From assembly GCF_034043515.1 (NCBI RefSeq), contig NZ_CP138214.1, forward strand, positions 2,418,001 through 2,482,000: a stretch of 64,000 bases of DNA, in the 5' to 3' direction. This document shows positions 1 through 64,000 of the stretch, piece after piece (the first letter of the stretch is position 1; the number at the start of each line of letters is the position of its first letter). The DNA comes from Pseudomonas sp. MUP55 (lineage in GTDB: Bacteria; Pseudomonadota; Gammaproteobacteria; Pseudomonadales; Pseudomonadaceae). The position numbers and the translations under genes are program-made. Below the pieces are notes generated by a model that saw only the letters and a list, made by a program, of their open reading frames with translations, was not told the origin of the DNA and did not search any database.

Positions 1-2
1 CG

Positions 3-563
3 GCGGACCTGCGCGTACAGGGCACGCTGGTCAATGGCCTGTTGCTGAGCGTGCCATCGACCTATCGTCGCCTGCCTCGGGGCAGCGCCGAACATGTCGC
101 CGGCAAACAGGATTTCGAACGGCGCCTGCACGACACCCTGGTCGAGCTCAAAGCCGACATCGTGGTGCTCGATGGCTTGTTGGTGATCCTCGATGAACTG
201 GTGCGCCCAGGCGCGCCGTTTGCGCGGCGCATCATGAACATCCATCCGGGTATCACGCGTATCGAATCGCCTTACGAACGCCGCGGCGCCTATGCCACCT
301 GGAATGCGCTCTACGGTGCGCGTGGGCAGACGGTGGTGGACTGGGCGACCAAGGCCACCACGCCGTCGGAGCCGCTGTACCTCACCGGCGCCTCGTTCCA
401 CTACGTGGACAACGGTATTGATTCCGGCGAAGTGTTCCACGACGTGTTGAAGACCGAAATTTCACCGCAGGACACGATCCTCGAACTGCGCTGGAACAAC
501 TTCAACAACAGCCTGTTCCCGGCGTTGCATGAAGGCCTGGAACTGTTGGCCAAAAAAGGCTGA
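3..563 (+). CDS. pvdF: N5-hydroxyornithine formyltransferase, 3' part (pyoverdine)
   Basis: This is the C-terminal 186 residues of a folate-dependent formyltransferase that enters the window already open in frame. The formyltransferase core is visible: MNIHPGITR followed by SPYERRGAY, then GASFHYVDNGIDSGEV, the usual Asn/His/Asp catalytic arrangement of the GART-like fold. In fluorescent pseudomonads PvdF formylates N5-hydroxyornithine in the cytoplasm, making the hydroxamate iron ligand built into the pyoverdine peptide. The assignment rests on the family motifs plus the next four genes being pvdO, pvdN, pvdM and pvdP. The start codon and any PvdS promoter lie left of the window. An internal TTG at 42 is not the likely start because the frame stays open upstream. 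Confidence 0.9.
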   Translation, partial: ADLRVQGTLVNGLLLSVPSTYRRLPRGSAEHVAGKQDFERRLHDTLVELKADIVVLDGLLVILDELVRPGAPFARRIMNIHPGITRIESPYERRGAYATWNALYGARGQTVVDWATKATTPSEPLYLTGASFHYVDNGIDSGEVFHDVLKTEISPQDTILELRWNNFNNSLFPALHEGLELLAKKG

Positions 564-575
564 ATACCATCTGAA

Positions 576-1289
576 TGTGGGAGAGGGCTTGCTCCCGATA
601 GCGGTGTGTCAGTCGACTTCTGCATTGACTGAGGCACTGCTATCGGGGGCAAGCCCCCTCCCACATTTTTGGACTGGGTTGGGTCAGGCAGTGCAGGTTG
701 TGCATGATCGAAAGTGGCTGCATAAATAAAATTCCCGAAACACTGATGATCCCCTGTGGGAGGGGGCTTGCCCCCGATGGGGGTCTATCAGCCACTGCAC
801 CTGTGACTGACCCACTGCTATCGGGGCAAGCCCCCTCCCACATTTTTTGACTGGGTTGGGTCAGGCAGTCTGCAGGTTGTGCATGATCGAAGGTGGCTGC
901 ATAGATAAAATTCCCGAAACAATGACGATCCCCTGTGGGAGGGTTGGGTCAGGCAGTCTGCAGGTTGTGCATGATCGAAGGTGGCTGCATAAATAAATTC
1001 CTCGAAACAATGATGATCCCCTGTGGGAGGGGGCTTGCCCCCGATGAGGGTCTATCAGCCACTGCACCTGTGACTGACCCACTGCTATCGGGGCAAGCCC
1101 CCTCCCACATTTTTGGACTGGGTTGGGTCAGGCAGTCTGCAGGTTGTGCATGATCGAAGGTGGCTGCATAGATAAAATTCCCGAAACACTGATGATCCCC
1201 TGTGGGAGGGGGCTTGCCCCCGATGAGGGTCTATCAGCCACTGCACCTGTGCCTGACCCACCGCCATCGCCGGCAAGCCCCCTCCCACA
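576..1289. repeat. Tandem array of REPINs, 179-bp period
   Basis: This fills the 744-base gap between pvdF and pvdO, with no gene in it. Complete REPIN palindromes (TGTGGGAGG...CCTCCCACA) lie at 576-665, 755-842, 1022-1109 and 1201-1289. Between them is a nearly identical 91-base spacer containing GGGTTGGGTCAGGCAG and GTGGCTGCATA. CCCCTGTGGG recurs at 751, 930, 1018 and 1197, so steps are 179, 88 and 179. The 88-base step is a unit that lost its REPIN, leaving only TGTGGGAGG at 934. The array therefore grew by tandem duplication of REPIN plus flank and then suffered one internal deletion. Confidence 0.9.
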
Positions 1290-1307
1290 GTTGGATCGAT
1301 TGCGCTA

Positions 1308-2180
1308 TCAGAGGTCGCGCACTACCCGAAAGCCGATCCAGTCACCCCGTGTCTGCGGGTAGATGTTGTTGCGGTTGCCTGAGCGGGAAAACACCGGCGC
1401 CTCGCCCCAGTCATTGCCGCGGATCTGGTAGGCCTCACAGTTGGGCTCCACCCAGGCGCTGCCGTCAGTCGGCGCGCCGATGTAGTTCGCGTGCTCGCAA
1501 TCGGCAACTCGCTCATACACGTTGCCATGCATGTCATACAGGCCAAAGGCGTTCGGCGGGTAGCTGCCCACCGGCGACGAATAGCTGTAGCCGTCCGCCG
1601 GGCCGTAGGTGTTGGCGTGTTCGGCAATGCTGTAGCCCTTGCCTTCGTCGAATGGGAAGGGGAACGGCCCGCGGGTGCCGGCGCGGGCCGCGTATTCACG
1701 TTGGGCCTCGCTGACCATGTGGTAGTTCTGCCCGGTCTTCTTCGACAGCCAGCTCACGTAGCGCTTGATGTCGTCCATGTCCATGCACACGGCTGGCTGG
1801 CGTGGCCCCTGGGGGTAGCGTGGCTTGCTGGCGATGCATTCGCGGCCGGGGCGGTCATCGCCGTTGGCGATGGTGACGCCGGTCTGGCGCACGTAGCTGT
1901 CCCACTCGCCGGCGGTGATCTGGAAGCGGCTCATGGCGAAGGGCTTGGCGAAGGTTACTTCATGCATTGGGCCTTCGTCGGGCTCGCGGCCGACTTCGTC
2001 TTCCGGGGTGCCCATGGTGAAGGTGCCGGCGGGCAGCACCACCATTTCCGGGCAGTCCTTGCAGTCCTTGAAGACTTTTCCCGGTTGCGCTGCCGCCGCC
2101 TGGGCCAGGCCGGGGAGCAGGGCGCTGCACAGCGCGGTCAGCGCCAGGGCGGGCAGGGGTTTGAGTCGAAATGGCGTCAT
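1308..2180 (-). CDS. pvdO: PvdO, periplasmic formylglycine-generating-enzyme-like pyoverdine maturation oxidase
   Basis: A 290-residue exported protein with signal peptide MTPFRLKPLPALALTALCSA...AQAA. The mature part has the FGE-sulfatase fold signature: FTMGTPEDEVGREPDEGP near the N-terminus, GLYDMHGNVYERV in the middle and a C-terminal GFRVVRDL. From published work PvdO finishes the chromophore in the periplasm by oxidising dihydropyoverdine. I prefer the ATG at 2180 over the GTG at 2213 because only it begins a signal peptide. The GTG overlaps the pvdN stop, so the genes are close and probably one pvdM-pvdN-pvdO transcript from the PvdS box at 4877-4900. Confidence 0.93.
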   Translation of the reverse strand: MTPFRLKPLPALALTALCSALLPGLAQAAAAQPGKVFKDCKDCPEMVVLPAGTFTMGTPEDEVGREPDEGPMHEVTFAKPFAMSRFQITAGEWDSYVRQTGVTIANGDDRPGRECIASKPRYPQGPRQPAVCMDMDDIKRYVSWLSKKTGQNYHMVSEAQREYAARAGTRGPFPFPFDEGKGYSIAEHANTYGPADGYSYSSPVGSYPPNAFGLYDMHGNVYERVADCEHANYIGAPTDGSAWVEPNCEAYQIRGNDWGEAPVFSRSGNRNNIYPQTRGDWIGFRVVRDL

Positions 2181-2209
2181 GTGAGCGTCTCGTTCAAAGA
2201 AAAAAGGGT

Positions 2210-3478
2210 TCACAACCGCGGGCTCAGCAGTGCCATGAAGCGCTGGATTTCATCCGAGCTGTTGAGCAGGCCGGGGGAGGTGCGGATCACCGGGCCGACA
2301 TCGCGATCCACCGCGTCGATGACCACGCGGTTTTGCAGCATGTGCGCCGCAATCGCGCCGCTGTCCTGGCCCTTGACCCGGAAGAAGGTGAAGCCCGCCG
2401 ACAGTTCAGGGCTGCGCGGGGTGACCAGTTCTACCTGCGGATGCGCTAGCAGATGTTCCTTGAGTTCGCTATTGAGCGCATGGATACGCGCCTGCACCGG
2501 GGCCTTGCCCAATTGCAGGTGCAACTTGAACGCTTCGTCGGCGGCCCAGCGATGCTCGAAAGCGTGGTAGCCGCCGGGCGTCATGGTGGTGGCGAAATTC
2601 GTGTCTTCGGAGAAGGTCGGCACCATCGGCGTGACGTACTTGTTTTCGGCATCGCGCGCGCACACCAGGCCGGTACCGCGCGGCCCGAACATCCACTTGT
2701 GGGTGCCGGCAATGAAAAAGTCGCAGTGCATGTCCGTAAAGTCGAGGTTTTCCACGCCGAAGCCATGCACACCATCGACCACGTAGAGGATGCGGTCGTT
2801 GTCGTCGCGATGGCGGTTGTGTTCATCGACCAGTCGGCCTATTTCGCCGATGGGCAATTTGACGCCACTGCCCGACTGCACCCAGGTCATGCCCAGCACC
2901 CGTGTGTTGGGGCGGATAGCGCGCTGGATGTTGCCGATAATTTCATCGGCCGACACGCGGCTGGCGCTCTCGAACAGGCGTATGCGGCGCACCTGGGTGC
3001 CTTCCCTGCGCACGCGAAAATCCAGCACGTTCTGCGTCGCGTAATGCTCGTGCTCGGTGGTGAGGATCTCCTGGTCGGCGCGCACCTTGATCCCGCCGTA
3101 GATCATTGCCAGCCCCTCTGAGGTGCTGCCGGTGAGGGCGATCTGTGGCGGCGTGGCGTTCAGGTAGCGCCCGGCCCACTCGCGCACCTGGCCCTCGCGT
3201 TTCCAGGTTTCCTGCAGGTCCCAGTCCATCGCCAGGCCGGGGTTGCGGTCGATCTGCGCGCGGTAGCGCTCGATGGCCTCGCGCACCGGCCTTGGGTGCG
3301 AGGCCACCAGGAAGTTGGAAAAATGCAGGTAATCCGGGTCCTGGTTGAACAGCTGTTTCAATCCTGCCCATGGGTCGTTCGGCATGGCGGCCGACACTTG
3401 CGGTATCAGCGCGGCGCCCAGCGGCAGGCTGGCGGCGAAGACCCCGGCCTGCTTGAGGAATGTGCGGCGGTCGCTCAT
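2210..3478 (-). CDS. pvdN: PvdN, periplasmic PLP-dependent enzyme of pyoverdine side-chain formation
   Basis: A 422-residue aminotransferase class V-like protein with a twin-arginine signal (MSDRRTFLKQAG...PQVSA, cleaved near residue 30), so it is folded with its cofactor before export. The PLP lysine is K261 in GTHKWMFGPRG, the position reported for PvdN. VVDGVHGFG supplies the cofactor-ring aspartate region. PvdN converts the glutamate attached to the chromophore into a succinamide side chain, so this strain probably makes the succinamide form. The start overlaps the pvdM stop by 4 bases (ATGA), indicating translational coupling. Confidence 0.94.
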   Translation of the reverse strand: MSDRRTFLKQAGVFAASLPLGAALIPQVSAAMPNDPWAGLKQLFNQDPDYLHFSNFLVASHPRPVREAIERYRAQIDRNPGLAMDWDLQETWKREGQVREWAGRYLNATPPQIALTGSTSEGLAMIYGGIKVRADQEILTTEHEHYATQNVLDFRVRREGTQVRRIRLFESASRVSADEIIGNIQRAIRPNTRVLGMTWVQSGSGVKLPIGEIGRLVDEHNRHRDDNDRILYVVDGVHGFGVENLDFTDMHCDFFIAGTHKWMFGPRGTGLVCARDAENKYVTPMVPTFSEDTNFATTMTPGGYHAFEHRWAADEAFKLHLQLGKAPVQARIHALNSELKEHLLAHPQVELVTPRSPELSAGFTFFRVKGQDSGAIAAHMLQNRVVIDAVDRDVGPVIRTSPGLLNSSDEIQRFMALLSPRL

Positions 3479-4842
3479 GGATTTACTTCATGGTTGGCCA
3501 AGGGTTTGGCGGCTTTCTGCACCTGGTCCCACACCCGCAGGAAGTTACCGCCCCACAGCTTGGCGATATCGGCTTCGGAGTAGCCGCGCTGGATCAGTTC
3601 GGCGGTGACATTGCGCACGTCACCGACGTTCTCCCAACCCTGGAGACCGCCACCGTCATTGAAGTCCGAGGCGATGCCGACGTGGTCGATGCCGATCTTG
3701 CGCACGGTGTAGTCGATGGCATCGCCCCAGTCCTTGAGGGTCGCCTTGGGTTCTTCTTCGAGAATCGCGTACAACTCGCTGGCGTACTGGCCAAAGCGCT
3801 GTTCTGACCACGCGGCGATGATCGCGTCGCCCGGCATCAAGGCCATCGCCAGGTTCGGCAGCGGCGGCAAATCGAAGCGCGCGCGCAGGGCGTTGAGCTT
3901 GTCCTGGGTCGGCTGACTCAGCGGACGCAGGTAGGCAGGAAAGCCCACCACTTGCACCACGCCGCCACTGCGCTTGATCAGTTGCAGTTCCTTGTCACTG
4001 AGGTTGCGCGGGATGTCCACCGACGCCCGTGGTGCCGAGTGGGAGGCCACCATGGGCGTGCGGCTCAATTGCGCGACCTGTTCCAGCGCCTTGGTCGACA
4101 TCTGCGACACGTCGATGATCACCCCGAGGTCGTTGAGGCGCGCCACCGCTTGCTGGCCAACGGGGGACAGGCCCTCGAGGGCATCGGTGGTGTCATTGAA
4201 AAACGGCAGCGGGCGCGATGAATCCGCCCAGGCGTTGTTGCCGATGTAGCTGAAGCCGAACATGCGCATGCCGCGTGCCGCCCACAGGTCCAGCTGATTC
4301 AGGTCGTTGCCCAGCGGGTAGGCGTTGAGCATGCTGATGAAAATCGCGAACTTGCCTTCGCCGTGGAGCCGGCGCATGTCGTCCGGGGTGTAGGCGATGC
4401 CCACCTGGTTGGGAAAGTCGCGGACCATGCCGGAGATGATTTTGTAGCGCACCTCTTGCTCGTGGCGGGCCTCTTCGACGAAACCGTCGGTGGGTTTGTG
4501 CGGGGCGTTGGGGCCGTTCCAGATTTCCGGCCAGCCGAAGATAGTCAAGGCCGCGGCGGACAGGCGGCCACGCGACGCTTTGGCCAGGTCGAACTGGCCG
4601 CTGCCATCCTTGTCGGCTTCATTGCCGGCGGTGCCGAAATCCATGGGCACGGTGATATGGCTGTCGAACGACAACAGGCGGTCCTGCAGGTCATTGGCTT
4701 GCTTGATCACCTCCAGCGGGTAGCCGGCGTTACCCTTGAACCAGTGATCCCAAACCAGAAAACCGGCCCCGGCAGCGACGGCCAGAGCCAGCGGCAGGCC
4801 AAGATACAGCGCCTTTTTCGAACGTGGTTTTGTCATTGCCAT
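3475..4842 (-). CDS. pvdM: PvdM, membrane-dipeptidase-like pyoverdine maturation protein
   Basis: 455 residues: an N-terminal signal or anchor (roughly residues 10-31) followed by a peptidase M19 (renal dipeptidase) barrel. In the periplasm PvdM is required for oxidation of ferribactin by PvdP. The metal site looks broken. The usual HxD is H62-I-T64, the usual Glu aligns with L172 (ISMLNAYPLG), and the usual DLSH is DVSQ with Q247. H268 (ASHS) and the later ASDF aspartate remain. Peptidase activity is therefore doubtful. It heads pvdMNO, 34 bases inside a perfect PvdS box. ATG at 4836 is an alternative start. Confidence 0.93.
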   Translation of the reverse strand: MAMTKPRSKKALYLGLPLALAVAAGAGFLVWDHWFKGNAGYPLEVIKQANDLQDRLLSFDSHITVPMDFGTAGNEADKDGSGQFDLAKASRGRLSAAALTIFGWPEIWNGPNAPHKPTDGFVEEARHEQEVRYKIISGMVRDFPNQVGIAYTPDDMRRLHGEGKFAIFISMLNAYPLGNDLNQLDLWAARGMRMFGFSYIGNNAWADSSRPLPFFNDTTDALEGLSPVGQQAVARLNDLGVIIDVSQMSTKALEQVAQLSRTPMVASHSAPRASVDIPRNLSDKELQLIKRSGGVVQVVGFPAYLRPLSQPTQDKLNALRARFDLPPLPNLAMALMPGDAIIAAWSEQRFGQYASELYAILEEEPKATLKDWGDAIDYTVRKIGIDHVGIASDFNDGGGLQGWENVGDVRNVTAELIQRGYSEADIAKLWGGNFLRVWDQVQKAAKPLANHEVNP

Positions 4843-4876
4843 CTCAGTCAGTTGAGGCCCTTGCTATCAGGGAAGA

Positions 4877-4900
4877 ACGAGCGATGGCCGGGGAAATTTA
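4877..4900 (-). promoter_or_regulatory. PvdS iron-starvation box for pvdMNO
   Basis: Read on the minus strand this is GCTAAAT followed by exactly 16 bases and CGT, the established PvdS consensus TAAAT-N16-CGT. TAAAT is at 4900-4896 and CGT at 4879-4877, just upstream of the pvdM ATG at 4842. Confidence 0.92.
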
Positions 4901-4919
4901 GCGGGCGGCGCAGGGCCGT

Positions 4920-4943
4920 TAAATTTCACCAGGCCGCAAACGT
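4920..4943 (+). promoter_or_regulatory. PvdS iron-starvation box for pvdP
   Basis: TAAAT at 4920-4924, 16 bases, then CGT at 4941-4943: a perfect TAAAT-N16-CGT match 35 bases before the pvdP ATG. It is back to back with the box for pvdM, so iron limitation should turn on both directions through PvdS. Confidence 0.92.
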
Positions 4944-4978
4944 TCTAGCTCTGATTAAGCCGTTTCCTAAGGTAGACA

Positions 4979-6607
4979 ATGACGATCTCTCGACGTGGCT
5001 TCATCGCAGGCCTGGCGCTGACCGGCGCGGCGGTGCCCGCGGCCTTTTATGCCCATCGCGAGCTGACACGGGAAGAGGAATTCCCGATCACCCCCGGCGA
5101 AGCCACGGTCGACCTGGCCGACACCCAGGGCCAGCACCTGGCCAATACCTTGCGCGGCGTGTGGAGCCTGCGCCTGGAAGGCCACGATGCCGGCCTCAAG
5201 GGCCTGCCGTTGCAGGGCCTTGAGCTGCTGCTGGATATCGCTCCCCGGGGCCGTGGCCTGCGCGGTTACCTGGACACCGCCGAGAACCTGCGTGCCGACG
5301 GCGAGCCGCGCTACCGCGTATTGGGCGACCTGCGGACGGGCGAGGGCGCCTTGCTCTACTGGCGGCTGATCGATCGCGATTCGGCGGCGGGCATCGCGGC
5401 CTATGAATTCACGATGAGCCTGGATGAGGTCTGGGCCGACTTCGGTAATGCCGGCAGCGCCACCCTCAGCGGGCAGATCCTCGACCTTGCGCGGCCCCTG
5501 GCATTGACCGAGCGCGACAACCGTTTTATCGCGCACAAACAGCTGTTCCCCGAAGCCCGCCAGCGTATCGGCCTCAACCCGACCCTGCTGGCGTGGCTGA
5601 TTGCCCCCGAACACCGCCTGTTTCACCAACTGTGGCACGCCACCCGTGACCAATGGCACAAACTCTCCGAGGAAAAACGCGAGGCCCTGCGCGGGATCGG
5701 CTGGCAACCCGGGCCGCGTGGTCAGGAGCGTGATGCGCGGGGCAAGCGCAAGGACCGCAACGGCTCGGGCATCGACTTCTTCTTCATGCACCGCCATATG
5801 CTCGGCACTGCCCGCTCCATGCAGGACTTGCCGTCATGGACGCATTTCCCCGAGCCGCAACCGGCGCTGGAGCGCGATCGCCTGGGCTTTGTGCGTTACT
5901 TCGATAACCATGACGGCTTTGCGCTGCCGCCGTGCTGGTCGGCCCCGGATGACGCCGACTACACCCAGTGGGTGAGCGACATCAAGGCCGCCGAGACCTA
6001 CCACAGCAATTTCCAGGTGTGGGAATCCCAGTACCGCGACCCGCGCTACCTGGCGCGATTGACGCTGGGCCAGTTGGGCTCGGAGATGGAGCTGGGCCTG
6101 CACGACTGGCTGCACATGCGCTGGGCCTCGGTGCCGCGCGACCCGTCCAACGGCGCCCCGGTGCCGTTTGCCCGCGACCCGGCGGATTTTGCGGCACGCT
6201 GGTACGCACCGGAGAACGACTTCCTCGGCGATCCATTTTCATCCCATGTCAATCCGGTGTTCTGGCACTTTCATGGCTGGATCGACGACCGTATCGAAGA
6301 CTGGTTTCGCGCCCACGAACGGTTCAATCCCGGCGAGGTGACCCGGCTTGAGGTCAACGGCGTGGCCTGGTTCGCGCCGGGGCGCTGGGTTGAAGTCGGC
6401 GACCCCTGGCTGGGCCCGGACACCCACGGCTGCAGCACCACGCCGGGGTTGCAGCAGGGGCGCTCGATGGAAATGGACCCGGAAATCATGAAACTCGCCC
6501 TGCGCATCACCTTCAGTGACGATGAAGAACGGCTCAAAGGCCTGTTCAAGCGCGTGCCGCAGCGGCCCTGGTATGCGCGGCACCTCAAGCTCAACCGCAA
6601 AGCGTAA
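4979..6607 (+). CDS. pvdP: PvdP, Tat-exported tyrosinase of pyoverdine maturation
   Basis: 542 residues with a clear twin-arginine signal (MTISRRGFIAGLALTGAA). PvdP is the copper tyrosinase that oxidises ferribactin to dihydropyoverdine in the periplasm. Candidate copper-ligand histidines sit in HRHMLG, HDWLHMRW and FWHFHGWIDD, the last followed by the DDRIEDWFRAH stretch typical of tyrosinase-like domains. It stands alone on its strand, diverging from pvdMNO, behind its own PvdS box. A good ribosome site (AAGG) precedes the ATG. A family-B REPIN follows at 6624. Confidence 0.94.
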   Translation: MTISRRGFIAGLALTGAAVPAAFYAHRELTREEEFPITPGEATVDLADTQGQHLANTLRGVWSLRLEGHDAGLKGLPLQGLELLLDIAPRGRGLRGYLDTAENLRADGEPRYRVLGDLRTGEGALLYWRLIDRDSAAGIAAYEFTMSLDEVWADFGNAGSATLSGQILDLARPLALTERDNRFIAHKQLFPEARQRIGLNPTLLAWLIAPEHRLFHQLWHATRDQWHKLSEEKREALRGIGWQPGPRGQERDARGKRKDRNGSGIDFFFMHRHMLGTARSMQDLPSWTHFPEPQPALERDRLGFVRYFDNHDGFALPPCWSAPDDADYTQWVSDIKAAETYHSNFQVWESQYRDPRYLARLTLGQLGSEMELGLHDWLHMRWASVPRDPSNGAPVPFARDPADFAARWYAPENDFLGDPFSSHVNPVFWHFHGWIDDRIEDWFRAHERFNPGEVTRLEVNGVAWFAPGRWVEVGDPWLGPDTHGCSTTPGLQQGRSMEMDPEIMKLALRITFSDDEERLKGLFKRVPQRPWYARHLKLNRKA

Positions 6608-6623
6608 GGATCGACGCATTACC

Positions 6624-6729
6624 TGTGGCGAGGGAGCTTGCTCCCGCGACGGCCTCCCAATCGACACAGAAGATGGGGGCAGCTTCAGGACTGCTGCGCA
6701 GCCCAGCGGGAGCAAGCTCCCTCGCCACA
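6624..6729. repeat. REPIN, family B (TGTGGCGAGGGAGC)
   Basis: Imperfect inverted repeat starting TGTGGCGAGGGAGCTTGCTC and ending in the complementary GAGCAAGCTCCCTCGCCACA, with a 60-base centre. It lies between pvdP and the Fic gene. A second copy of the same family is at 45667-45761. Confidence 0.85.
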
Positions 6730-6795
6730 CAGTGCAGCGCAGTGCAGTTTCCTGTGCTGCACACGTTGACAGGTTGGCCGTTAGGCGTAAGGATC

Positions 6796-6819
6796 AACTC
6801 AATTTCCTGAAATTGAGTT
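6796..6819. promoter_or_regulatory. Perfect palindrome at the Fic gene start (candidate operator)
   Basis: AACTCAATTT at 6796-6805 and AAATTGAGTT at 6810-6819 are exact inverse complements around CCTG. The palindrome ends six bases before the GTG start of the Fic gene, so a bound protein would block its transcription or translation. Confidence 0.6.
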
Positions 6820-6825
6820 TCAGTT

Positions 6826-8178
6826 GTGGAAAAAATTCACAAGCCCGCGGATTTCGCTACTTTGCTTGCTCGTCATGGACTGCAGGTATTCGAGCTAGCG
6901 CGCCGTTTCAGGGCGGTCGATGACAAGGGCCGGTATCTGCATTGGGACGAATTTCGCCGTTATCCGACACCCGGCGTCGATAAGGAGGCGGCATGGGCCG
7001 CTATCAAGATGTCCCGGGCCTGTGGCAGCAAGACCCTCGAGCTTGAGAGTGAGTGCGGCCATCCTTTCTTCTTGTGCTCGACCGATTTCAGTGACGCGGT
7101 GATTCACGCCGTCGAGTCGGTGACCTCCAGGCTCGGCGGCGCAGCAGCGTCGTCTCCTCAGTACCGCGATAACGCTCAGTACCTGGTCGACTCATTAATG
7201 ATGGAGGAGGCCATCTCCAGCGCTCAGTTGGAAGGCGCCGCGACCACGCGCAAAATCGCCAAGGACATGCTGGCCAAGGAGCGCCCGCCGCAGAATGAGG
7301 ATGAACGGATGATCCTCAATAACTACCACCTGATGAAACATGCCAAGTACAACCAGGGCCAAGACCTGTCTGTCGCGCTGATCTGCGAGTTCCATGGCAT
7401 CGCCACCTCAGGTATAGAAGAGGACGATGTTCGCCCAGGGCATATCCGCGAAACCGACAATATTTTTGTGGGTGGCGCCGGCAATGAAGTCGTGCATCAA
7501 CCACCGCGGGCCGCATCGCTGGCGCACAGACTTGAGGCGCTTTGCAGGTTCGCCAACGATCGGCATGACGGGCAAGGTGGCAGGCACTTTATCCATCCGG
7601 TCGTCAAAGCCGTCATCCTGCATTTCATGCTGGGTTATGAGCATCCCTTCAGGGACGGCAATGGCCGGACCGCCCGCGCCTTGTTTTATTGGTTCATGCT
7701 CAAAAGTGGTTACTGGCCTTTTGAGTATATTTCCATCAGCGCGTTGCTCAAGGAAGCGCCCATGCAATATGGGCGTTCGTATATCCATACGCAGACCGAC
7801 GCGTTCGACTTGACCTATTTCGTTATTCATCAGCTGCGCGTCATCGAGCGCGCGATGAACGAGTTCATGCTCTATTTCGAAGGTAAAAGGCAGGAAGCCG
7901 TAGAGCTGATGAGCTGGCTGGATAGCCTTGGTTTAAAGGATGGCTTGAATTACCGACAGGGCCATTTTCTGAAGAACGTGCTGCAACACCCAGGGCGCAT
8001 CTACACGCCCAGGGAGCTCACCCATGACTATGACATTTCAGAAAACACCGCACGCAAGGACCTTGAACGGCTGGTCAGTATGAAACTGCTATTCAAGGTC
8101 CAGGAAGGGAAAAGCTTTCTGTACATCGCACGGGAGGATGCGCAGTCCAACTTGAAGAGGCTGACACCCAAGGGGTGA
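6826..8178 (+). CDS. Fic-domain protein with C-terminal winged helix
   Basis: 450 residues. The Fic active-site loop is intact: HPFRDGNGRTAR near residue 273, with the catalytic His and phosphate-binding GNGR. An inhibitory motif SAQLEG at 132-137 fits (S/T)xxxE(G/N), so this is a Fic enzyme whose own N-terminal helix can block ATP binding. Fic proteins of this type transfer AMP to hydroxyl side chains of a protein; the target cannot be read here. The last 70 residues (ENTARKDLERLVSMKLL then a FLYIA wing) look like a winged helix. That fits autoregulation through the palindrome at 6796-6819. Start is GTG at 6826. No toxin-antitoxin partner is adjacent. Confidence 0.88.
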   Translation: MEKIHKPADFATLLARHGLQVFELARRFRAVDDKGRYLHWDEFRRYPTPGVDKEAAWAAIKMSRACGSKTLELESECGHPFFLCSTDFSDAVIHAVESVTSRLGGAAASSPQYRDNAQYLVDSLMMEEAISSAQLEGAATTRKIAKDMLAKERPPQNEDERMILNNYHLMKHAKYNQGQDLSVALICEFHGIATSGIEEDDVRPGHIRETDNIFVGGAGNEVVHQPPRAASLAHRLEALCRFANDRHDGQGGRHFIHPVVKAVILHFMLGYEHPFRDGNGRTARALFYWFMLKSGYWPFEYISISALLKEAPMQYGRSYIHTQTDAFDLTYFVIHQLRVIERAMNEFMLYFEGKRQEAVELMSWLDSLGLKDGLNYRQGHFLKNVLQHPGRIYTPRELTHDYDISENTARKDLERLVSMKLLFKVQEGKSFLYIAREDAQSNLKRLTPKG

Positions 8179-8184
8179 GCGTTT

Positions 8185-8727
8185 TCAAACCTGTTCCTCA
8201 TCGCGCAACTGCCCACTCATCGCATCGCAACTGCGCGCCCAGTCGCTCATCCATTGCGGCATCGGTGGCGAGGTCTCATCCAGGCCCAGTGCTCGCACAA
8301 ACTCCGCCGGGGGCAGGGTGCCCTTGGCGCAGCGAAACAGCCCGCGTATCACCACCACGCCGATAACCCGGCCATTGCTGACAAACCGGTGCTCCATCAG
8401 GCTCCACTTGTGGTCCCAGCCGAGCATGCGGGTGTGCACTTCGAATACCTCGAACAGCTTGAGCTCGCGACGAAACTTGCCCCAGGTGTCGCCCACGATC
8501 GGCACGGCTTTGTGGCGCAAGGCCACCCGAAACGCGCCTGTGCGCAGGACGAAATCCATGCGGGCCACGTCCGCTAAGGAAAAATACCGGCCATTGGTGA
8601 CATGCCGGTTGAAATCCAGATCCAGCGGCCATACGCGCATGCGCACCACCGTGGTGGCCAAACCATGGGCCGGCGTGTGCCAGGGGCGCCGCAACAGCAT
8701 ACGTAACAGTCGAAACCATAAATTCAT
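8185..8727 (-). CDS. Hotdog-fold acyl-CoA thioesterase-like protein
   Basis: 180 residues with a 4HBT/hotdog core: WPLDLDFNRHVTNGRYF, matching the D-x-N-x-H-x-N-N/G-xY pattern of 4-hydroxybenzoyl-CoA thioesterase-like enzymes, followed by the long hotdog helix. Such proteins cleave acyl-CoA or acyl-carrier thioesters; the substrate is unknown. The N-terminus (FRLLRMLLRRPW) is basic and hydrophobic and may touch membrane. It converges with the Fic gene (7-base gap) and diverges from a GlxA-type regulator. Confidence 0.8.
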   Translation of the reverse strand: MNLWFRLLRMLLRRPWHTPAHGLATTVVRMRVWPLDLDFNRHVTNGRYFSLADVARMDFVLRTGAFRVALRHKAVPIVGDTWGKFRRELKLFEVFEVHTRMLGWDHKWSLMEHRFVSNGRVIGVVVIRGLFRCAKGTLPPAEFVRALGLDETSPPMPQWMSDWARSCDAMSGQLRDEEQV

Positions 8728-8834
8728 AAAGATGCCAGGCAGTTGATCGATGGCGGCACTGTACGGAGGTGGAATCGGCTAAGGTAGGTGCGCAAATGAC
8801 TTATTTCATGCGAAAAGCGCACGCGGGTTTTTAA

Positions 8835-9794
8835 ATGCACATTACCTTGCTTCTGGCTGACCAATGTTCCGCAGCCAACGCCACCCTGGCTATGGAGATG
8901 CTCAGCGCAGCCAACCTGTTCGCCGACAAGCCGCCTTTCGATGTGGTGCTGGCTTCCCTGGACGGCCAGGCGGTGGCGACCTGGGGCGGGCAGCGCCTGC
9001 AGGTACAATGTTCCCTGGCTGAAGTCGTGCGCACCGACCTGGTGCTGATCCCCGGTTTCCTGTTTACCTTGAAACAAGCCCTGCCGACGTTTGCCGCTTA
9101 CGGGCCGTGGCTGCGCGAGCGACACGGGCAGGGCGCGGTGCTGGCCTCGATGTGCACGGCGGCCTTCTTGCTGGCCGATTCGGGTCTGTTGCACGGTGCG
9201 CGCGCCACCACCCATTGGGCATTTGCCGCGTTGTTCCGACGCCGCTATGCCCAGGTCAGCCTGGATGACGCACAGATTCTCTGCGAAGAAAACCGCTTGA
9301 TCACCTGCGGCGGCGCGACGGCGGCGATGGACCTGATGCTGCACCTGATCCGCCGTTTCGGCTCACCGGAGCTGGCGCATACCTGCAGCAAATACTTGCT
9401 GATTGATAACGTGCGCACCGAGCAATCGGTGTATGCCCTGTGGTCGCTGCCCAAGAGTCACGGCGACGGCGAAATACTGCGGGTGCAGCATTGGCTGGAG
9501 CAGCACTTCGCCCAGCCCTTGGTAATCGATGACGTGGCGCAACGCTTCGGCTTTGGCGTGCGCAATTTCAAGCGCAGGTTCAAGCAAGCCACCGGCTATA
9601 CGCCCATCAGCTACCTGCAAACCCTGCGCCTGGAACGGGCCAAACAGATGCTTGAATCGACCCGCATGACCCTCGACAGCATCACCTACGCCGTCGGCTA
9701 TGAAGACAGCAACTCGTTTCGGCGTCTGTTCCAGCAACGCGTGGGCATATTGCCCGCGGCGTATCGAAAGCGATTTCTCGGGGCGCAGCCCTGA
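8835..9794 (+). CDS. GlxA-type AraC transcriptional regulator
   Basis: 319 residues. Residues 1-190 form a DJ-1/PfpI (glutamine-amidotransferase-like) sensor domain with the nucleophile-elbow cysteine C107 (LASMCTAAF). The C-terminal 100 residues are an AraC double helix-turn-helix (IDDVAQRFGFGVRNFKRRFK and YAVGYEDSNSFRRLFQQ). Members control amino-acid or quaternary-amine use, but the effector here is unknown. It diverges from the thioesterase gene over a 107-base gap, its most plausible target. A second GlxA-type gene lies at 11299. Confidence 0.88.
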   Translation: MHITLLLADQCSAANATLAMEMLSAANLFADKPPFDVVLASLDGQAVATWGGQRLQVQCSLAEVVRTDLVLIPGFLFTLKQALPTFAAYGPWLRERHGQGAVLASMCTAAFLLADSGLLHGARATTHWAFAALFRRRYAQVSLDDAQILCEENRLITCGGATAAMDLMLHLIRRFGSPELAHTCSKYLLIDNVRTEQSVYALWSLPKSHGDGEILRVQHWLEQHFAQPLVIDDVAQRFGFGVRNFKRRFKQATGYTPISYLQTLRLERAKQMLESTRMTLDSITYAVGYEDSNSFRRLFQQRVGILPAAYRKRFLGAQP

Positions 9795-9813
9795 ACGAGG
9801 TAAAGCGAAGACG

Positions 9814-9841
9814 AAAAAAAACCGGCTGATCAGGCCGGTTT
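9814..9841 (-). terminator. Intrinsic terminator of the repeat-protein gene
   Basis: On the minus strand AAACCGGC (9841-9834), a 7-base loop and GCCGGTTT (9826-9819) run into a T-tract (opposite the A-run at 9814-9821). It lies 25 bases after the stop of the gene at 9866. Confidence 0.8.
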
Positions 9842-9865
9842 GGGGTGCCCCTTCAACAGCAGGGG

Positions 9866-10252
9866 TTAGACGTGGTTGCTCAGCAGACGATCCGAACCGC
9901 CTTCAGCCAGGCCACGTTCCTGCAAGCGATCTGCACCGCCTTCAGCCAGGCCGCGCTCCTGCAGACGATCTGCACCGCCTTCAGCCAGGCCACGTTCCTG
10001 CAAGCGATCTGCACCGCCTTCGGCCAGGCCACGTTCCTGCAGGCGATCTGCACCGCCTTCAGCCAGGCCGCGTTCCTGCAAGCGATCTGCACCGCCTTCA
10101 GCCAGGCCACGTTCCTGCAGACGATCTGCACCGCCTTCGGCAATGCGGGTTTCAATCAAGCGATCCGCGCCGCCTTCAGCGACGACAGGGTGAGCGAAAG
10201 CGTTTGCAGCAAGTACCGAGAAAGCGAGGCTAAGCAAGAGTTGGCGTTTCAT
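9866..10252 (-). CDS. Small exported protein made of eight 13-residue repeats
   Basis: 128 residues: a signal peptide (MKRQLLLSLAFSVLAANAFA), the linker HPVV, then eight 13-residue units and nothing else. The first reads AEGGADRLIETRI, six are identical AEGGADRLQERGL, and the last is AEGGSDRLLSNHV. The ATG at 10252 is chosen because it opens the signal peptide and has GGAG upstream; frames reading through to 10432 have no such support. Acidic, Arg- and Gly-rich units suggest an extended or repeat-solenoid periplasmic or secreted protein. I recognise no family with a proven function. It has its own terminator and looks monocistronic. Confidence 0.8.
   Translation of the reverse strand: MKRQLLLSLAFSVLAANAFAHPVVAEGGADRLIETRIAEGGADRLQERGLAEGGADRLQERGLAEGGADRLQERGLAEGGADRLQERGLAEGGADRLQERGLAEGGADRLQERGLAEGGSDRLLSNHV
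9869..10180. repeat. 39-bp tandem coding repeat (8 units)
   Basis: The DNA under the repeat protein is a head-to-tail array with a 39-base period; copies of CAAGCGATCTGCACCGCCTT recur with few substitutions. Because 39 is a multiple of three and the unit has no stop in several frames, other frames also stay open; those are artefacts. Confidence 0.9.
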
Positions 10253-10394
10253 GAGAGTGTGCTCCGAGTATCTGGGTTGGGTGCCGTTTGGCATGGGTTT
10301 GATGTTACGCGCCGCATTTTTTAAGAGAACTTCATTGCGCTGATGGTGACTATCGATGCCAGCGATGATCCTGTGCGGACCATCACTGCGAGCG

Positions 10395-11117
10395 TCATGG
10401 CATCTGCGGCAGCTCATTGGGGCGCAGGTCAAACACCAGCACCTCGGCGTCCTCGCCCTGGCTCAGGCGAAGCTGGCGCTCGTCCCGTACCCGCACGCCG
10501 TCGCCTTCCTGCAAGCGCTGGCCATTGAGTTCAACGCTGCCACGCGCCACATGGACGTAGGCGTAGCGATCCGCCGGCAGGTCCAATTGCGCGCTTTCGT
10601 CGGCGTTGAACAGCCCGGCATACACCCGCGCATCCTGGCGCACGTTCAACGAACCGTCGGCGCCGTCCGGCGAGATGATCAATTGCAGGCGCCCGCGTTT
10701 TTGCGCCTCGCTGAAGTGCTCCTGCTGATAGCGCGGCTTGGCCCCGGCTTCGTTGGGCACGATCCAGATCTGCAGGAAGTGCACGCCCAGACGCTGGCTG
10801 TGGTTGAACTCGCTATGGGCCACGCCGCTGCCGGCGCTCATCAGTTGCACATCGCCGGGGCGGATCACCGAGCCGGTGCCCAGGGTGTCCTTGTGTTCCA
10901 GAGCGCCTTCGAGCACATAGGAGAAAATCTCCATGTCGCGGTGCGGGTGCTGGCCGAAGCCTTTGCCGGCGGCGACGCGGTCATCGTTGATCACCAGCAG
11001 GTCGGAAAAACCCTGCTCCTTTGGGTTCCAGTAGTTGGCGAAGGAGAAGGTATGGAATGACTTCAACCAACCGTGATTGGCGGCGCCGCGTTCGGAAGCT
11101 TTGCGAAGGGTCAGCAT
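10395..11117 (-). CDS. Pirin family bicupin (quercetinase YhhW-like)
   Basis: 240 residues, two cupin domains. The metal ligands of the family are in place at the positions known for E. coli YhhW: H57 and H59 (GQHPHRDME), H101 and E103 (GVAHSEFN). The N-terminal RGAANHGWLKSFHTFSFANY is the pirin signature. Some members cleave quercetin; the natural substrate here is unknown, and redox or regulatory roles have been proposed for others. It diverges from the GlxA-type gene at 11299, which may regulate it. Confidence 0.9.
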   Translation of the reverse strand: MLTLRKASERGAANHGWLKSFHTFSFANYWNPKEQGFSDLLVINDDRVAAGKGFGQHPHRDMEIFSYVLEGALEHKDTLGTGSVIRPGDVQLMSAGSGVAHSEFNHSQRLGVHFLQIWIVPNEAGAKPRYQQEHFSEAQKRGRLQLIISPDGADGSLNVRQDARVYAGLFNADESAQLDLPADRYAYVHVARGSVELNGQRLQEGDGVRVRDERQLRLSQGEDAEVLVFDLRPNELPQMP

Positions 11118-11298
11118 GGTCCAGTCCTCAAGTGAGCGCCGGCTGCGACATGCAGGGCGCTTGCGTTGAGAAGAAGGTTAATGGTTAGCCGTGAATTCAT
11201 TAAGAAGATCAAATCTGAATAACTGTCGCCCGTAGGTTGACAGTAAAAGGCATGCCATAATGCCCGACGCATTCCTTCCCGATGGACGTTTCCCGCCT

Positions 11299-12249
11299 AT
11301 GAAAACCGTGGCCATGGCGCTGTTTCCGGACTTCCTGCTGCTCGACATGGCCGGGCCGCTCGAAGTGTTTTCCATTGCCAACCGCTACCTGCCGGCGGCC
11401 GACCACTATCGCATCCTGACCATCGGCACTGAGCCCGGGCCGTTGCGTGCGTCCAATGGCGTGATGGTCCAGACCGATCTGCTGCTGGACCAGGCGCACA
11501 CGGCGTACGACCTGCTGCTGGTACCCGGCGGGCCGGGTGCCTATAACGAATGCCATCCCGCGCTGCTGCCCTGGCTCAAGGCGACGGCGCCACTGGCCCG
11601 GCGTTTCGGCTCGATCTGCACCGGCGCCTTTGTGCTCGGGCATGCCGGCTTGCTGGACGGGCACCGCGTGACCACCCATTGGCACTACACCGAGCGTCTG
11701 ATCAAGGCGTTCCCCAACGCCATCGTCGAGACCGATCGCATCTACTTGCAGGACCGGCGCCTGATCACTTCGGGCGGCGTCACGGCCGGTATCGACCTGG
11801 CCCTGTCGGTGGTTGCCCAGGACCATGGCAAGCAAGTGGCGGTGGACGTGGCCAAGGTACTGCTGGTGGTGATGAAGCGTCAGGGTGGCCAAGCCCAGTT
11901 CAGCCCGATGACCGCCGCCGTGGCGCCCCAGGAAACGGCGATCACTCGGGTGCAGCACCATGTGCTGGCCCATCTGGATCAGCCCTTCACCATCGAGTCC
12001 ATGGCCGAGCTGGCCGGCATGAGTGCGCGCCACTTTGCGCGACTGTTCGCCAAGGAGGTGCAGATGACGCCCATGGCGTTCCTGCAAGGTGCGCGCATCG
12101 ACCGTGCCCGGCAATTGCTGGAAACCACCGACCTGCCGCTCAAGACCGTGGCCTTCCACGCAGGCTTTGGCAGCGTGCGGCATATGCGCTTTCTGTTCAG
12201 TGAAAAGCTCGGCCTGAACCCTACCCAATACCGACAACAGTTCAGTTAA
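11299..12249 (+). CDS. GlxA-type AraC transcriptional regulator
   Basis: 316 residues from the ATG at 11299. The DJ-1/PfpI-like sensor domain has C107 in GSICTGAFVLGHAGLL; the C-terminal AraC module has SMAELAGMSARHFARLFAK and VAFHAGFGSVRHMRFLF. An upstream ATG at 11260 would add 13 residues but disturbs the usual N-terminus (KTVAMALFPDFLLLD starts the first strand), so 11299 is preferred. It diverges from the pirin gene. Confidence 0.88.
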   Translation: MKTVAMALFPDFLLLDMAGPLEVFSIANRYLPAADHYRILTIGTEPGPLRASNGVMVQTDLLLDQAHTAYDLLLVPGGPGAYNECHPALLPWLKATAPLARRFGSICTGAFVLGHAGLLDGHRVTTHWHYTERLIKAFPNAIVETDRIYLQDRRLITSGGVTAGIDLALSVVAQDHGKQVAVDVAKVLLVVMKRQGGQAQFSPMTAAVAPQETAITRVQHHVLAHLDQPFTIESMAELAGMSARHFARLFAKEVQMTPMAFLQGARIDRARQLLETTDLPLKTVAFHAGFGSVRHMRFLFSEKLGLNPTQYRQQFS

Positions 12250-12397
12250 CGACAGAATGTCCGTCTGAGGCACCCGATTGTCCGTATCGCTCCCTGTGCC
12301 GGTATTGTCCTGTCATTGCGAGCTGGCAAGATAACGTCGAGCCCACGGAAAAGGAGCGCAGGCACTCAAGCACGGGTGTTTCAGCGCGGTTACGGAC

Positions 12398-13849
12398 ATG
12401 AATGATTCTGCGGCGGTGAGCTTCGGCCCCTACACCTTTCATCGGCACCAGCGCCTGGTCAGCAAGTCAGGCTGGCCGGTGCCGCTGGGAGGGCGCGCGC
12501 TGGATATTCTCGCGGTGCTGCTGGAAGCGCCGGGGCAATTCATCAGCAAGTCGACCTTGATCGAGCGGGTCTGGCCCAACAGCGTCGTCGAAGACAATAA
12601 CCTGCGCGTGCACATTGCCGCGTTGCGGCGCGCCCTGGACGGGCAACGCCTGATCCTCAATCACCCGCAGCGTGGGTACTGCTTCGCCGTGCCCGAGCAA
12701 GGCACGCTGGCGACGCGGCTGCCCGCGCACAACCTGGCTGCGCGGCTCAGCCCGGTGCTCGGTCGTGAAGAACTGATTGGCATGCTGATGCGGCGCATGG
12801 CTGGGCAGCGGCTGCTGACCCTCACGGGCGTGGCCGGCATCGGCAAAAGTACCCTGGCCCTTGCGCTCGCCGAGCGCCTGTTGCCGCGCTATCGCGACGG
12901 CGTGTGGTGGGTCGACATGACCAGCCTGCGAAGTTTGAGCGACCTGCTCGGTCATCTGGCCACGCTGTTGCAACTGGACCCCGTCGACAGCCTGGATGCG
13001 CTATGCCGCACGTTGGCCTCGCGCCAGTTGCTGCTGGTACTCGACGGGGCCGATCTGCTGCTCGGCGCCTGTCGCAAACTGTTGCGCGCCCTGCGTGAAC
13101 GAGCGCCCGAGATCAGCGTGCTGATCAGCAGCCGCGAAGCCTTGCTGGCCCCTGGCGAATGGCTGGTACGCGTGCCCCGTCTGGAGGGGCCGTCCCCGTC
13201 GGTGTTGGCCGATGTCGAGCAGGCCATGGCCTGTCCCGCAGTCCAGCTGTTCGTCACACGGGTGCACGCCAGCCAGCAAGGGTTTGCGTTGCGGCCCCAG
13301 GACCTGACGGCGGTGCGTGAAATCTGTCGGCGCCTGGACGGTATCCCCCTGGCCCTCGAACTGGCCGCCGCCCAGGTCGATGCGCTGGGCATCGGCGGTG
13401 TGCACCGCCAGTTGCGCACCGGTTTGCAAGGGCTGACCCGCGGGCGCCGCACGGCAGTGGAACGCCACCGTTCATTGATCGCCGCTCTGGATTGGAGCTA
13501 CACACGCCTGAGCCTGCCGGAGTGCTGGCTGTTTTTGCAGTTGAGTTTGTTCAAAACGGCAGTGACCTTGCCCACCTTGAGCGAAATGGTCACCGGTACC
13601 GAGCTGGAACACGCCGATCTGTCTTACCTGCTGGCGCGGCTGGTCAACACCTCGCTGCTGGCCGTCGAGCCCGGCCTGGGCCCGGTGCGCTACCGCCTGC
13701 TCAATTGCGTGCGCAGCTACGCCCTGGCGCAATTGCGCGACCCGCTTCAGGTAGAGCGTCTGCAGCAAGGCTACGAGCATTGCGTGGGGGGCTTCTCAGG
13801 CCGGCCGTTTGTCCTGCAACTCGTCGAGCAGGCGGCGTGCGCGCAATAG
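12398..13849 (+). CDS. Winged-helix/NB-ARC regulator, lacking the TPR part
   Basis: 483 residues. Residues 1-100 are an OmpR-type DNA-binding winged helix (FGPYTFHRHQRLV ... SVVEDNNLRVHIAALRRAL). Then comes an NB-ARC/STAND ATPase with Walker A GVAGIGKST near 147, Walker B LLLVLDGAD near 210 and an arginine-finger-like ISSREALL. The protein stops just after the ATPase-associated winged domain, where the neighbouring homologue continues with 400 residues of TPR-like helices. Its last 18 codons are antisense to the 3' end of that neighbour, suggesting truncation by recombination between the two. It may still bind DNA but lacks the usual sensor region. Confidence 0.8.
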   Translation: MNDSAAVSFGPYTFHRHQRLVSKSGWPVPLGGRALDILAVLLEAPGQFISKSTLIERVWPNSVVEDNNLRVHIAALRRALDGQRLILNHPQRGYCFAVPEQGTLATRLPAHNLAARLSPVLGREELIGMLMRRMAGQRLLTLTGVAGIGKSTLALALAERLLPRYRDGVWWVDMTSLRSLSDLLGHLATLLQLDPVDSLDALCRTLASRQLLLVLDGADLLLGACRKLLRALRERAPEISVLISSREALLAPGEWLVRVPRLEGPSPSVLADVEQAMACPAVQLFVTRVHASQQGFALRPQDLTAVREICRRLDGIPLALELAAAQVDALGIGGVHRQLRTGLQGLTRGRRTAVERHRSLIAALDWSYTRLSLPECWLFLQLSLFKTAVTLPTLSEMVTGTELEHADLSYLLARLVNTSLLAVEPGLGPVRYRLLNCVRSYALAQLRDPLQVERLQQGYEHCVGGFSGRPFVLQLVEQAACAQ

Positions 13850-16567
13850 ATCCTGGGTGGCGAAGCCTTCGGTGAACTGACCGTAGACGGTATTGAGCAA
13901 CGCCCTGGCCGCCTGCGTGCGCCCGCGCTGCTGCCACAATTGCGCGAGGTCCACCGCACAGCGCAACGCCCAGGCCAGCGCACCTTGCTGGTGCGCCAGG
14001 TCCAGGGCTTCGAGCAGCAGCGTTTCGGCAGCGGTTGCATCACCCGAGCGCAGCGCCTGTCCTGCGTACACCCGCAGTATTTCGGGTGCGCACCACCCAG
14101 CCGCGCCACTGCGTGCCCGTTCCAGACTCGCCTCACCGACCGGGCTCATGCCGAAGGTGAACAACGTGTCTTCGATCAGCCCAAGGCCTTGTAAATCCGC
14201 GCTACTCAGAGTCCCGGCGTAATGCCCGGCCCAGGTCTGGAACAGTTGCACCGAATGCTTGTGCGACTGCTCCAGCAGCAGGCACTGCATGGCCTGTGCG
14301 TCGTCTTCGGCGCCGTTGTAGCGGGCGATCACCACACCGGCCAGGGCCAGGGTGTAGCAGATTGAGGTGCCGTGGTTGATCTGCAGCGCCAGTTCCAGCG
14401 CCTGGCTGGCGGTGCGCCAGGCGCGCTCGGCAAAGCCCTGCAACCAGAGGATGCGCGCCAGTACGGTCAGCGAGGCGACGCTCTGGTCGTATTGCACGCC
14501 GACGCCGTGGGCGAAGCGGTTGACGTGGCCGCTGTGGCTCATGCGCTGCAGCACTTGCTCGGCCTGCTGTCGGGCCAGCGCCTGATTGCCGGTGTAATGC
14601 TGGGCCAGGGCACGCAAGCGTTGGGTACTCAGGTCCAGCAATGGCTCGGTGCGCGGGTCGAGGCGATCGAACTGCAGGCTCTGTTCCAGCGCTTGGCCAT
14701 AGCGCCCGGCACACAGGTTCACCGCCATATGCCCGGAGATCGCACGCAACTGGCCGGCCAGGTCCTGGCGCTCCTCGGCCAGGCGTGCGGCACCGACAAA
14801 CGCGGCGATGGTCTGGGGCGCAGGGCCCACGGCGTGGTAGGAGAGGCTGCCCAACGCCAGTTGCAGTTGCAGGGTCAATTGGGTGCATGGCGCTTCGACC
14901 TGATCGATCAGCGCCAACGCCTGGTCCACATAACCGCCGTGCTCACGCAGCAACGACAGTTCTTGCCACAGTGGCATCGCGCTGACCGTCAGGCGGATCG
15001 CCAGCAAATGCCCTGCGTCGTCGGCAAAGCCCCAGTCGAGGGCGGCGCGCACGTCTTCGCGCAGCGGTGCGTAGCGCTCGATCCAGGGCTGCGTGGCGAT
15101 CAGTTCCCAGTCGTCCTGGGCCTGTTCCATCAGCGCCAGGCAGCGTGCCGCGTGGCGTTCGCGCGTGGCTTGCAGCTCGCCCGCAAGGCTGAGCTTTTCC
15201 AGGGCATAGGTGCGGGTGATGTCGTGCAGGCGATAGACCATCTCGTCATCGCTGGCGTCCACATTCAGCAGCGACTTGGCCACCAGTTGCGTGATCGAGC
15301 CGAGCACTTCGGCCGGGGCGATGTGCTCACCGGCGATCACCGCCGCCGCGCTGACCAGGCTGAAGCCGCCACGAAACACCGCCAGCCGGCGCAGGCAGAT
15401 CTTTTCGCATTCGGTGAGCAGGTCAAAGCTCCAGTCCAGCGTGGCCCGCAGGGTTTGCTGGCGGGGCAGGGCGCTGCGCCGCCCGCGGGTCAGCAGGCGG
15501 AAGTTATCTTCCATTTGCACCAGCAGTCCCGGCAGGCCAAAGCGCTCGATCTGCGCGGCCACCAGCTCGATTGCCAGCGGAATGCCGTCCAGGCGCTGGC
15601 AGATATCGATCGCCAGCGGCAGTTCGGCGTCGCTGAGGGCAAAGCTGTCCTGGTGGGACATGGCCCGCTCGATCAGCAATTGCATGGCCGGGTAGCCCAG
15701 GGCCTGGGCGCGGTTGCCGGTGGCGGGCGGGCAGGTCAAGGGCTCCAGGCGTTGCACCGACTCACCTTCGGCGCGCAAGGCTTCGCGGCTGGTGGTGAGG
15801 ATGTGCAACTGCGGTGCGTGGCGCAGCAGGGTTTCGCTGATCAGGGCGATGTCGTCGAGCAGGTGCTCGCAGTTGTCGATCACCAGTAGCATCTGGCGTG
15901 CCTGCAGGCTGCGGGCAAAGCCGGCCAGCGGCGCGTTTTCGCCGGGGGGCATGCCAAGCAGGGCGGCGAGGTTGGGCAGGATCATCGAGGCGGTACTGAG
16001 TGGCGCCAGGTCCAGCAGGTGAATGCCGTCGCGGTAGTGCCCGATCAGCAATTCCGCTACGCGCAGGGCCACGGTGGTCTTGCCGATGCCACCGGCACCG
16101 GTCAGGGTGATGAAGCGTTGCTGCGGCAGCTGCTGCACCAGCGCGTCAATCAGCGCCTGGCGGCCGATCATCCGCGTGCGCCGCAGCGGCAGGTTATGGC
16201 TCGGCCGTGGTGGAGCGCCGTCGGTGGGTAGCGTCATCGGTTCGATGCTCAGTGGCGCGACAAAACTGTAGCCGCGCTGGGCGACCGTGACGATATAGCG
16301 CTGCCCGGCCTGGCCGTCGCCCAGGGCCTTGCGCAACGCGGCCATGTGCACCCGCAGGTTGCCGTCCTCCACCACGCTTTTGGGCCACACCCGCGCGATC
16401 AGTTCCTGCTTGCTCACCACATTGCCGGCGTGCTCGAGCAGGATCAGCAGGATATCCACCGCGCGCCGACCCAGGCGCAGCGGGCGACCGGCCTCCAGCA
16501 CCAGACGCTCGCGCGGATGGATGCGGTAGGGGCCGAAGTGCACGGCCTGGTCGCTCAAATCATTCAT
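13796..16567 (-). CDS. Winged-helix/NB-ARC/TPR transcriptional regulator
   Basis: 923 residues: OmpR-type winged helix (1-105, FGPYRIHPRERLVLEAG), an NB-ARC ATPase (Walker A GAGGIGKTT near 168, Walker B LLVIDNCEHLLDD near 230, TTSREALRAEG), then about 450 residues of alpha-helical repeats typical of a TPR sensor domain. Such STAND regulators oligomerise on binding an inducer and activate transcription. The target is not evident. It is convergent with and overlaps its shorter homologue by 54 bases; the pair probably arose by inverted duplication or acquisition. Confidence 0.85.
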   Translation of the reverse strand: MNDLSDQAVHFGPYRIHPRERLVLEAGRPLRLGRRAVDILLILLEHAGNVVSKQELIARVWPKSVVEDGNLRVHMAALRKALGDGQAGQRYIVTVAQRGYSFVAPLSIEPMTLPTDGAPPRPSHNLPLRRTRMIGRQALIDALVQQLPQQRFITLTGAGGIGKTTVALRVAELLIGHYRDGIHLLDLAPLSTASMILPNLAALLGMPPGENAPLAGFARSLQARQMLLVIDNCEHLLDDIALISETLLRHAPQLHILTTSREALRAEGESVQRLEPLTCPPATGNRAQALGYPAMQLLIERAMSHQDSFALSDAELPLAIDICQRLDGIPLAIELVAAQIERFGLPGLLVQMEDNFRLLTRGRRSALPRQQTLRATLDWSFDLLTECEKICLRRLAVFRGGFSLVSAAAVIAGEHIAPAEVLGSITQLVAKSLLNVDASDDEMVYRLHDITRTYALEKLSLAGELQATRERHAARCLALMEQAQDDWELIATQPWIERYAPLREDVRAALDWGFADDAGHLLAIRLTVSAMPLWQELSLLREHGGYVDQALALIDQVEAPCTQLTLQLQLALGSLSYHAVGPAPQTIAAFVGAARLAEERQDLAGQLRAISGHMAVNLCAGRYGQALEQSLQFDRLDPRTEPLLDLSTQRLRALAQHYTGNQALARQQAEQVLQRMSHSGHVNRFAHGVGVQYDQSVASLTVLARILWLQGFAERAWRTASQALELALQINHGTSICYTLALAGVVIARYNGAEDDAQAMQCLLLEQSHKHSVQLFQTWAGHYAGTLSSADLQGLGLIEDTLFTFGMSPVGEASLERARSGAAGWCAPEILRVYAGQALRSGDATAAETLLLEALDLAHQQGALAWALRCAVDLAQLWQQRGRTQAARALLNTVYGQFTEGFATQDLLRARRLLDELQDKRPA

Positions 16568-16624
16568 GGCTGCGCAGGTTCAGGAGGAAGGGTGTGCCAG
16601 CATATTCCAGGTGCGTCCACACCA

Positions 16625-17023
16625 CTAGGCTGCGATCACCTCAGGTTTGGGGCGCGAGTGGTGGTTTCGCCAGGTCATCGGGTTTACACCTTCGCTGCGG
16701 GTGAACATGTGACAGAAGTGCGCCTGGTCGCAAAAGCCGCACTCCAGGCTGATCTGCGTAAGGCTCAGGGACGAGCTGGTGATCAGCTCCTTGGCGCGCA
16801 GGATGCGCTGCTGGCGAATCCATTCCTGGGGCGAAGCTCCGGTGGAACATTTGAACGCCCGGGAAAAATGGCTGCGCGACAGGGCGCAGGCCTGGGCCAG
16901 CTCGGCGATGCTCAGGCTTTCGCCGAGGTTGGCCAGGATCAGTTGCTTGGCGATACGCTCGCGCCGAGGGCATAGGCCTCCGGTGGCGGATAAACGAGGG
17001 GCATATTGAACGAGTCGGGCCAT
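16625..17023 (-). CDS. Short AraC-family DNA-binding protein
   Basis: 132 residues from the ATG at 17023 (MARLVQYAPRL), essentially only the AraC double helix-turn-helix: IAELAQACALSRSHFSRAFK and ISLECGFCDQAHFCHMFTR. There is no sensor domain, as in the MarA/SoxS size class, so it would act by abundance rather than by ligand. The open frame extends upstream to 17458 but that part overlaps the divergent LysR gene and has no AraC character. It diverges from that LysR gene over 204 bases. Confidence 0.82.
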   Translation of the reverse strand: MARLVQYAPRLSATGGLCPRRERIAKQLILANLGESLSIAELAQACALSRSHFSRAFKCSTGASPQEWIRQQRILRAKELITSSSLSLTQISLECGFCDQAHFCHMFTRSEGVNPMTWRNHHSRPKPEVIAA

Positions 17024-17227
17024 GACAAATATCCGCAGTCGATGGGAGCGTTCCCGGTGAATGGATGCAGTGTAGACGCCGCTTATCTTGTTGCCGAGCC
17101 GCCACGCTGACGAGTTAATCGTTGTTAATTTCGCCAGGTGCGGGCGCGGAAAAGACAGCACAGGTATGCAATCGGCTGCGTTGCGGGCATGCTTTCCTGA
17201 CCCTCTGCATACCGTTTGGATACCGCC

Positions 17228-18136
17228 ATGAACCGCAACGACCTGCGCCGCGTCGACATGAACCTGCTGGTGATTTTCGAAGCCCTGATGTTCGAGAAAA
17301 ACCTGACCCGGGTCGCCGAGAAGCTTTTCATGGGCCAGCCGGCGGTGAGTGCGGCACTGGGCCGCCTGCGCGACCTGTTCGACGATCCGTTGCTGCTGCG
17401 CAACGGACGCGGCATGGAACCCACGCCACGGGCGCTGGCGATACTCAAGGAGCTGCAACCGGCCATGGACACCATTTCAGGCGCGGTCAGCCGCGCCAAG
17501 GATTTCGACCCGTCCACCAGTTGCGCGGTGTTTCGCATCGGCCTGTCCGACGATGCGGAGTTCGGCCTGTTCCCGCCGTTGCTCAGCCGCCTGCGCGAAG
17601 AAGCGCCCGGCATCATCGTGGTGGTGCGCCGGGCCAACTTCCTGTTGATGTCGTCGCTGCTGGCCAGCGGCGAAATCTCGGTGGGGGTGAGCTACACCAC
17701 CGAACTGCCGGCCAATGCCAAGCGCAAGAAGCTGCGCGATATTCCGTGCAAGGTACTGCGTGGCGATGATGGTGAGGAGCCACTAACGCTGGACGATTAT
17801 TGCGCCAGGCCCCACGCGATGGTGTCGTTCTCCGGTGACTTGAGCGGCAATATCGATCTGGACCTGGCACGCATCGGCCGCTCGCGGCGGGTGGTGCTGG
17901 CGGTGCCGCAGTTCAGCGGCTTGCGAGCCCTGTTGGCGGGCACGCAGATCATCGCAACCGTGCCCGATTACGCCGCGTGCGCATTGACCGAGGGCACCCG
18001 CCTGCGCGCCGAAGACCCGCCGTTTGCAATCGATGCAGCCGAGCTGTCGATGGTGTGGAGCGGGGTGCATGACAACGACCCGGCCGAGCGCTGGCTGCGG
18101 GGGCGGATTGCGGAGCATATGGCGGCGGCGAACTGA
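17228..18136 (+). CDS. LysR-family regulator
   Basis: 302 residues. The N-terminal helix-turn-helix (MNLLVIFEALMFEKNLTRVAEKLFMGQPAVSAALGRL, residues 10-45) is of the NodD/SyrM-like LysR branch, followed by a substrate-binding domain (IGLSDDAEFGLFPPLLSRL). The ATG at 17228 is preferred to the TTG at 17216. It sits upstream of and in the same direction as the three-gene hydrolase operon at 18332-21401, separated by a REPIN, and is the natural candidate for its regulator. Confidence 0.88.
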   Translation: MNRNDLRRVDMNLLVIFEALMFEKNLTRVAEKLFMGQPAVSAALGRLRDLFDDPLLLRNGRGMEPTPRALAILKELQPAMDTISGAVSRAKDFDPSTSCAVFRIGLSDDAEFGLFPPLLSRLREEAPGIIVVVRRANFLLMSSLLASGEISVGVSYTTELPANAKRKKLRDIPCKVLRGDDGEEPLTLDDYCARPHAMVSFSGDLSGNIDLDLARIGRSRRVVLAVPQFSGLRALLAGTQIIATVPDYAACALTEGTRLRAEDPPFAIDAAELSMVWSGVHDNDPAERWLRGRIAEHMAAAN

Positions 18137-18151
18137 CTGCAGATCAAAAAA

Positions 18152-18240
18152 TGTGGGAGGGGGCTTGCCCCCGATTGCGGTGTGTCAGTGTCCATGTCCT
18201 TGACTGATCCACCGCTATCGGGGGCAAGCCCCCTCCCACA
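18152..18240. repeat. REPIN, family A
   Basis: Inverted pair TGTGGGAGGGGGCTTGCCCC ... GGGGCAAGCCCCCTCCCACA around a 45-base centre, between the LysR gene and the hydrolase operon. Confidence 0.9.
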
Positions 18241-18331
18241 TAAAAGCCAAACAGCACATACATCCAATTCCGCCCAGCCCCAACCCGCCAAACTCCTCCT
18301 ATCGCTCAATGCCCCGTGGGAGACACCCAAC

Positions 18332-18922
18332 ATGGACCCAACAGCCACCACCAGCCCGGACGAAGTCGTCACCCTGGTCGTCAAACACCGGGTCAAGCCC
18401 GGCTTTGAAACCGAGTACGAAGCCTGGCTGCGGCGCATCGTGCGCATCGCCGGTGAACGCCCCGGCCACCTTGGCGTCGACGTGGTGCGCAGCCAGCAGG
18501 GCGGCATGGCGCTGTTCACCTGCGTCCTGCGCTACCGCTCCACCGAAGCCCTGGAGTTGTGGCTCGAATCGCCGCAACGCCAAACGCTGATCGACGAGGC
18601 CGCGCCGATGCTGGCCGACGGCGACCAGACGGAAATCGGCGCCGCCAATGAATTCTGGTTCGCGCCCCAGGCCGACGGCGCCGCCAAGCCACCGCGCTGG
18701 AAGCAGGCGGTGGTCAGCCTGTTCGTGATCCTGCCGCAAACCCTGCTCCTGCCGTTTATCTGGGGGCCCATCCTGCGGTTGCACCCGTTTCTGTCCAACT
18801 ACGTGGTCTCCACTTTCCTGGTCACCCTGACCATCGTGCTGCTGGTGGTGTACGTGCTGATGCCGGCCGCCACCCGCCTGTTCGCTCCCTGGCTTGAAGC
18901 CTCTGTAAAGGAAACCCTATGA
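18332..18922 (+). CDS. Antibiotic-biosynthesis-monooxygenase-domain membrane protein
   Basis: 196 residues. Residues 12-105 resemble a ferredoxin-like ABM domain (VVKHRVKPGFETEYEAWL ... RPGHLGVDVV), often found in small monooxygenases and heme or quinone-binding dimers. Two transmembrane helices follow (about 125-148 and 157-178), so the domain is tethered to the inner membrane. ATG at 18332 with GGGAG upstream is chosen. Its stop overlaps the next start by 4 bases (ATGA). With the amidohydrolase and isochorismatase-like genes it forms a compact operon. Confidence 0.8.
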   Translation: MDPTATTSPDEVVTLVVKHRVKPGFETEYEAWLRRIVRIAGERPGHLGVDVVRSQQGGMALFTCVLRYRSTEALELWLESPQRQTLIDEAAPMLADGDQTEIGAANEFWFAPQADGAAKPPRWKQAVVSLFVILPQTLLLPFIWGPILRLHPFLSNYVVSTFLVTLTIVLLVVYVLMPAATRLFAPWLEASVKETL

Positions 18923-20757
18923 ACGCCGACCTGATTCTGTTCAATGGCCAGTTCCACACCGTGGACCGGGAAAACCCACGCGCCAGCGCCGTCGCCATCC
19001 GTGACGGGCGCTTCGTCGCCGTTGGCACTGACGGCGAAGCCATGGCCCTGCGCGGCAGCGGCACCCAGGTCATCGACCTCAAGGGCCGGACCGTGATCCC
19101 CGGCCTCAACGACTCGCACCTGCACCTGATCCGCGGCGGGCTGAACTACAACCTCGAATTGCGCTGGGAAGGCGTGCCGTCCCTGGCCGATGCCTTGCGC
19201 ATGCTCAAGGACCAGGCCGACCGCACCCCCACGCCACAATGGGTGCGGGTCGTAGGCGGCTGGAACGAATTCCAGTTTGCCGAAAAACGCATGCCCACCC
19301 TGGAAGAACTCAACCAGGCCGCCCCTGATACGCCGGTGTTCGTGCTGCACCTGTACGACCGCGCCTTGCTCAACCGTGCGGCATTGCGCGTGGCCGGCTA
19401 CACCAAGGACACGCCCAACCCTCCGGGCGGCGAGATCGTGCGCGACAGCAATGGCAACCCTACCGGCATGCTGGTGGCGCGGCCGAACGCGATGATCTTG
19501 TATTCGACCCTGGCCAAAGGCCCGAAACTGCCGCTGGAATACCAGGTCAACTCCACCCGCCAGTTCATGCGTGAACTCAATCGCCTGGGCCTGACCAGCG
19601 CCATCGATGCCGGCGGCGGTTTCCAGAACTATCCCGACGACTACGCGGTGATCGAGCAACTGGCCAAGGACCAGCAGTTGACGGTGCGCATCGCCTACAA
19701 CCTGTTCACCCAGAAGCCCAAGGAAGAGCTCAGCGACTTCAAGAACTGGACCGGCAGCGTCACCCTGCATCAGGGCGATGACTACCTGCGTCACAACGGC
19801 GCCGGCGAGATGCTGGTGTTTTCGGCCGCCGACTTCGAAGACTTCCTCGAGCCGCGTCCGGACCTGCCGCTGACCATGGAACAGGAGCTGGAGCCGGTGG
19901 TACGCCACCTGGTGGAGCAGCGCTGGCCGTTCCGCCTGCACGCCACCTATGACGAGTCGATCTCGCGCATGCTGGATGTGTTCGAGAAGGTCAACCGCGA
20001 CATCCCGTTCAACGGCCTGCCGTGGTTCTTCGACCACGCCGAAACCATCACCCCGAAAAACATCGAACGCGTGCGCGCCCTCGGCGGCGGCATTGCGATC
20101 CAGGACCGCATGGCGTTCCAGGGCGAATATTTTGTCGAGCGCTATGGCGCCAAGGCCGCCGAAGCCACGCCGCCGATCAAGCGCATGCTCGCCGAAGGCG
20201 TACCGGTCGGCGCGGGCACCGACGCCACGCGGGTGTCGAGCTACAACCCGTGGACCTCGCTGTACTGGATGGTCAGCGGCCGCACCGTGGGTGGCCTGGA
20301 ACTGCACGCCGAGGGCCTGCCGCGCCTGACCGCGCTGGAACTGTTCACCCATGGCAGCGCCTGGTTCTCGTCCGAACAGGGCAAGAAGGGCCAGATCAAG
20401 GTGGGCCAATTGGCGGACGTCGCGGCACTCTCGGCGGACTTTTTCAGCGTCGATGAAGAAGCCATCAAGTGGATCGAGTCGGTGCTCACCGTGGTCGGCG
20501 GCAAGGTGGTCTACGGCGCCGGCGATTTCGAAGATTTCGCACCGCCGCGTGTGCCGGTACTGCCGGACTGGTCGCCGGTGGTCAAGGTGCCGGGGCACTG
20601 GCGTCCGAACTCGCCCCTGCAAGCCCAGGTTCACCAGTGCAGCGGCCCGTGCGGCGTGCACTCTCACAGCCATGAGAAAGCGCGTCTTTCCAGCGTTCCG
20701 GTCAGCGACTTCCAGGGCTTCTGGGGTGCGTTTGGCTGCTCGTGCTTTGCCTTCTGA
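18919..20757 (+). CDS. Amidohydrolase family 3 (YtcJ-like)
   Basis: 612 residues of a metal-dependent amidohydrolase. The first metal motif is NDSHLHL with H67 and H69, preceded by the usual small beta domain (ILFNGQFHTVDRE...VIDLKGRTVIPGL). Later HATYDES and FFDHAETI carry further ligand-type residues, and GAGTDATRVSSYNPW is the C-terminal metal aspartate region. The family hydrolyses exocyclic amide or formamide bonds; the substrate is unknown. The last 50 residues contain CSGPCGVHSHSH and GCSCFAF, an unusual Cys/His-rich tail that could bind a metal. Confidence 0.88.
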   Translation: MNADLILFNGQFHTVDRENPRASAVAIRDGRFVAVGTDGEAMALRGSGTQVIDLKGRTVIPGLNDSHLHLIRGGLNYNLELRWEGVPSLADALRMLKDQADRTPTPQWVRVVGGWNEFQFAEKRMPTLEELNQAAPDTPVFVLHLYDRALLNRAALRVAGYTKDTPNPPGGEIVRDSNGNPTGMLVARPNAMILYSTLAKGPKLPLEYQVNSTRQFMRELNRLGLTSAIDAGGGFQNYPDDYAVIEQLAKDQQLTVRIAYNLFTQKPKEELSDFKNWTGSVTLHQGDDYLRHNGAGEMLVFSAADFEDFLEPRPDLPLTMEQELEPVVRHLVEQRWPFRLHATYDESISRMLDVFEKVNRDIPFNGLPWFFDHAETITPKNIERVRALGGGIAIQDRMAFQGEYFVERYGAKAAEATPPIKRMLAEGVPVGAGTDATRVSSYNPWTSLYWMVSGRTVGGLELHAEGLPRLTALELFTHGSAWFSSEQGKKGQIKVGQLADVAALSADFFSVDEEAIKWIESVLTVVGGKVVYGAGDFEDFAPPRVPVLPDWSPVVKVPGHWRPNSPLQAQVHQCSGPCGVHSHSHEKARLSSVPVSDFQGFWGAFGCSCFAF

Positions 20758-20783
20758 TTCAACACCCACCAAGGAGTTAACCC

Positions 20784-21401
20784 ATGACTTACAAGCGCTT
20801 GAACAAAGACGACGCCGTTGTACTGATGGTCGATCACCAGACCGGCCTGATCTCGCTGGTGCAGGATTTCTCCCCCAACGAATTCAAGAACAACGTGCTG
20901 GCCCTGGCCGACGTGGCCAAGTTCTTCAACCTGCCGACCATCCTGACCACCAGTTTTGAAGCCGGCCCCAACGGCCCGCTGGTTCCGGAACTCAAGGCCC
21001 TGTTCCCGGACGCGCCGTACATTGCCCGCCCTGGCCAGATAAACGCCTGGGACAACGAAGACTTCGTCAAGGCCGTCAAGGCGACCGGCCGCAAGCAGAT
21101 CATCATTGCCGGTGTGGTGACGGATGTGTGCGTTGCCTTCCCAACCCTGTGCGCCCTGGCCGAAGGCTTCGAGGTGTTCGTGGTCACCGACGCCTCTGGT
21201 ACCTTCAACGAAACCGTACAGCAAGCCGCGTGGGCACGTATGACCGCCGCGGGCGCGCAATTGGTGAACTGGTTCTCGGTGGCCTGCGAGCTGCAGGTGG
21301 ACTGGCGCAACGACATGGAAGGCCTGGCCAACCTGCTGTCGCCGCGCATCCCCAACTACCGCAACCTGATGAACAGCTACTCGGCGTTCACCGCCAAGTA
21401 A
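20784..21401 (+). CDS. Isochorismatase-like cysteine hydrolase (YcaC type)
   Basis: 205 residues with the family catalytic aspartate D17 (VVLMVDHQTGL) and nucleophile C116 (IIAGVVTDVCVAF, with the preceding non-proline cis-peptide region). Length and motifs fit YcaC, a hydrolase of unknown substrate. It follows the amidohydrolase by 26 bases with AAGGAG before the ATG and ends the operon. The pairing of an amidohydrolase with a C-N hydrolase suggests stepwise breakdown of an amide or nitrogen heterocycle. Confidence 0.88.
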   Translation: MTYKRLNKDDAVVLMVDHQTGLISLVQDFSPNEFKNNVLALADVAKFFNLPTILTTSFEAGPNGPLVPELKALFPDAPYIARPGQINAWDNEDFVKAVKATGRKQIIIAGVVTDVCVAFPTLCALAEGFEVFVVTDASGTFNETVQQAAWARMTAAGAQLVNWFSVACELQVDWRNDMEGLANLLSPRIPNYRNLMNSYSAFTAK

Positions 21402-21428
21402 CTCGTCCGCAAACCTGTCGGTAATCCC

Positions 21429-21511
21429 TGTGGGAGGGGGCTTGCCCCCGATAGCGGTGTATCAGTCAGCTTATTTGCAGCTGACCCACCGCCATCGGGG
21501 GCAAGCCCCCT
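21429..21511. repeat. REPIN (family A), left part, interrupted by IS110
   Basis: TGTGGGAGGGGGCTTGCCCC to GGGGGCAAGCCCC plus CT at 21510-21511; the missing CCCACA continues at 22755-22760 after the insertion. The rejoined sequence GCAAGCCCC-CT-CCCACA is the intact REPIN end seen elsewhere. Confidence 0.92.
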
Positions 21512-21529
21512 TGTGTCTTGAGCCAGGAT

Positions 21530-21535
21530 TAGACT
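21530..21535 (+). promoter_or_regulatory. -10 half of a junction promoter of the IS110 element
   Basis: TAGACT lies 17 bases after TTGCTT only if the ends are joined: TTG (22750-22752), core CT, then T21512. In the inserted state the -35 position reads CCCCTT, a poor box. Transcription from the circle would start near 21541, where the predicted RNA structure begins. Confidence 0.6.
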
Positions 21536-21539
21536 GAGG

Positions 21540-21697
21540 GTGAGAGCGGTGAGTAGCAAGCTGAATGCCCCGAGTGCTTAAAGCACGTGTGGGAGCCCAC
21601 GCTGCTACTCACCTCTCCGCTCTGGACATGAGCCCGAACAGTTGAACGAGCCCACCTCGAACAGTTACAAGCGTGGGCCAAGCCAGAGCGCTCTCAC
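21540..21697 (+). ncRNA. Candidate bridge RNA (two-loop guide RNA) of the IS110 element
   Basis: A closing stem GTGAGAGCG (21540-21548)/CGCTCTCAC (21689-21697) can enclose two hairpins. Loop one: stem GTGAGTAGCA (21549-21558)/TGCTACTCAC (21603-21612), with an inner hairpin GTGCT...AGCAC at 21574-21586. Its 5' side carries GCCCC (21567-21571), equal to the left target; its 3' side carries TGTGGGAG (21588-21595), complementary to CTCCCACA on the right. Loop two: stem CGCTCTGG (21618-21625)/CCAGAGCG (21683-21690), inner hairpin CGAG-CCCAC-CTCG. It carries ACAGTTG (21638-21644), equal to the element's right end (22746-22752), and ACAAG (21667-21671), complementary to CTTGT at its left end. This matches the target-loop/donor-loop plan described for IS621. 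Confidence 0.75.
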
Positions 21698-21720
21698 ATT
21701 AAGTGTAAGAGGATTTGGCT

Positions 21721-22653
21721 ATGTTTTCCTATCCAGCAGGTATTGATGTTTCCAAGGACAGCCTTGAGGCTCGAGTTAATCAGGTTGACGTTGGGGTAAA
21801 TTGCGCTAACGCCGAAGAAGATTTCCCTGGGTTGATTGGGTGGCTATTGCTTCACCAGGTTGGTCGCGTGGTATTGGAGGCTACTGGCGGTTATGAGCGC
21901 AAAGTCATGAAGGCGCTTCAGGCTGCGGGCCTTGATGTCATCTGCATCAATCCGCACCGAGCCAAGAGTTTTTCCAGGGCGATGGGCAAACAAGCCAAAA
22001 CCGACCCGATAGACGCAAAGTCTCTTGCGCACTATGCAGCTGTTCTAGACTCGCCAAGCGCCCGAGTTACAAGCCCGGAGCACGATAAGCTGCGCGCGTT
22101 GGTCCAGCAGCGGGAGCATTTTGTTCAGCAAAGAGATGACGACAGACGACGCCTGAAAACAGCTTCCTGCGATGCGGTAAAGCCTGCATTACAGAACCAT
22201 ATCGACTATTTGACCGTGGCAGTGGAGGCGATAGATCAACTGATTCGTCAAAGTGCGAACGAGTTAGATAGCGAAAAGGTGGCTCGACTGTGTTCAGTCA
22301 AAGGAATCGGGCTGGTTACTGCCACCAGTCTTATGGCTTACCTGCCTGAGCTGGGAGAGATTGGAGGGCGCCCTATCGCGGCACTAGCGGGCCTCGCTCC
22401 GTACAACAACGACAGCGGAAGGCATAAAGGTGCACGCCATATTAGTGGCGGAAGGTTTTCAGCCCGTCGCTCACTTTACATGGCCTGTTGGGTGGTTATC
22501 CGTGACCAGCCAGAATTCGGGACTCGATATAAGGCGCTACGTGATAAAGGGAAATGCGCCAAAGTCGCGTTGATCGCCTGTATGCGCGTTTTGTTGGTAC
22601 GTCTGAACGCGATGCTGCGTGACCGCACTGAATGGAAAGAGCGCACCGATTAG
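21721..22653 (+). CDS. IS110-family transposase (DEDD recombinase)
   Basis: 310 residues from the ATG at 21721 (AGAGG ribosome site; the TTG at 21715 is less likely). The N-terminal RuvC-like DEDD domain has D9 (GIDVSKDSLEA), E53 (VLEATGGYER), D95 and D98 (KTDPIDAK). The C-terminal Tnp domain has the family block LAGLAPYNNDSGRHKG...ISGGRFSARRSLYMA with candidate catalytic serines S232 and S242. Such enzymes recombine a circular form into a target using an element-encoded RNA. The gene looks intact. Its codon use is more AT-rich than its neighbours. Confidence 0.92.
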   Translation: MFSYPAGIDVSKDSLEARVNQVDVGVNCANAEEDFPGLIGWLLLHQVGRVVLEATGGYERKVMKALQAAGLDVICINPHRAKSFSRAMGKQAKTDPIDAKSLAHYAAVLDSPSARVTSPEHDKLRALVQQREHFVQQRDDDRRRLKTASCDAVKPALQNHIDYLTVAVEAIDQLIRQSANELDSEKVARLCSVKGIGLVTATSLMAYLPELGEIGGRPIAALAGLAPYNNDSGRHKGARHISGGRFSARRSLYMACWVVIRDQPEFGTRYKALRDKGKCAKVALIACMRVLLVRLNAMLRDRTEWKERTD

Positions 22654-22752
22654 CTCGGTAGCAGCAATTTCCTTCAGCATTGCACGGCCTAAGCTGTGGG
22701 AGCTTTGCTGCCTATGAAAATGACTTCTGAATTGAATCCAATAAGACAGTTG

Positions 22753-22760
22753 CTCCCACA
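22753..22760. repeat. REPIN (family A), right remnant after IS110
   Basis: CTCCCACA, the end of the REPIN begun at 21429. Confidence 0.85.
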
Positions 22761-22839
22761 TTTGCCTGTGTTCACATTGGGTTTGTGGTGTTGCGACTAT
22801 CCAGTTATAAAACAACCTAATGTCCACCGAGAAGCGACA

Positions 22840-23721
22840 ATGAACCCCTTCGAAGACATGCGCCTGTTCTGCCAGGTCATGGAGTCCGGCAGTTTCACTG
22901 CCGCCGCCGAGCAACTGGGCCTGTCCAAGCAGTTCGTCAGCCGTCGCCTGATCCAGCTGGAAGAGCGCCTGGGTGTACGCCTGCTCAACCGCTCCACGCG
23001 GCGCCTGGATGTCACGCCGCTGGGCCAGAGCTACTACGAATCGGCCTTGCGCCTGCTCGGCGATGTGGAGCAAGTGGAGCAGGGCATCGCCGGGCAGAAC
23101 AGCGAACCGCGGGGCACCATTCGCCTCAGCGCGCCGTTGTCGTTTGCCATGGCGCATCTGGGCTGCCTGTTGCCGCTGTTCCTGCAGCGCTACCCCGAGG
23201 TGGCGGTGGAAGTCGACCTCAGCGACCGCCCGGTAGACCTGATCGGTGAAGGCTATGACCTGGTGCTGCGGATCGGCACCCTGGAAGATTCCACCCTGAT
23301 CGCCCGGCGCATTGCCAGCATCCCGAGGGTGTACTGCGCCAGCCCCGACTACCTGGCCCTGCGCGGCACCCCGCAAAAACCCGATGACCTCGCCGGGCAC
23401 GATTGCCTGCCCTACGGCCATGGCCGTCACGTGCAATGGCGCTTCAAAGGCAAGCTGCAAGCGCTGAACGTGAGCGGGCGCATGCGCGTCAATAACGGCG
23501 ACCTGCTGCGTGACACCGCGATTGCCGGCCTGGGCGTGACCTACTTGCCGACTTTTATCGTCGGCGAGGCCTTGAAGGACGGCCGTCTGGTCAGCGTGCT
23601 GGACGAATTCGCCCCCGAAGCCCTGACGCTGTCGGCGGTGTACCCCCAGCACCGGCAGAGTTCGCGGCCGGTGCAGGCGCTGGTCGAGTTCCTGCGCGAA
23701 CGCCTGGCTAGCGGCTGCTGA
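22840..23721 (+). CDS. LysR-family regulator
   Basis: 293 residues starting MNPFEDMRLFCQVMESGSF, the typical N-terminus of the CrgA/DmlR-like LysR group, with helix-turn-helix SFTAAAEQLGLSKQFVSRRL (18-37) and RLLNRSTRRLDVTPLG. The ATG at 22840 has GAGAAG upstream; the frame open from 22696 runs through IS sequence and is not used. The IS110 right end is only 87 bases upstream, so its promoter region (CCAGTTATAAAAC) may be affected. It converges with the AraC gene, overlapping by 14 bases. Confidence 0.88.
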   Translation: MNPFEDMRLFCQVMESGSFTAAAEQLGLSKQFVSRRLIQLEERLGVRLLNRSTRRLDVTPLGQSYYESALRLLGDVEQVEQGIAGQNSEPRGTIRLSAPLSFAMAHLGCLLPLFLQRYPEVAVEVDLSDRPVDLIGEGYDLVLRIGTLEDSTLIARRIASIPRVYCASPDYLALRGTPQKPDDLAGHDCLPYGHGRHVQWRFKGKLQALNVSGRMRVNNGDLLRDTAIAGLGVTYLPTFIVGEALKDGRLVSVLDEFAPEALTLSAVYPQHRQSSRPVQALVEFLRERLASGC

Positions 23722-24745
23722 ACAACTGCCGGATCAGGCTGGGGGTGCTGCCGGTCCAACGCTTGAACGCGCGCCGAAAGTTCGCGGCGTCGTTGAAATT
23801 CAGGTAAGCGGCCACTTCGTCGTTACTGAACCCCTTGACCTGATACAGGTGCAGCGCCATGTGCTTGCGCACCCGGTCCACCTGTTGCTGAAAGCCGGTG
23901 TCGTGCTTGTGCAGCTTGCGCTTGAGGGTCGCCGGGCTCATGGCGAAGGCCTGCGCGGCCTGTTCCAGGCTCGGTGGCTGGCGTACGTGTTCGCGCAGGT
24001 AGTCGTAGAGGCCATCGAGAAAGCTGGCGGCGAAGCCCAACTGGTCGATCTGTTCCCGGGCTTGCTGGCGCGCCACTTGCGCTGCCGTGGCCGAGGCGCC
24101 AGGCCAGGCCCGTGTCAGGTACTCACGAGGGATGCACATCGTGTCCAGCGGGCGTTCGAAGCGTGTTTGCTCGCCCAGGTGCACCCAGTACTGCTCGACA
24201 TAACGCGGCTCGGCATGACTGAAACTGCACGCCCAGGGCAGGCGCTCGCCGCTGAGCCATTGGCTCATGGCAACCAGCGAGGTCATGCTCGCTTCCAGCA
24301 GAAAGCGCCAATGCTCGCCCGCACCGCAACTGTCGCGCCAGTACAGGTAGGCGTGACGCTCATCCAACTCCAGGCGCAGCGTGACCAGCGGGCTGAGCAG
24401 TACCTGTTGCTGGATAAGCACCTCCAACGCCTGATGCAGATTCTGCGCATGCCCCAGGGCATGGCTGGCCGCGCCGTAGTAGCCGGGCAGCAGGCGTTGA
24501 CCAAACAGGAAGCTGCTGTCGTCGGCGTCCAGCAGCTTGCGGCTGTTGCCGATCAAACCGAGGAACTGCTGCGGGCTCAAGCGTGCGTTGCCGGCCAGGA
24601 TGTCGTCGTGAAACAGCCCGGTGCCGCGCAGCAGGCGATGGCTGTCGATGTCCCGGGACAAGGCCAGGTCGATCAGCGTGGCGGGTTGGTAATGGCCAGG
24701 AATGAAGCGGCTGTCGTTTTCATACCCGTTGGCTTTCACGGCCAT
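23708..24745 (-). CDS. AraC-family regulator (arabinose-binding-domain type)
   Basis: 345 residues from the ATG at 24745 (a start at 24763 would add six residues). Residues 20-210 fit the OruR/ArgR-like sensor domain (LLRGTGLFHDDI ... LSPQQFLGLI), and the C-terminus is an AraC helix-turn-helix (LEQAAQAFAMSPATLKRKLHKH, EVAAYLNFNDAANFRRAFKRWTG). The start sits one base after the stop of the GGDEF gene (TGAGATG), so the two are co-translated; that link suggests a shared signal. Confidence 0.86.
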   Translation of the reverse strand: MAVKANGYENDSRFIPGHYQPATLIDLALSRDIDSHRLLRGTGLFHDDILAGNARLSPQQFLGLIGNSRKLLDADDSSFLFGQRLLPGYYGAASHALGHAQNLHQALEVLIQQQVLLSPLVTLRLELDERHAYLYWRDSCGAGEHWRFLLEASMTSLVAMSQWLSGERLPWACSFSHAEPRYVEQYWVHLGEQTRFERPLDTMCIPREYLTRAWPGASATAAQVARQQAREQIDQLGFAASFLDGLYDYLREHVRQPPSLEQAAQAFAMSPATLKRKLHKHDTGFQQQVDRVRKHMALHLYQVKGFSNDEVAAYLNFNDAANFRRAFKRWTGSTPSLIRQLFSSR

Positions 24746-24746
24746 C

Positions 24747-25661
24747 TCAGGCGCTTTTCGCAAGGGGTTGCTTGGCCCGCGCCAGTGCCAGGTTCAGGCG
24801 CTTGAGCAGGTCCTGAGGCGCCTCGTCCAGGGCCATCACCACCGCCGTGGTCGCCGCCAGTTGCAGGCGCTCGCCCTGCAGCCGGGTTTTGTGCGCCAGG
24901 CTCTGCACCGCCTGCTGCAACTCCAGCGCCAGCCCCTGAGCCTGGCGCTCACCCGTGTTGGGCAGCAGCACCACAAAACGGTCACCGGCCAGGCGGCACA
25001 ACAGGTCCTGGCGGCGCAGGTTGAGCAGCAGCACATGGCTGACCGCCTGCAGCACCGCATCGCCCTCGGCATGCCCGTAGGCCTGGTTGATGGCGGCGAA
25101 GTTATCCAGGTCCAGGGCCAGCAGCGACAGCGCTTGTTGCTGATCGCGGCTGTCGCAAAGGCTGTCGGCCAGTTGGCGTTTGAGGTAGTCGGCACCGGCC
25201 AGGGGCGTGAGTTTGTCGAACAGCCGATGTTCGCGGAACAGGCGCTCGCGCTTTTCCATCTGCGCGCTGATCGCCAGTTGCTCGCGGTGCCAGTGGTAGA
25301 TGCCGATCGTCAGCAGGATCATGCCCACCGGCATCGGCCCCGACTCCAGCCAATGGTCCCAGGTGATGCTGTCGGGCAGGCGGATGAACTCGTCGAGGCT
25401 GTCGACCCACCAGGAAAAGAAAATGCACGACAGGCCCAGTGCCAGGTAATGAGTGACCCGTCCGGCGGGTCGACTTTTCAGCACCAGGCCCAGCCAGATC
25501 AACGCAAGCAACGCTGAACCGCCTTCGCCGACGATGTCCAGCCACTCCCATTCATTGACGCTTTTTAGCTCGCCGCAGGCCAGGTGCAGGATCAGCCCGA
25601 GGTTGGCGGCCACCAGCAGTCCTGCAAGTTTCCAGCGATGGGGTTTGAGCACGGAAAACAT
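24747..25661 (-). CDS. Membrane GGDEF-domain protein with degenerate active site
   Basis: 304 residues: four predicted membrane helices in the first 125 residues, a short coiled stretch, then a GGDEF domain (about 145-300) with the substrate motif DLDNFAAINQAYGHAEGD. The signature loop is AGDRF (225-229) in place of GG(D/E)EF, lacking the glutamate that binds metal. Diguanylate cyclase activity is therefore unlikely, and it may instead be a receptor or a regulator of the co-transcribed AraC protein. Confidence 0.85.
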   Translation of the reverse strand: MFSVLKPHRWKLAGLLVAANLGLILHLACGELKSVNEWEWLDIVGEGGSALLALIWLGLVLKSRPAGRVTHYLALGLSCIFFSWWVDSLDEFIRLPDSITWDHWLESGPMPVGMILLTIGIYHWHREQLAISAQMEKRERLFREHRLFDKLTPLAGADYLKRQLADSLCDSRDQQQALSLLALDLDNFAAINQAYGHAEGDAVLQAVSHVLLLNLRRQDLLCRLAGDRFVVLLPNTGERQAQGLALELQQAVQSLAHKTRLQGERLQLAATTAVVMALDEAPQDLLKRLNLALARAKQPLAKSA

Positions 25662-25780
25662 GGCTGCGCGTCCTTGGATGATTCAATCGTGGGCGCCAGC
25701 ACAGCAGATGAATATGACGGCTGCGTGACAGCGGGAGAGGGTCGGATCAGCTCATGCCAAACACACTGGAGGTCAAAAAA

Positions 25781-25869
25781 TGTGGGAGGGGGCTTGCCCC
25801 CGATAGCGGTATATCAGTCAGCTTATTTGAAGCTGACCCACCGCTATCGGGGGCAAGCCCCCTCCCACA
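25781..25869. repeat. REPIN, family A
   Basis: Complete inverted pair beginning TGTGGGAGGGGGCTTGCCCC and ending GGCAAGCCCCCTCCCACA, upstream of the phytate receptor gene. Confidence 0.9.
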
Positions 25870-25951
25870 TGAGACCTGCTGAGGTCATATCAGCTCATTC
25901 CACGCCCAGAAGTCTGCGAAAAGCCCAGGTTAGGGGCTTCTCGACTCAACC

Positions 25952-25969
25952 CTGTCACAGAACCGTCAT
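25952..25969 (+). promoter_or_regulatory. Pho-box-like direct repeat before the TonB-dependent receptor
   Basis: CTGTCAC (25952-25958), AGAA, CCGTCAT (25963-25969): two heptamers at the 11-base spacing of a PhoB box (CTGTCAT-N4-CTGTCAT), with two mismatches, 71 bases before the ATG at 26041. Confidence 0.65.
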
Positions 25970-26040
25970 CCCCCATCCCTAGCTTGCCCTCCCAGTTGCC
26001 GGGCCTCTTGCCTGGCGCCAACGGATTTGGGGAGGGTTTC

Positions 26041-28554
26041 ATGTACAAGCGCACCGGGCTCGTCAGCTTCACGCTTAGCGCCTTGGCCCTGGCGGTCGTC
26101 TGCGAACGGCTCAACGCCGCCGAAGCGGCGGCCACCGAGCATGTCGAAGTGGTCGGGCAGGCCGCCGCCATCGGCAGTGCCCTCAAGGAGCAGCGCAGCT
26201 CCGACAGCATCAAGAGCGTGGTGCATGCCGACGGCGTGGCGCAGTTGCCCGATGAAAACGTCGCCGAGGCGGTGCAGCGCCTGCCGGGGATCAGCGTCGA
26301 GCGTGACCAGGGCGAAGGCCGTTTTGTCAGCGTGCGCGGCCTGGGCCCGGACCTCAACAGCGTGACCATCAACGGCACCCTGGTACCGTCGCCCGAGAGC
26401 GAACGCCGCGCGGTGGCCCTCGACGTACTGCCTTCGGAACTGGTGCAGTCGCTGTCGGTGATCAAGACGCTCACCCCGGACATGGACGCCAACTCCCTCG
26501 GCGGTACCGTCGACGTTAAAAGCCTGTCGGCGTTCGACCACAAGGGCCTGTTCTATACCGGCAGCACCGAGGCCAGCTACGACAAAAACACCCGCCAGAC
26601 CAGCCCGAAATTTTCCGGCGCCGCCAGCAACCGTTTCAGCCTGGGCGACGGTATCGACAACTTCGGCGTGGCCGCGGCCCTCAGTTGGCAGAAACGTGAT
26701 TTTGGCTCGGACAACGTCGAAACCGGCGGCGCCTGGGATTTCAACAACGGCGCCCGGCTCAACGAGTTCGAACAGCGCGACTACGACATCAGCCGCGAAC
26801 GCGCCGGTGGCGGCCTGAACTTCGACTACAAGCCCGATGACCTGAGCAGCTACTACCTGCGCACCCTCTACAGCCGTTACAAGGACACCGAAACCCGCAA
26901 CGCCGCCAGCCTTGAATTCGCCGCCCCCCAGGCGCCCGGCGAGTTGGGCGAGGCCGAGGGCAAGCGCAAGCTCAAGAACCGCGAGGAGACCCAGCAGATC
27001 CAGTCCTACGTGTTCGGCGGCGAACGCATGCTTGGCCTCTGGACCTTGAGCGGCCAGGCCGGCTACAGCCGCTCCAGCGAAGACAGCCCGGCGCATATCG
27101 CCGGCGCCACCTTCGACGGCGGGGATTTCGCCGACAGCGGCTTCTACGACACGGCCAAACTACGGCCGATCATCGGCAACGGTTTCTACGACGCCAGCAA
27201 CTTCACCCTCGACAAAGTCGATTGGGAGAAACAGCACACCCAGGACACCGAGAAAAACCTGCGCCTGGACCTGGCCCGCGACTACGACCTGGGTGGCTAC
27301 GCGTCCCAGTTCAAGTTCGGCGGCAAGGTCAGCCGACGTCACAAGGACAACGACCTGCAAGCCTGGGCCTACAAGGACCTGGATGAGCAGGGCTTCACTG
27401 ACGAACAGCTCAACCTTACCCGGTTTCAGAAAGGCAACCTCGACTACCGCCTTGGCCGCTTCGGGCCGGGCATCAGCGCGGGCAATATTCGCCAACTGAT
27501 CGGTGGCCTGAACCGCGACGACTTCTATGACCCGACCGAATCCCGGGTCAACGACTTCACCATCCGCGAAGACATCAACGCCGGCTACCTGATGAACACC
27601 GTCGATATTGACGACTGGCGCTTCATCGCCGGGATGCGCTACGAGGGCACCGAGTTCGAAGCCAAGGGCACCGGCGCCACGGACGGCCAGTTCAGCACCA
27701 CCGAGACCAAGCGCCGTTATCACCACTGGCTGCCGGGCCTGCATGCGCGCTACCAGATCGACAAGAACACCCAGGTGCGCGCGGCCTGGACCAAATCCGT
27801 GGTGCGCCCGACCTTCGGCCAGCTGGCGCCCGGTTTTGTGATCGACGATGACGAAGCCACCTTCGGCAACCCGGACCTCAAGCCGCTGGAGTCGAGCAAC
27901 CTGGACCTGGGCATCGAACACTTCATGGGCCGTGCCGGCACCGTGTCGGCGTTCGTGTTCTACAAGGACATCCAGAACTTCGTCTACAACACCGACGTCG
28001 CCGGCACCGGCGCGTGGGCCAACTTCGCCGAGGCGCACACCTTCGCCAACGGCGACAGCGCCAAGCTGTATGGCCTGGAACTGGCCTATTCGCAAAAATT
28101 CGACTGGCTGCCGGCGCCGTGGAACGGCCTGCTGATCGGCGCCAACAGCACCTTCAGCCGCTCAAGCGCGGATATCGAAGGCTTTGACAGCGCCAGCGGT
28201 CGCAACCGCAAGCGCAACATCAGCCTGCCCAACCAGTCGGACACCGTCGGCAACCTGATGCTTGGCTGGGAAGACGACAAGCTGAGCCTGCGCCTTTCGG
28301 CCAACTATAAGTCGGCCTACCTGTACGAGTTGGCCTCGATCAACGACAAGGCCCATGACCTGCACGTGGACGCGCAAACCTTCGTCGATTTCAGCGCGCG
28401 CTACTCACTGACCAAGCAACTGCAAGTCAGCTTCGAAGCGCAGAACCTGACGGACGAGTCGTACTTCGTCTACACCGGCCACCGCAGCTACAACGGCCAG
28501 TACGAAGAGTACGGGCCCACTTACAAGCTGGGCCTGACCTTCACCCATTTCTAA
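26041..28554 (+). CDS. TonB-dependent outer-membrane receptor, probable phytate/inositol-phosphate uptake
   Basis: 837 residues from the ATG at 26041: signal peptide (MYKRTGLVSFTLSALALAVV...LNA), a plug domain (VAEAVQRLPGISVERDQGEG, VSVRGLGPDLNSVTINGTLV), then a 22-strand-type barrel ending in phenylalanine (LGLTFTHF). The plug resembles the Xanthomonas/Caulobacter-type receptors that import organic nutrients more than siderophore receptors. The next genes are a phytase and a private ExbB-ExbD-TonB set, so phytate or its lower inositol phosphates is the likely ligand. A Pho-box-like repeat precedes it. An iron-related ligand (ferric phytate) is the main alternative. Confidence 0.87.
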   Translation: MYKRTGLVSFTLSALALAVVCERLNAAEAAATEHVEVVGQAAAIGSALKEQRSSDSIKSVVHADGVAQLPDENVAEAVQRLPGISVERDQGEGRFVSVRGLGPDLNSVTINGTLVPSPESERRAVALDVLPSELVQSLSVIKTLTPDMDANSLGGTVDVKSLSAFDHKGLFYTGSTEASYDKNTRQTSPKFSGAASNRFSLGDGIDNFGVAAALSWQKRDFGSDNVETGGAWDFNNGARLNEFEQRDYDISRERAGGGLNFDYKPDDLSSYYLRTLYSRYKDTETRNAASLEFAAPQAPGELGEAEGKRKLKNREETQQIQSYVFGGERMLGLWTLSGQAGYSRSSEDSPAHIAGATFDGGDFADSGFYDTAKLRPIIGNGFYDASNFTLDKVDWEKQHTQDTEKNLRLDLARDYDLGGYASQFKFGGKVSRRHKDNDLQAWAYKDLDEQGFTDEQLNLTRFQKGNLDYRLGRFGPGISAGNIRQLIGGLNRDDFYDPTESRVNDFTIREDINAGYLMNTVDIDDWRFIAGMRYEGTEFEAKGTGATDGQFSTTETKRRYHHWLPGLHARYQIDKNTQVRAAWTKSVVRPTFGQLAPGFVIDDDEATFGNPDLKPLESSNLDLGIEHFMGRAGTVSAFVFYKDIQNFVYNTDVAGTGAWANFAEAHTFANGDSAKLYGLELAYSQKFDWLPAPWNGLLIGANSTFSRSSADIEGFDSASGRNRKRNISLPNQSDTVGNLMLGWEDDKLSLRLSANYKSAYLYELASINDKAHDLHVDAQTFVDFSARYSLTKQLQVSFEAQNLTDESYFVYTGHRSYNGQYEEYGPTYKLGLTFTHF

Positions 28555-28572
28555 CCCACACCTGGCTCCAAC

Positions 28573-28661
28573 TGTGGGAGGGGGCTTGCCCCCGATGAGG
28601 GAGTGTCAGTTGATGGATCTGTGACTGACCCACTGCTATCGGTGGCAAGCCCCCTCCCACA
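28573..28661. repeat. REPIN, family A
   Basis: TGTGGGAGGGGGCTTGCCCC ... GGCAAGCCCCCTCCCACA in the 143-base gap between receptor and phytase. It may attenuate or stabilise the message inside the operon. Confidence 0.9.
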
Positions 28662-28697
28662 TGGGATCTTCATCGTATCTAAAGGATTTGTTTGTCC

Positions 28698-30557
28698 ATG
28701 AGAATTTGCAAGCTGTTGCTGTTGATGGCGCTTTCAGGCCAGGTGTTCGCAGCTGATCTGCCCCTGGCCCCCTGGGCCCCCGGCCTGAAGGCCGAAGCGG
28801 TCGCCTTCCTGCCCAACGCCACCCAGCGCCTGGCCGCCAGTGTCCGCGATGGCCTGTTGCTGCTTGACGATAAAGGCACCGAACTGGCCCGCTTCAAAGG
28901 CAGCTTCAGCAGCCTTGATATCCGCGCTACAGATGCCGGTGTGCTGGTCGCCAGCCTCGACAACGACCGCCAGCAGGTGGCGCTGATCAACCTCGAGGCT
29001 GCCAGCAAAACCTGGGGCACGCCGCTGTACCTGCCTGCTCGCGATTACCCGGTAAACGGTGTGTGCCTGTACCGCGATTCGGCGGCCAACCTGTTTGTGT
29101 TCCTGGTGGGCGAGGAGGGCAAGGGCGAGCAGTGGCTGGTGGGCAACGGCGCGACGCTGCTGGCCCAGGCGCAGCGGGTACGCGGCCTGCCGCTGCCGCC
29201 TTCGGCGCAGTTCTGTCAGGTGGACGATGCGGCCGAGCGCCTGGTGGTCAACGAAGAGAACGTTGGCTGGTGGGCCTACCCGGCGCACCCGGAAGCCGAG
29301 GTGAAACGCACACCCGTGGCGCTGTTCGACAGCTCCAAGCGCGAAGCCGGCGCCATGGCGCTGGTGCCGGGCGGGATGCTGGCGCTGGACCCGAAAACCG
29401 CAAAGGTGCATGTGTTCCAACAAACCGGCGAGCGCTGGGCCGAGCAACCGAGCCTGAGCTTGCCGGGCCTCAAGGAACCGGAGCAACTGGCGATCAATGG
29501 GCGGCAGCTGTTGGTACGCGATGACGACAGCGGCCAGCTCTATCAGGGCCAACTCGACTGGCAGGCCACGCCGGTGCCGACGGCCCCGGTGCTGCCCCAG
29601 GTCGCCGCGCTGCGCCAGACCGACCCGGTAAGCCGCCAGGGCGATGCGGCGGATGACCCCGCGATCTGGATTCATCCGCACACTCCGGCGAAAAGCCGGG
29701 TGCTGGGCACCAACAAGAAACAGGGCCTGCTGGCCTACGACCTCGACGGCAAGCTGCTGCAGGAGTTGGCCGTAGGGCGGCTGAACAACGTCGACATACG
29801 CCCCAACTTCAAGCTAGGAACGCAAACCGTCGACCTCGCCGTCGCCAGCAATCGCGATCGCAACAGCCTGAGCCTGTTCAGCATCGACCGCCAGAGCGGC
29901 GAGCTGCAGGAAGCCGGTGAAGTGCCGACGCCGCTCAAGGAAATCTACGGTATCTGCCTGTTCCAGCCCGCCAGCGGCGAGATCTATGCAATCGCCAATG
30001 GCAAGGACGGCACCTTCCTGCAATACCGCTTGAGTGCGCCAGCTGGGCGTGTGCAGGGCGAGCTGGTGCGCCAGTTCAAGGTCGACAGCCAGCCGGAAGG
30101 CTGCGTGGCCGACGACCAGCGCCAGCGCCTGTTTCTGGGAGAGGAAGATGTCGGCGTGTGGGCGGTGGATGCCCGCGCCGACCAACCGGCCACGCTCACC
30201 AGTGTGATCAAGGTCGGTGCCCAGTTGCATGCCGACGTTGAGGGCCTGGCGCTGTACCAGAGCCCTGCGCGGGATTACCTGGTGGTCTCAAGCCAGGGCA
30301 ATGACAGCTACCTGGTGCTGGATGCCGAACCGCCGTTCGCCATGCGCGGCGCGTTTCGCGTCGGCTTGAACGCCGCTGCCGGCATCGATGGCGCCTCGGA
30401 AACCGATGGCCTCGAAGTCACCGCCGTCAACCTGGGAGGGCCGTGGAGCCAGGGCATGCTGGTGGTGCAGGACGGGCGCAAGCGCATGCCCGAGCAAACC
30501 CAGAACTTCAAGTTCGTGCCCTGGGCCGAGGTGACCCGCGCCTTGGAATTGCCCTGA
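28698..30557 (+). CDS. Beta-propeller phytase, tandem-domain form
   Basis: 619 residues: signal peptide (MRICKLLLLMALSGQVFA) and two propeller-type halves. The C-terminal half (about 305-619) is a full beta-propeller phytase, with the calcium/phosphate motif DAADDPAIWIHP near 313-324, GTNKKQGLLAYDLDG, LNNVDIRPNF and a later EGLALY. The N-terminal half (about 25-300) is a shortened, degenerate propeller without DDPAIW. Such dual-domain enzymes are known, the extra domain aiding hydrolysis. It would release phosphate from phytate in the periplasm or outside. ATG at 28698 has AAAGGA upstream. Confidence 0.9.
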   Translation: MRICKLLLLMALSGQVFAADLPLAPWAPGLKAEAVAFLPNATQRLAASVRDGLLLLDDKGTELARFKGSFSSLDIRATDAGVLVASLDNDRQQVALINLEAASKTWGTPLYLPARDYPVNGVCLYRDSAANLFVFLVGEEGKGEQWLVGNGATLLAQAQRVRGLPLPPSAQFCQVDDAAERLVVNEENVGWWAYPAHPEAEVKRTPVALFDSSKREAGAMALVPGGMLALDPKTAKVHVFQQTGERWAEQPSLSLPGLKEPEQLAINGRQLLVRDDDSGQLYQGQLDWQATPVPTAPVLPQVAALRQTDPVSRQGDAADDPAIWIHPHTPAKSRVLGTNKKQGLLAYDLDGKLLQELAVGRLNNVDIRPNFKLGTQTVDLAVASNRDRNSLSLFSIDRQSGELQEAGEVPTPLKEIYGICLFQPASGEIYAIANGKDGTFLQYRLSAPAGRVQGELVRQFKVDSQPEGCVADDQRQRLFLGEEDVGVWAVDARADQPATLTSVIKVGAQLHADVEGLALYQSPARDYLVVSSQGNDSYLVLDAEPPFAMRGAFRVGLNAAAGIDGASETDGLEVTAVNLGGPWSQGMLVVQDGRKRMPEQTQNFKFVPWAEVTRALELP

Positions 30558-30558
30558 A

Positions 30559-30576
30559 CGGTCATCACCCGGTCAT
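30559..30576 (+). promoter_or_regulatory. Pho-box-like direct repeat before exbB
   Basis: CGGTCAT (30559-30565), CACC, CGGTCAT (30570-30576): an exact heptamer repeat at 11-base spacing, differing from the PhoB half-site CTGTCAT by one base each. A TTTAAT -10-like sequence follows at 30582. It overlaps the phytase stop codon region and lies 28 bases before exbB. Confidence 0.55.
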
Positions 30577-30604
30577 CCGTTTTTAATCGAATAGGAGCTT
30601 CACC

Positions 30605-31297
30605 ATGCACGCGACGATGGAACATATGACGATCTGGAGCTTGATCAGCGACGCCAGCCTGTTGGTCAAGGCGGTGATGATTACGTTGTTGCTGGCCTCG
30701 TTGGCCAGTTGGTACCTGATTATCCGGCGCGGCAGCGTGCTGCGGCGTCTGGAGCGGCAGTTGCACGACTTCCTGGCGCGCTTTCGCGTTGCCACGGACT
30801 TGCAACCCTTGTACCGCCAGGCCGTGCAGGCGGGCGAGGGCGGTGTGACGCCGATCTTTATCGCCGGCCTGCAGGAATACCAGCACCTGCACAACCATGA
30901 CCCCGCCGTGCTCGAAAGCGTGGAGCGCGCGTTGCAGGTGGCGATCACCGAGCAGGAGATGGAGCTGGAAAAGGGCCTGCAATTTCTCGCGACCGTGGGC
31001 TCAGTCAGCCCCTATATCGGCCTGTTCGGCACGGTGTGGGGCATCATGAATTCCTTCCTTGGCTTGTCCCAGGTGCAGCAGGCCACGCTGTCGACGGTCG
31101 CGCCGGGCATCGCCGAAGCCTTGATCGCCACGGCCATCGGCCTGTTTGCGGCGATCCCGGCGGTGATTGCCTACAACCGCTTCGCCGCGCGCAGCCAGAC
31201 CCTGCTCACCCGCTACTACGCCTTTGGCAACGAACTGCAAGTGCGCCTGCACCGCGCCCTGCGGGGTACCCCGATCAACCTAGCCGTGGCCGCCTGA
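30605..31297 (+). CDS. exbB: ExbB-like TonB-energising proton channel subunit
   Basis: 230 residues of the MotA/TolQ/ExbB family: three membrane helices (about 15-40, 130-155, 165-190) and the family signature GSVSPYIGLFGTVWGIMNSF followed by GIAEALIATAIGLFAAIPAV. With ExbD and TonB downstream it forms the inner-membrane motor that would drive the receptor at 26041. A good AGGAG precedes the ATG. Confidence 0.93.
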   Translation: MHATMEHMTIWSLISDASLLVKAVMITLLLASLASWYLIIRRGSVLRRLERQLHDFLARFRVATDLQPLYRQAVQAGEGGVTPIFIAGLQEYQHLHNHDPAVLESVERALQVAITEQEMELEKGLQFLATVGSVSPYIGLFGTVWGIMNSFLGLSQVQQATLSTVAPGIAEALIATAIGLFAAIPAVIAYNRFAARSQTLLTRYYAFGNELQVRLHRALRGTPINLAVAA

Positions 31298-31310
31298 AAG
31301 GAGCAAACCC

Positions 31311-31757
31311 ATGCTGATCAGGCCGCAACGCAAGCACGGGCCCAAGGCCGAGATGAACGTGGTGCCTTACATCGACGTGATGCTGGTGCTGCTGGTGATC
31401 TTCATGGTCACCGCACCCATGCTCACCCAGGGCGTGAAGATCGAACTGCCCAAGGTCGCCGCCGAGGCGTTGGCCAGCGACACCCGCCAGCAGATCCTCA
31501 CCTTGTCGGTGAAGGCGGACGGCGGCTACTACTGGAACCTGGGCGGCGAGCTCGACACCCGCAACCAGACCGACAGCGCGGTGAGCCTGGAGGAAATGGG
31601 TGCCAAGGTCACGCAAGTGGTGGCGGCGCGCAGCGACACCCAGGTGTATATCCGCGCTGACGACAACGCCGGGTACGGCCGCGTCGTGGCGGCCATGGCG
31701 GTGCTGCAAAAGGGCGGGGTCAGCAAACTGGGGCTGGTGACCGAGGCCCCGCAATGA
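31311..31757 (+). CDS. exbD: ExbD-like TonB-energising protein
   Basis: 148 residues: a short cytoplasmic lead, one membrane helix (VVPYIDVMLVLLVIFMVTAP) carrying the essential membrane aspartate in YIDVML, and a periplasmic domain. Typical of ExbD/TolR. It follows exbB by 13 bases and overlaps tonB by 4. Confidence 0.93.
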   Translation: MLIRPQRKHGPKAEMNVVPYIDVMLVLLVIFMVTAPMLTQGVKIELPKVAAEALASDTRQQILTLSVKADGGYYWNLGGELDTRNQTDSAVSLEEMGAKVTQVVAARSDTQVYIRADDNAGYGRVVAAMAVLQKGGVSKLGLVTEAPQ

Positions 31758-32509
31758 CCGCGATGATCATGCACGGCCCGACGCGGGCGCCAGAAAGCGA
31801 CGCGATGTGGCGCCACGGCCTGGCCGCCAGCCTGGCCGTGGCGCTGCATGTGGCGGTGGTGGCGGCCTTGATGCTGGGCTGGTCCACCGAAAAACCGCAG
31901 GTGGACGCGCCGCGGGTGATGCACACGCAACTGGTGGTGATGCCCACGCCCACGCCTGCGCCCGAGCCTGTAGCGCCCGCATTGCCGGAGCCTGTTGCGA
32001 CGCCGGTTCCAGTACCGGTACCGGCCAAACCGACGGTTGACCCACAGATCCAGGCACAAAAACTGGAGAAAGCCGCCCTGGCGCGCAAACGGGTCGAAGA
32101 GAAAAAAGCCGAGCAGCAACAGCAGCGCCTGGCCACCGAGCAGCGCAATCGAGAGCTGGAGCAGCAACGTCTGAACCAGCAGCGTGTGGCTTCCGAGAAA
32201 GCCCAGGCCGCCGTACCGGCACCCGCTCCGGCGTTCGACAGCCGCCAATACCAGCCGTTGAGCAAGGAAGCACCGGACTACCCGGAACGCGCGCTGGACA
32301 AAAACATCGAAGGCGACTGCTCGGTGGAGTACACCGTCAATACCCAGGGCCGCGTGGAAAATCCCAAGGTACTGGACGGCTGCCACCCGTTGTTCATTCG
32401 GCCTTCACTGGCGGCGGCGAATACCTTTCGCTATCAACCGAGGATGGTCGACGGCCAGGCCGTGGCGGTACCTGCGGTGCGCAACACCTTCCACTACCGC
32501 ATCAAATAA
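31754..32509 (+). CDS. tonB: TonB-family energy transducer
   Basis: 251 residues: one membrane helix (about 24-44), a Pro-rich stretch (PTPTPAPEPVAPALPEP), a long Gln/Glu/Arg-rich helix (about 95-155), and a C-terminal TonB domain (SKEAPDYPERALDKNIEG ... YTVNTQGRV) ending FHYRIK. The operon-specific TonB supports a dedicated import role for the receptor two genes upstream. A second start (M18) would still keep the anchor. Confidence 0.9.
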   Translation: MTAMIMHGPTRAPESDAMWRHGLAASLAVALHVAVVAALMLGWSTEKPQVDAPRVMHTQLVVMPTPTPAPEPVAPALPEPVATPVPVPVPAKPTVDPQIQAQKLEKAALARKRVEEKKAEQQQQRLATEQRNRELEQQRLNQQRVASEKAQAAVPAPAPAFDSRQYQPLSKEAPDYPERALDKNIEGDCSVEYTVNTQGRVENPKVLDGCHPLFIRPSLAAANTFRYQPRMVDGQAVAVPAVRNTFHYRIK

Positions 32510-32527
32510 TGGTTAACACCGAACCCA

Positions 32528-32556
32528 TGTGGGATGGGGGCTTGCTCCCTTCCACA
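32528..32556. repeat. REPIN-derived short hairpin
   Basis: TGTGGGATGGGGGCTTGCTC followed closely by the inverted end TCCACA; a family-A half with its centre lost. Confidence 0.6.
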
Positions 32557-32558
32557 TT

Positions 32559-32694
32559 GATCGTTCCCACGCTCTGCGTGGGAATGCCCCTTGGGACGCT
32601 CCGCGTCCCGCCACCGCTGCACGTTTCGGCAATTGCGCATGGGTGACGCAGAGCGTCACGGGCTACATTCCCACGCGGGAGCGTGGGAACGATC
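32559..32694. repeat. Palindromic repeat, family D (GATCGTTCCCACGC)
   Basis: Long imperfect inverted repeat starting GATCGTTCCCACGCTCTGCG and ending GCGTGGGAACGATC, with internal complementary pairs GGGACGCTCCGCGTCCC and GTGACGCAGAGCGTCAC. A related copy is at 54136-54248. Confidence 0.85.
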
Positions 32695-32711
32695 TTAAAA
32701 CACCGAACCCA

Positions 32712-32789
32712 TGTGGGAGGGGGCTTGCTCCCGATAGCAGTGTGTCAGTCTCTACATCCATGGCTGATCCACCGCTATCGGGGGCAAGC
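32712..32789. repeat. REPIN (family A), left part, interrupted by IS3 element
   Basis: TGTGGGAGGGGGCTTGCTCC to GGGGGCAAGC; AGC at 32787-32789 is repeated at 34043-34045 as the target duplication. Confidence 0.88.
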
Positions 32790-32856
32790 TGAACTGGCCT
32801 AATGATCCCGGACACCTCTTAAGGGCGATATGATTCGCCCAATCAGGAGGTTCCGA

Positions 32857-34004
<1,148 letters not shown>

Positions 34005-34042
34005 TCACCGTAACCGGTGTCCGGAAAAACTTGACCAGAACA

Positions 34043-34055
34043 AGCCCCCTCCCAC
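34043..34055. repeat. REPIN (family A), right remnant after IS3 element
   Basis: AGCCCCCTCCCACA end, completing the REPIN begun at 32712; AGC is the duplicated target. Confidence 0.8.
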
Positions 34056-34067
34056 ATTTGAACCGCA

Positions 34068-35012
34068 TCAGGCGTTAGCGGGATTCGCCAGTTCGATACC
34101 CGAAACATAGCGCTCCAGATTGGCCAGGAACGTATCGGCAATCTCGTCCTTGCTGTTGGTCGAAATCGCCGAGGTATGCGGTGACAACCGCACCCGCGGA
34201 TGACTGTACAACGGATGCCCGTCCGGCAGCGGCTCCGGCTCGGTCACGTCCAGTGACGCCAGGCCGATCTGGCCATTGTCCAGTGCCTCCAGCAATGCCT
34301 CCTGATCCAGCAACCCACCGCGCGCGATGTTGATCAGGTGCAGCCCCGGCTTGGCGCTGCCCAGCACGTCACGGTTGATGATGTGCCGCGTGGCTTCGGT
34401 CAGCGGTGCCGCCACCACCAGGTGGTCGGCACGGGCGAACAGGTCGTGGATGTCCTTGGCGGCTTCTACACCCACCCCAAACGGTGCCTGGCTCTGACGC
34501 AGTGCGACGACATTGATGCCCAGAGCCAGGGCTTTTTGCGCCAGGCTTTGACCAATCGCACCAAAGCCCAGAATGCCCAGGGTCGTTCCCTTGAGCGGGC
34601 GCAACGCGGTGAACTGCCACTGCGAATCCTGCACCCAGATGTCCGGCAAATGCTTGGCCGCAGCAAAGATCGCCGCCAGGGCGAACTCGGCGAGGTTGTC
34701 AGCCGCGCTGCCCCGAGACGTGGTGACGGGCGGGCCGTTGAACAGCCAGCGCGGGTAGAAGTCGATGCCCGATGACACCAGGTGCACCCATTGCGCACCG
34801 TAGGGCCAGCCGGGTGGCGGCGTGTCCGGTGCGGTGTAGCCGCGCACGTTGATGGGGCGCAGCAGCAGGATGTTCGCCTGGGGCGGCAGGTCGCTCGGTA
34901 CACCGGTCGGAACCCCGATCACCTGGGCGTGAGGGTGCCGCGTGGCGAGGCGTGCGCGGATCACGTCGTTGTAGTCTTCGTCCAACTGGCTGGCAATGAT
35001 CAGCTGACTCAT
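34068..35012 (-). CDS. D-2-hydroxyacid dehydrogenase
   Basis: 314 residues with a Rossmann NAD(P) motif GILGFGAIGQSLA (146-158), the substrate/catalytic arginine region INIARGGLLDQEAL, the glutamate in DVTEPEPLPDGH and the catalytic histidine in LSPHTSA. It reduces a 2-keto acid or oxidises a D-hydroxy acid (GhrA/PdxB superfamily). It is last in the organosulfur-type operon; its start overlaps the stop of the acyl-CoA-dehydrogenase-like gene by 4 bases. The IS3 element sits 26 bases past its stop. Confidence 0.88.
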   Translation of the reverse strand: MSQLIIASQLDEDYNDVIRARLATRHPHAQVIGVPTGVPSDLPPQANILLLRPINVRGYTAPDTPPPGWPYGAQWVHLVSSGIDFYPRWLFNGPPVTTSRGSAADNLAEFALAAIFAAAKHLPDIWVQDSQWQFTALRPLKGTTLGILGFGAIGQSLAQKALALGINVVALRQSQAPFGVGVEAAKDIHDLFARADHLVVAAPLTEATRHIINRDVLGSAKPGLHLINIARGGLLDQEALLEALDNGQIGLASLDVTEPEPLPDGHPLYSHPRVRLSPHTSAISTNSKDEIADTFLANLERYVSGIELANPANA

Positions 35013-36178
35013 GTGCGTTCCTTCTGGCGTTGGGCGAACACTGCTTTACCGACGCCCTGCAGCACGGCGTCATTCTGTGGGGTGTGCACGCGACTGCACA
35101 GCACATCGCGGTAGTGCCGTTGCAATGGGCTGTGCCGTGACAGGCCAGGGTTGCCCGAGGCTTCGATGGCCAGCTCCACCGCGCGAATGGCGTTGCCGGT
35201 CACCAGGTACTTCAATTGCGCCGCGTTGGCCGCCGGCGTGTGACCTGCGGCGGCGGCATCGAGCAGGCTGCGGTTGGCAAACAACAGGGTGTCGATATGG
35301 CCGACGGTCTCCTGAAAACGCGGCAAGGTCGACAGCGCCGCGCCGAGATTCGATGGCTGGCGCTCCTCCAGCCAGTTCACCAGCCAGTCCCGCGCAGCCT
35401 GGGCCACGGCGTCGTACACCGAGGACAGCAGCACCGACATCCACAAAAAGCCCTCGCCATCCAACTCCGGCTGCGGTGCGCTCCAGGGGCTGACGCTGAC
35501 GGCGTGGTCCAGCGGCACCAGCACGTTGTCGAGCACCACTTCATGGCTGCAGGTGGCGCGCATGCCCAGGTGATCCCAGGTGTCGATGATGCTCACGCCG
35601 GGGCTGTGCCTGGGCACCAGCCAGGCGCCCACCAGCGGGTCAGCGTCGTCACTGCGCGCCCATACGCTGAACCAGCTCAGGCCGTGGCTGCCGGTGGAGT
35701 AGATCTTGCGCCCGCTGATGCGCCAGCCTTCGGCGGTGCGTACGGCGGTTGTCGCCGGCAAGCCACCCCGGGCCGGGGTGCCCAGGTCCGGCTCGACGCG
35801 CAGGGCATTGATCAGCGCGCCATGGCGCACCGCGTCTTCGGCCACTTGCACGCGCAGATGCTGAGGCCATGTTTTGCTGTCTTGCAAGCGGGTGTGTTGC
35901 AGGTACTGCATCACCAGGATCAGCGCGGTGGACGGCTCGCCCTTGGCAATTGCGCTGATGGCTTTGCGCGCCTGGGCCAGGCTGGCACCGCCGCCGCCTA
36001 AGGCCCTGGGCACGGTGAGGGCGATCAGACCGTGGGCTTGCAATAGCTTGAAATTATCGTGGGGAAAGGCGCCGCTTTCATCGTACAGGTGAGCGGTACT
36101 GGCCAGCTCGGCGCTGAGGCGTTCGAGCACGGCGTCGAAATCAACGACTTCCACAGCGCGTAGGGACGATTGAGTCAT
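35009..36178 (-). CDS. Acyl-CoA-dehydrogenase-like flavoprotein (DszC/SfnB type)
   Basis: 389 residues from the ATG at 36178 (MTQSSLRAVEVVDFDA). The three acyl-CoA dehydrogenase blocks are recognisable: helical N-terminus (HDNFKLLQAHGLIALTVP), the middle beta domain (GWRISGRKIYSTGSHGL) and the C-terminal helical bundle. The beta-domain motif and the absence of a clear catalytic glutamate fit the flavin-dependent monooxygenase branch linked to sulfur compounds. Neighbouring monooxygenase and sulfonate-type binding protein support that. A REPIN separates it from the monooxygenase gene. Confidence 0.82.
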   Translation of the reverse strand: MTQSSLRAVEVVDFDAVLERLSAELASTAHLYDESGAFPHDNFKLLQAHGLIALTVPRALGGGGASLAQARKAISAIAKGEPSTALILVMQYLQHTRLQDSKTWPQHLRVQVAEDAVRHGALINALRVEPDLGTPARGGLPATTAVRTAEGWRISGRKIYSTGSHGLSWFSVWARSDDADPLVGAWLVPRHSPGVSIIDTWDHLGMRATCSHEVVLDNVLVPLDHAVSVSPWSAPQPELDGEGFLWMSVLLSSVYDAVAQAARDWLVNWLEERQPSNLGAALSTLPRFQETVGHIDTLLFANRSLLDAAAAGHTPAANAAQLKYLVTGNAIRAVELAIEASGNPGLSRHSPLQRHYRDVLCSRVHTPQNDAVLQGVGKAVFAQRQKERT

Positions 36179-36197
36179 GAAGATGTACTCGGTCAAA

Positions 36198-36302
36198 TGT
36201 GGGAGGGGCGGTGCGACGATTCGACTTGCCCCCGATGGCGGTATGTCAGGCGGTACATGCATTGGGTGAACCACCGCTATCGGGAGCAAGCCCCCTCCCA
36301 CA
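36198..36302. repeat. REPIN, family A, degenerate left arm
   Basis: TGTGGGAGGGGCGG...TTGCCCCCGATGGCGG, with about 14 extra bases in the left arm, and a normal right arm GGAGCAAGCCCCCTCCCACA. Confidence 0.8.
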
Positions 36303-36312
36303 GGGATGGTGA

Positions 36313-37653
36313 TCAGGCCAGGGCTTTCTCGGGGACTTCAGCCACGCTGTAGCGGTTGGCCGGCACCTCCAGGCCGAGGTTGTCGCGCAACGTCTGCCCG
36401 CTGTATTCGGTACGGAACAAACCACGCTGCTGCAGCACCGGCACCACCAGCTCGGTGAAGTACTGCAAGCCATCGGGCAGCATCGAGTTGATGATGAAAC
36501 CATCGCTGGCGCCTGCTTCGAACCAGCGCTGGATGGCATCGGCGACTTGCTCCGGCGTGCCGACGAAGTCGCGCTTGGGCCGCGAGAACCGTAGCGCCAC
36601 TTCGCGCAGGGTCAGGCCTTCGTCCCGGGCCAATTGCTTGATGCGCTCGGAGCCGCCTTTCTGGCTGTTGGCGCCCAGGTCGCCCAGTTCGGGGAAGGGC
36701 GCATCAAGCGGGTACTGGCTGAAATCATGGTCATTGAACGGACGGCCGAGGGCGACAATCGCATCTTCCACGGTGACCAGCTCCACCGCCTGCTGGTAAC
36801 GGCTTTCCACCTCGGCGGCGTCGCGCCCGACAATCGGCCGGATACCCGGCAGGATCGACAGGTTGCCGGGGTCACGCCCAAAGCCCTTGGCACGGCGTTT
36901 CAAGTCGGCCGTATAGGCTATGCCTTCCTCGATTGTTTCCACGTGCACAAAGATGGCGTCGGCATGTTGCGCGGCAAAGTTGCGCCCGTCTTCCGAGGTG
37001 CCGGCCTGGAAGATCACCGGCTGGCCCTGGCGCGAACGCGCGATATTCAGCGGGCCCTTGACCGAGAAGAACTCGCCCTTGTGGTTGAGCGCATGCAGCT
37101 TGTGCGGGGTGAAGAACTCGCCGCTGTGCTTGTTGTAGGCGAAGGCGTCGTCTTCCCAGGAGTCCCACAGGCCCTTGACCACATTCAGGTGTTCCTTGGC
37201 GATGCGGTAACGCACGGCGTGAGGCGGGTGTTCGGCTTTGCCGAAGTTATCGGCGGTGCCGCTCAGCCACGAGGTAACCACGTTCCAGCCGGCGCGACCA
37301 CCGCTGATATGGTCCAGCGAGGCGAACTGGCGCGCCACTTGGTAAGGCTCGGTGTAGCTGACGGTTACCGTGGCGACCAGGCCGATGTGCGTGGTCAGCG
37401 CGGCCAGCGCCGAAAGGATCGTCAGCGGTTCGAAACGGTTGAGGTAATGCGGGCTGGACTTGGCGTGGATATGCAGGCTGTCGGCAATGAACACGAAGTC
37501 GAACCGCGCGGCTTCGGCCAGTTCGGTCTGCTGCTTGTAGAAGCTGAAGTTGGTGCTGGCGTCGGGTTGCGCCTGCGGATGGCGCCATTCGCCCCAGCCG
37601 TGGCCGACACCGTGAACCATGGCACCGAGTTTCAATTGACGTGGCTTGCTCAT
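36313..37653 (-). CDS. Flavin-dependent monooxygenase, NtaA/SnaA/DszA family
   Basis: 446 residues of the bacterial-luciferase-like class C flavin monooxygenases: [20 protein letters not shown] at the N-terminus, [21 protein letters not shown], and the C-terminal [19 protein letters not shown]. Relatives use reduced FMN to oxidise sulfones, nitrilotriacetate or similar substrates. ATG at 37653 with AGGAGC upstream. It lies 10 bases after the binding-protein gene, so they are co-transcribed. A separate flavin reductase is not in the window. Confidence 0.9.
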
Positions 37654-37663
37654 GTTCTGCTCC

Positions 37664-38638
37664 TTAGCGCGATGCTTGGGAATTGGGGGCACGCTGGGCG
37701 TTGAAGCGCGCGTCGAAGCCTTGCGACACGTCGATGTGCCGGCTCAACAGGCCTCCCTTTTGGTAAGTGTCGGCGGTGGCCTGCAGGCCGCTGATCACCG
37801 TGTCGTCAATCAGCACCGGGGACAGGCGAGTGTCCTTGGCCACTTCGATGTGCACGGCCAACGGCAGGCCGGTGATTTTGGCCTGGGCGGCGGCGTATGC
37901 CTCGGGATGCGCGTTGGCCCAGGCGTAGGCGCGGTCCACGCGGGCGACAAAGTCGTCCAGTTGCACGCGCTTGTCGGCGATGGCCTGGCTGGTGGCGGCG
38001 AAGTACAGGTGATTGCTCAGCAGGTCTTTGCCGCTGACCAGTACACGGGCGTTGCTTTGGGAGGTGACCACGGTGGTGTACGGGTCCCAGGTCGCCCAGG
38101 CATCGGCGGTGCCATTGTCCAGTACCAGCCGGGATTCGGCGGGCAGCAGGAAGATGAAATGCACGTCCTGCGAGGTCAGGCCTGCGCTGGCCAGGGCTTT
38201 GATCGCCAGGTAATGCCCGATGGAGCCACGCCCGGTGACGATTTTCTTGCCCTTGAGGTCGGCTGCGGTCTTGATCGGCGAATTCTGAGGCACCAGCAGC
38301 GCGGTGGTGTTACGCCCTTCGGCGTGGATGATGCTGATCACTTTGAGCGACGCACCGGCGCCGAGCGCGAACACATAGGGCGCATCGCCCAGCGCGCCGA
38401 CATCCACCGCGCCGGCATTCAGGGCTTCGCCCAGGGGCGAGGCCGAGGGGAATTCCGACCATTTGATCTCGTATGGCACGTTTTGGGTTTCGCCGGAGGC
38501 TTCCAGCAGCGCTTTGATCGTCGACTTCTGGTTGGCCACCCGCAGCGGTTGCAGGTCAGCGGCGTGGGCGTTGCCGAGCAGGCCGAGGGCGAGGGCGCCG
38601 CCCAGCAAAAGGCGCTTGAATGGGATAGTAAACAGCAT
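37664..38638 (-). CDS. Aliphatic-sulfonate-type ABC transporter substrate-binding protein
   Basis: 324 residues: signal peptide ([20 protein letters not shown]) and an SsuA/TauA-like binding fold ([64 protein letters not shown]). It would capture an organosulfur compound in the periplasm. No permease or ATPase gene is adjacent, so it must share a transporter encoded elsewhere. Confidence 0.87.
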
Positions 38639-38722
38639 GGGGACAGACTCCAGGCGTTGGGTAAAGGAAGGTACCTCCGCCTGGAGAAGGGGTCGGATTT
38701 CCGGGAACGGTGCAGCGGTGGA

Positions 38723-40306
38723 TCAGATCACGTAGAAACCGTGGGTGGCGTCGCGCGCCAGTTGCGCGACCAGGCCGTATTCCCAGTCCAAGTAGGCCTG
38801 CATGGCTTCCCGTGGGTTATCGGTGCCTTCATAGGGGCGGCGGTAGCGGTCGATGCGCGGTGAGGCCAGGTGCGTTTCGCCTTCTTCCAGCGGCAGTTGC
38901 GCGGCGATCCAAGCGGCGGTGCCACCTTGCAGCAGGAACACTTGGCTGCCGGTCAGGGCTTCGACTTCGGCCACCGCCAGGCGCGCCAGTTGGCTGCTGC
39001 CGCAGGTCAATACGTAGCGCTGCGCGCGGGGCACCTTGGCCAGCGCCTCGGGCAGTTGCGCGCGCAACACCCACCAGGCACCGGGGATATGGCGTTTCAC
39101 GTAATTGGCGCTGGCGGTGAAGTCCAGCACCACCGTGTCGCCATGCTCGAGCCAGTCGGCCAGGGTGTGCGGGCTGATCAGTTCGGCCTGGGGCGGCGGG
39201 GGCACCGGCGCGACCCAGGCACCCTGTTCACTGAAGTGCGCGGCTTGCAACTCGTCGAGCACATAGACTTCCCAACCCAGTTGGGCAAGCCAGGACGCCG
39301 ACATGTTTGCGCGCACGCCGTCATCGTCCACCAGCACCAGGCGCGCACCGCGCACGCTGGCGACGTGGTCGGTTTCCTGCACCAGCTGCCCGCCCGGTGT
39401 GGAGCGGGCGCCAGGCAGGTGGCCGGCCTCGAATTCTTCCGGGGTGCGCACGTCGAACAGGTAGGTGGTGCGGGCCGCGTCCCGCTGCCAGCGTTGCAGA
39501 TCGGCCAGGCTGGCACGGCCGACGCGGGCCTTGTCGGCCACGCCGCGTGCGGCCTGGGCGGCGGTTAGGCGATGTTCCTCGCTGGTCGGCGCAAAGCGGC
39601 GCGTCTGGCCATGGGCGAGCGTTTGCCCGGCCAGGGTCCAGCCGATGGTGCCGTTGCGCAGTGCCGACACCGGGTTGGCCACGCCGGCATTGATCAGCGA
39701 CTGGGTGCCGATAATGCTGCGGGTGCGCCCGGCGCAGTTGACGATAATGCGCGTGGCCGGGTCCGGGGCCAGTTCACGGGCGCGCAGCACCAGTTCGGCG
39801 CCCGGCACGCTGATGCCGGTGGGGATGCTCATGGTCTGGTACTCATCGAAACGCCGGGCGTCGAGCACCACCACGTCGGCCTTGTTGTCGAGCAGCGCCT
39901 GGACCTCTTCGGCGGCCAGGGACGGCGTGTGGCGCTGGCTTTCCACCAGTTCGCCAAAGGCCTTGCTCGGCACGTTGACGTCGATAAACAGCTCGCCACC
40001 GGCCTGGCGCCAGCCCTCAAGCCCGCCTTCCAGTAGGCTGACTTGGGTATAGCCCAGCGCAAGCAGGCGCTCGGCGGCGCGCTCGGCCAGCCCTTCACCG
40101 TTGTCGTACAGCGTGACCTGGGTGTCGCGGCGCGGAATGCGTGAATACACCTCCAGTTCCAGCTTGGACAGGGCAATGTTCGCGGCAAACAGCGGGTGGG
40201 CTTCGGCAAACGGCGCTTCCTCGCGCACGTCTACCAGGGCGACCTCTTCGTGGTCCAACAGGGCCTGACGAATCTGGGCGAAGCTGCGGGTCGATACGGT
40301 GCTCAT
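38723..40306 (-). CDS. Four-domain rhodanese
   Basis: 527 residues with four rhodanese-like domains of about 105-130 residues. Domains 2 and 4 keep the persulfide cysteine, C191 in VNCAGRTRSI and C435 in LTCGSSQL. In domains 1 and 3 the loop has aspartate instead (LYDNGEG with D68; VDDDGVRA with D329), so they are probably structural. Alternating inactive/active pairs suggest duplication of a two-domain thiosulfate or 3-mercaptopyruvate sulfurtransferase. It overlaps the thiol dioxygenase start region by 4 bases, linking sulfane sulfur transfer with thiol oxidation. Confidence 0.9.
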   Translation of the reverse strand: MSTVSTRSFAQIRQALLDHEEVALVDVREEAPFAEAHPLFAANIALSKLELEVYSRIPRRDTQVTLYDNGEGLAERAAERLLALGYTQVSLLEGGLEGWRQAGGELFIDVNVPSKAFGELVESQRHTPSLAAEEVQALLDNKADVVVLDARRFDEYQTMSIPTGISVPGAELVLRARELAPDPATRIIVNCAGRTRSIIGTQSLINAGVANPVSALRNGTIGWTLAGQTLAHGQTRRFAPTSEEHRLTAAQAARGVADKARVGRASLADLQRWQRDAARTTYLFDVRTPEEFEAGHLPGARSTPGGQLVQETDHVASVRGARLVLVDDDGVRANMSASWLAQLGWEVYVLDELQAAHFSEQGAWVAPVPPPPQAELISPHTLADWLEHGDTVVLDFTASANYVKRHIPGAWWVLRAQLPEALAKVPRAQRYVLTCGSSQLARLAVAEVEALTGSQVFLLQGGTAAWIAAQLPLEEGETHLASPRIDRYRRPYEGTDNPREAMQAYLDWEYGLVAQLARDATHGFYVI

Positions 40307-40914
40307 AGGGCAGGGCTCTTTTCTTTGGACAGGTCCCAGATATTGGGGAGGTAGGCGTTGGAATAACCGGAGATAAACAGTTTCTCGCTGCCGTCGGGCT
40401 GATACACCGCTCGGCGCACCGCACCGATGTTGGCGCCGTACACATGAATGCTGATGGACACCTGATCGGCGTGGGCATTGCTCACCTGATGGATATCACC
40501 GATCTTCGGCGACACGGCTTCGACCTGGCCCGGCAGCAGTTGCACCGGCTTGCCCTCGGCAACCAGCGCGCCATCGGGCGTGCGGGCAAACCCCTGGGAA
40601 AATTCTGCACCGCGCAACATGCCGATCAGGCCCCACACCCGGTGGTCATGAATCGGCGTGCGTTGCCCCGGCCCCCACACAAAGCTGACGATGCTGAAGC
40701 GCTGGCGCGAATCGGCATGCAGCAGAAATTGCTGGTAACGCTCGGGGTCAGGTTGGGCGAAGTCGTCGGGGAGCCAGTCATCATGGCTGACCAGTTGCGC
40801 CAGCAGCTTGCCGCCACGGTGCAGCAGGTCGCCCTCGCGCGGGTTGCCGTCGATCAGCTCAGCCAAGGCGCCGATGAAGGCGCGCAGTCTCTCGGGGTGT
40901 GTGGCCTGGCTCAT
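40303..40914 (-). CDS. Cysteine dioxygenase-type thiol dioxygenase
   Basis: 203 residues of the bacterial type I cysteine dioxygenase cupin family. The three iron ligands are visible: H89 and H91 (TPIHDHRVWG) and H142 (GDIHQVSN). It oxidises cysteine or 3-mercaptopropionate to the sulfinic acid; which one cannot be told from sequence. ATG at 40914 is chosen because AAGGGA lies at proper distance; ATG at 40920 is too close. It heads the operon and diverges from the LysR gene at 41127. Confidence 0.88.
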   Translation of the reverse strand: MSQATHPERLRAFIGALAELIDGNPREGDLLHRGGKLLAQLVSHDDWLPDDFAQPDPERYQQFLLHADSRQRFSIVSFVWGPGQRTPIHDHRVWGLIGMLRGAEFSQGFARTPDGALVAEGKPVQLLPGQVEAVSPKIGDIHQVSNAHADQVSISIHVYGANIGAVRRAVYQPDGSEKLFISGYSNAYLPNIWDLSKEKSPAL

Positions 40915-40986
40915 GAACATTCCCTTGGCGGTTTTGATGGCCTTATAAAAGCATAATGTTCATGTTTAATATGCTATTTTTTAATG

Positions 40987-40995
40987 ATTAGCTTA
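40987..40995 (+). promoter_or_regulatory. ATTAGCTTA motif, shared with the aldolase promoter
   Basis: In the AT-rich gap between the dioxygenase operon and lysR. The same nine bases recur at 42256-42264 before the aldolase gene, and TTATAAAA precedes both by a few tens of bases. Confidence 0.4.
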
Positions 40996-41071
40996 TAGCT
41001 CAAGGTAATTTAGAACCGCTCTGTATAGCGTTAGACGTTATCGATCAGAGCGCGGGCTATCCAGACCGGAT

Positions 41072-41093
41072 TGCGCGAACTATGCTTCGCGCA
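41072..41093. promoter_or_regulatory. Inverted repeat upstream of lysR
   Basis: TGCGCGAA (41072-41079), CTATGC, TTCGCGCA (41086-41093): perfect 8-base arms 33 bases before the LysR gene start. A plausible autoregulatory operator. Confidence 0.5.
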
Positions 41094-41126
41094 CATCTTA
41101 ATGACTGATCTCTATGTGCGGCCCAA

Positions 41127-42032
41127 ATGAAAATTGACGATATCGATGCCTTTGTCGAAGTGATTCGTTGCCAGTCCATCAGCCATGCCGCCGAGTCGTT
41201 GCAACTGACCCAGCCGGCCATCACCCGCCGCGTGCAGAACTTCGAGCAGGCGCTGGGGGTGGAGCTGTTCGACCGCAACACCAAACCCCTCAAGCCGACC
41301 CTGATCGGCACCCGGGTGTATGAGCAATGCCGGCTGATCCTGCGCGAGATGGACGCGCTGCGCGAACTGGTCGCCACCGATGCACCGCCCACGGGCGTGC
41401 TGCGCCTGGGCGTGCCGCAGACCATCGGCGATGTGGTGCTGCTGGATGCGCTCAAGCAGCTGCGCACCGACTACGCCGACCTGCGCGCCCAGGTCGCCAC
41501 CGGCTGGGGCAGCCAACTGGTGGGCAAGATCGAGCGCGGCGAGCTGGATGCGGCGGTGGCGTTGTTCCCGGCGGGCAAGATTTTTCCGGACAACATCGTC
41601 GGTGAGTCCATCGGCAAGATGGAGCTGGTGGTGGTGTGCGCCAAGGCGCAACTGCCGAAAAAGCCGTGCAAGCTGGCCGACGTTTACCAGGGCGGCTGGA
41701 TCCTCAACCCGGACGGGTGCGGCTTCCGGGCCGGTTTGCAGCGCACTTTGTCCGACCAGGGCCTGGCTTTGCGGGTCAACCTGGAAACCTTCGGCACCGA
41801 GTTGCAATTGGGGCTGGTGGCCGATGGGCTGGGCCTTGGCCTGGTGCCGCGCCCACTGCTCGAGCGCAGTGCCCATCGAGAGCAACTGGCGGTAATGCCG
41901 CTGAAGGACTTCAAGCCGGTGATGGATCTGTGGCTGATCTATCCGCATTTTCTTGGCAACCTGCAAGGGCCGGTGGATGCGTTTGGCCGGTGGGTGGCGA
42001 ACTCCCTGCACAAGATCCGCAACGCTGCCTGA
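41127..42032 (+). CDS. LysR-family regulator, candidate regulator of the thiol/organosulfur operon
   Basis: 301 residues: helix-turn-helix SISHAAESLQLTQPAITRRVQ (16-36), linker helix, and a two-lobed effector domain (GVLRLGVPQTIGDVVLLDAL). Divergent from the dioxygenase operon across a 212-base AT-rich gap, the standard layout for a LysR regulator and its target. CysB/Cbl-like control of sulfur genes is analogous but this is not clearly CysB. A composite REPIN follows. Confidence 0.88.
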   Translation: MKIDDIDAFVEVIRCQSISHAAESLQLTQPAITRRVQNFEQALGVELFDRNTKPLKPTLIGTRVYEQCRLILREMDALRELVATDAPPTGVLRLGVPQTIGDVVLLDALKQLRTDYADLRAQVATGWGSQLVGKIERGELDAAVALFPAGKIFPDNIVGESIGKMELVVVCAKAQLPKKPCKLADVYQGGWILNPDGCGFRAGLQRTLSDQGLALRVNLETFGTELQLGLVADGLGLGLVPRPLLERSAHREQLAVMPLKDFKPVMDLWLIYPHFLGNLQGPVDAFGRWVANSLHKIRNAA

Positions 42033-42037
42033 ATCCT

Positions 42038-42234
42038 TGTGGGAGGGGGCTTGCTCCAATGCCAGCCAGTTAAGCGAAAGTGGTTCACTGTAGGAGCGAG
42101 CTTGCTCGCGAAAAACGCCCAGGCAACGCGTTCACTCTGGATAAACGAGGGGGGCACTGAGTTCTTCGCGAGCAAGCTCGCTCCTACAAAAAAGCCTTAC
42201 TGACTGGCATTAGGGCTTGCCCCCCCCTCCCAGG
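42038..42234. repeat. Composite: family C REPIN nested in family A REPIN
   Basis: The outer family-A arms are TGTGGGAGGGGGCTTGCTCC at 42038 and GGGCTTGCCCCCCCCTCCCA ending near 42232, with matching inner AATGCCAG and CTGGCATT. Between them lies a complete family-C palindrome, TGTAGGAGCGAGCTTGCTCG ... CGAGCAAGCTCGCTCCTACA at 42089-42188. This accounts for most of the 313-base gap before the aldolase gene. Confidence 0.8.
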
Positions 42235-42255
42235 GCTTTATAAAAATTAATAATA

Positions 42256-42264
42256 ATTAGCTTA
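42256..42264 (+). promoter_or_regulatory. ATTAGCTTA motif, second copy
   Basis: Lies 82 bases before the aldolase ATG in an AT-rich block (TTAATAATAATTAGCTTAGA); identical to 40987-40995. Confidence 0.4.
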
Positions 42265-42345
42265 GATTAAAATGTGATTTTTATTATTTATGAGCATCCC
42301 CTAGGCTGGCCTGCAAGTCCTTTAGGCCATCCAGGAAGTTTTGCC

Positions 42346-43140
42346 ATGAGCAGCGTCACCTCGCTACCGAGCGTTTCCAGTACCGTCCGCCAACGCGTCA
42401 CGCCAGAGGAGTGGGAGGTACGCGTCAAACTGGCCGCCGCCTACCGGCTGGCGGCGTTGTACAAGTGGACCGACCATATCTACACGCATTTCTCGGCTCG
42501 CGTGCCGGGCCCGGAGGAACACTTCCTGATCAACGCGTTCGGCCTGTTGTTCGATGAAATCAGCGCCTCCAACCTGGTCAAGGTCGACCTCGATGGCACC
42601 CTTGTCGACGACCCCACTGGCCTTGGCATCAACTACGCCGGCTACGTGATTCACAGCGCCATCCACGGCGCACGCCACGACCTGCAAGCGGTGCTGCACA
42701 CCCACACTCGCGACGGTATTGCGGTGTCGGCGCAGAAGGATGGGTTACTGCCCATTTCCCAACATTCCATCGCGTTCTCCGGTCGCGTGGCGTACCACGG
42801 CTACGAGGGCGTGGCCCTGGACCTGGACGAACGCGAACGGCTGGTGGCGGACCTGGGCGACAAGAGCGTGATGATCTTGCGCAACCACGGGCTGCTGACC
42901 GCGGGCATCAGCGTGGAGCACGCATTTCAGCAGCTGCAGGGTTTGGAGCGGGCGTGCAATATCCAGATTGCGGCGCAGGCGGCGGGGAATGCGGAGTTGG
43001 TGTTTCCACCGGCTGAAGTGGTGGCCAGGGTTGAGGAGCAGGCCAAGGTATTCAGCAGCGGCGACGGGCCTGGGGTGGCGCGGCATTGGAATGCGTTGAT
43101 TCGGCAGCTGGAGCGTACCGATACCGACTACAAGAACTGA
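42346..43140 (+). CDS. Class II aldolase/adducin-family protein
   Basis: 264 residues from the ATG at 42346. The zinc-site histidines of the fold are present: HTHTRDGIAVS (first pair) and the later ILRNHGLLTAG. The aldolase glutamate position near FLINAFGLLFDEI is as in the adducin-like subgroup. Members act on phosphorylated sugars or sulfur-salvage intermediates (MtnB-like); substrate unknown. It shares a promoter motif with the organosulfur operon, a weak hint of joint control. Confidence 0.83.
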   Translation: MSSVTSLPSVSSTVRQRVTPEEWEVRVKLAAAYRLAALYKWTDHIYTHFSARVPGPEEHFLINAFGLLFDEISASNLVKVDLDGTLVDDPTGLGINYAGYVIHSAIHGARHDLQAVLHTHTRDGIAVSAQKDGLLPISQHSIAFSGRVAYHGYEGVALDLDERERLVADLGDKSVMILRNHGLLTAGISVEHAFQQLQGLERACNIQIAAQAAGNAELVFPPAEVVARVEEQAKVFSSGDGPGVARHWNALIRQLERTDTDYKN

Positions 43141-43194
43141 GTCGTCGCGGGGCCAGATGCAGCAGGGAGCAAGCCCCCTGCGCATCAAGGGCGG

Positions 43195-45252
43195 TTATTG
43201 AGCCAAGTTGTGCTGGATTTGCTGCTTGGCCAAGGTCACCACGTTGTCCACGGTGAACCCGAACTTTTCCTGCAGCTTCGCCAGCGGCGCCGACGCGCCA
43301 AAGCTGTTCATCACCACTTTGGCGCCGCTCTGCCCGACGTAGCGGTCCCAGCCCAGCGGGCCAGCCTGTTCCACCACCACCCGAGCTTTCACCGCTGGCG
43401 GCAACACGCTGTCGCGGTAGGCCTGGTCCTGGTCTTCAAACAGCTCCCAGCTGGGCATCGACACCACTTGCGCGGCAACCCCTTCGCTGGTGAGTTGTTC
43501 ATAGGCCTCCACCGCCAGGCTGACTTCGCTGCCCGTGGCGATCAGGATGACCTCAGGTTTATCCGCGCTGGCCAGCACGTACGCGCCTTTGGCCGCACCG
43601 GAGGCGGGTGCATACCGGCTACGGTCCAGCGTCGGCAGTGGCTGGCGCGACAGCACCACACAGCTTGGCCGATGGGTTTGCGCCAGCGCCACCTTCCACA
43701 ACTGCGCCGTTTCATTTGCATCGCCCGGGCGCAGGGTCAAGAGGCCCGGGGTGGCGCGCAGCTGGGTCAGGTGCTCGATGGGTTGATGGGTGGGGCCGTC
43801 TTCGCCCACACCGATGGAGTCATGGGTAAACACGAAGATCACCGGCAACTCCATGATTGCCGCCAGACGAATCGGCGGTTTCATGTAGTCGCTGAACACC
43901 AGGAACGTCGAGGTGTAGGGCCGCAGGTAGGACAGCGCCATGCCGTTGGCAATCGCGCCCATGGCGTGCTCACGAATGCCGAAGTGCAGGTTGCGCCCGC
44001 TGTAGTCGTCGGCACTGAAACGGCCGGCGCCGTCGAAGGTGAGGTTGGTCTTGGTCGAGGGCGACAAATCCGCCGAGCCGCCCAGCAGCCAGGGGATCTG
44101 TTGGGCGAAGGCATTCAGCACCTGGCCGCCCGATGCACGGCTGGCGACACCTTTGGCATCGGCCGCAAAATCGGGCAGGTCAGCCTGCCAGTGTTCGGGC
44201 ATTTCCCCGGCGCGCATGCGTTGCAGTTCATCGGCGCGTTGCGGGTCGAGGGACGACAAGGTCTGGTTCCACTGCGCAAACAGCGGCTCGGCACGCTCGT
44301 GCAGGGCGTCGCGCAATGCCGTGCGCGCCTCGTCGGGCACCAGGAAGCTTGAGTCCTGCGGCCAGCCGTATGCGGCTTTGGTCAGGCGGATCTCCTCGTC
44401 GCCCAACGGCTCGCCGTGAGCGGCGGCGGTATTGTGTTTGTGCGGCGAGCCGTAGCCGATCACGCTGTCGACCACAATCAGGGTGGGGGCGCCGGTATTG
44501 GCCTTGAAGGTGTCGAGTGCTACGCACAGTGCCTGCAGGTCATTGGCATCGGTGACATGCACGGTGTGCCAGCCGTAGGCCTGGAAGCGCTTGATCACAT
44601 CTTCGCTGAAGGCCAGCTCGGTGTGGCCCTCGATGCTGATGGTGTTGTTATCGTAGATCCAGCACAGGTTATCCAGGCGCAAATGCCCGGCCATCGACGC
44701 CGCTTCACCGCTGATGCCTTCCATCATGTCGCCGTCACCGCACAGGGTGTAGACGTCATAGTCGAACAGCACCTGGCCGTCACGATTGAAACGCTCGCCC
44801 AGCCACCGGCTGGCCATGGCCATGCCCACGCTGTTGGCGCAGCCCTGGCCCAGAGGGCCGGTGGTGGTTTCCACGCCGGTGGTCATGCGGTACTCGGGGT
44901 GCCCCGGGGTTTTGGAACTCATCTGGCGGAACTGCTTGATGTCGTCCAGGCTGACCGCCGGCTGCCCGGAACGCTTGCCGTGGGCGTCGATCTCCACCAC
45001 ACCGGCCAGGTGCAACAGCGAATACAGCAGCATCGACGCATGCCCCACCGACAACACGAAGCGGTCGCGGTTGGGCCAATCGGGATGCTCCGGGTGGTAG
45101 CGCAGAAAGCGACTCCACAGCGTATAGCCCACCGGCGCCAAGCCCATGGGCGTGCCGGGGTGGCCCGAATTGGCCTTCTGCACGGCATCCATGGCCAGGG
45201 TGCGGATAGTGTTGATGCATTGGGTGTCGGCGGCTGTGGCGGTGTAATTCAT
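43195..45252 (-). CDS. tkt: Transketolase
   Basis: 685 residues from the ATG at 45252. The thiamine diphosphate motif is GDGDMMEGISGEAASMAGHL...DLDN-type (LCWIYDNNTISIEG), the N-terminal block is NSGHPGTPMGLAPVGYTLW, and the pyrimidine-domain block is GRNLHFGIREHAMGAIANGM with the catalytic glutamate. It moves two-carbon units in the pentose phosphate pathway. There is no epd/pgk/fba context, so this is probably an extra copy beside the housekeeping tktA; the class II aldolase beside it is convergent. Confidence 0.92.
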   Translation of the reverse strand: MNYTATAADTQCINTIRTLAMDAVQKANSGHPGTPMGLAPVGYTLWSRFLRYHPEHPDWPNRDRFVLSVGHASMLLYSLLHLAGVVEIDAHGKRSGQPAVSLDDIKQFRQMSSKTPGHPEYRMTTGVETTTGPLGQGCANSVGMAMASRWLGERFNRDGQVLFDYDVYTLCGDGDMMEGISGEAASMAGHLRLDNLCWIYDNNTISIEGHTELAFSEDVIKRFQAYGWHTVHVTDANDLQALCVALDTFKANTGAPTLIVVDSVIGYGSPHKHNTAAAHGEPLGDEEIRLTKAAYGWPQDSSFLVPDEARTALRDALHERAEPLFAQWNQTLSSLDPQRADELQRMRAGEMPEHWQADLPDFAADAKGVASRASGGQVLNAFAQQIPWLLGGSADLSPSTKTNLTFDGAGRFSADDYSGRNLHFGIREHAMGAIANGMALSYLRPYTSTFLVFSDYMKPPIRLAAIMELPVIFVFTHDSIGVGEDGPTHQPIEHLTQLRATPGLLTLRPGDANETAQLWKVALAQTHRPSCVVLSRQPLPTLDRSRYAPASGAAKGAYVLASADKPEVILIATGSEVSLAVEAYEQLTSEGVAAQVVSMPSWELFEDQDQAYRDSVLPPAVKARVVVEQAGPLGWDRYVGQSGAKVVMNSFGASAPLAKLQEKFGFTVDNVVTLAKQQIQHNLAQ

Positions 45253-45426
45253 GAAACCGGTCTCCCTGAAGTGGCGATCTACAGTGGAGGGCAGGGCGCC
45301 GCAAAGGTTTGATCCCATCGACCGGGTTGCGACGAACGGGGCGTATTGACCCCGGACATGACAAGACCCTCACGAATGGGCTAGCTTCAAGGGGTAAGCC
45401 CATTGATCAACTAGTGGAGGTACGCC

Positions 45427-45651
45427 ATGCCAGTGAAACACGACCTGTATCAGGACTTGGGGATGAGCAAGGAAGTTGTTCACGAACGCAGGGCGAGTGA
45501 CAAGCGTCTGGACTCGTTGCTCACTCAGTACGACGCCGCCGATGGAGAGGTGCTGAAAGCGGAATCGGCCAGTGCCAGCGATGACGAAGTGGAAAAGCTG
45601 AAGAAGAAACGGCTGTTGATCAAAGACGAGATTGTCGCGAAGTTGAAATAA
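45427..45651 (+). CDS. YdcH-like DUF465 small protein
   Basis: 74 residues, highly charged, with a predicted helical hairpin: HDLYQDLGMSKEVVHERRAS and VEKLKKKRLLIKDEIVAKL. This is the DUF465/YdcH pattern (His-rich-poor, coiled coil, ending in a Lys-rich helix). Function unknown. TGGAGG lies just upstream of the ATG. Confidence 0.85.
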   Translation: MPVKHDLYQDLGMSKEVVHERRASDKRLDSLLTQYDAADGEVLKAESASASDDEVEKLKKKRLLIKDEIVAKLK

Positions 45652-45666
45652 GCAGAACCCCAACCC

Positions 45667-45761
45667 TGTGGCGAGGGAGCTTGCTCCCGCTGGGGTGCGA
45701 AGCGCCCCCCTGGACAGTGCGACTGCTACGCAGCCGAGCGGGAGCAAGCTTGCTCGCCACA
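45667..45761. repeat. REPIN, family B
   Basis: TGTGGCGAGGGAGCTTGCTC ... GAGCAAGCTTGCTCGCCACA, between the DUF465 gene and hglS. Confidence 0.85.
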
Positions 45762-45911
45762 CTCCGTTTGTTTCAGTCGTATGTGCACATTTGTTCAGAA
45801 TTGTTTGAGGGACAAGCTCAGCCCCACTCCTTATGATGCGCCCCGTCCACCCGGCTCTGGGGCTTTTTGCGGCGCAAGGATTGCGTTGTTGAGCCGGGCG
45901 GACATCCGTTT

Positions 45912-47288
45912 TTATACCAGCAGCGTCCTCATGCACTCATCCATCGAACGCTGCTGCGTCTCGCCATACAGCTGCAACTCATCGATTGTCTCGCGGCCCA
46001 GCGCCTGCTCGAATTCGGCACGGTTCGAATTGGCTGCGTAGTGACTCTGCGCGGCATCCCCCAGGTTCGACTGAAAGATCCCCGCCGCGCTCACCGGCAG
46101 GAAGTCCTCGTACACCAGTGGTTCCACTTGCACGTGCCCTGCGCTGATCAGCTCTTGCAGTGTGCGCGGTTGGTCGGCCTTGCCGCGGGCCGCCAGGCCT
46201 TTTTCGCTGGGGAAGTAACGGAAGTACGCCAAGCCTTGCTCCCGCATCTGCGCGTGGGTGTCCGGGAATGCCTGGAAGTGCTGCGCCATCAATTGCTCAT
46301 AACGCGCGGCGTTGGATTCGTTGGGGAAGGCGCCGAGTTCATCGCGGGCGGCATTCAGCAATTGGTCGTACAGGGCGCGTCCCTTGGGCGTGAGCGCGAC
46401 GCCGCGCTGCTCGATTTCGCCGAAGCGTGCGCTGTGGCTGCCTTGCGCATCGGTGAATGCGATGGGTTCGTCAAGGGCCTTGAAGCTGGTCTGGCGCAGC
46501 AGGATCGGGCAATTGCGCCGAGGCGGGCCTTCGATCACGGCCTTGGGGGTGATGCCATTGCCGGGCATGGCGGCCTGCACCTGGTCGATGTCCAGGGTGC
46601 GCGGGGTGAGGTGGTTGATGTGCGGGCCCCTGAACGCCACCACGTCGGCGATCAGACGATGCTGATCGCTGAGTTGCCGATACTGCGCCGCCGTGACGGT
46701 GGCGGTGTGGTGCCAGCGAAAGGTCTCCAGCGCCTGCCGGATAAATGCCTCGGCGTCGTCGGCATCGAGGCCGCCGTCTCGCTCGGCCTGTTCGATCAGC
46801 GCCAGGGCGCCGGGGGTGAAGATCGAGCGCTTGGCCAGAGCGGTTTCGGCGAAGCTGCGCAGCGCGGGGCTTTCGATCAGCTCCAGGCGCAGCAATGAGG
46901 TAAACACGCGAAACGGGCTGGTTTGCAGCGACTGTTCGTGGACGGCGCGAAAGGCGGTGGAATGCACCGGCACGCCGGCCGGTGTCAGGTCGTAATAGCC
47001 CACCGGTTGCATGCCCATCACCGCGAACAGGCGGCAGATGGTCGCCAGCTCCGCGGCGGTGCCCAGGCGGATCGCACCGTGGCGTTCCATGTCCAGGCGC
47101 TGGATTTCGCCGGTGCGTTGCAGGTGCTCGGCCAGGGTTTGGTTGCTCTCCAGCACCCGTGCATTGGTCTGGGCCACCAGCGCCATCAGCGCGCCGTACA
47201 ACGGCACTTCATCCCTATACATATCGGACATCGCCCGGGAAAAGCCCTTACGGATCTCGTCGGGGCTGACATGTGCGGTACCTGGCAT
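45912..47288 (-). CDS. hglS: 2-oxoadipate dioxygenase/decarboxylase (D-2-hydroxyglutarate synthase)
   Basis: 458 residues of the DUF1338/YdcJ family. The iron-site residues reported for P. putida HglS are at matching places: H70, R74 (MERHGAIRLG), H226 (GPHINHLTPR) and a glutamate in FGEIEQRG (E293). HglS converts 2-oxoadipate to D-2-hydroxyglutarate in D-lysine/2-aminoadipate breakdown. ATG at 47288 has AGGA upstream; the open frame to 47420 is an extension. Other lysine genes are not adjacent. It diverges from an OprD porin gene. Confidence 0.9.
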   Translation of the reverse strand: MPGTAHVSPDEIRKGFSRAMSDMYRDEVPLYGALMALVAQTNARVLESNQTLAEHLQRTGEIQRLDMERHGAIRLGTAAELATICRLFAVMGMQPVGYYDLTPAGVPVHSTAFRAVHEQSLQTSPFRVFTSLLRLELIESPALRSFAETALAKRSIFTPGALALIEQAERDGGLDADDAEAFIRQALETFRWHHTATVTAAQYRQLSDQHRLIADVVAFRGPHINHLTPRTLDIDQVQAAMPGNGITPKAVIEGPPRRNCPILLRQTSFKALDEPIAFTDAQGSHSARFGEIEQRGVALTPKGRALYDQLLNAARDELGAFPNESNAARYEQLMAQHFQAFPDTHAQMREQGLAYFRYFPSEKGLAARGKADQPRTLQELISAGHVQVEPLVYEDFLPVSAAGIFQSNLGDAAQSHYAANSNRAEFEQALGRETIDELQLYGETQQRSMDECMRTLLV

Positions 47289-47577
47289 AGAAAAATTCCT
47301 GAAGGCGTGGGCGAGGGGGTGTGGCTTTCTGCGGATTTTGTTGGGCGACAGCGGTGGGTGCAAACGAAGTTTCCTCTGGACTTCATTCTGCAAAAGAATG
47401 AGGTGACGAAAATATGACAACGCTCAGCCTCGGCGAAATTTCATTTTTCAGCGGTTTTCCTAACTAATTCTTCACGGAGTTCGTCGGGGGCGGCGTGAAA
47501 CAATCGTCACGTTTGTAGGGATGAAAACGCCGTTTTGCACACAACACTCATAAAAAAATGTTAAGGGGCCGTCGTTA

Positions 47578-48987
47578 ATGAAAATTTCTACACTGGCGTT
47601 ATCCATCACCGCCGCCGTGCTTGCACAACAAGCGTGCGCTGATGACTTCGGGCTCGGCGCCTTGGGCACGGGTAACGGGCACAGCGGCTTTGTTGAAGAC
47701 AGCCATGCGTCCGTCAGCTCGCGCAGCATGTATTACAGCGCAGACAACCGTTCGGGCAGCAATAACGATCTGCGCGAAGCCGCGACAGCGCTGCGCCTGG
47801 ATTACAAATCCGGCTATACCCAGGGCACCCTTGGCGTCGGGTTTGACGTGATGGCCTTCGGTGCCTTGCGCCTGGATGGCGGCGACGGTCACACCGCGGG
47901 CCCCGGCTTGTCCGGCAATGGCAACAGCTTCTTCCCGACCAAAAACAACGGCACCGAGCCCGCCGACTCCTTCGGCCGCGCCGCGGGCAACGTTAAATTC
48001 CGTATTTCCCAGACCGAGTTGCACGTTGGCGGCGGCCTGGCTCCGGTCCTGCCGATCCTGGTCTCGAACGACAGCCGCGTGGCGCCGCAGACCTTCGATG
48101 GCGGCATCCTCACGTCCAGCGACATTCCCAACGTTACCTTCACGGGCGGTGAACTGAACCGCGCCGAAGGTCGCGCCTCCAGCAACTCGACAGGTTTGAG
48201 CGTGGCCGGCGGCACGCGGGACAGCGACAGCTTCAAGTTCGGCGGGGTGGATTACAAACCCTTCGGCTCTTCAGACAACGCCGTCGCGAAAAACCTGACG
48301 CTGCAGTACTACTACGCGCAATTGCAGGACTTCTACAAACAGAACTACTTCGGCCTGGTGCATGTGCTGCCGCTGGGCAACGACCAGTCGTTCAAGACCG
48401 ACCTGCGCTATTTCGACAGCAGCAGCGATGGCAAGAATGGTGAGAGCGGTTACCAGTTCAATAACAACGGTGGCTACGCCAGGCACGCCAATGAAGTGGA
48501 CAACAAAACCTACAGCGCTGCCTTCACCTACCAACTGGGCGGCAGCAGCCTGATGCTCGGCCATATCGGCGTGGGTGACGACGGCGGCTTTGTGTGGGTC
48601 AACCAGGGCAGCCTGGCCGACCCCCACGCCCAGGGCGCCGGGGGCAGCGACTTCTACCTGTTTACCGATGCGGTGGTGGGCCAGTTTTCCCGTGCGGGCG
48701 AGCAGGTCAACTTCGGCCAGTATGCATATGACTTCAAGGCTTACGTGCCGGGCCTGAAAGCCTCCGTGGCCTACTTGAACGGCAGCGATATCAAGGCCAA
48801 GGTGGCCGGTGGCCCTGACCAGAAAGAAAACGAAACCGATTTTCGCCTGGACTACGTGGTGCAGGCCGGCCCTCTGAAAGGCTTGGGTACCACCTTTCGC
48901 ACCGGCACCTACCACGGTAAAAACACCGGCATCGCCGACCAGGACCAAACCCGCCTGATCTTCAACTACACCTACGCGCTGTTCTAA
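47578..48987 (+). CDS. OprD-family outer-membrane porin
   Basis: 469 residues: signal peptide (MKISTLALSITAAVLAQQACA), then a long run of amphipathic strands with the OprD landmarks SVSSRSMYYS near the start (usually LxLRNFYxxRD), ELHVGGGLAPVLPILVSNDSRVAPQTFDGG in the middle and a C-terminal aromatic (FNYTYALF). OprD channels are narrow and take amino acids, small organic acids or sugars. The specific solute is unknown; the adjacent glycosidase and hglS offer only weak hints. Confidence 0.88.
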   Translation: MKISTLALSITAAVLAQQACADDFGLGALGTGNGHSGFVEDSHASVSSRSMYYSADNRSGSNNDLREAATALRLDYKSGYTQGTLGVGFDVMAFGALRLDGGDGHTAGPGLSGNGNSFFPTKNNGTEPADSFGRAAGNVKFRISQTELHVGGGLAPVLPILVSNDSRVAPQTFDGGILTSSDIPNVTFTGGELNRAEGRASSNSTGLSVAGGTRDSDSFKFGGVDYKPFGSSDNAVAKNLTLQYYYAQLQDFYKQNYFGLVHVLPLGNDQSFKTDLRYFDSSSDGKNGESGYQFNNNGGYARHANEVDNKTYSAAFTYQLGGSSLMLGHIGVGDDGGFVWVNQGSLADPHAQGAGGSDFYLFTDAVVGQFSRAGEQVNFGQYAYDFKAYVPGLKASVAYLNGSDIKAKVAGGPDQKENETDFRLDYVVQAGPLKGLGTTFRTGTYHGKNTGIADQDQTRLIFNYTYALF

Positions 48988-49056
48988 GTCTTCATGTGCA
49001 CCCGGGCGTCATTGGGTTCTACACTGCTGCTCACCCGGCAGACGATGGAGGACTCA

Positions 49057-51693
49057 ATGACGGCCACACCCACACACCCAATGCTCGACACCCTCGAAGG
49101 TCAGCGCCTGACGGCGCAGGATGCAGAGTGCTGGCGCGAGTGGGGGCCGTACCTGAGTGAACGCCAATGGGGCACCGTGCGCGAGGACTACAGCGCCGAC
49201 GGTGATGCCTGGGCCTATTTCCCACATGAACATGCACGCAGCCGCGCCTACCGCTGGGGCGAAGATGGCCTGGCCGGTTTCAGCGACAAGGCGCAACGCT
49301 GGTGCGTGGGCCTGGCGCTGTGGAACGAACGCGATGCGATCCTCAAGGAACGTCTTTTCGGCCTCGACAACGCCGAGGGCAACCATGGCGAGGACGTCAA
49401 GGAACTGTACTTTTTCGTCGATGGCGTGCCGAGCCATGCCTACATGCGCATGCTCTACAAGTATCCCCACGCGGCGTTTCCCTACGCCGACCTGATCGCT
49501 GAAAACGCTCGTCGCGGGCTGGCTGACAGCGAATATGAAATCCTCGATACCGGTGTGTTCGACGACAACCGCTACTGCGACGTCAGCGTCGAGTACGCCA
49601 AGCACCAACCCGACGATATCTTCATGCGCATCACCGTGCACAACCGCTCGGAGCAGCCCACGCGCCTGCAGGTGTTGCCCCAGCTGTGGGCGCGCAATGA
49701 CTGGAGCTGGACGTTCGACGCACCCAAGCCTGATTTGACCCTGGACGGTGACCGCGTGCGCGCCCGTCATCATGAGTTGGGCGATCGCCACCTCAGCGCC
49801 TGGGGCCAGGACGGCGTGGAATGGTTGTTTTGTGAAAACCAGACCAACTTCCCCAGGCTGGGTGGGCCATCGGCGCCGGGGCCGTTCAAGGACGGTATCA
49901 ACGATTATGTAGTGGACGGCATTCAAGGCGCTATTCGCCGGGACGCGGGTACCAAGGTTGCTGCCCGGTTCTGCCTGGAGCTGGCGGGTGATGAACGCAA
50001 AATCCTGTACCTGCGTTTCGCCCCCGTGGACGCGCCCGAGGTCAACGCGCGCAAGCTGTTTGAGCAGCGCCGCCAGGAGGCCGACGAGTTCTATGCGGCC
50101 TTGCAGGCGGGGATGGCCGACGCCGATGCACGCAACGTACAACGCCAAGCCCTGGCCGGGTTGTTGTGGTCCAAGCAGTTGTATTATTTCGATGTCAACC
50201 AGTGGCTGGACGGCGACCCGGCCCAGCCCGCGCCGCCGCCCGAGCGCCTGCATATCCGCAATAGCCATTGGCGGCACCTGTCCAATTTCGACATCCTGTC
50301 CATGCCCGACACTTGGGAATACCCCTGGTACGCCTCGTGGGATCAGGGTTTCCAGGCGGTGGCCCTGGCGCTGATCGATCCGGGCTACGCCAAGCAACAG
50401 CTGTTGTTGCTGGTGAAGGACCGTTTCATGCACCCCAACGGCCAACTGCCGGCCTATGAATGGCGCTTCGACGATGCCAACCCGCCCGTGCACGCCTGGG
50501 CCAGCTGGCGCGTTTACCAGCAGGACAAGGCGCTGACGGGGGTGGGCGACATGGATTTCCTGGAGCGGATTTTCCACAAGCTGCTGCTGAATTTTTCCTG
50601 GTGGGTCAACCGTAAGGACGCCGAGGGCCGCAACCTGTTCCAGGGCGGTTTTCTGGGGCTGGACAATATCGCTCTGTTCGACCGCTCGGCGCCGCTGCCG
50701 CCGGGCTATCAACTGGACCAGGCCGACGGTACGGCGTGGGTGGCCGCCTATGCGCTGGACCTGATGCGCATTGCCCTGGAGCTGGCCAGGCGCAACGGCG
50801 TCTACGTGGATATCGCGGTGAAGTTCTTCGAGCACTTCCTGTACATCGCCGGCGCCATCAACCGCGTCGACGACAGCGCCGAAGGGCTGTGGGATGAGCA
50901 GGATCTGTTCTTCTACGACGTGCTGCATCGCCCCGATGGCCAGAGCGAGCCGGTGCGCCTGCGTTCCATCGTCGGGCTGATGCCGCTGTTTGCGGTGCTG
51001 GTGCTGGAGCAGCGCGAGCATGAAGGCCTGGAAGGCTTGCGCGAGCGGCTGTTGGGCTTTATGCATCATCGGCCGGACCTGGCCAGGCTGGTTTCGCGCT
51101 GGAATGAACCGGGGCAGGGCAATCGGCTGTTGCTGGCGTTGCTGCGGGGCGAGCGTACCAAGGACTTGCTGCGGCGCATGCTGGACGAGGATGAGTTTCT
51201 GTCGGCGTTTGGCGTGCGCTCCTTGTCCAAGGCGTTCGCCGAGCGGCCCCTGGCACTGAAGATGAACGGCAACACTTTGTGCGCCAGTTACCAGCCCGGC
51301 GAATCCGATTCGCGTTTGTACGGCGGCAACTCCAACTGGCGCGGGCCGTTGTGGATGCCGGTCAACTACATGCTGATCGAGTCGCTGCGCGAATTTCATC
51401 GCTATTACGCAGATAACTTCTCGGTGGAGTACCCCAAGGGCAGTGGTTACCTGTCATCCCTGGAGGAAGTGGCCGACAGCCTCAGCGAGCGCCTGACGCG
51501 GCTGTTTCTTAGGGATGAAAATGGCCTGCGGCCGTCAATGGCGGGGTATGCGCAGCTGGAAGCGGACCCGCTCAGCCGTGACTTGGTGTTGTTCCATGAG
51601 TATTTCCATGGAGAAACCGGGAGGGGGTTGGGGGCGTCGCACCAGACGGGGTGGAGTGCGTTGGTGGCGTTGTTGCTGCAACCTAAAAACTAA
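49057..51693 (+). CDS. MGH1/GH63-like glycoside hydrolase
   Basis: 878 residues without a signal peptide, thus cytoplasmic. The C-terminal two thirds form an (alpha/alpha)6 barrel of GH63/MGH1 type with YPWYASWDQGFQAVAL, GFLGLDNIALFDRS, DGTAWVAAYALDLM and NWRGPLWMPVNYMLIE. The acidic residues in SWDQG and LWDEQD-like loops are candidate acid/base. Relatives are annotated as glucosidases or mannosylglycerate/glucosylglycerate hydrolases, though those are shorter. ATG at 49057 with ATGGAGG upstream. Role: turnover of a storage or compatible-solute oligosaccharide, by inference. Confidence 0.82.
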   Translation: MTATPTHPMLDTLEGQRLTAQDAECWREWGPYLSERQWGTVREDYSADGDAWAYFPHEHARSRAYRWGEDGLAGFSDKAQRWCVGLALWNERDAILKERLFGLDNAEGNHGEDVKELYFFVDGVPSHAYMRMLYKYPHAAFPYADLIAENARRGLADSEYEILDTGVFDDNRYCDVSVEYAKHQPDDIFMRITVHNRSEQPTRLQVLPQLWARNDWSWTFDAPKPDLTLDGDRVRARHHELGDRHLSAWGQDGVEWLFCENQTNFPRLGGPSAPGPFKDGINDYVVDGIQGAIRRDAGTKVAARFCLELAGDERKILYLRFAPVDAPEVNARKLFEQRRQEADEFYAALQAGMADADARNVQRQALAGLLWSKQLYYFDVNQWLDGDPAQPAPPPERLHIRNSHWRHLSNFDILSMPDTWEYPWYASWDQGFQAVALALIDPGYAKQQLLLLVKDRFMHPNGQLPAYEWRFDDANPPVHAWASWRVYQQDKALTGVGDMDFLERIFHKLLLNFSWWVNRKDAEGRNLFQGGFLGLDNIALFDRSAPLPPGYQLDQADGTAWVAAYALDLMRIALELARRNGVYVDIAVKFFEHFLYIAGAINRVDDSAEGLWDEQDLFFYDVLHRPDGQSEPVRLRSIVGLMPLFAVLVLEQREHEGLEGLRERLLGFMHHRPDLARLVSRWNEPGQGNRLLLALLRGERTKDLLRRMLDEDEFLSAFGVRSLSKAFAERPLALKMNGNTLCASYQPGESDSRLYGGNSNWRGPLWMPVNYMLIESLREFHRYYADNFSVEYPKGSGYLSSLEEVADSLSERLTRLFLRDENGLRPSMAGYAQLEADPLSRDLVLFHEYFHGETGRGLGASHQTGWSALVALLLQPKN

Positions 51694-51694
51694 A

Positions 51695-51783
51695 TGTGGG
51701 AGGGGGCTTGCTCCCGATGGCGGTGTCTCAGCCAGCTCACCTGTCACTGATACACCGCTATCGGGGGCAAGCCCCCTCCCACA
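51695..51783. repeat. REPIN, family A
   Basis: TGTGGGAGGGGGCTTGCTCC ... GGGGCAAGCCCCCTCCCACA between the glycosidase and the SCP2 gene. Confidence 0.9.
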
Positions 51784-51817
51784 CTGGATCTTTATCTGAC
51801 TCAGGATTGCCCTTGAA

Positions 51818-52132
51818 TCAGGAAGGAAACAGGTCGCTCAGCTTCATCGCCAGCATCATGTCGCCTTCGGTGCGCAGTTTGCCGCCCATGAACGCCTGCA
51901 TGCCGTCGGTGGAACCGTCGACGATGCCTTCCAGGGTTTCGCTGTCCATGACCAGGGTCACTTGGGCGTCCGGGTTTTCGCCTTCCTGCAGTTCGCAGGT
52001 CTTGTCTTTGACCACCAGCGAAAAGTTCTTGGTGTCGTCGATACGGAAACCGAATACCAGGTCCAGGCCTTCAGCAGCGCTTGGGTTGAATTTGGCTTTC
52101 ATTGCTTCTACGGCTTTAGCTACGTCAGTCAT
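51818..52132 (-). CDS. SCP2 sterol-transfer-domain protein
   Basis: 104 residues, a complete stand-alone SCP2 domain: VFGFRIDDTKNFSLVVKD, PDAQVTLVMDSETLEGIVDG and the C-terminal GKLRTEGDMMLAMKLSDLF. The fold binds lipids or acyl-CoA in a hydrophobic tunnel. Monocistronic or co-transcribed with the histidine phosphatase upstream (56-base gap, same strand). Confidence 0.9.
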   Translation of the reverse strand: MTDVAKAVEAMKAKFNPSAAEGLDLVFGFRIDDTKNFSLVVKDKTCELQEGENPDAQVTLVMDSETLEGIVDGSTDGMQAFMGGKLRTEGDMMLAMKLSDLFPS

Positions 52133-52188
52133 GGTTTCGATCCTTTAGGGTAGAGTCCAGTGACCTGGGGGTCACGGTTGGCCGCACT

Positions 52189-52899
52189 TCATCGGAAAGT
52201 GATGAACTGCGGCGCCTTCAACAGCTGCAAGTGGGTATGAGTGTTGAAGGAAGCCAGCGCCACCTCGCGACCACGGAATTTCAGCTGGTTGAGCGAGGTG
52301 TTAACAATTTGCCAGTTCAGTTCGAACGCCTGGGCCACCGGCATTCGGGTAATCAGGTGGAGCAGGGCGGTGATGGTACCGCCGGAGGTAAATACGGCGA
52401 TCTTGTGCCCGTTGTCGGCTGCCTCAAGGATGCGCTGCAAACCGCCGTTGACACGCTCGACAAACCCCAGCCAGCTTTCCAGCCCCGGTGGGTCGTAGGT
52501 GCCGGCCAGCCAGCGCTCGATGATCAGGGCGAAGATTCGCTGGAATTCGCTGCGGTTCTGCGCGCCATTGCGCAGGATGTGCACGGCGTCGGGTTCAGCG
52601 CCGAGCAGATCGGGGAGCAGGCCGCGAATGATTGCCTCGCCGTCGAATTCGTTGAAGGCGCTGTCGATTTCCAGGGGCGGAACCGGCAGGCCGAGGGCGC
52701 GGTATTGATCGAACGCGGCGGTGGCGGTGTGCTGCTGGCGGCGTAGATCACCCGACAGGCAACGATCGAACGTAAGCCCCAGGTCTGCCAAGTGGCGACC
52801 GAGTACCTGGGCTTGTTCCACACCGACGGGCGACAGGACGTCATAGTCGTCTGCACCGAAGGAGGCCTGGCCATGTCGAATCAGATAGATGCTGCCCAC
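52189..52899 (-). CDS. Histidine phosphatase superfamily protein
   Basis: 236 residues. The phosphate pocket is intact: YLIRHGQASFG with the nucleophile histidine H9 and R8, an SGDLRRQQHTA arginine block, the glutamate in NEFDG, and the second histidine replaced in context by AVFTSGGTITALL, where many members have SHGG. The missing second His suggests altered or weak catalysis. Substrate unknown; phosphoglycerate mutase function is unlikely. Confidence 0.83.
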   Translation of the reverse strand: MGSIYLIRHGQASFGADDYDVLSPVGVEQAQVLGRHLADLGLTFDRCLSGDLRRQQHTATAAFDQYRALGLPVPPLEIDSAFNEFDGEAIIRGLLPDLLGAEPDAVHILRNGAQNRSEFQRIFALIIERWLAGTYDPPGLESWLGFVERVNGGLQRILEAADNGHKIAVFTSGGTITALLHLITRMPVAQAFELNWQIVNTSLNQLKFRGREVALASFNTHTHLQLLKAPQFITFR

Positions 52900-53091
52900 G
52901 TCCGTTTTCCCGGTACGTTGAAAGTCTGGCGAGGTTATGAGGATGCCTGCGAGCTGTCAATGAAAAAACATACGCTTGTTTTAAAAGCCCGTTAGAGGTG
53001 CGCCGCTGGCGGTTTGGGCACTGGTCCACAGGCAGTAGCGCCGGTATGCTGGGCCATCCGCGCCTGGCGCAGTGCATTCTTAAGGAGACAT

Positions 53092-54117
53092 ATGGATTTT
53101 TTGGCCGAATATGCGAGCTTTCTGGCGAAGACCGTCACCCTGGTGGTCGCTATTCTGGTGGTGCTGATCAGCTTCGCGGCCCTGCGCAGCAAAGGGCGTC
53201 GCAAATCCGCCGGCCAGTTGCAGGTCAGCAAGCTGAACGACTTCTACAAGGGCTTGCGCGAGCGCCTGGAGTCGAGCCTGCTCGACAAGGACCAGCTCAA
53301 GGCCCTGCGCAAAGCCGAAGGCAAGGCTGAAAAAAAGCAGGGCAAGAAGAAGCCCGAGGCCAAGCCACGGGTGTTCGTGCTGGATTTCGACGGTGACATC
53401 AAGGCTTCGGCCACTGAAAGCCTGCGCCATGAAATCACCGCACTGCTGAGCCTGGCCACGCCCAAGGACGAAGTGGTACTGCGCCTGGAAAGCGGCGGCG
53501 GCATGGTGCACAGCTACGGCCTGGCCTCCTCGCAGCTGGCGCGTATTCGCCAGGCGGGCGTGCCGTTGACCGTGTGCATCGACAAGGTTGCCGCCAGCGG
53601 CGGCTACATGATGGCGTGCATCGGCGAGAAGATCATCAGCGCCCCGTTCGCCATCCTCGGTTCCATCGGCGTGGTTGCGCAGTTGCCCAACGTCAACCGC
53701 CTGCTGAAAAAGCACGATATCGACTTCGAAGTACTGACCGCCGGCGAGTACAAACGCACGCTGACGGTCTTTGGCGAAAACACCGAGAAGGGCCGTGAGA
53801 AGTTTCAGGAAGACCTGGACATCACTCACCAGCTGTTCAAAAACTTCGTCTCGCGTTATCGCCCGCAGTTGGCGATTGATGAGGTTGCGACCGGAGAAGT
53901 GTGGCTGGGGGTTGCCGCCCTCGACAAGCAATTGGTCGACGAGCTGCAGACCAGCGATGAATACCTGGCGACCAAAGCCAAGAGCGCCGAAGTGTTCCAC
54001 CTGCACTACGCCGAGCGTAAGAGCCTGCAGGAACGCGTAGGCCTGGCGGCCAGTGGTTCGGTGGATCGGGTGTTGCTGACCTGGTGGAGCCGTTTGACCC
54101 AGCAGCGTTTCTGGTAG
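53092..54117 (+). CDS. sohB: SohB-type signal-peptide-peptidase-like membrane protease
   Basis: 341 residues: membrane helix at 12-31, a Lys-rich linker (KKQGKKKPEAKPR) and an S49 peptidase domain. The serine is S169 in KVAASGGYMMA and the general-base lysine is K221 in AGEYKRTLT, giving the Ser-Lys dyad of SppA/SohB. It acts on membrane or periplasmic peptides. ATG at 53092 follows TAAGGAGA; the frame upstream to 53014 is not needed. Confidence 0.92.
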   Translation: MDFLAEYASFLAKTVTLVVAILVVLISFAALRSKGRRKSAGQLQVSKLNDFYKGLRERLESSLLDKDQLKALRKAEGKAEKKQGKKKPEAKPRVFVLDFDGDIKASATESLRHEITALLSLATPKDEVVLRLESGGGMVHSYGLASSQLARIRQAGVPLTVCIDKVAASGGYMMACIGEKIISAPFAILGSIGVVAQLPNVNRLLKKHDIDFEVLTAGEYKRTLTVFGENTEKGREKFQEDLDITHQLFKNFVSRYRPQLAIDEVATGEVWLGVAALDKQLVDELQTSDEYLATKAKSAEVFHLHYAERKSLQERVGLAASGSVDRVLLTWWSRLTQQRFW

Positions 54118-54135
54118 TCCATGTGGGAGGGGGCT

Positions 54136-54248
54136 GATCGTTCCCACGCTCCGCGTGGTAACGCCGCCTGGGACGCTCCGCGTCCCGCCAGCTCTCGGTG
54201 ACGCAGAGCGTCACGGGCCGCATTCCCACGCGGGAGCGTGGGGATGAT
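54136..54248. repeat. Palindromic repeat, family D, joined to a REPIN remnant
   Basis: GATCGTTCCCACGCTCCGCG ... GCGTGGGGATGATC; it directly abuts TGTGGGAGGGGGC at 54122-54134, a family-A arm with no partner. Confidence 0.8.
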
Positions 54249-54520
54249 CTTCAAGGTGGGGGTTGGTGTAGGGTTTTGAGGACAGGTTTTGTAATAGTTT
54301 TGCGTTGTAGGAAATTCGTATTCTCGCTGTAGGATTCAAGTCCTTTTGTTACCTCAGGACTTGCATGAACACCCTCTCGGAGCCTCCCGGTCGTCTTTCC
54401 CCAGGACACCCGTTGTCACTGTCTTCGCCCAACCCCTCCCTGTTGCATCGACTAACCTTGTCCCGGTCCAATGACCGCGCTTCGTCGTGCCCGGCATTCT
54501 TGAACACAGAGACTCTATAA
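54249..54520. other. Leader region before the TerC/CBS gene, no gene seen
   Basis: No credible open frame. The one clear structure is the stem AAGTCCT (54338-54344)/AGGACTT (54356-54362). I looked for a manganese (yybP-ykoY) riboswitch, found before many TerC genes, and did not see its conserved parts. Confidence 0.4.
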
Positions 54521-56083
54521 ATGGAATGGTTAGCGGATCCAACGGCCTGGCTCGGCCTTGCGACCTTGATTGTGCTGGAACTGGTACTGGGTATCGACAA
54601 CCTGGTGTTTATCGCGATCCTCGCGGACAAGTTGCCGCCGGAGCAGCGCGACCGTGCGCGGTTGATCGGTTTGTCCCTGGCCTTGCTGATGCGCCTGGGC
54701 CTGCTGGCGAGTATTTCCTGGTTGGTGACATTGACCCAGCCGCTGTTCGAGGTGTTCGACAAGAGCTTCTCCGGCCGTGACCTGATCATGCTGTTCGGCG
54801 GTGTGTTCCTGCTGTTCAAGGCCACCATGGAATTGCACGAGCGCCTTGAAGGTCATGTCGCCCAGCACAAGGGCGGCGTGGCGTATGCGATGTTCTGGCC
54901 CATTGTGGCGCAGATCGTGGTGCTCGACGCGGTGTTCTCCCTCGATGCGGTGATTACCGCAGTGGGCATGGTCGACGAGCTGGCGGTGATGATGATCGCG
55001 GTGATCGTGTCCATCGGCCTGATGATCGTGGCGAGCAAGCCGCTGACCCGCTTCGTCAACGCGCACCCGACGGTGATCATGCTGTGCCTGGGCTTTTTGA
55101 TGATGATCGGCTTTGCGCTGACGGCCGAGGGCCTGGGCTTTCATATTCCCAAAGGCTACCTGTACGCCGCGATCGGCTTCTCGATTCTGATCGAAGTGTT
55201 CAACCAGATCGCCCGCTCGCGGCGCAAGAAGTCGGCGCAAGGCGTATTGCCGGTGCGTGAGCGTACGGCCCATGCGGTGATGCGCCTGCTCGGCGGTCGC
55301 AGCCTGGCGGTGGAGGAGGTGGGTGAAGAAGTGGCTGATCTGCTGGGTGAGTCGGATGCTGCGCAGGGGCCGTTGTTCGACCGACGCGAGCGCGTGATGA
55401 TCAGTGGTGTGCTGCAATTGGCTGAACGACCGATTCGCACCTTGATGACGCCACGGGCCAAGGTCGACTGCATCGACCTGGCGGACGACGCCGAGAGTAT
55501 CCGCCTGAAGTTGATGCATTCGTCTTACTCGCGGCTGCCGTTGATCCGCAATGGCGCGGTCGATGAGCCCCTGGGCTTTGTACACAAAAAGGAATTGCTC
55601 AAGGAATACCTGGCCGGCAACGAGCCGAATCTGGAACACCTGGCTCGCCGCGCCATCAACCTGCTGGAGAGCTTTTCGATCCTCAACGCCCTGGAGCAGA
55701 TGCGCCAGGAGTCCACGCACATTGCGTTCGTGATCAACGAATTCGGCGACTTCATGGGGGTGTTGAGCATGACTGACATCCTCGAATCCATTGCCGGTGA
55801 ATTGCCAGACGCCAGCGAAATCGAGGGGCCGGACATCGTCGAGGACGCCGAGGGCTACCGTGCCAACGGTGCCCTGAACCTCAACCTGGTGCGTCAGCGC
55901 ACAGGCTTCAAGGCTGCAGCAACCGAGGATTATCAAACCCTGGCAGGTTTGGTGATGAGCCTGCTCGACCGCTTGCCGGTGGTGGGCGATAGCCTTGAAC
56001 ATCAAGGCTGGCGCTTGACGGTGGCTGAGGTGGAAGATCGGCGGGTCACGCAGGTTCGTCTGGCGCCGGTGTCTCAGCTGTAA
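54521..56083 (+). CDS. TerC-family membrane protein with CBS pair and CorC domain (YoaE-like)
   Basis: 520 residues in three parts: a TerC membrane domain with about seven helices (1-235) holding the acidic motifs [15 protein letters not shown] and [18 protein letters not shown]; a CBS pair (about 300-425, [38 protein letters not shown]); and a CorC_HlyC domain (about 435-515). The composition is that of E. coli YoaE/YegH. TerC proteins are linked to metal, notably manganese, export. The CBS pair probably senses an adenine nucleotide. Its 3' end overlaps the convergent thioredoxin-like gene by 10 bases. Confidence 0.9.
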
Positions 56084-56406
56084 TTGCCTGGCCGGGTGTA
56101 TTGCTTGAAGGCTTTTTCCAGCGCTTGTTCGCCGAGTCCGGGGATGGCCTCAAGCAATGTCTGGTCGCGGTAGACCAGCAGCATCGGGACACGATCGACA
56201 CGCGGATGCCTGGGGGTATTGGCACTGTTCAGGATCAGTATTTTGACCTGGTCCCGGTAAGGTTCGCTGGTGCGCATAAAGCGCGGCATCGCGTCATCAC
56301 ACGCCGTGCATCCCTGGGAAATGAATACAACGAATACGGGCTGCTTTGTATTGAGTTCGCGTTCAAATTCCGCTTTGTCTGCAATCACCGCATTGACATA
56401 GTCCAT
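56074..56406 (-). CDS. Thioredoxin-like protein with CTAC active site
   Basis: 110 residues with the fold order of thioredoxin: [18 protein letters not shown] (CxxC at C33 and C36), then [10 protein letters not shown] with the cis-proline, and a C-terminal helix. There is no signal peptide, so it is cytoplasmic. The CTAC motif differs from CGPC of thioredoxin 1; the redox partner is unknown. Confidence 0.82.
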
Positions 56407-56473
56407 CGGGCGTCTCCCTGTAAGGCCTTGGCCTAAGCTAAGGCGCAGCGCTCCCCCGGTCTACTGTCAACTT

Positions 56474-56722
56474 TCACAGGTCGTCTTCACGCTCCATACG
56501 CTCGCGTGCCTTGCGCGCCTGGCCTGCGCACTTCCGGTATTCCTCATTGTCACGGGACGCCTTGGCTTCACGATAGTCATGGTGATTCTGGCTGGTGTAG
56601 TTGGTATCGAAGGCTTCCTTGAGTTTTTGCAGTTCTTCCTTGCAGTCGCGGCGGTCGTTGCTGGCAACGGCATTACCGGCAATCAGCGTGCCGATGATCA
56701 ACAGGCTAAGGCTGAGCTTCAT
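56474..56722 (-). CDS. Small exported protein of unknown function
   Basis: 82 residues: signal peptide (MKLSLSLLIIGTLIAGNAVA) and a 61-residue mature part that is charged, helical and contains two cysteines (DCKEELQ and YRKCAGQ), which could form one disulfide. AAGGA lies upstream of the ATG at 56722. I recognise no family; it somewhat resembles other small periplasmic charged helical proteins. Confidence 0.7.
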   Translation of the reverse strand: MKLSLSLLIIGTLIAGNAVASNDRRDCKEELQKLKEAFDTNYTSQNHHDYREAKASRDNEEYRKCAGQARKARERMEREDDL

Positions 56723-56737
56723 CAGTGCAGGGTCCTT

Positions 56738-56850
56738 GTAGGAGCGAGGCGGGCGGCTAGCCCTTGCTCGCGAAAAACGTCAACGATAACGCGGGCAGCC
56801 TGTTCTAACGGGTTGGCTGGGCGTTCTTCGCGAGCAAGCCCGCTTCTACA
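56738..56850. repeat. REPIN, family C (TGTAGGAGCGAG)
   Basis: TGTAGGAGCGAGGCGGGC...CTTGCTCGCGAA and the inverse TTCGCGAGCAAGCCCGCTTC-TACA. Same family as the nested copy at 42089-42188. It fills a third of the 385-base gap before the ABC transporter genes. Confidence 0.85.
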
Positions 56851-57067
56851 GGCTAGCCCATCGCATTGAATCTTCCATTCGCCCGGTATTGGTGCGCAGT
56901 AACACCGTCTGAGGCCTTGCGTAGCAATCTACCAATCAGTGATGGCGCAACGCCTAGGCTGTGCGGGTGGCTATCTCGCTGATACCCAAAGCATTTTCCT
57001 ACATCATATTTTTCTTTCGACACCTATGGCACACTTTCTGCTGTCTATTCCGTTGTTACATACTAAG

Positions 57068-57083
57068 TTCCGGTATAGCGGAA
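57068..57083. promoter_or_regulatory. IclR-type operator candidate before the ABC/glucosaminate operon
   Basis: TTCCG (57068-57072), GTATAG, CGGAA (57079-57083): a perfect palindrome 24 bases before the ATG at 57108. Its form, TTCCG-N6-CGGAA, resembles sites of IclR regulators, and an IclR gene lies in this operon. Confidence 0.6.
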
Positions 57084-57107
57084 TACACAACCCCTGGAGT
57101 GCTTGTC

Positions 57108-57956
57108 ATGCATCACCGACCTTCCGTGTTCAAAGCGTGTGTTTTTCTCTTCGCCGCATCGGCTACCGTTGCCAGCCTCGCGCAGGCAGCGGACAGCAAA
57201 CTCGATGATGTGCTCAAGCGTGGGCACCTCGTCGTGGGTACAGGCAGTACCAATGCGCCGTGGCACTTCCAGGGAGCGGATGGCAAGTTGCAGGGGTTTG
57301 ATATCGACATCGGCCGCATCGTGGCCAAGGGTTTGTTCAACGATCCGAGCAAGGTCGAATTCGTGGTGCAGTCTTCCGACGCGCGTATTCCCAACCTGCT
57401 GACCGACAAGGTCGATATGAGTTGTCAGTTCATCACCGTCACCGCCAGCCGTGCGCAGCAAGTGGCCTTCACCCTGCCGTACTACCGCGAAGGCGTGGGC
57501 CTGCTGCTGCCGAACACCAGCAAGTACAAGGAAATCGAAGACCTGCAGGCGGCGGGCGATGGCGTCACCGTCGCCGTGCTGCAGAACGTGTATGCCGAAG
57601 AGCTGGTGCACCAGGCGCTGCCCAAGGCCAAGGTTGACCAGTACGACAGCGTCGACCTGATGTACCAGGCCGTGAACTCCGGTCGCGCCGATGCCGCCGC
57701 CACCGACCAGTCTTCGGTCAAATACCTGATGGTGCAGAACCCCGGCCGCTACCGCAGCCCGACCTACGCCTGGAGCCCGCAGACCTACGCGTGCGCGGTC
57801 AAGCGTGGCGACCAGGACTGGCTGAACTTCGTCAATACCGCCCTGCATGAAGCCATGACCGGCGTCGAATTCCCCACCTACAAGGCGTCGTTCAAGCAAT
57901 GGTTCGGCGTTGACCTGCCAGAACCGGCGATTGGTTTTCCTGTGGAATTCAAGTGA
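57108..57956 (+). CDS. ABC transporter substrate-binding protein (amino-acid type), probable D-glucosaminate
   Basis: 282 residues: signal peptide (FKACVFLFAASATVASLAQA) and a family 3 solute-binding fold (LDDVLKRGHLVVGTG, GFDIDIGRIVAKGLF, ADAAATDQSSVKYLM). It delivers the ligand to the two permeases and ATPase that follow. The class takes polar amino acids; with the lyase and KDG-kinase-like genes downstream, the amino sugar acid D-glucosaminate fits best. The open frame back to 56961 is not used; GGAG precedes the ATG at 57108. Confidence 0.87.
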   Translation: MHHRPSVFKACVFLFAASATVASLAQAADSKLDDVLKRGHLVVGTGSTNAPWHFQGADGKLQGFDIDIGRIVAKGLFNDPSKVEFVVQSSDARIPNLLTDKVDMSCQFITVTASRAQQVAFTLPYYREGVGLLLPNTSKYKEIEDLQAAGDGVTVAVLQNVYAEELVHQALPKAKVDQYDSVDLMYQAVNSGRADAAATDQSSVKYLMVQNPGRYRSPTYAWSPQTYACAVKRGDQDWLNFVNTALHEAMTGVEFPTYKASFKQWFGVDLPEPAIGFPVEFK

Positions 57957-58008
57957 CCCGCACCAACCGGGGCGCGCTTGACGGCGCCCCATTCAGGTAC
58001 TGCCGACC

Positions 58009-58671
58009 ATGAATTATCAGTTGAACTTTGCCGCCGTGTGGCGTGATTTCGACACCTTGCTCGCCGGGCTCGGCCTGGGCCTGCAGTTGGCCTTGCTGTC
58101 GATCGCCATCGGCTGCGTGATTGGCCTGCTGATGGCGTTTGCCATGCTGTCCAGGCACCGGGCGTTGCGGGTGCTCGCTTCGGTGTATGTGACGGTGATC
58201 CGCAATACGCCGATCCTGGTGCTGATCCTGTTGATCTACTTTGCCTTGCCGTCGCTGGGCATCCGCCTGGATAAAATCCCCTCGTTCATCATCACCTTGT
58301 CGCTGTACGCCGGGGCCTATCTGACCGAAGTGTTCCGCGCCGGGCTGTTGAATATTCCCAAGGGCTTGCGCGAAGCCGGGTTGGCGATTGGCCTGGGTGA
58401 GTGGCGTATCCGCGCTTACATCACGGTGCCGGTGATGCTGCGCAACGTGCTGCCGGCACTGTCGAACAACTTTATCTCGCTGTTCAAGGACACCTCCCTG
58501 GCCGCTGCGATTGCGGTACCGGAGCTGACCTATTACGCACGCAAGATCAACGTCGAAAGCTACCGGGTGATTGAAACCTGGCTGGTGACGACCGCGCTCT
58601 ACGTGGCCGCCTGTTACCTCATTGCCATGCTGCTCCGTTACCTGGAACAGCGTCTGGCGATCCGTCGTTAA
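58009..58671 (+). CDS. ABC transporter permease 1 (amino-acid type)
   Basis: 220 residues, about five membrane helices, with the family EAA loop EAGLAIGLGEWRIRAYITVPVML that docks the ATPase, and VIRNTPILVLILLIYF typical of HisM/GlnP permeases. Lies 52 bases after the binding-protein gene. Confidence 0.92.
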   Translation: MNYQLNFAAVWRDFDTLLAGLGLGLQLALLSIAIGCVIGLLMAFAMLSRHRALRVLASVYVTVIRNTPILVLILLIYFALPSLGIRLDKIPSFIITLSLYAGAYLTEVFRAGLLNIPKGLREAGLAIGLGEWRIRAYITVPVMLRNVLPALSNNFISLFKDTSLAAAIAVPELTYYARKINVESYRVIETWLVTTALYVAACYLIAMLLRYLEQRLAIRR

Positions 58672-58683
58672 GGAGGGTTCCCC

Positions 58684-59346
58684 ATGTACCAATCGCCTAG
58701 CTGGCTGCATGAATTGTGGGTCGCCCGGGAGACGCTGTGGGCGGGTTTTCAGACCAGTATCTATTGCTCGGCGCTGGCCATTATCTTCGGCACCCTGATC
58801 GGTATCTTCGCCGGGTTGGTGCTGACGTACGGCAAGTTCTGGATGCGTGCGCCGTTTCGTCTGTATGTCGACCTGATTCGTGGCACCCCGGTATTTGTGC
58901 TGGTGCTGGCCTGTTTCTACATGCTGCCGGCGCTGGGTTGGCAGATCAGCGCGTTCCAGGCCGGCGCGGTCGGGCTCACGCTGTTCTGTGGCTCCCACGT
59001 CGCGGAAATCGTGCGCGGTGCGCTGCTGGCCATCCCCCGTGGGCAACTGGAGGCGGGCAAGGCGATTGGCCTGACGTTCTACCAGTCCCTGGGCTACGTG
59101 CTGTTGCCCCAGGCGCTGCGGCAGATCCTGCCAACCTGGGTCAATTCCTCCACGGAAATCGTCAAGGCCTCGACCTTGCTCTCGGTGATCGTCGTGGCCG
59201 AGTTGCTGCTGAGCACCCAGCAGGTCATTGCACGCACCTTCATGACCCTGGAGTTCTACCTGTTCGCAGGCTTTATGTTCTTTGTCATCAACTACGCCAT
59301 CGAGTTATTCGGGCGCTACATTGAAAAGCGGGTGGCCTTGCCATGA
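58684..59346 (+). CDS. ABC transporter permease 2 (amino-acid type)
   Basis: 220 residues with the EAA loop [23 protein letters not shown] and [19 protein letters not shown], a paralogue of the preceding gene; the two should form the channel heterodimer. AAGGAGG precedes the start, and the stop overlaps the ATPase start by 4 bases. Confidence 0.92.
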
Positions 59347-60125
59347 ACCAACCTCAAACACTCCAACCGCTGCTGAACATTCGTGGCCTGCGCAAGCAAT
59401 ACGGCGACGTGGAAGTGCTCAAGGGCGTGGACCTGAGCATGCAGCGCGGCAACGTGGTGACCTTGATCGGCTCCAGCGGCTCGGGCAAGACCACCCTGTT
59501 GCGTTGCGTCAACCTGCTGGAAGAATTCCAGGGCGGGCAGATTACCCTCGATGGCGAGTCCATCGGCTACAGCGACGTGGCTGGCAAGCGTGTGCGCCAC
59601 CCCGAGCGGGTGATCGCCCAGCACCGGGCCATGACCGGTATGGCGTTCCAGCAGTTCAACCTGTTCCCGCATTTGACGGCGCTGCAGAACGTGACCCTGG
59701 GCTTGTTGAAAGTTAAGAAAATGCCTAAGGACGAGGCTGTGTCGCTCGCGGAAAAATGGCTTGACCGTGTGGGACTTCTGGAACGTCGCAATCATTTTCC
59801 CGGTCAGTTGTCCGGCGGCCAGCAGCAGCGCGTGGCGATTGCGCGGGCGATTGCGATGAACCCCAGCCTGATGCTCTTTGACGAAGTCACCTCGGCCCTC
59901 GACCCCGAGCTGGTGGGTGAAGTGCTCAGCGTGATCAAGGGGCTGGCGGAGGAGGGCATGACCATGTTGCTGGTCACCCATGAAATGCGCTTTGCCTATG
60001 AAGTCTCGGACCAGATCGTCTTCATGAACCAGGGCCGCATCGAAGAGCAGGGATCGGCCAAAGACATTTTCGAGCGGCCGCAGTCGCCGCGTCTGGCGGA
60101 ATTTCTCAAGAACATTCGTTTTTAA
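59343..60125 (+). CDS. ABC transporter ATPase (amino-acid type)
   Basis: 260 residues with Walker [11 protein letters not shown]-loop [11 protein letters not shown], signature LSGGQQQR, Walker [15 protein letters not shown] and the switch histidine in LVTHEMRFA. Energises the uptake system. Confidence 0.94.
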
Positions 60126-60140
60126 TCAGGAGCTATTTCT

Positions 60141-60530
60141 ATGAGCATTACTCGTTACGGTACCGGCAGCACCGCCGGCGGCGGCCAGCCACGGCCCTTC
60201 GCGCGCGCCGTAGAGGCCGATGGCTGGCTGTATGTGTCGGGCCAGGTGCCGGCGGTGGACGGTGAGATCATCAACGGCGGCATCATCGAGCAAACCCGCC
60301 AGACCCTGCGTAACGTGGTGGCGATTCTTGAAGAGGCCGGCTACGAATTGAAAGATGTGGTGCGCGTCGGCGTGTGGTTGGAAGACCCGCGGGACTTCTG
60401 GAGTTTCAACAAAGTGTTTGGCGAATACTTCACCCCGGAACACGCCCCGGCGCGTGCGTGTGTGCAGGCCAGCATGATGGTCGATTGCAAGGTTGAGATC
60501 GATTGCGTGGCCTACAAGAAAAAGGGCTAA
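60141..60530 (+). CDS. RidA-family imine/enamine deaminase
   Basis: 129 residues with the RidA catalytic arginine R105 and C107 in PARACVQASMM, and the YVSGQVPAVDGEI strand. RidA hydrolyses reactive enamine/imine intermediates released by PLP-dependent lyases. Its place in an operon with a PLP enzyme that should release ammonia is therefore logical: it would clear the enamine formed from D-glucosaminate. 15 bases after the ATPase gene, with AGGAG. Confidence 0.9.
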   Translation: MSITRYGTGSTAGGGQPRPFARAVEADGWLYVSGQVPAVDGEIINGGIIEQTRQTLRNVVAILEEAGYELKDVVRVGVWLEDPRDFWSFNKVFGEYFTPEHAPARACVQASMMVDCKVEIDCVAYKKKG

Positions 60531-60562
60531 ATGGCCTCACTCTTGAAGCCACACTGGACCAG

Positions 60563-60650
60563 TGTGGAAGGGGGCTTGCCCCCGATAGCGGTGTCTCAGT
60601 AACAGATGTGTCCACTGGCACACCGTCATCGGGGCAAGGCCCCTCCCACA
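60563..60650. repeat. REPIN, family A
   Basis: TGTGGAAGGGGGCTTGCCCC ... GGGGCAAGGCCCCTCCCACA, inside the operon between ridA and the IclR gene. Confidence 0.85.
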
Positions 60651-60694
60651 GGGATCACTGTGCCGCACATACTTTGTCAGGACCCAATACTGCC

Positions 60695-61459
60695 ATGACC
60701 GAAGACACCATCAAACGCCGCGCCAAAGGCCTGGACCGTGCGTTCGATATCCTCGATTTTCTCAAGGAAATCGGCCAGCCACTGCGCCCGAATGATATCG
60801 CCAGTGGCATCGGCAGCCCCAAGTCCACGGTCTACGAGCTGGTTGCCTCGCTGCTCGAGCGCCGTATCCTGGAAACCGTGGGCAAGGACGGTCACGTCTA
60901 CCTGGGACGCCAGCTGTATTTCCTCGGCCAGGCGCACCTGCGTCACTTCGACCTGACCCGCGAGGCCGACCACGCCTTGCAGGAAATCGTCAGCCAGACC
61001 CACGAAACCGCACAGATGTGCCTGCTCAATGGGCGCAAATACACGGTGGCGCTGATGCGCGAAGGCGAGCGGCATTTCCGTATCTCCTCGGACATCGGCG
61101 AAAACGCGCCAATCCCCTGGACCGCCTCCGGGCGCCTGTTGCTCGGGCACTTGAGCGACCGGCAAATCATCGACCTGATCGACCCCGACGACTTCATCCT
61201 GCCCGATGGCCAGCGCCTGCCACTGGAGACCTTTCTGGCGCAGATCCGCCAGGCCACCCTCGATGGGTTCTTTTCCTTCGACAGCGTGGCCGACACCTTT
61301 ACCCATTGCTTTGCCGCGCCGGTGCGCGACGCGCAGGGCGTCAGCATTGCGACGCTGTGCATCGTCGCCCCGCGGGCCGATGCGAGCAAAAACTATAACG
61401 ACTATCGCCGGGTGCTGATCGACAGCGCCAACCACCTGGCCCGGCGTATCAACGAATAG
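60695..61459 (+). CDS. IclR-family regulator
   Basis: 254 residues: winged helix (LDFLKEIGQPLRPNDIASGIGSPKSTVYELV, 17-47) and an IclR effector domain (CLLNGRKYTVALMREGERHFRISSDIGENAPIPWTASGRLLLGHL). It lies within the operon whose promoter carries an IclR-type palindrome, so local control by inducer (glucosaminate or KDG) is likely. Start at 60695 is the first ATG after the REPIN; the in-frame upstream stretch crosses the REPIN. Confidence 0.9.
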   Translation: MTEDTIKRRAKGLDRAFDILDFLKEIGQPLRPNDIASGIGSPKSTVYELVASLLERRILETVGKDGHVYLGRQLYFLGQAHLRHFDLTREADHALQEIVSQTHETAQMCLLNGRKYTVALMREGERHFRISSDIGENAPIPWTASGRLLLGHLSDRQIIDLIDPDDFILPDGQRLPLETFLAQIRQATLDGFFSFDSVADTFTHCFAAPVRDAQGVSIATLCIVAPRADASKNYNDYRRVLIDSANHLARRINE

Positions 61460-61468
61460 GAATTTTCC

Positions 61469-62677
61469 ATGTCTGCCTTCAATGCCGTTGAAAAAGGCGC
61501 CGCTGCGGTTGGCGCTCATCTGGTCCGTGACGTCAGCCTGCCGGCCCTGGTGCTGCACCACGCAGCCCTGGAACACAACATCCGCTGGATGCAAAAATTT
61601 GTCAGCGACAGCGGCGCGCAGTTGGCGCCCCACGGCAAGACCAGCATGATGCCGGCGTTGTTCCAGCGTCAGCTCGCCCAGGGCGCCTGGGGTATCACCC
61701 TGGCCACTGCGGTGCAGACCCGCGCCGCCTACGCCGGTGGCGTGCGCCGCGTGCTGATGGCCAACCAACTGGTGGGCGCGCCAAACATGGCGCTGATCGC
61801 CGACCTGCTGGCCGACCCGGATTTCGATTTTCACTGCATGGTCGACCACCCGGACAACGTCGCCGACCTGGGCCTGTTCTTCGCTGCCCGTGGCCTGCGC
61901 CTGAACGTGATGATTGAATACGGCGTGGTCGGCGGTCGTTGTGGCTGTCGCAGTGAGCAAGAGGTACGCGAGCTGGCAGAAGCGATCAAGGCCCAGCCGG
62001 CCCTGGCCCTTACCGGTATCGAAGGCTACGAAGGCGTGATCCACGGTGACCAGGCGATCAGCGGTATTCGTGCGTTCGCGGCCAGCCTGGTGCGCCTGGC
62101 GGTGGACCTGCAAGACCAGGCTTATTTCGACCTGGCCAAGCCGATCGTGACCGCTTCGGGTTCGGCCTGGTATGACCTGATCGCCGAGTCGTTCGAGGCG
62201 CAGAATGCCGCCGGCCGCTTCCTCAGCGTGTTGCGCCCCGGCAGCTACGTGGCCCACGACCATGGCATCTACAAGGAAGCGCAATGTTGCGTGCTCGACC
62301 GTCGCAGCGACCTCACCGAGGGCTTGCGTCCGGCCCTGGAAGTCTGGGCTCATGTGCAATCGATGCCGGAACCGGGCTTTGCGGTGATCGCCCTGGGCAA
62401 GCGCGACGTGGCCTACGACGCCGGCTTGCCGGTGCCACTCAAGCGCTACAGGGCCGGCGTGGTGCCGGCCGAAGGCGATGATGTCAGCGCGTGCAAGGTC
62501 ACTGCGGTAATGGACCAGCATGCGTTCATGAGCGTGGCGCCGGGGGTTGAGCTGCGCATCGGTGACATCATCTCGTTCGGCACCTCCCACCCGTGCCTGA
62601 CCTTCGACAAGTGGCAGGTGGGGTGCCTGGTGGATGAACAACTGCAGGTGATCGAGTCCCTGCGTACCTGCTTCTAG
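61469..62677 (+). CDS. Fold-type III PLP enzyme (D-threonine aldolase/D-serine dehydratase-like), probable D-glucosaminate dehydratase
   Basis: 402 residues. The PLP lysine is K57 in QLAPHGKTSMMPAL. The C-terminal metal site is DQHAFMSV ... FGTSHPCLTFDKW, with His and Cys as in D-serine dehydratase and D-threonine aldolase. The fold class acts on D-amino acids. Linked genes, a KDG-type kinase, RidA and an amino-acid ABC importer, point to D-glucosaminate ammonia-lyase, which gives 2-keto-3-deoxygluconate and ammonia. D-threonine or D-serine is the alternative. 9 bases after the IclR gene. Confidence 0.82.
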   Translation: MSAFNAVEKGAAAVGAHLVRDVSLPALVLHHAALEHNIRWMQKFVSDSGAQLAPHGKTSMMPALFQRQLAQGAWGITLATAVQTRAAYAGGVRRVLMANQLVGAPNMALIADLLADPDFDFHCMVDHPDNVADLGLFFAARGLRLNVMIEYGVVGGRCGCRSEQEVRELAEAIKAQPALALTGIEGYEGVIHGDQAISGIRAFAASLVRLAVDLQDQAYFDLAKPIVTASGSAWYDLIAESFEAQNAAGRFLSVLRPGSYVAHDHGIYKEAQCCVLDRRSDLTEGLRPALEVWAHVQSMPEPGFAVIALGKRDVAYDAGLPVPLKRYRAGVVPAEGDDVSACKVTAVMDQHAFMSVAPGVELRIGDIISFGTSHPCLTFDKWQVGCLVDEQLQVIESLRTCF

Positions 62678-62690
62678 ACCGAGTCGCGCC

Positions 62691-62757
62691 CATCGGGGGC
62701 AGCCCCCTCCCCACATGTTGCATGCATTTCCCTGTGGGAGGGGGCTTGCCCCCGATG
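62691..62757. repeat. Two family-A REP halves, outward facing
   Basis: ATCGGGGGCAGCCCCCTCCC at 62692 and TGTGGGAGGGGGCTTGCCCC at 62733: two arms in the reverse order to a normal REPIN, giving another hairpin of the same type. Confidence 0.75.
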
Positions 62758-62786
62758 AGTCCACCAGCCCCACCGAGACAGCAGCC

Positions 62787-63695
62787 ATGAACAGCCAACC
62801 CCGCATCGCCCTCATCGGCGAATGCATGATCGAACTGCAACACCGCGCCGATGGCAGCCTGCACCAGAGCTTCGGCGGCGATACCCTGAATACGGCCGTG
62901 TACCTGCGCCGCGAGCTGGGCGATATCGGCACCGTTGACTATGTCACGGCGTTGGGCGATGACAGCTTCAGCGATGCCATGTGCCAGCAGTGGGCCGACG
63001 AAGGCCTGGGTCTGGGCATGGTGCAACGTTTGCCCGGACGCCTGCCGGGTTTGTACTGCATCCAGACCGACGCCAACGGCGAGCGCAAATTTCTGTATTG
63101 GCGCAACGAAGCCGCGGTGCGCGACTGTTTCACCACGCCGGCCGCCGAGCCGATCCTGGCCGCTTTGCCGGGCTATGACCTGGTGTATTTCAGCGGTATC
63201 ACCCTGGCGGTGTTGGGCGAAGTCGGCCGCGAGCGCTTGCTGCAAGCCCTGAAAGAAACCCGTGATCGCGGCGCCAAGGTGGTGTTCGACAACAATTACC
63301 GGCCGCGTTTGTGGGCCAGCGTCGAGGCGGCGCGGGTGGCGTATCGCAAGGTGTTGGCAGCGGTGGACATCGCCTTGCTGACTGAAGACGACGAGCGCGC
63401 ACTGTTTGGCTATGAAGACGATGAACAGGTGTTTGCGGCGTATCCGCAGATCGAAGAAGTGGTGCTCAAGCGCGGCGCGGACGCGTGCCTGATTCGCTGC
63501 GCAGGCGAGCGCTTTGCCGTGCCGGCGTTAAAGGTGGAGAAGGTGGTGGACACCACAGCGGCCGGCGATTCGTTCAGTGCAGCGTACTTGGCCAGTCGGC
63601 TCCAGGGTGGGTCGCCTGCGCAGGCGGCATTGGCTGGGCATCGGTTGGCGAGCCAGGTCATCCAGGTGCCTGGGGCCTTGATCCCCAAGAGGTGA
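62787..63695 (+). CDS. kdgK: PfkB-family sugar kinase, 2-keto-3-deoxygluconate kinase-like
   Basis: 302 residues: N-terminal IALIGECMIELQ and the sugar-binding FGGDTLNTAVYLRRELG, then the C-terminal PfkB signature DTTAAGDSFSAAYLA with the catalytic aspartate. The GGDTLN form is typical of KDG kinases. It would phosphorylate 2-keto-3-deoxygluconate to KDPG, feeding the Entner-Doudoroff aldolase. Together with the preceding lyase it completes a two-step route from glucosaminate. Confidence 0.87.
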   Translation: MNSQPRIALIGECMIELQHRADGSLHQSFGGDTLNTAVYLRRELGDIGTVDYVTALGDDSFSDAMCQQWADEGLGLGMVQRLPGRLPGLYCIQTDANGERKFLYWRNEAAVRDCFTTPAAEPILAALPGYDLVYFSGITLAVLGEVGRERLLQALKETRDRGAKVVFDNNYRPRLWASVEAARVAYRKVLAAVDIALLTEDDERALFGYEDDEQVFAAYPQIEEVVLKRGADACLIRCAGERFAVPALKVEKVVDTTAAGDSFSAAYLASRLQGGSPAQAALAGHRLASQVIQVPGALIPKR

Positions 63696-63710
63696 ATGGC
63701 CGCCTGCGGC

Positions 63711-63797
63711 GGATCGGGGGCAAGCCCCCTCCCACAGTTAACCGCGCTTTAACTGAAGGAATGCAGCCGAATGTGGGAGGGGGCTTGCCCCCGATGG
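63711..63797. repeat. Two family-A REP arms, outward facing
   Basis: GATCGGGGGCAAGCCCCCTC...CCACA at 63712 and TGTGGGAGGGGGCTTGCCCC at 63772, between kdgK and the convergent ppiC gene; may end transcription from both sides. Confidence 0.8.
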
Positions 63798-63814
63798 CGA
63801 TCTAAAGACAACCC

Positions 63815-64000
63815 TCAATCGCGGTAAAACACCTGCACCAGGTGATACCCAAACTTGCTCTTGATCGGCCCGTGAACCACCTTCACTGGCTTCTTGAAGA
63901 TCACCGCATCAATAGCCCCCACCATCTGCCCCGGCCGCACTTCACCCAGGTCTCCACCGCGTTTGCCCGACGGGCAGGTGGAGTACTTCTTGGCCAGCAC
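63815..64000 (-). CDS. ppiC: Parvulin-type peptidyl-prolyl isomerase, C-terminal part
   Basis: 61 residues visible, cut by the window end; the frame is open at 64000. The run [20 protein letters not shown] ... PGQMV ... [11 protein letters not shown] is the C-terminal two thirds of a PpiC-type parvulin, with the usual [11 protein letters not shown] loop and the catalytic histidine in FGYH. It aids folding by cis-trans isomerisation of peptidyl-prolyl bonds in the cytoplasm. Confidence 0.9.

What the first reader, a model, noticed from the sequence alone, without database searches (positions are those of the whole stretch)
21510..22754. IS110 element with a candidate bridge RNA whose guides match the REPIN it occupies
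The 5' non-coding end can form a closing stem and two internal hairpins. Loop one carries GCCCC (21567-21571) and TGTGGGAG (21588-21595), matching the left and right sides of GCAAGCCCC-CT-CCCACA, the exact insertion site, around core CT. Loop two carries ACAGTTG (21638-21644), identical to the seven bases before the CT at the right end, and ACAAG (21667-21671), complementary to the core plus left end. The chance of four such matches in the correct order is small. If right, this element is programmed for the host's own most abundant repeat.
Basis: partly seen in the sequence, partly recalled or inferred. Interest (0 to 1): 0.95.

Follow-up and report, generated by a model that had tools for sequence, protein, structure and literature searches.

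The report
RNA-guided jumping gene homing to REPINs
All 11 copies of this 1,241-base jumping gene in one Pseudomonas genome sit at the same base of one very abundant host repeat; its non-coding end is predicted to make a guide RNA whose loops match that repeat, and across relatives these guide stretches change together with the sites they occupy.

Summary
The element (21512-22752, CT on both sides) is an intact IS110-family insertion sequence. Each of the four matches occurs once in the left end, at the stated place; all four in order arose in 0 of 200,000 shuffles. The genome holds 11 copies, 11 of 11 at the same REP base. Over 20 guide types from relatives, the left target guide matches its site at 85 of 95 positions (19 usable rows) and the right one at 99 of 100, neither reached in 50,000 permutations. 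Target- and donor-loop stems show compensatory changes. A promoter that would exist only in the excised circle keeps its spacing in 125 of 125 readable loci. As a system this is not new: IS621 is a proven bridge-RNA element aimed at REPs; ISPpu9, ISPpu10 and ISPa11 sit in Pseudomonas REPs. It is a new member of a known kind. The fresh part: the guide's last base agrees with the host's commoner REP form in 20 of 21 genomes, and the exception occupies unmatched sites in 3 of 3 copies, as expected if a host shift precedes guide change, though availability of sites explains it too. No RNA or recombination was measured.

The parts
21429..21452 (-). Other REP arm of the same REPIN (TGTGGGAGGGGGCTTGCCCCCGAT), unoccupied
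   Evidence: sequence; 13-mer listed at 21429 (-)
21501..21511 (+). Left target GCAAGCCCC plus CT core
   Evidence: 11 of 11 copies
21512..22752 (+). IS110-family element, 1,241 bp
   Evidence: 11 copies, 0 to 5 substitutions from this one
21530..21535 (+). Predicted -10 box TAGACT of the circle-junction promoter; the -35 (TTGCTT) forms only when 22750-22752 + CT meet 21512
   Evidence: T, A and last T invariant in 33 of 33 aligned left ends; 17-base spacing in 125 of 125 readable loci
21540..21697 (+). Predicted bridge RNA (about 158 nt)
   Evidence: fold; pair counts; RNA not observed
21549..21612 (+). Target-binding loop, stem GTGAGTAGCA/TGCTACTCAC
   Evidence: 9 of 10 stem pairs with compensatory changes
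21567..21571 (+). Left target guide GCCCC
   Evidence: co-varies with site
21574..21586 (+). Hairpin GTGC..GCAC between the two target guides
   Evidence: paired in all 33 sequences
21588..21595 (+). Right target guide TGTGGGAG (reverse complement of CTCCCACA)
   Evidence: co-varies with site
21620..21688 (+). Donor-binding loop, stem CTCTGG/CCAGAG
   Evidence: 5 of 6 stem pairs with compensatory changes
21638..21644 (+). Left donor guide ACAGTTG
   Evidence: identical to 22746-22752
21667..21671 (+). Right donor guide ACAAG
   Evidence: reverse complement of CTTGT, core plus element start
21721..22653 (+). IS110 recombinase, 310 aa
   Evidence: PF01548 E 9.6e-22, PF02371 E 3.3e-14; IS621 and ISCro4 chains match
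22753..22760 (+). CT core and right target CCCACA
   Evidence: 11 of 11 copies

Best explanation
This is an intact IS110-family insertion sequence whose left end is predicted to be transcribed into a bridge RNA that would direct its recombinase to one fixed site in the host's REP/REPIN repeats. Likely cycle: the element leaves its REP as a circle; the joined ends create a sigma-70-like promoter (TTGCTT-17-TAGACT) absent from the inserted copy; that promoter makes the RNA. Loop one pairs GCCCC with the bottom strand left of the CT core and TGTGGGAG with the top strand from the core rightward. Loop two pairs ACAGTTG and ACAAG with the two sides of the circle junction. The DEDD/serine recombinase then exchanges the strands at CT. 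Shown here: ends, sites, guide-site co-variation, conserved fold, promoter spacing. Inferred: circle formation, transcription, RNA binding, catalysis.
For: 11 of 11 copies at one REP position. Guide-site co-variation: left guide 85 of 95 positions over 19 of 20 guide types, taking the better of a 2- or 3-base linker in real and permuted data alike (permutation mean 63.4, maximum 78); with a fixed 2-base linker 82 of 95 (maximum 76); right guide 99 of 100 over 20 types (mean 84.2, maximum 97); each 0 of 50,000. With one row per distinct site, left guide 46 of 50 over 10 rows (maximum 43 in 50,000). Fold: 96.1% of cells paired, 17 pairs with two-sided changes against 6.9 by shuffling and 2-4 when slid. 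Junction promoter 17-base spacing in 125 of 125 loci with both ends readable; in the G018/G364 lineage an extra base at the right end is offset by one fewer in the left end. Catalytic residues align with IS621 (IS621 residues from passages of PMC11208158). 1,112 target 13-mers in the genome.
Against: No transcript or activity data. Permutation rows are related by descent. With only four right-guide positions one of 50,000 permutations equals the observed 79 of 80. The left guide's sixth base back does not match in this element, and relatives vary beyond the fifth. L091 matches only 3 of 5. At the last left base, site choice is also explained by which REP form is available (3 of 3 unmatched sites in G165 has probability 0.86 from availability alone). 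No guide type has CT after the left guide (0 of 20). The outer enclosing stem shows no compensatory change, one of its inner pairs fails in 13 of 31 sequences, and RNAalifold prefers pairing its 3' arm with the region of the ribosome-binding site.
Confidence: 0.91

Rival explanations
1. The recombinase protein alone recognises the REP; the left-end RNA only controls translation of the recombinase, as small RNAs and a folded leader do for ISPpu9.
For: ISPpu9 leader regulation is published (passages of PMC8450116). Here the 3' arm CTCTCAC can pair with the stretch holding the AAGAGG ribosome-binding site, the fold RNAalifold prefers.
Against: It does not explain why loop bases change with the site in step, or a loop-two match to the element's own ends. 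Regulation and guiding may both be true.
Confidence: 0.05
2. The left end carries REP-like words because it once captured a REP fragment, so matches reflect shared origin, not guiding.
For: TGTGGGAG is the start of the host REP and also recurs in the element's right end (sequence).
Against: Matches fall at the same two loop positions in 20 guide types and follow unlike sites (CTTCCTACA with guide AGGAAG; ATTCG with ATTCG; AGCTG with AGCTG).
Confidence: 0.03
3. The matches are chance.
For: GCCCC and ACAAG alone occur in 33% and 28% of shuffles.
Against: 0 of 200,000 for all four in order and the independent comparative tests.
Confidence: 0.01

Closest known systems
IS621 (E. coli)
   Same: IS110 family, DEDD plus serine recombinase, left-end bridge RNA, CT core, circle-junction promoter, REP target (passages of PMC11208160 and PMC11208158)
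   Different: Distant by sequence (101.9 bits). Here the right target guide can pair over 8 bases (core included) instead of 4, neither left guide is followed by CT, and the predicted RNA has an enclosing stem where IS621 has a 5' stem-loop
ISPpu10 / ISPpu9 (P. putida KT2440)
   Same: IS110 elements, 7 of 7 copies each in REPs with two-base repeats (passages and table of PMC1525189); ISPpu10 is one of six elements with a published predicted bridge RNA (figure legend)
   Different: Host strain; ISPpu10 sequence was not at hand, so kinship with this element was not measured. ISPpu9 was studied for small-RNA control of tnp (passages)
ISPa11 (P. aeruginosa)
   Same: REP-targeting (6 of 6 copies) and among the elements used in the seekRNA study (passages of PMC11187229)
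   Different: IS1111 group: guide RNA downstream of tnp, subterminal inverted repeats
ISEc11 / ISXne4 pair
   Same: A published natural re-direction: related elements whose guide RNA and target differ in step (passages of PMC11187229)
   Different: IS1111 group, one pair; no link drawn there, in the passages seen, to the abundance of a host repeat

Membership tests
IS110 family | DEDD_Tnp_IS110 and Transposase_20 domains | tested here: met
   both above cut-off
IS110 family | D-E-D-D and serine catalytic residues | tested here: met
   E53, D95, D98 and S232 invariant, D9 nearly invariant, in the ten rows of A1; aligned with IS621
IS110 group (as against IS1111) | Guide RNA in a left end longer than the right end | tested here: met
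   209 against 99 non-coding bases; RNA itself predicted
IS110 group (as against IS1111) | No long subterminal inverted repeats | not tested
   no dedicated search made
Bridge-RNA element | Loop one matches both sides of the target and changes with it | tested here: met
Bridge-RNA element | Loop two matches both sides of the donor junction | tested here: met
   little variation in the donor, so no co-variation test
Bridge-RNA element | Promoter formed at the circle junction | tested here: met
   sequence feature only, 125 of 125 readable loci; activity not testable
IS621-type pairing | Core dinucleotide included in all four pairings | tested here: not met
   0 of 20 guide types have CT after the left target guide; ACAGTTG is followed by AA here
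Bridge-RNA element | RNA is made, binds the recombinase and is needed | not testable with these tools
   no expression or activity data
ISPpu10 subgroup | Close sequence kinship with ISPpu10 | not tested
   ISPpu10 sequence not identified in the calls made

The most novel reading that the evidence does not exclude
The guide evolves to follow the host's own REP dialect: an element enters a species whose REPs differ by one base, inserts there despite the mismatch, and its guide then mutates to match. G165 (guide GCCCG, sites GCCCC in 3 of 3 copies, 370 against 19 REPs) would be a lineage caught before that correction, and the window's element (GCCCC, 1,112 against 8) one after it.
Probability: 0.45. 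Interest if true: 0.68.

Novelty: new member of a known kind. Interest (0 to 1): 0.5.

Why it matters
Bridge RNAs are reprogrammed in the laboratory, and natural re-direction has been reported for one IS1111-type pair and through family-wide guide-target covariation (passages). This family adds a graded set of related elements with readable guides, readable sites and countable alternative sites in each host, including one lineage whose guide and sites disagree by one base. It would also be a case of one genome parasite living on another abundant repeat, with about a thousand sites to use (cost to the host not tested). In the held library no paper contains both 'bridge RNA' and 'REPIN' (0), and none of the papers listed has a title or abstract opening about guides following host REPs; their full texts were not searched for it beyond the passages cited.

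Tried and rejected
Recoding: the in-frame TGA of the relatives G010 and G262 proved to be the ordinary C-terminal stop; G156, listed with one TGA, shows none within the aligned stretch. In G117 (a truncated copy) a stop lies near the start of the matched stretch, not followed. Spread on plasmids: 2,400 plasmid records match the recombinase, all below 60% identity, so no close plasmid carrier was found there. Viral contigs: 2 distant relatives. Rfam: nothing at gathering threshold. Placement of G165: the protein tree puts it with the GCCCC clade (95/87), DNA trees put it with the G121/G175 elements (76/79 coding, 78/90 left end); coding DNA does not reject the protein placement (p-AU 0.23), the left end barely does (0.045). 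The order 'site first, guide later' is therefore not established.

One search was given 33 of the 37 distinct left ends (window for L155; near-duplicates L041, L056, L156, L183 left out). One search used 19 of the 20 guide types, leaving out one with a worse right guide (GTGGGGGAG); one search repeats the test with all 20, of which the left-guide test uses 19 (G127's left flank is cut by a contig end). Sites are the majority site of each guide type; 129 loci, 1 without a right end and 3 with a truncated left end set aside, 125 counted; several loci are repeat fetches of one place, and the -10 was taken as the first TAnnnT in bases 16-30. The host table holds 21 genomes; G018, G161 and G127 have other sites, G228 had no readable left end, and G117 and G142 are broken copies.

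Full report
WHAT IS THERE. The element runs from 21512 to 22752 between two CT dinucleotides. Its one gene (21721-22653, 310 aa) has the two IS110-family domains; by sequence its only matches among solved structures at E 0.001 are the IS621 and ISCro4 transposases. The genome (one contig, 5,948,019 bases) holds 11 full copies, 0 to 5 substitutions from the window's, each with an open gene. Ten copies with exact ends, with flanks joined, give a continuous REP sequence; the eleventh shows the same site. The insertion lies between the hairpin part GCAAGCCCC and CCCACA of a REP, so it separates two parts of the arm. Whether that stops REPIN mobility is inference.

THE FOUR MATCHES. Each word occurs once in the 209-base left end at the coordinates given. 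By the published pairing rules for IS621 (passages of PMC11208160), a left guide should equal the top strand left of the core and a right guide should be the reverse complement of the right side: GCCCC and TGTGGGAG do this for the target, ACAGTTG and ACAAG for the donor junction. Shuffling gives all four in 4 and in order in 0 of 200,000.

COMPARATIVE TEST. Relatives came from 298 and then 398 genomes of the genus (20 and 31 with matches at the thresholds used; the sets overlap) and from named genomes (best 80 of 483). In 129 loci with the TGTGTCT left end, 20 guide types were read. Guide and site: GCCCC/GCCCC, GCCCG/GCCCG, ATTCG/ATTCG, GCCAG/GCCAG, GGCCG/GGCCG, AGCTG/AGCTG; right guide AGGAAG with CTTCCT, TAGGAG with CTCCTA. 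Over all types the left guide matches 85 of 95 positions (19 rows) and the right guide 99 of 100 (20 rows), both outside 50,000 permutations; with four right-guide positions instead of five, 1 of 50,000 equals the observed value. Permutation ignores descent; with one row per distinct site (10 rows) the left-guide result stands (46 of 50; maximum 43). The ten missing left positions: two in L091, one each in L093, G289, G010, G262, a G156 variant, G310, G161 and G364 (rows). Seven of the ten are G-U type pairs (guide T for C, guide G for A), the kind IS621 itself tolerates: its guide reads ATCGGGC, its usual natural site ATCAGGC. Within a guide type single copies stray: in G310 one of five sites is GTCCG, exactly its guide, the others GCCCG; in G308 one of five sites is GGCCG.

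STRUCTURE. On 33 distinct left ends a named structure of 37 pairs has 96.1% of cells paired and 17 pairs with two-sided changes, against 28.7-47.9% and 2-4 pairs when slid. Support is strong for the target-loop stem (9 of 10 pairs) and the donor-loop stem (5 of 6). The hairpin between the guides never breaks. The enclosing stem (21540-21548 with 21689-21697) is 91% paired in its outer seven pairs but without compensatory change there; of its two inner pairs one fails in 13 of 31 sequences and the other has a single two-sided change. Its 3' arm can instead pair near the ribosome-binding site, which RNAalifold prefers. A switch between guide RNA and closed start site is possible but untested.

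CIRCLE-JUNCTION PROMOTER. In the 33 left ends bases 19, 20 and 24 (TA...T) are invariant while none of bases 8-18 is. Joined to the right end through CT this gives TTGnnn, 17 bases, TAnnnT in 125 of 125 loci with both ends readable. In the lineage of G018 and G364 (12 of these loci) the right end ends in TTGG instead of TTG and the left spacer is one base shorter, keeping 17; this is probably one evolutionary event. In the inserted window copy the place of TTG is taken by CCC of the target. IS621 has such a promoter, so this is agreement, not novelty.

DO GUIDES FOLLOW THE HOST'S REPS? Counting GCCCCCTCCCACA and GCCCGCTCCCACA on both strands of the host genomes (reversed-pattern controls 0 to 2 per strand): the guide ends in C in G000 (1,112 against 8), G188 (1,115/13), G309 (1,082/9) and G158 (518/61). 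It ends in G in 17 genomes, 16 with the G form in the majority (for example G046 1/656, G298 0/1,013). The exception is G165 (370/19), guide GCCCG, 3 of 3 sites GCCCC. Agreement is 20 of 21 genomes; Fisher p 0.0008 ignores descent and is not to be taken at face value. G018 has guide ATTCG and 66 ATTCG REPs, which the five other genomes searched lack. Site choice at the last base is also compatible with availability alone. The GCCCC clade is well supported (98/97 protein, 100/100 coding DNA), so near the window's element the C guide most simply arose once.

SAME AND DIFFERENT. It works like IS621 and belongs to the IS110 family. It departs from IS621 in that the core appears to be read by the right guides only: none of 20 guide types has CT after the left target guide, and the left donor guide is followed by AA here. 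A more distant relative in G188 shows TTGTGCCCT in loop one beside site GTGTGCC-CT, so the loss may be a trait of this subgroup. A published drawing of the ISPpu10 guide exists (only its legend was seen), so the trait may already be visible there.

VERDICT. The finding is real and well read. Its headline mechanism is known from IS621 and predicted for ISPpu10; what deserves follow-up is the natural history of guide change. All papers were seen as search listings and passages only; none was read whole.

Noticed in passing
G364 loci L194, L195, L196, L214 against L193, L174: Four copies share one identical single-base frameshift in the recombinase gene yet sit at four different REP sites; two copies are intact. 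Disabled copies seem to have moved with recombinase supplied by others (inference).
   Followed up: partly
L042, L043, L044 (G000 1168089, 1087926, 3369952): Three solitary right-end remnants of the element, each joined on its left to sequence resembling another REP family, two of them breaking near the same word.
   Followed up: partly
22694-22760: The right end contains CTGTGGGAG facing the CTCCCACA of the target, so the inserted copy can form an inverted repeat over the right boundary (fold); a similar word is seen in several close relatives.
   Followed up: no
G188 loci L197-L200 and G339 loci L179, L201-L204: A second IS110 type (about 38% identical) inserted repeatedly beside near-identical sequence, GTGTGCC-CT in most copies, whose loop one appears to include the core; its right end was not located.
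   Followed up: no
21690-21720: The arm CTCTCAC can pair either with the guide RNA's 5' end or with the stretch holding the AAGAGG ribosome-binding site of the recombinase gene.
   Followed up: partly
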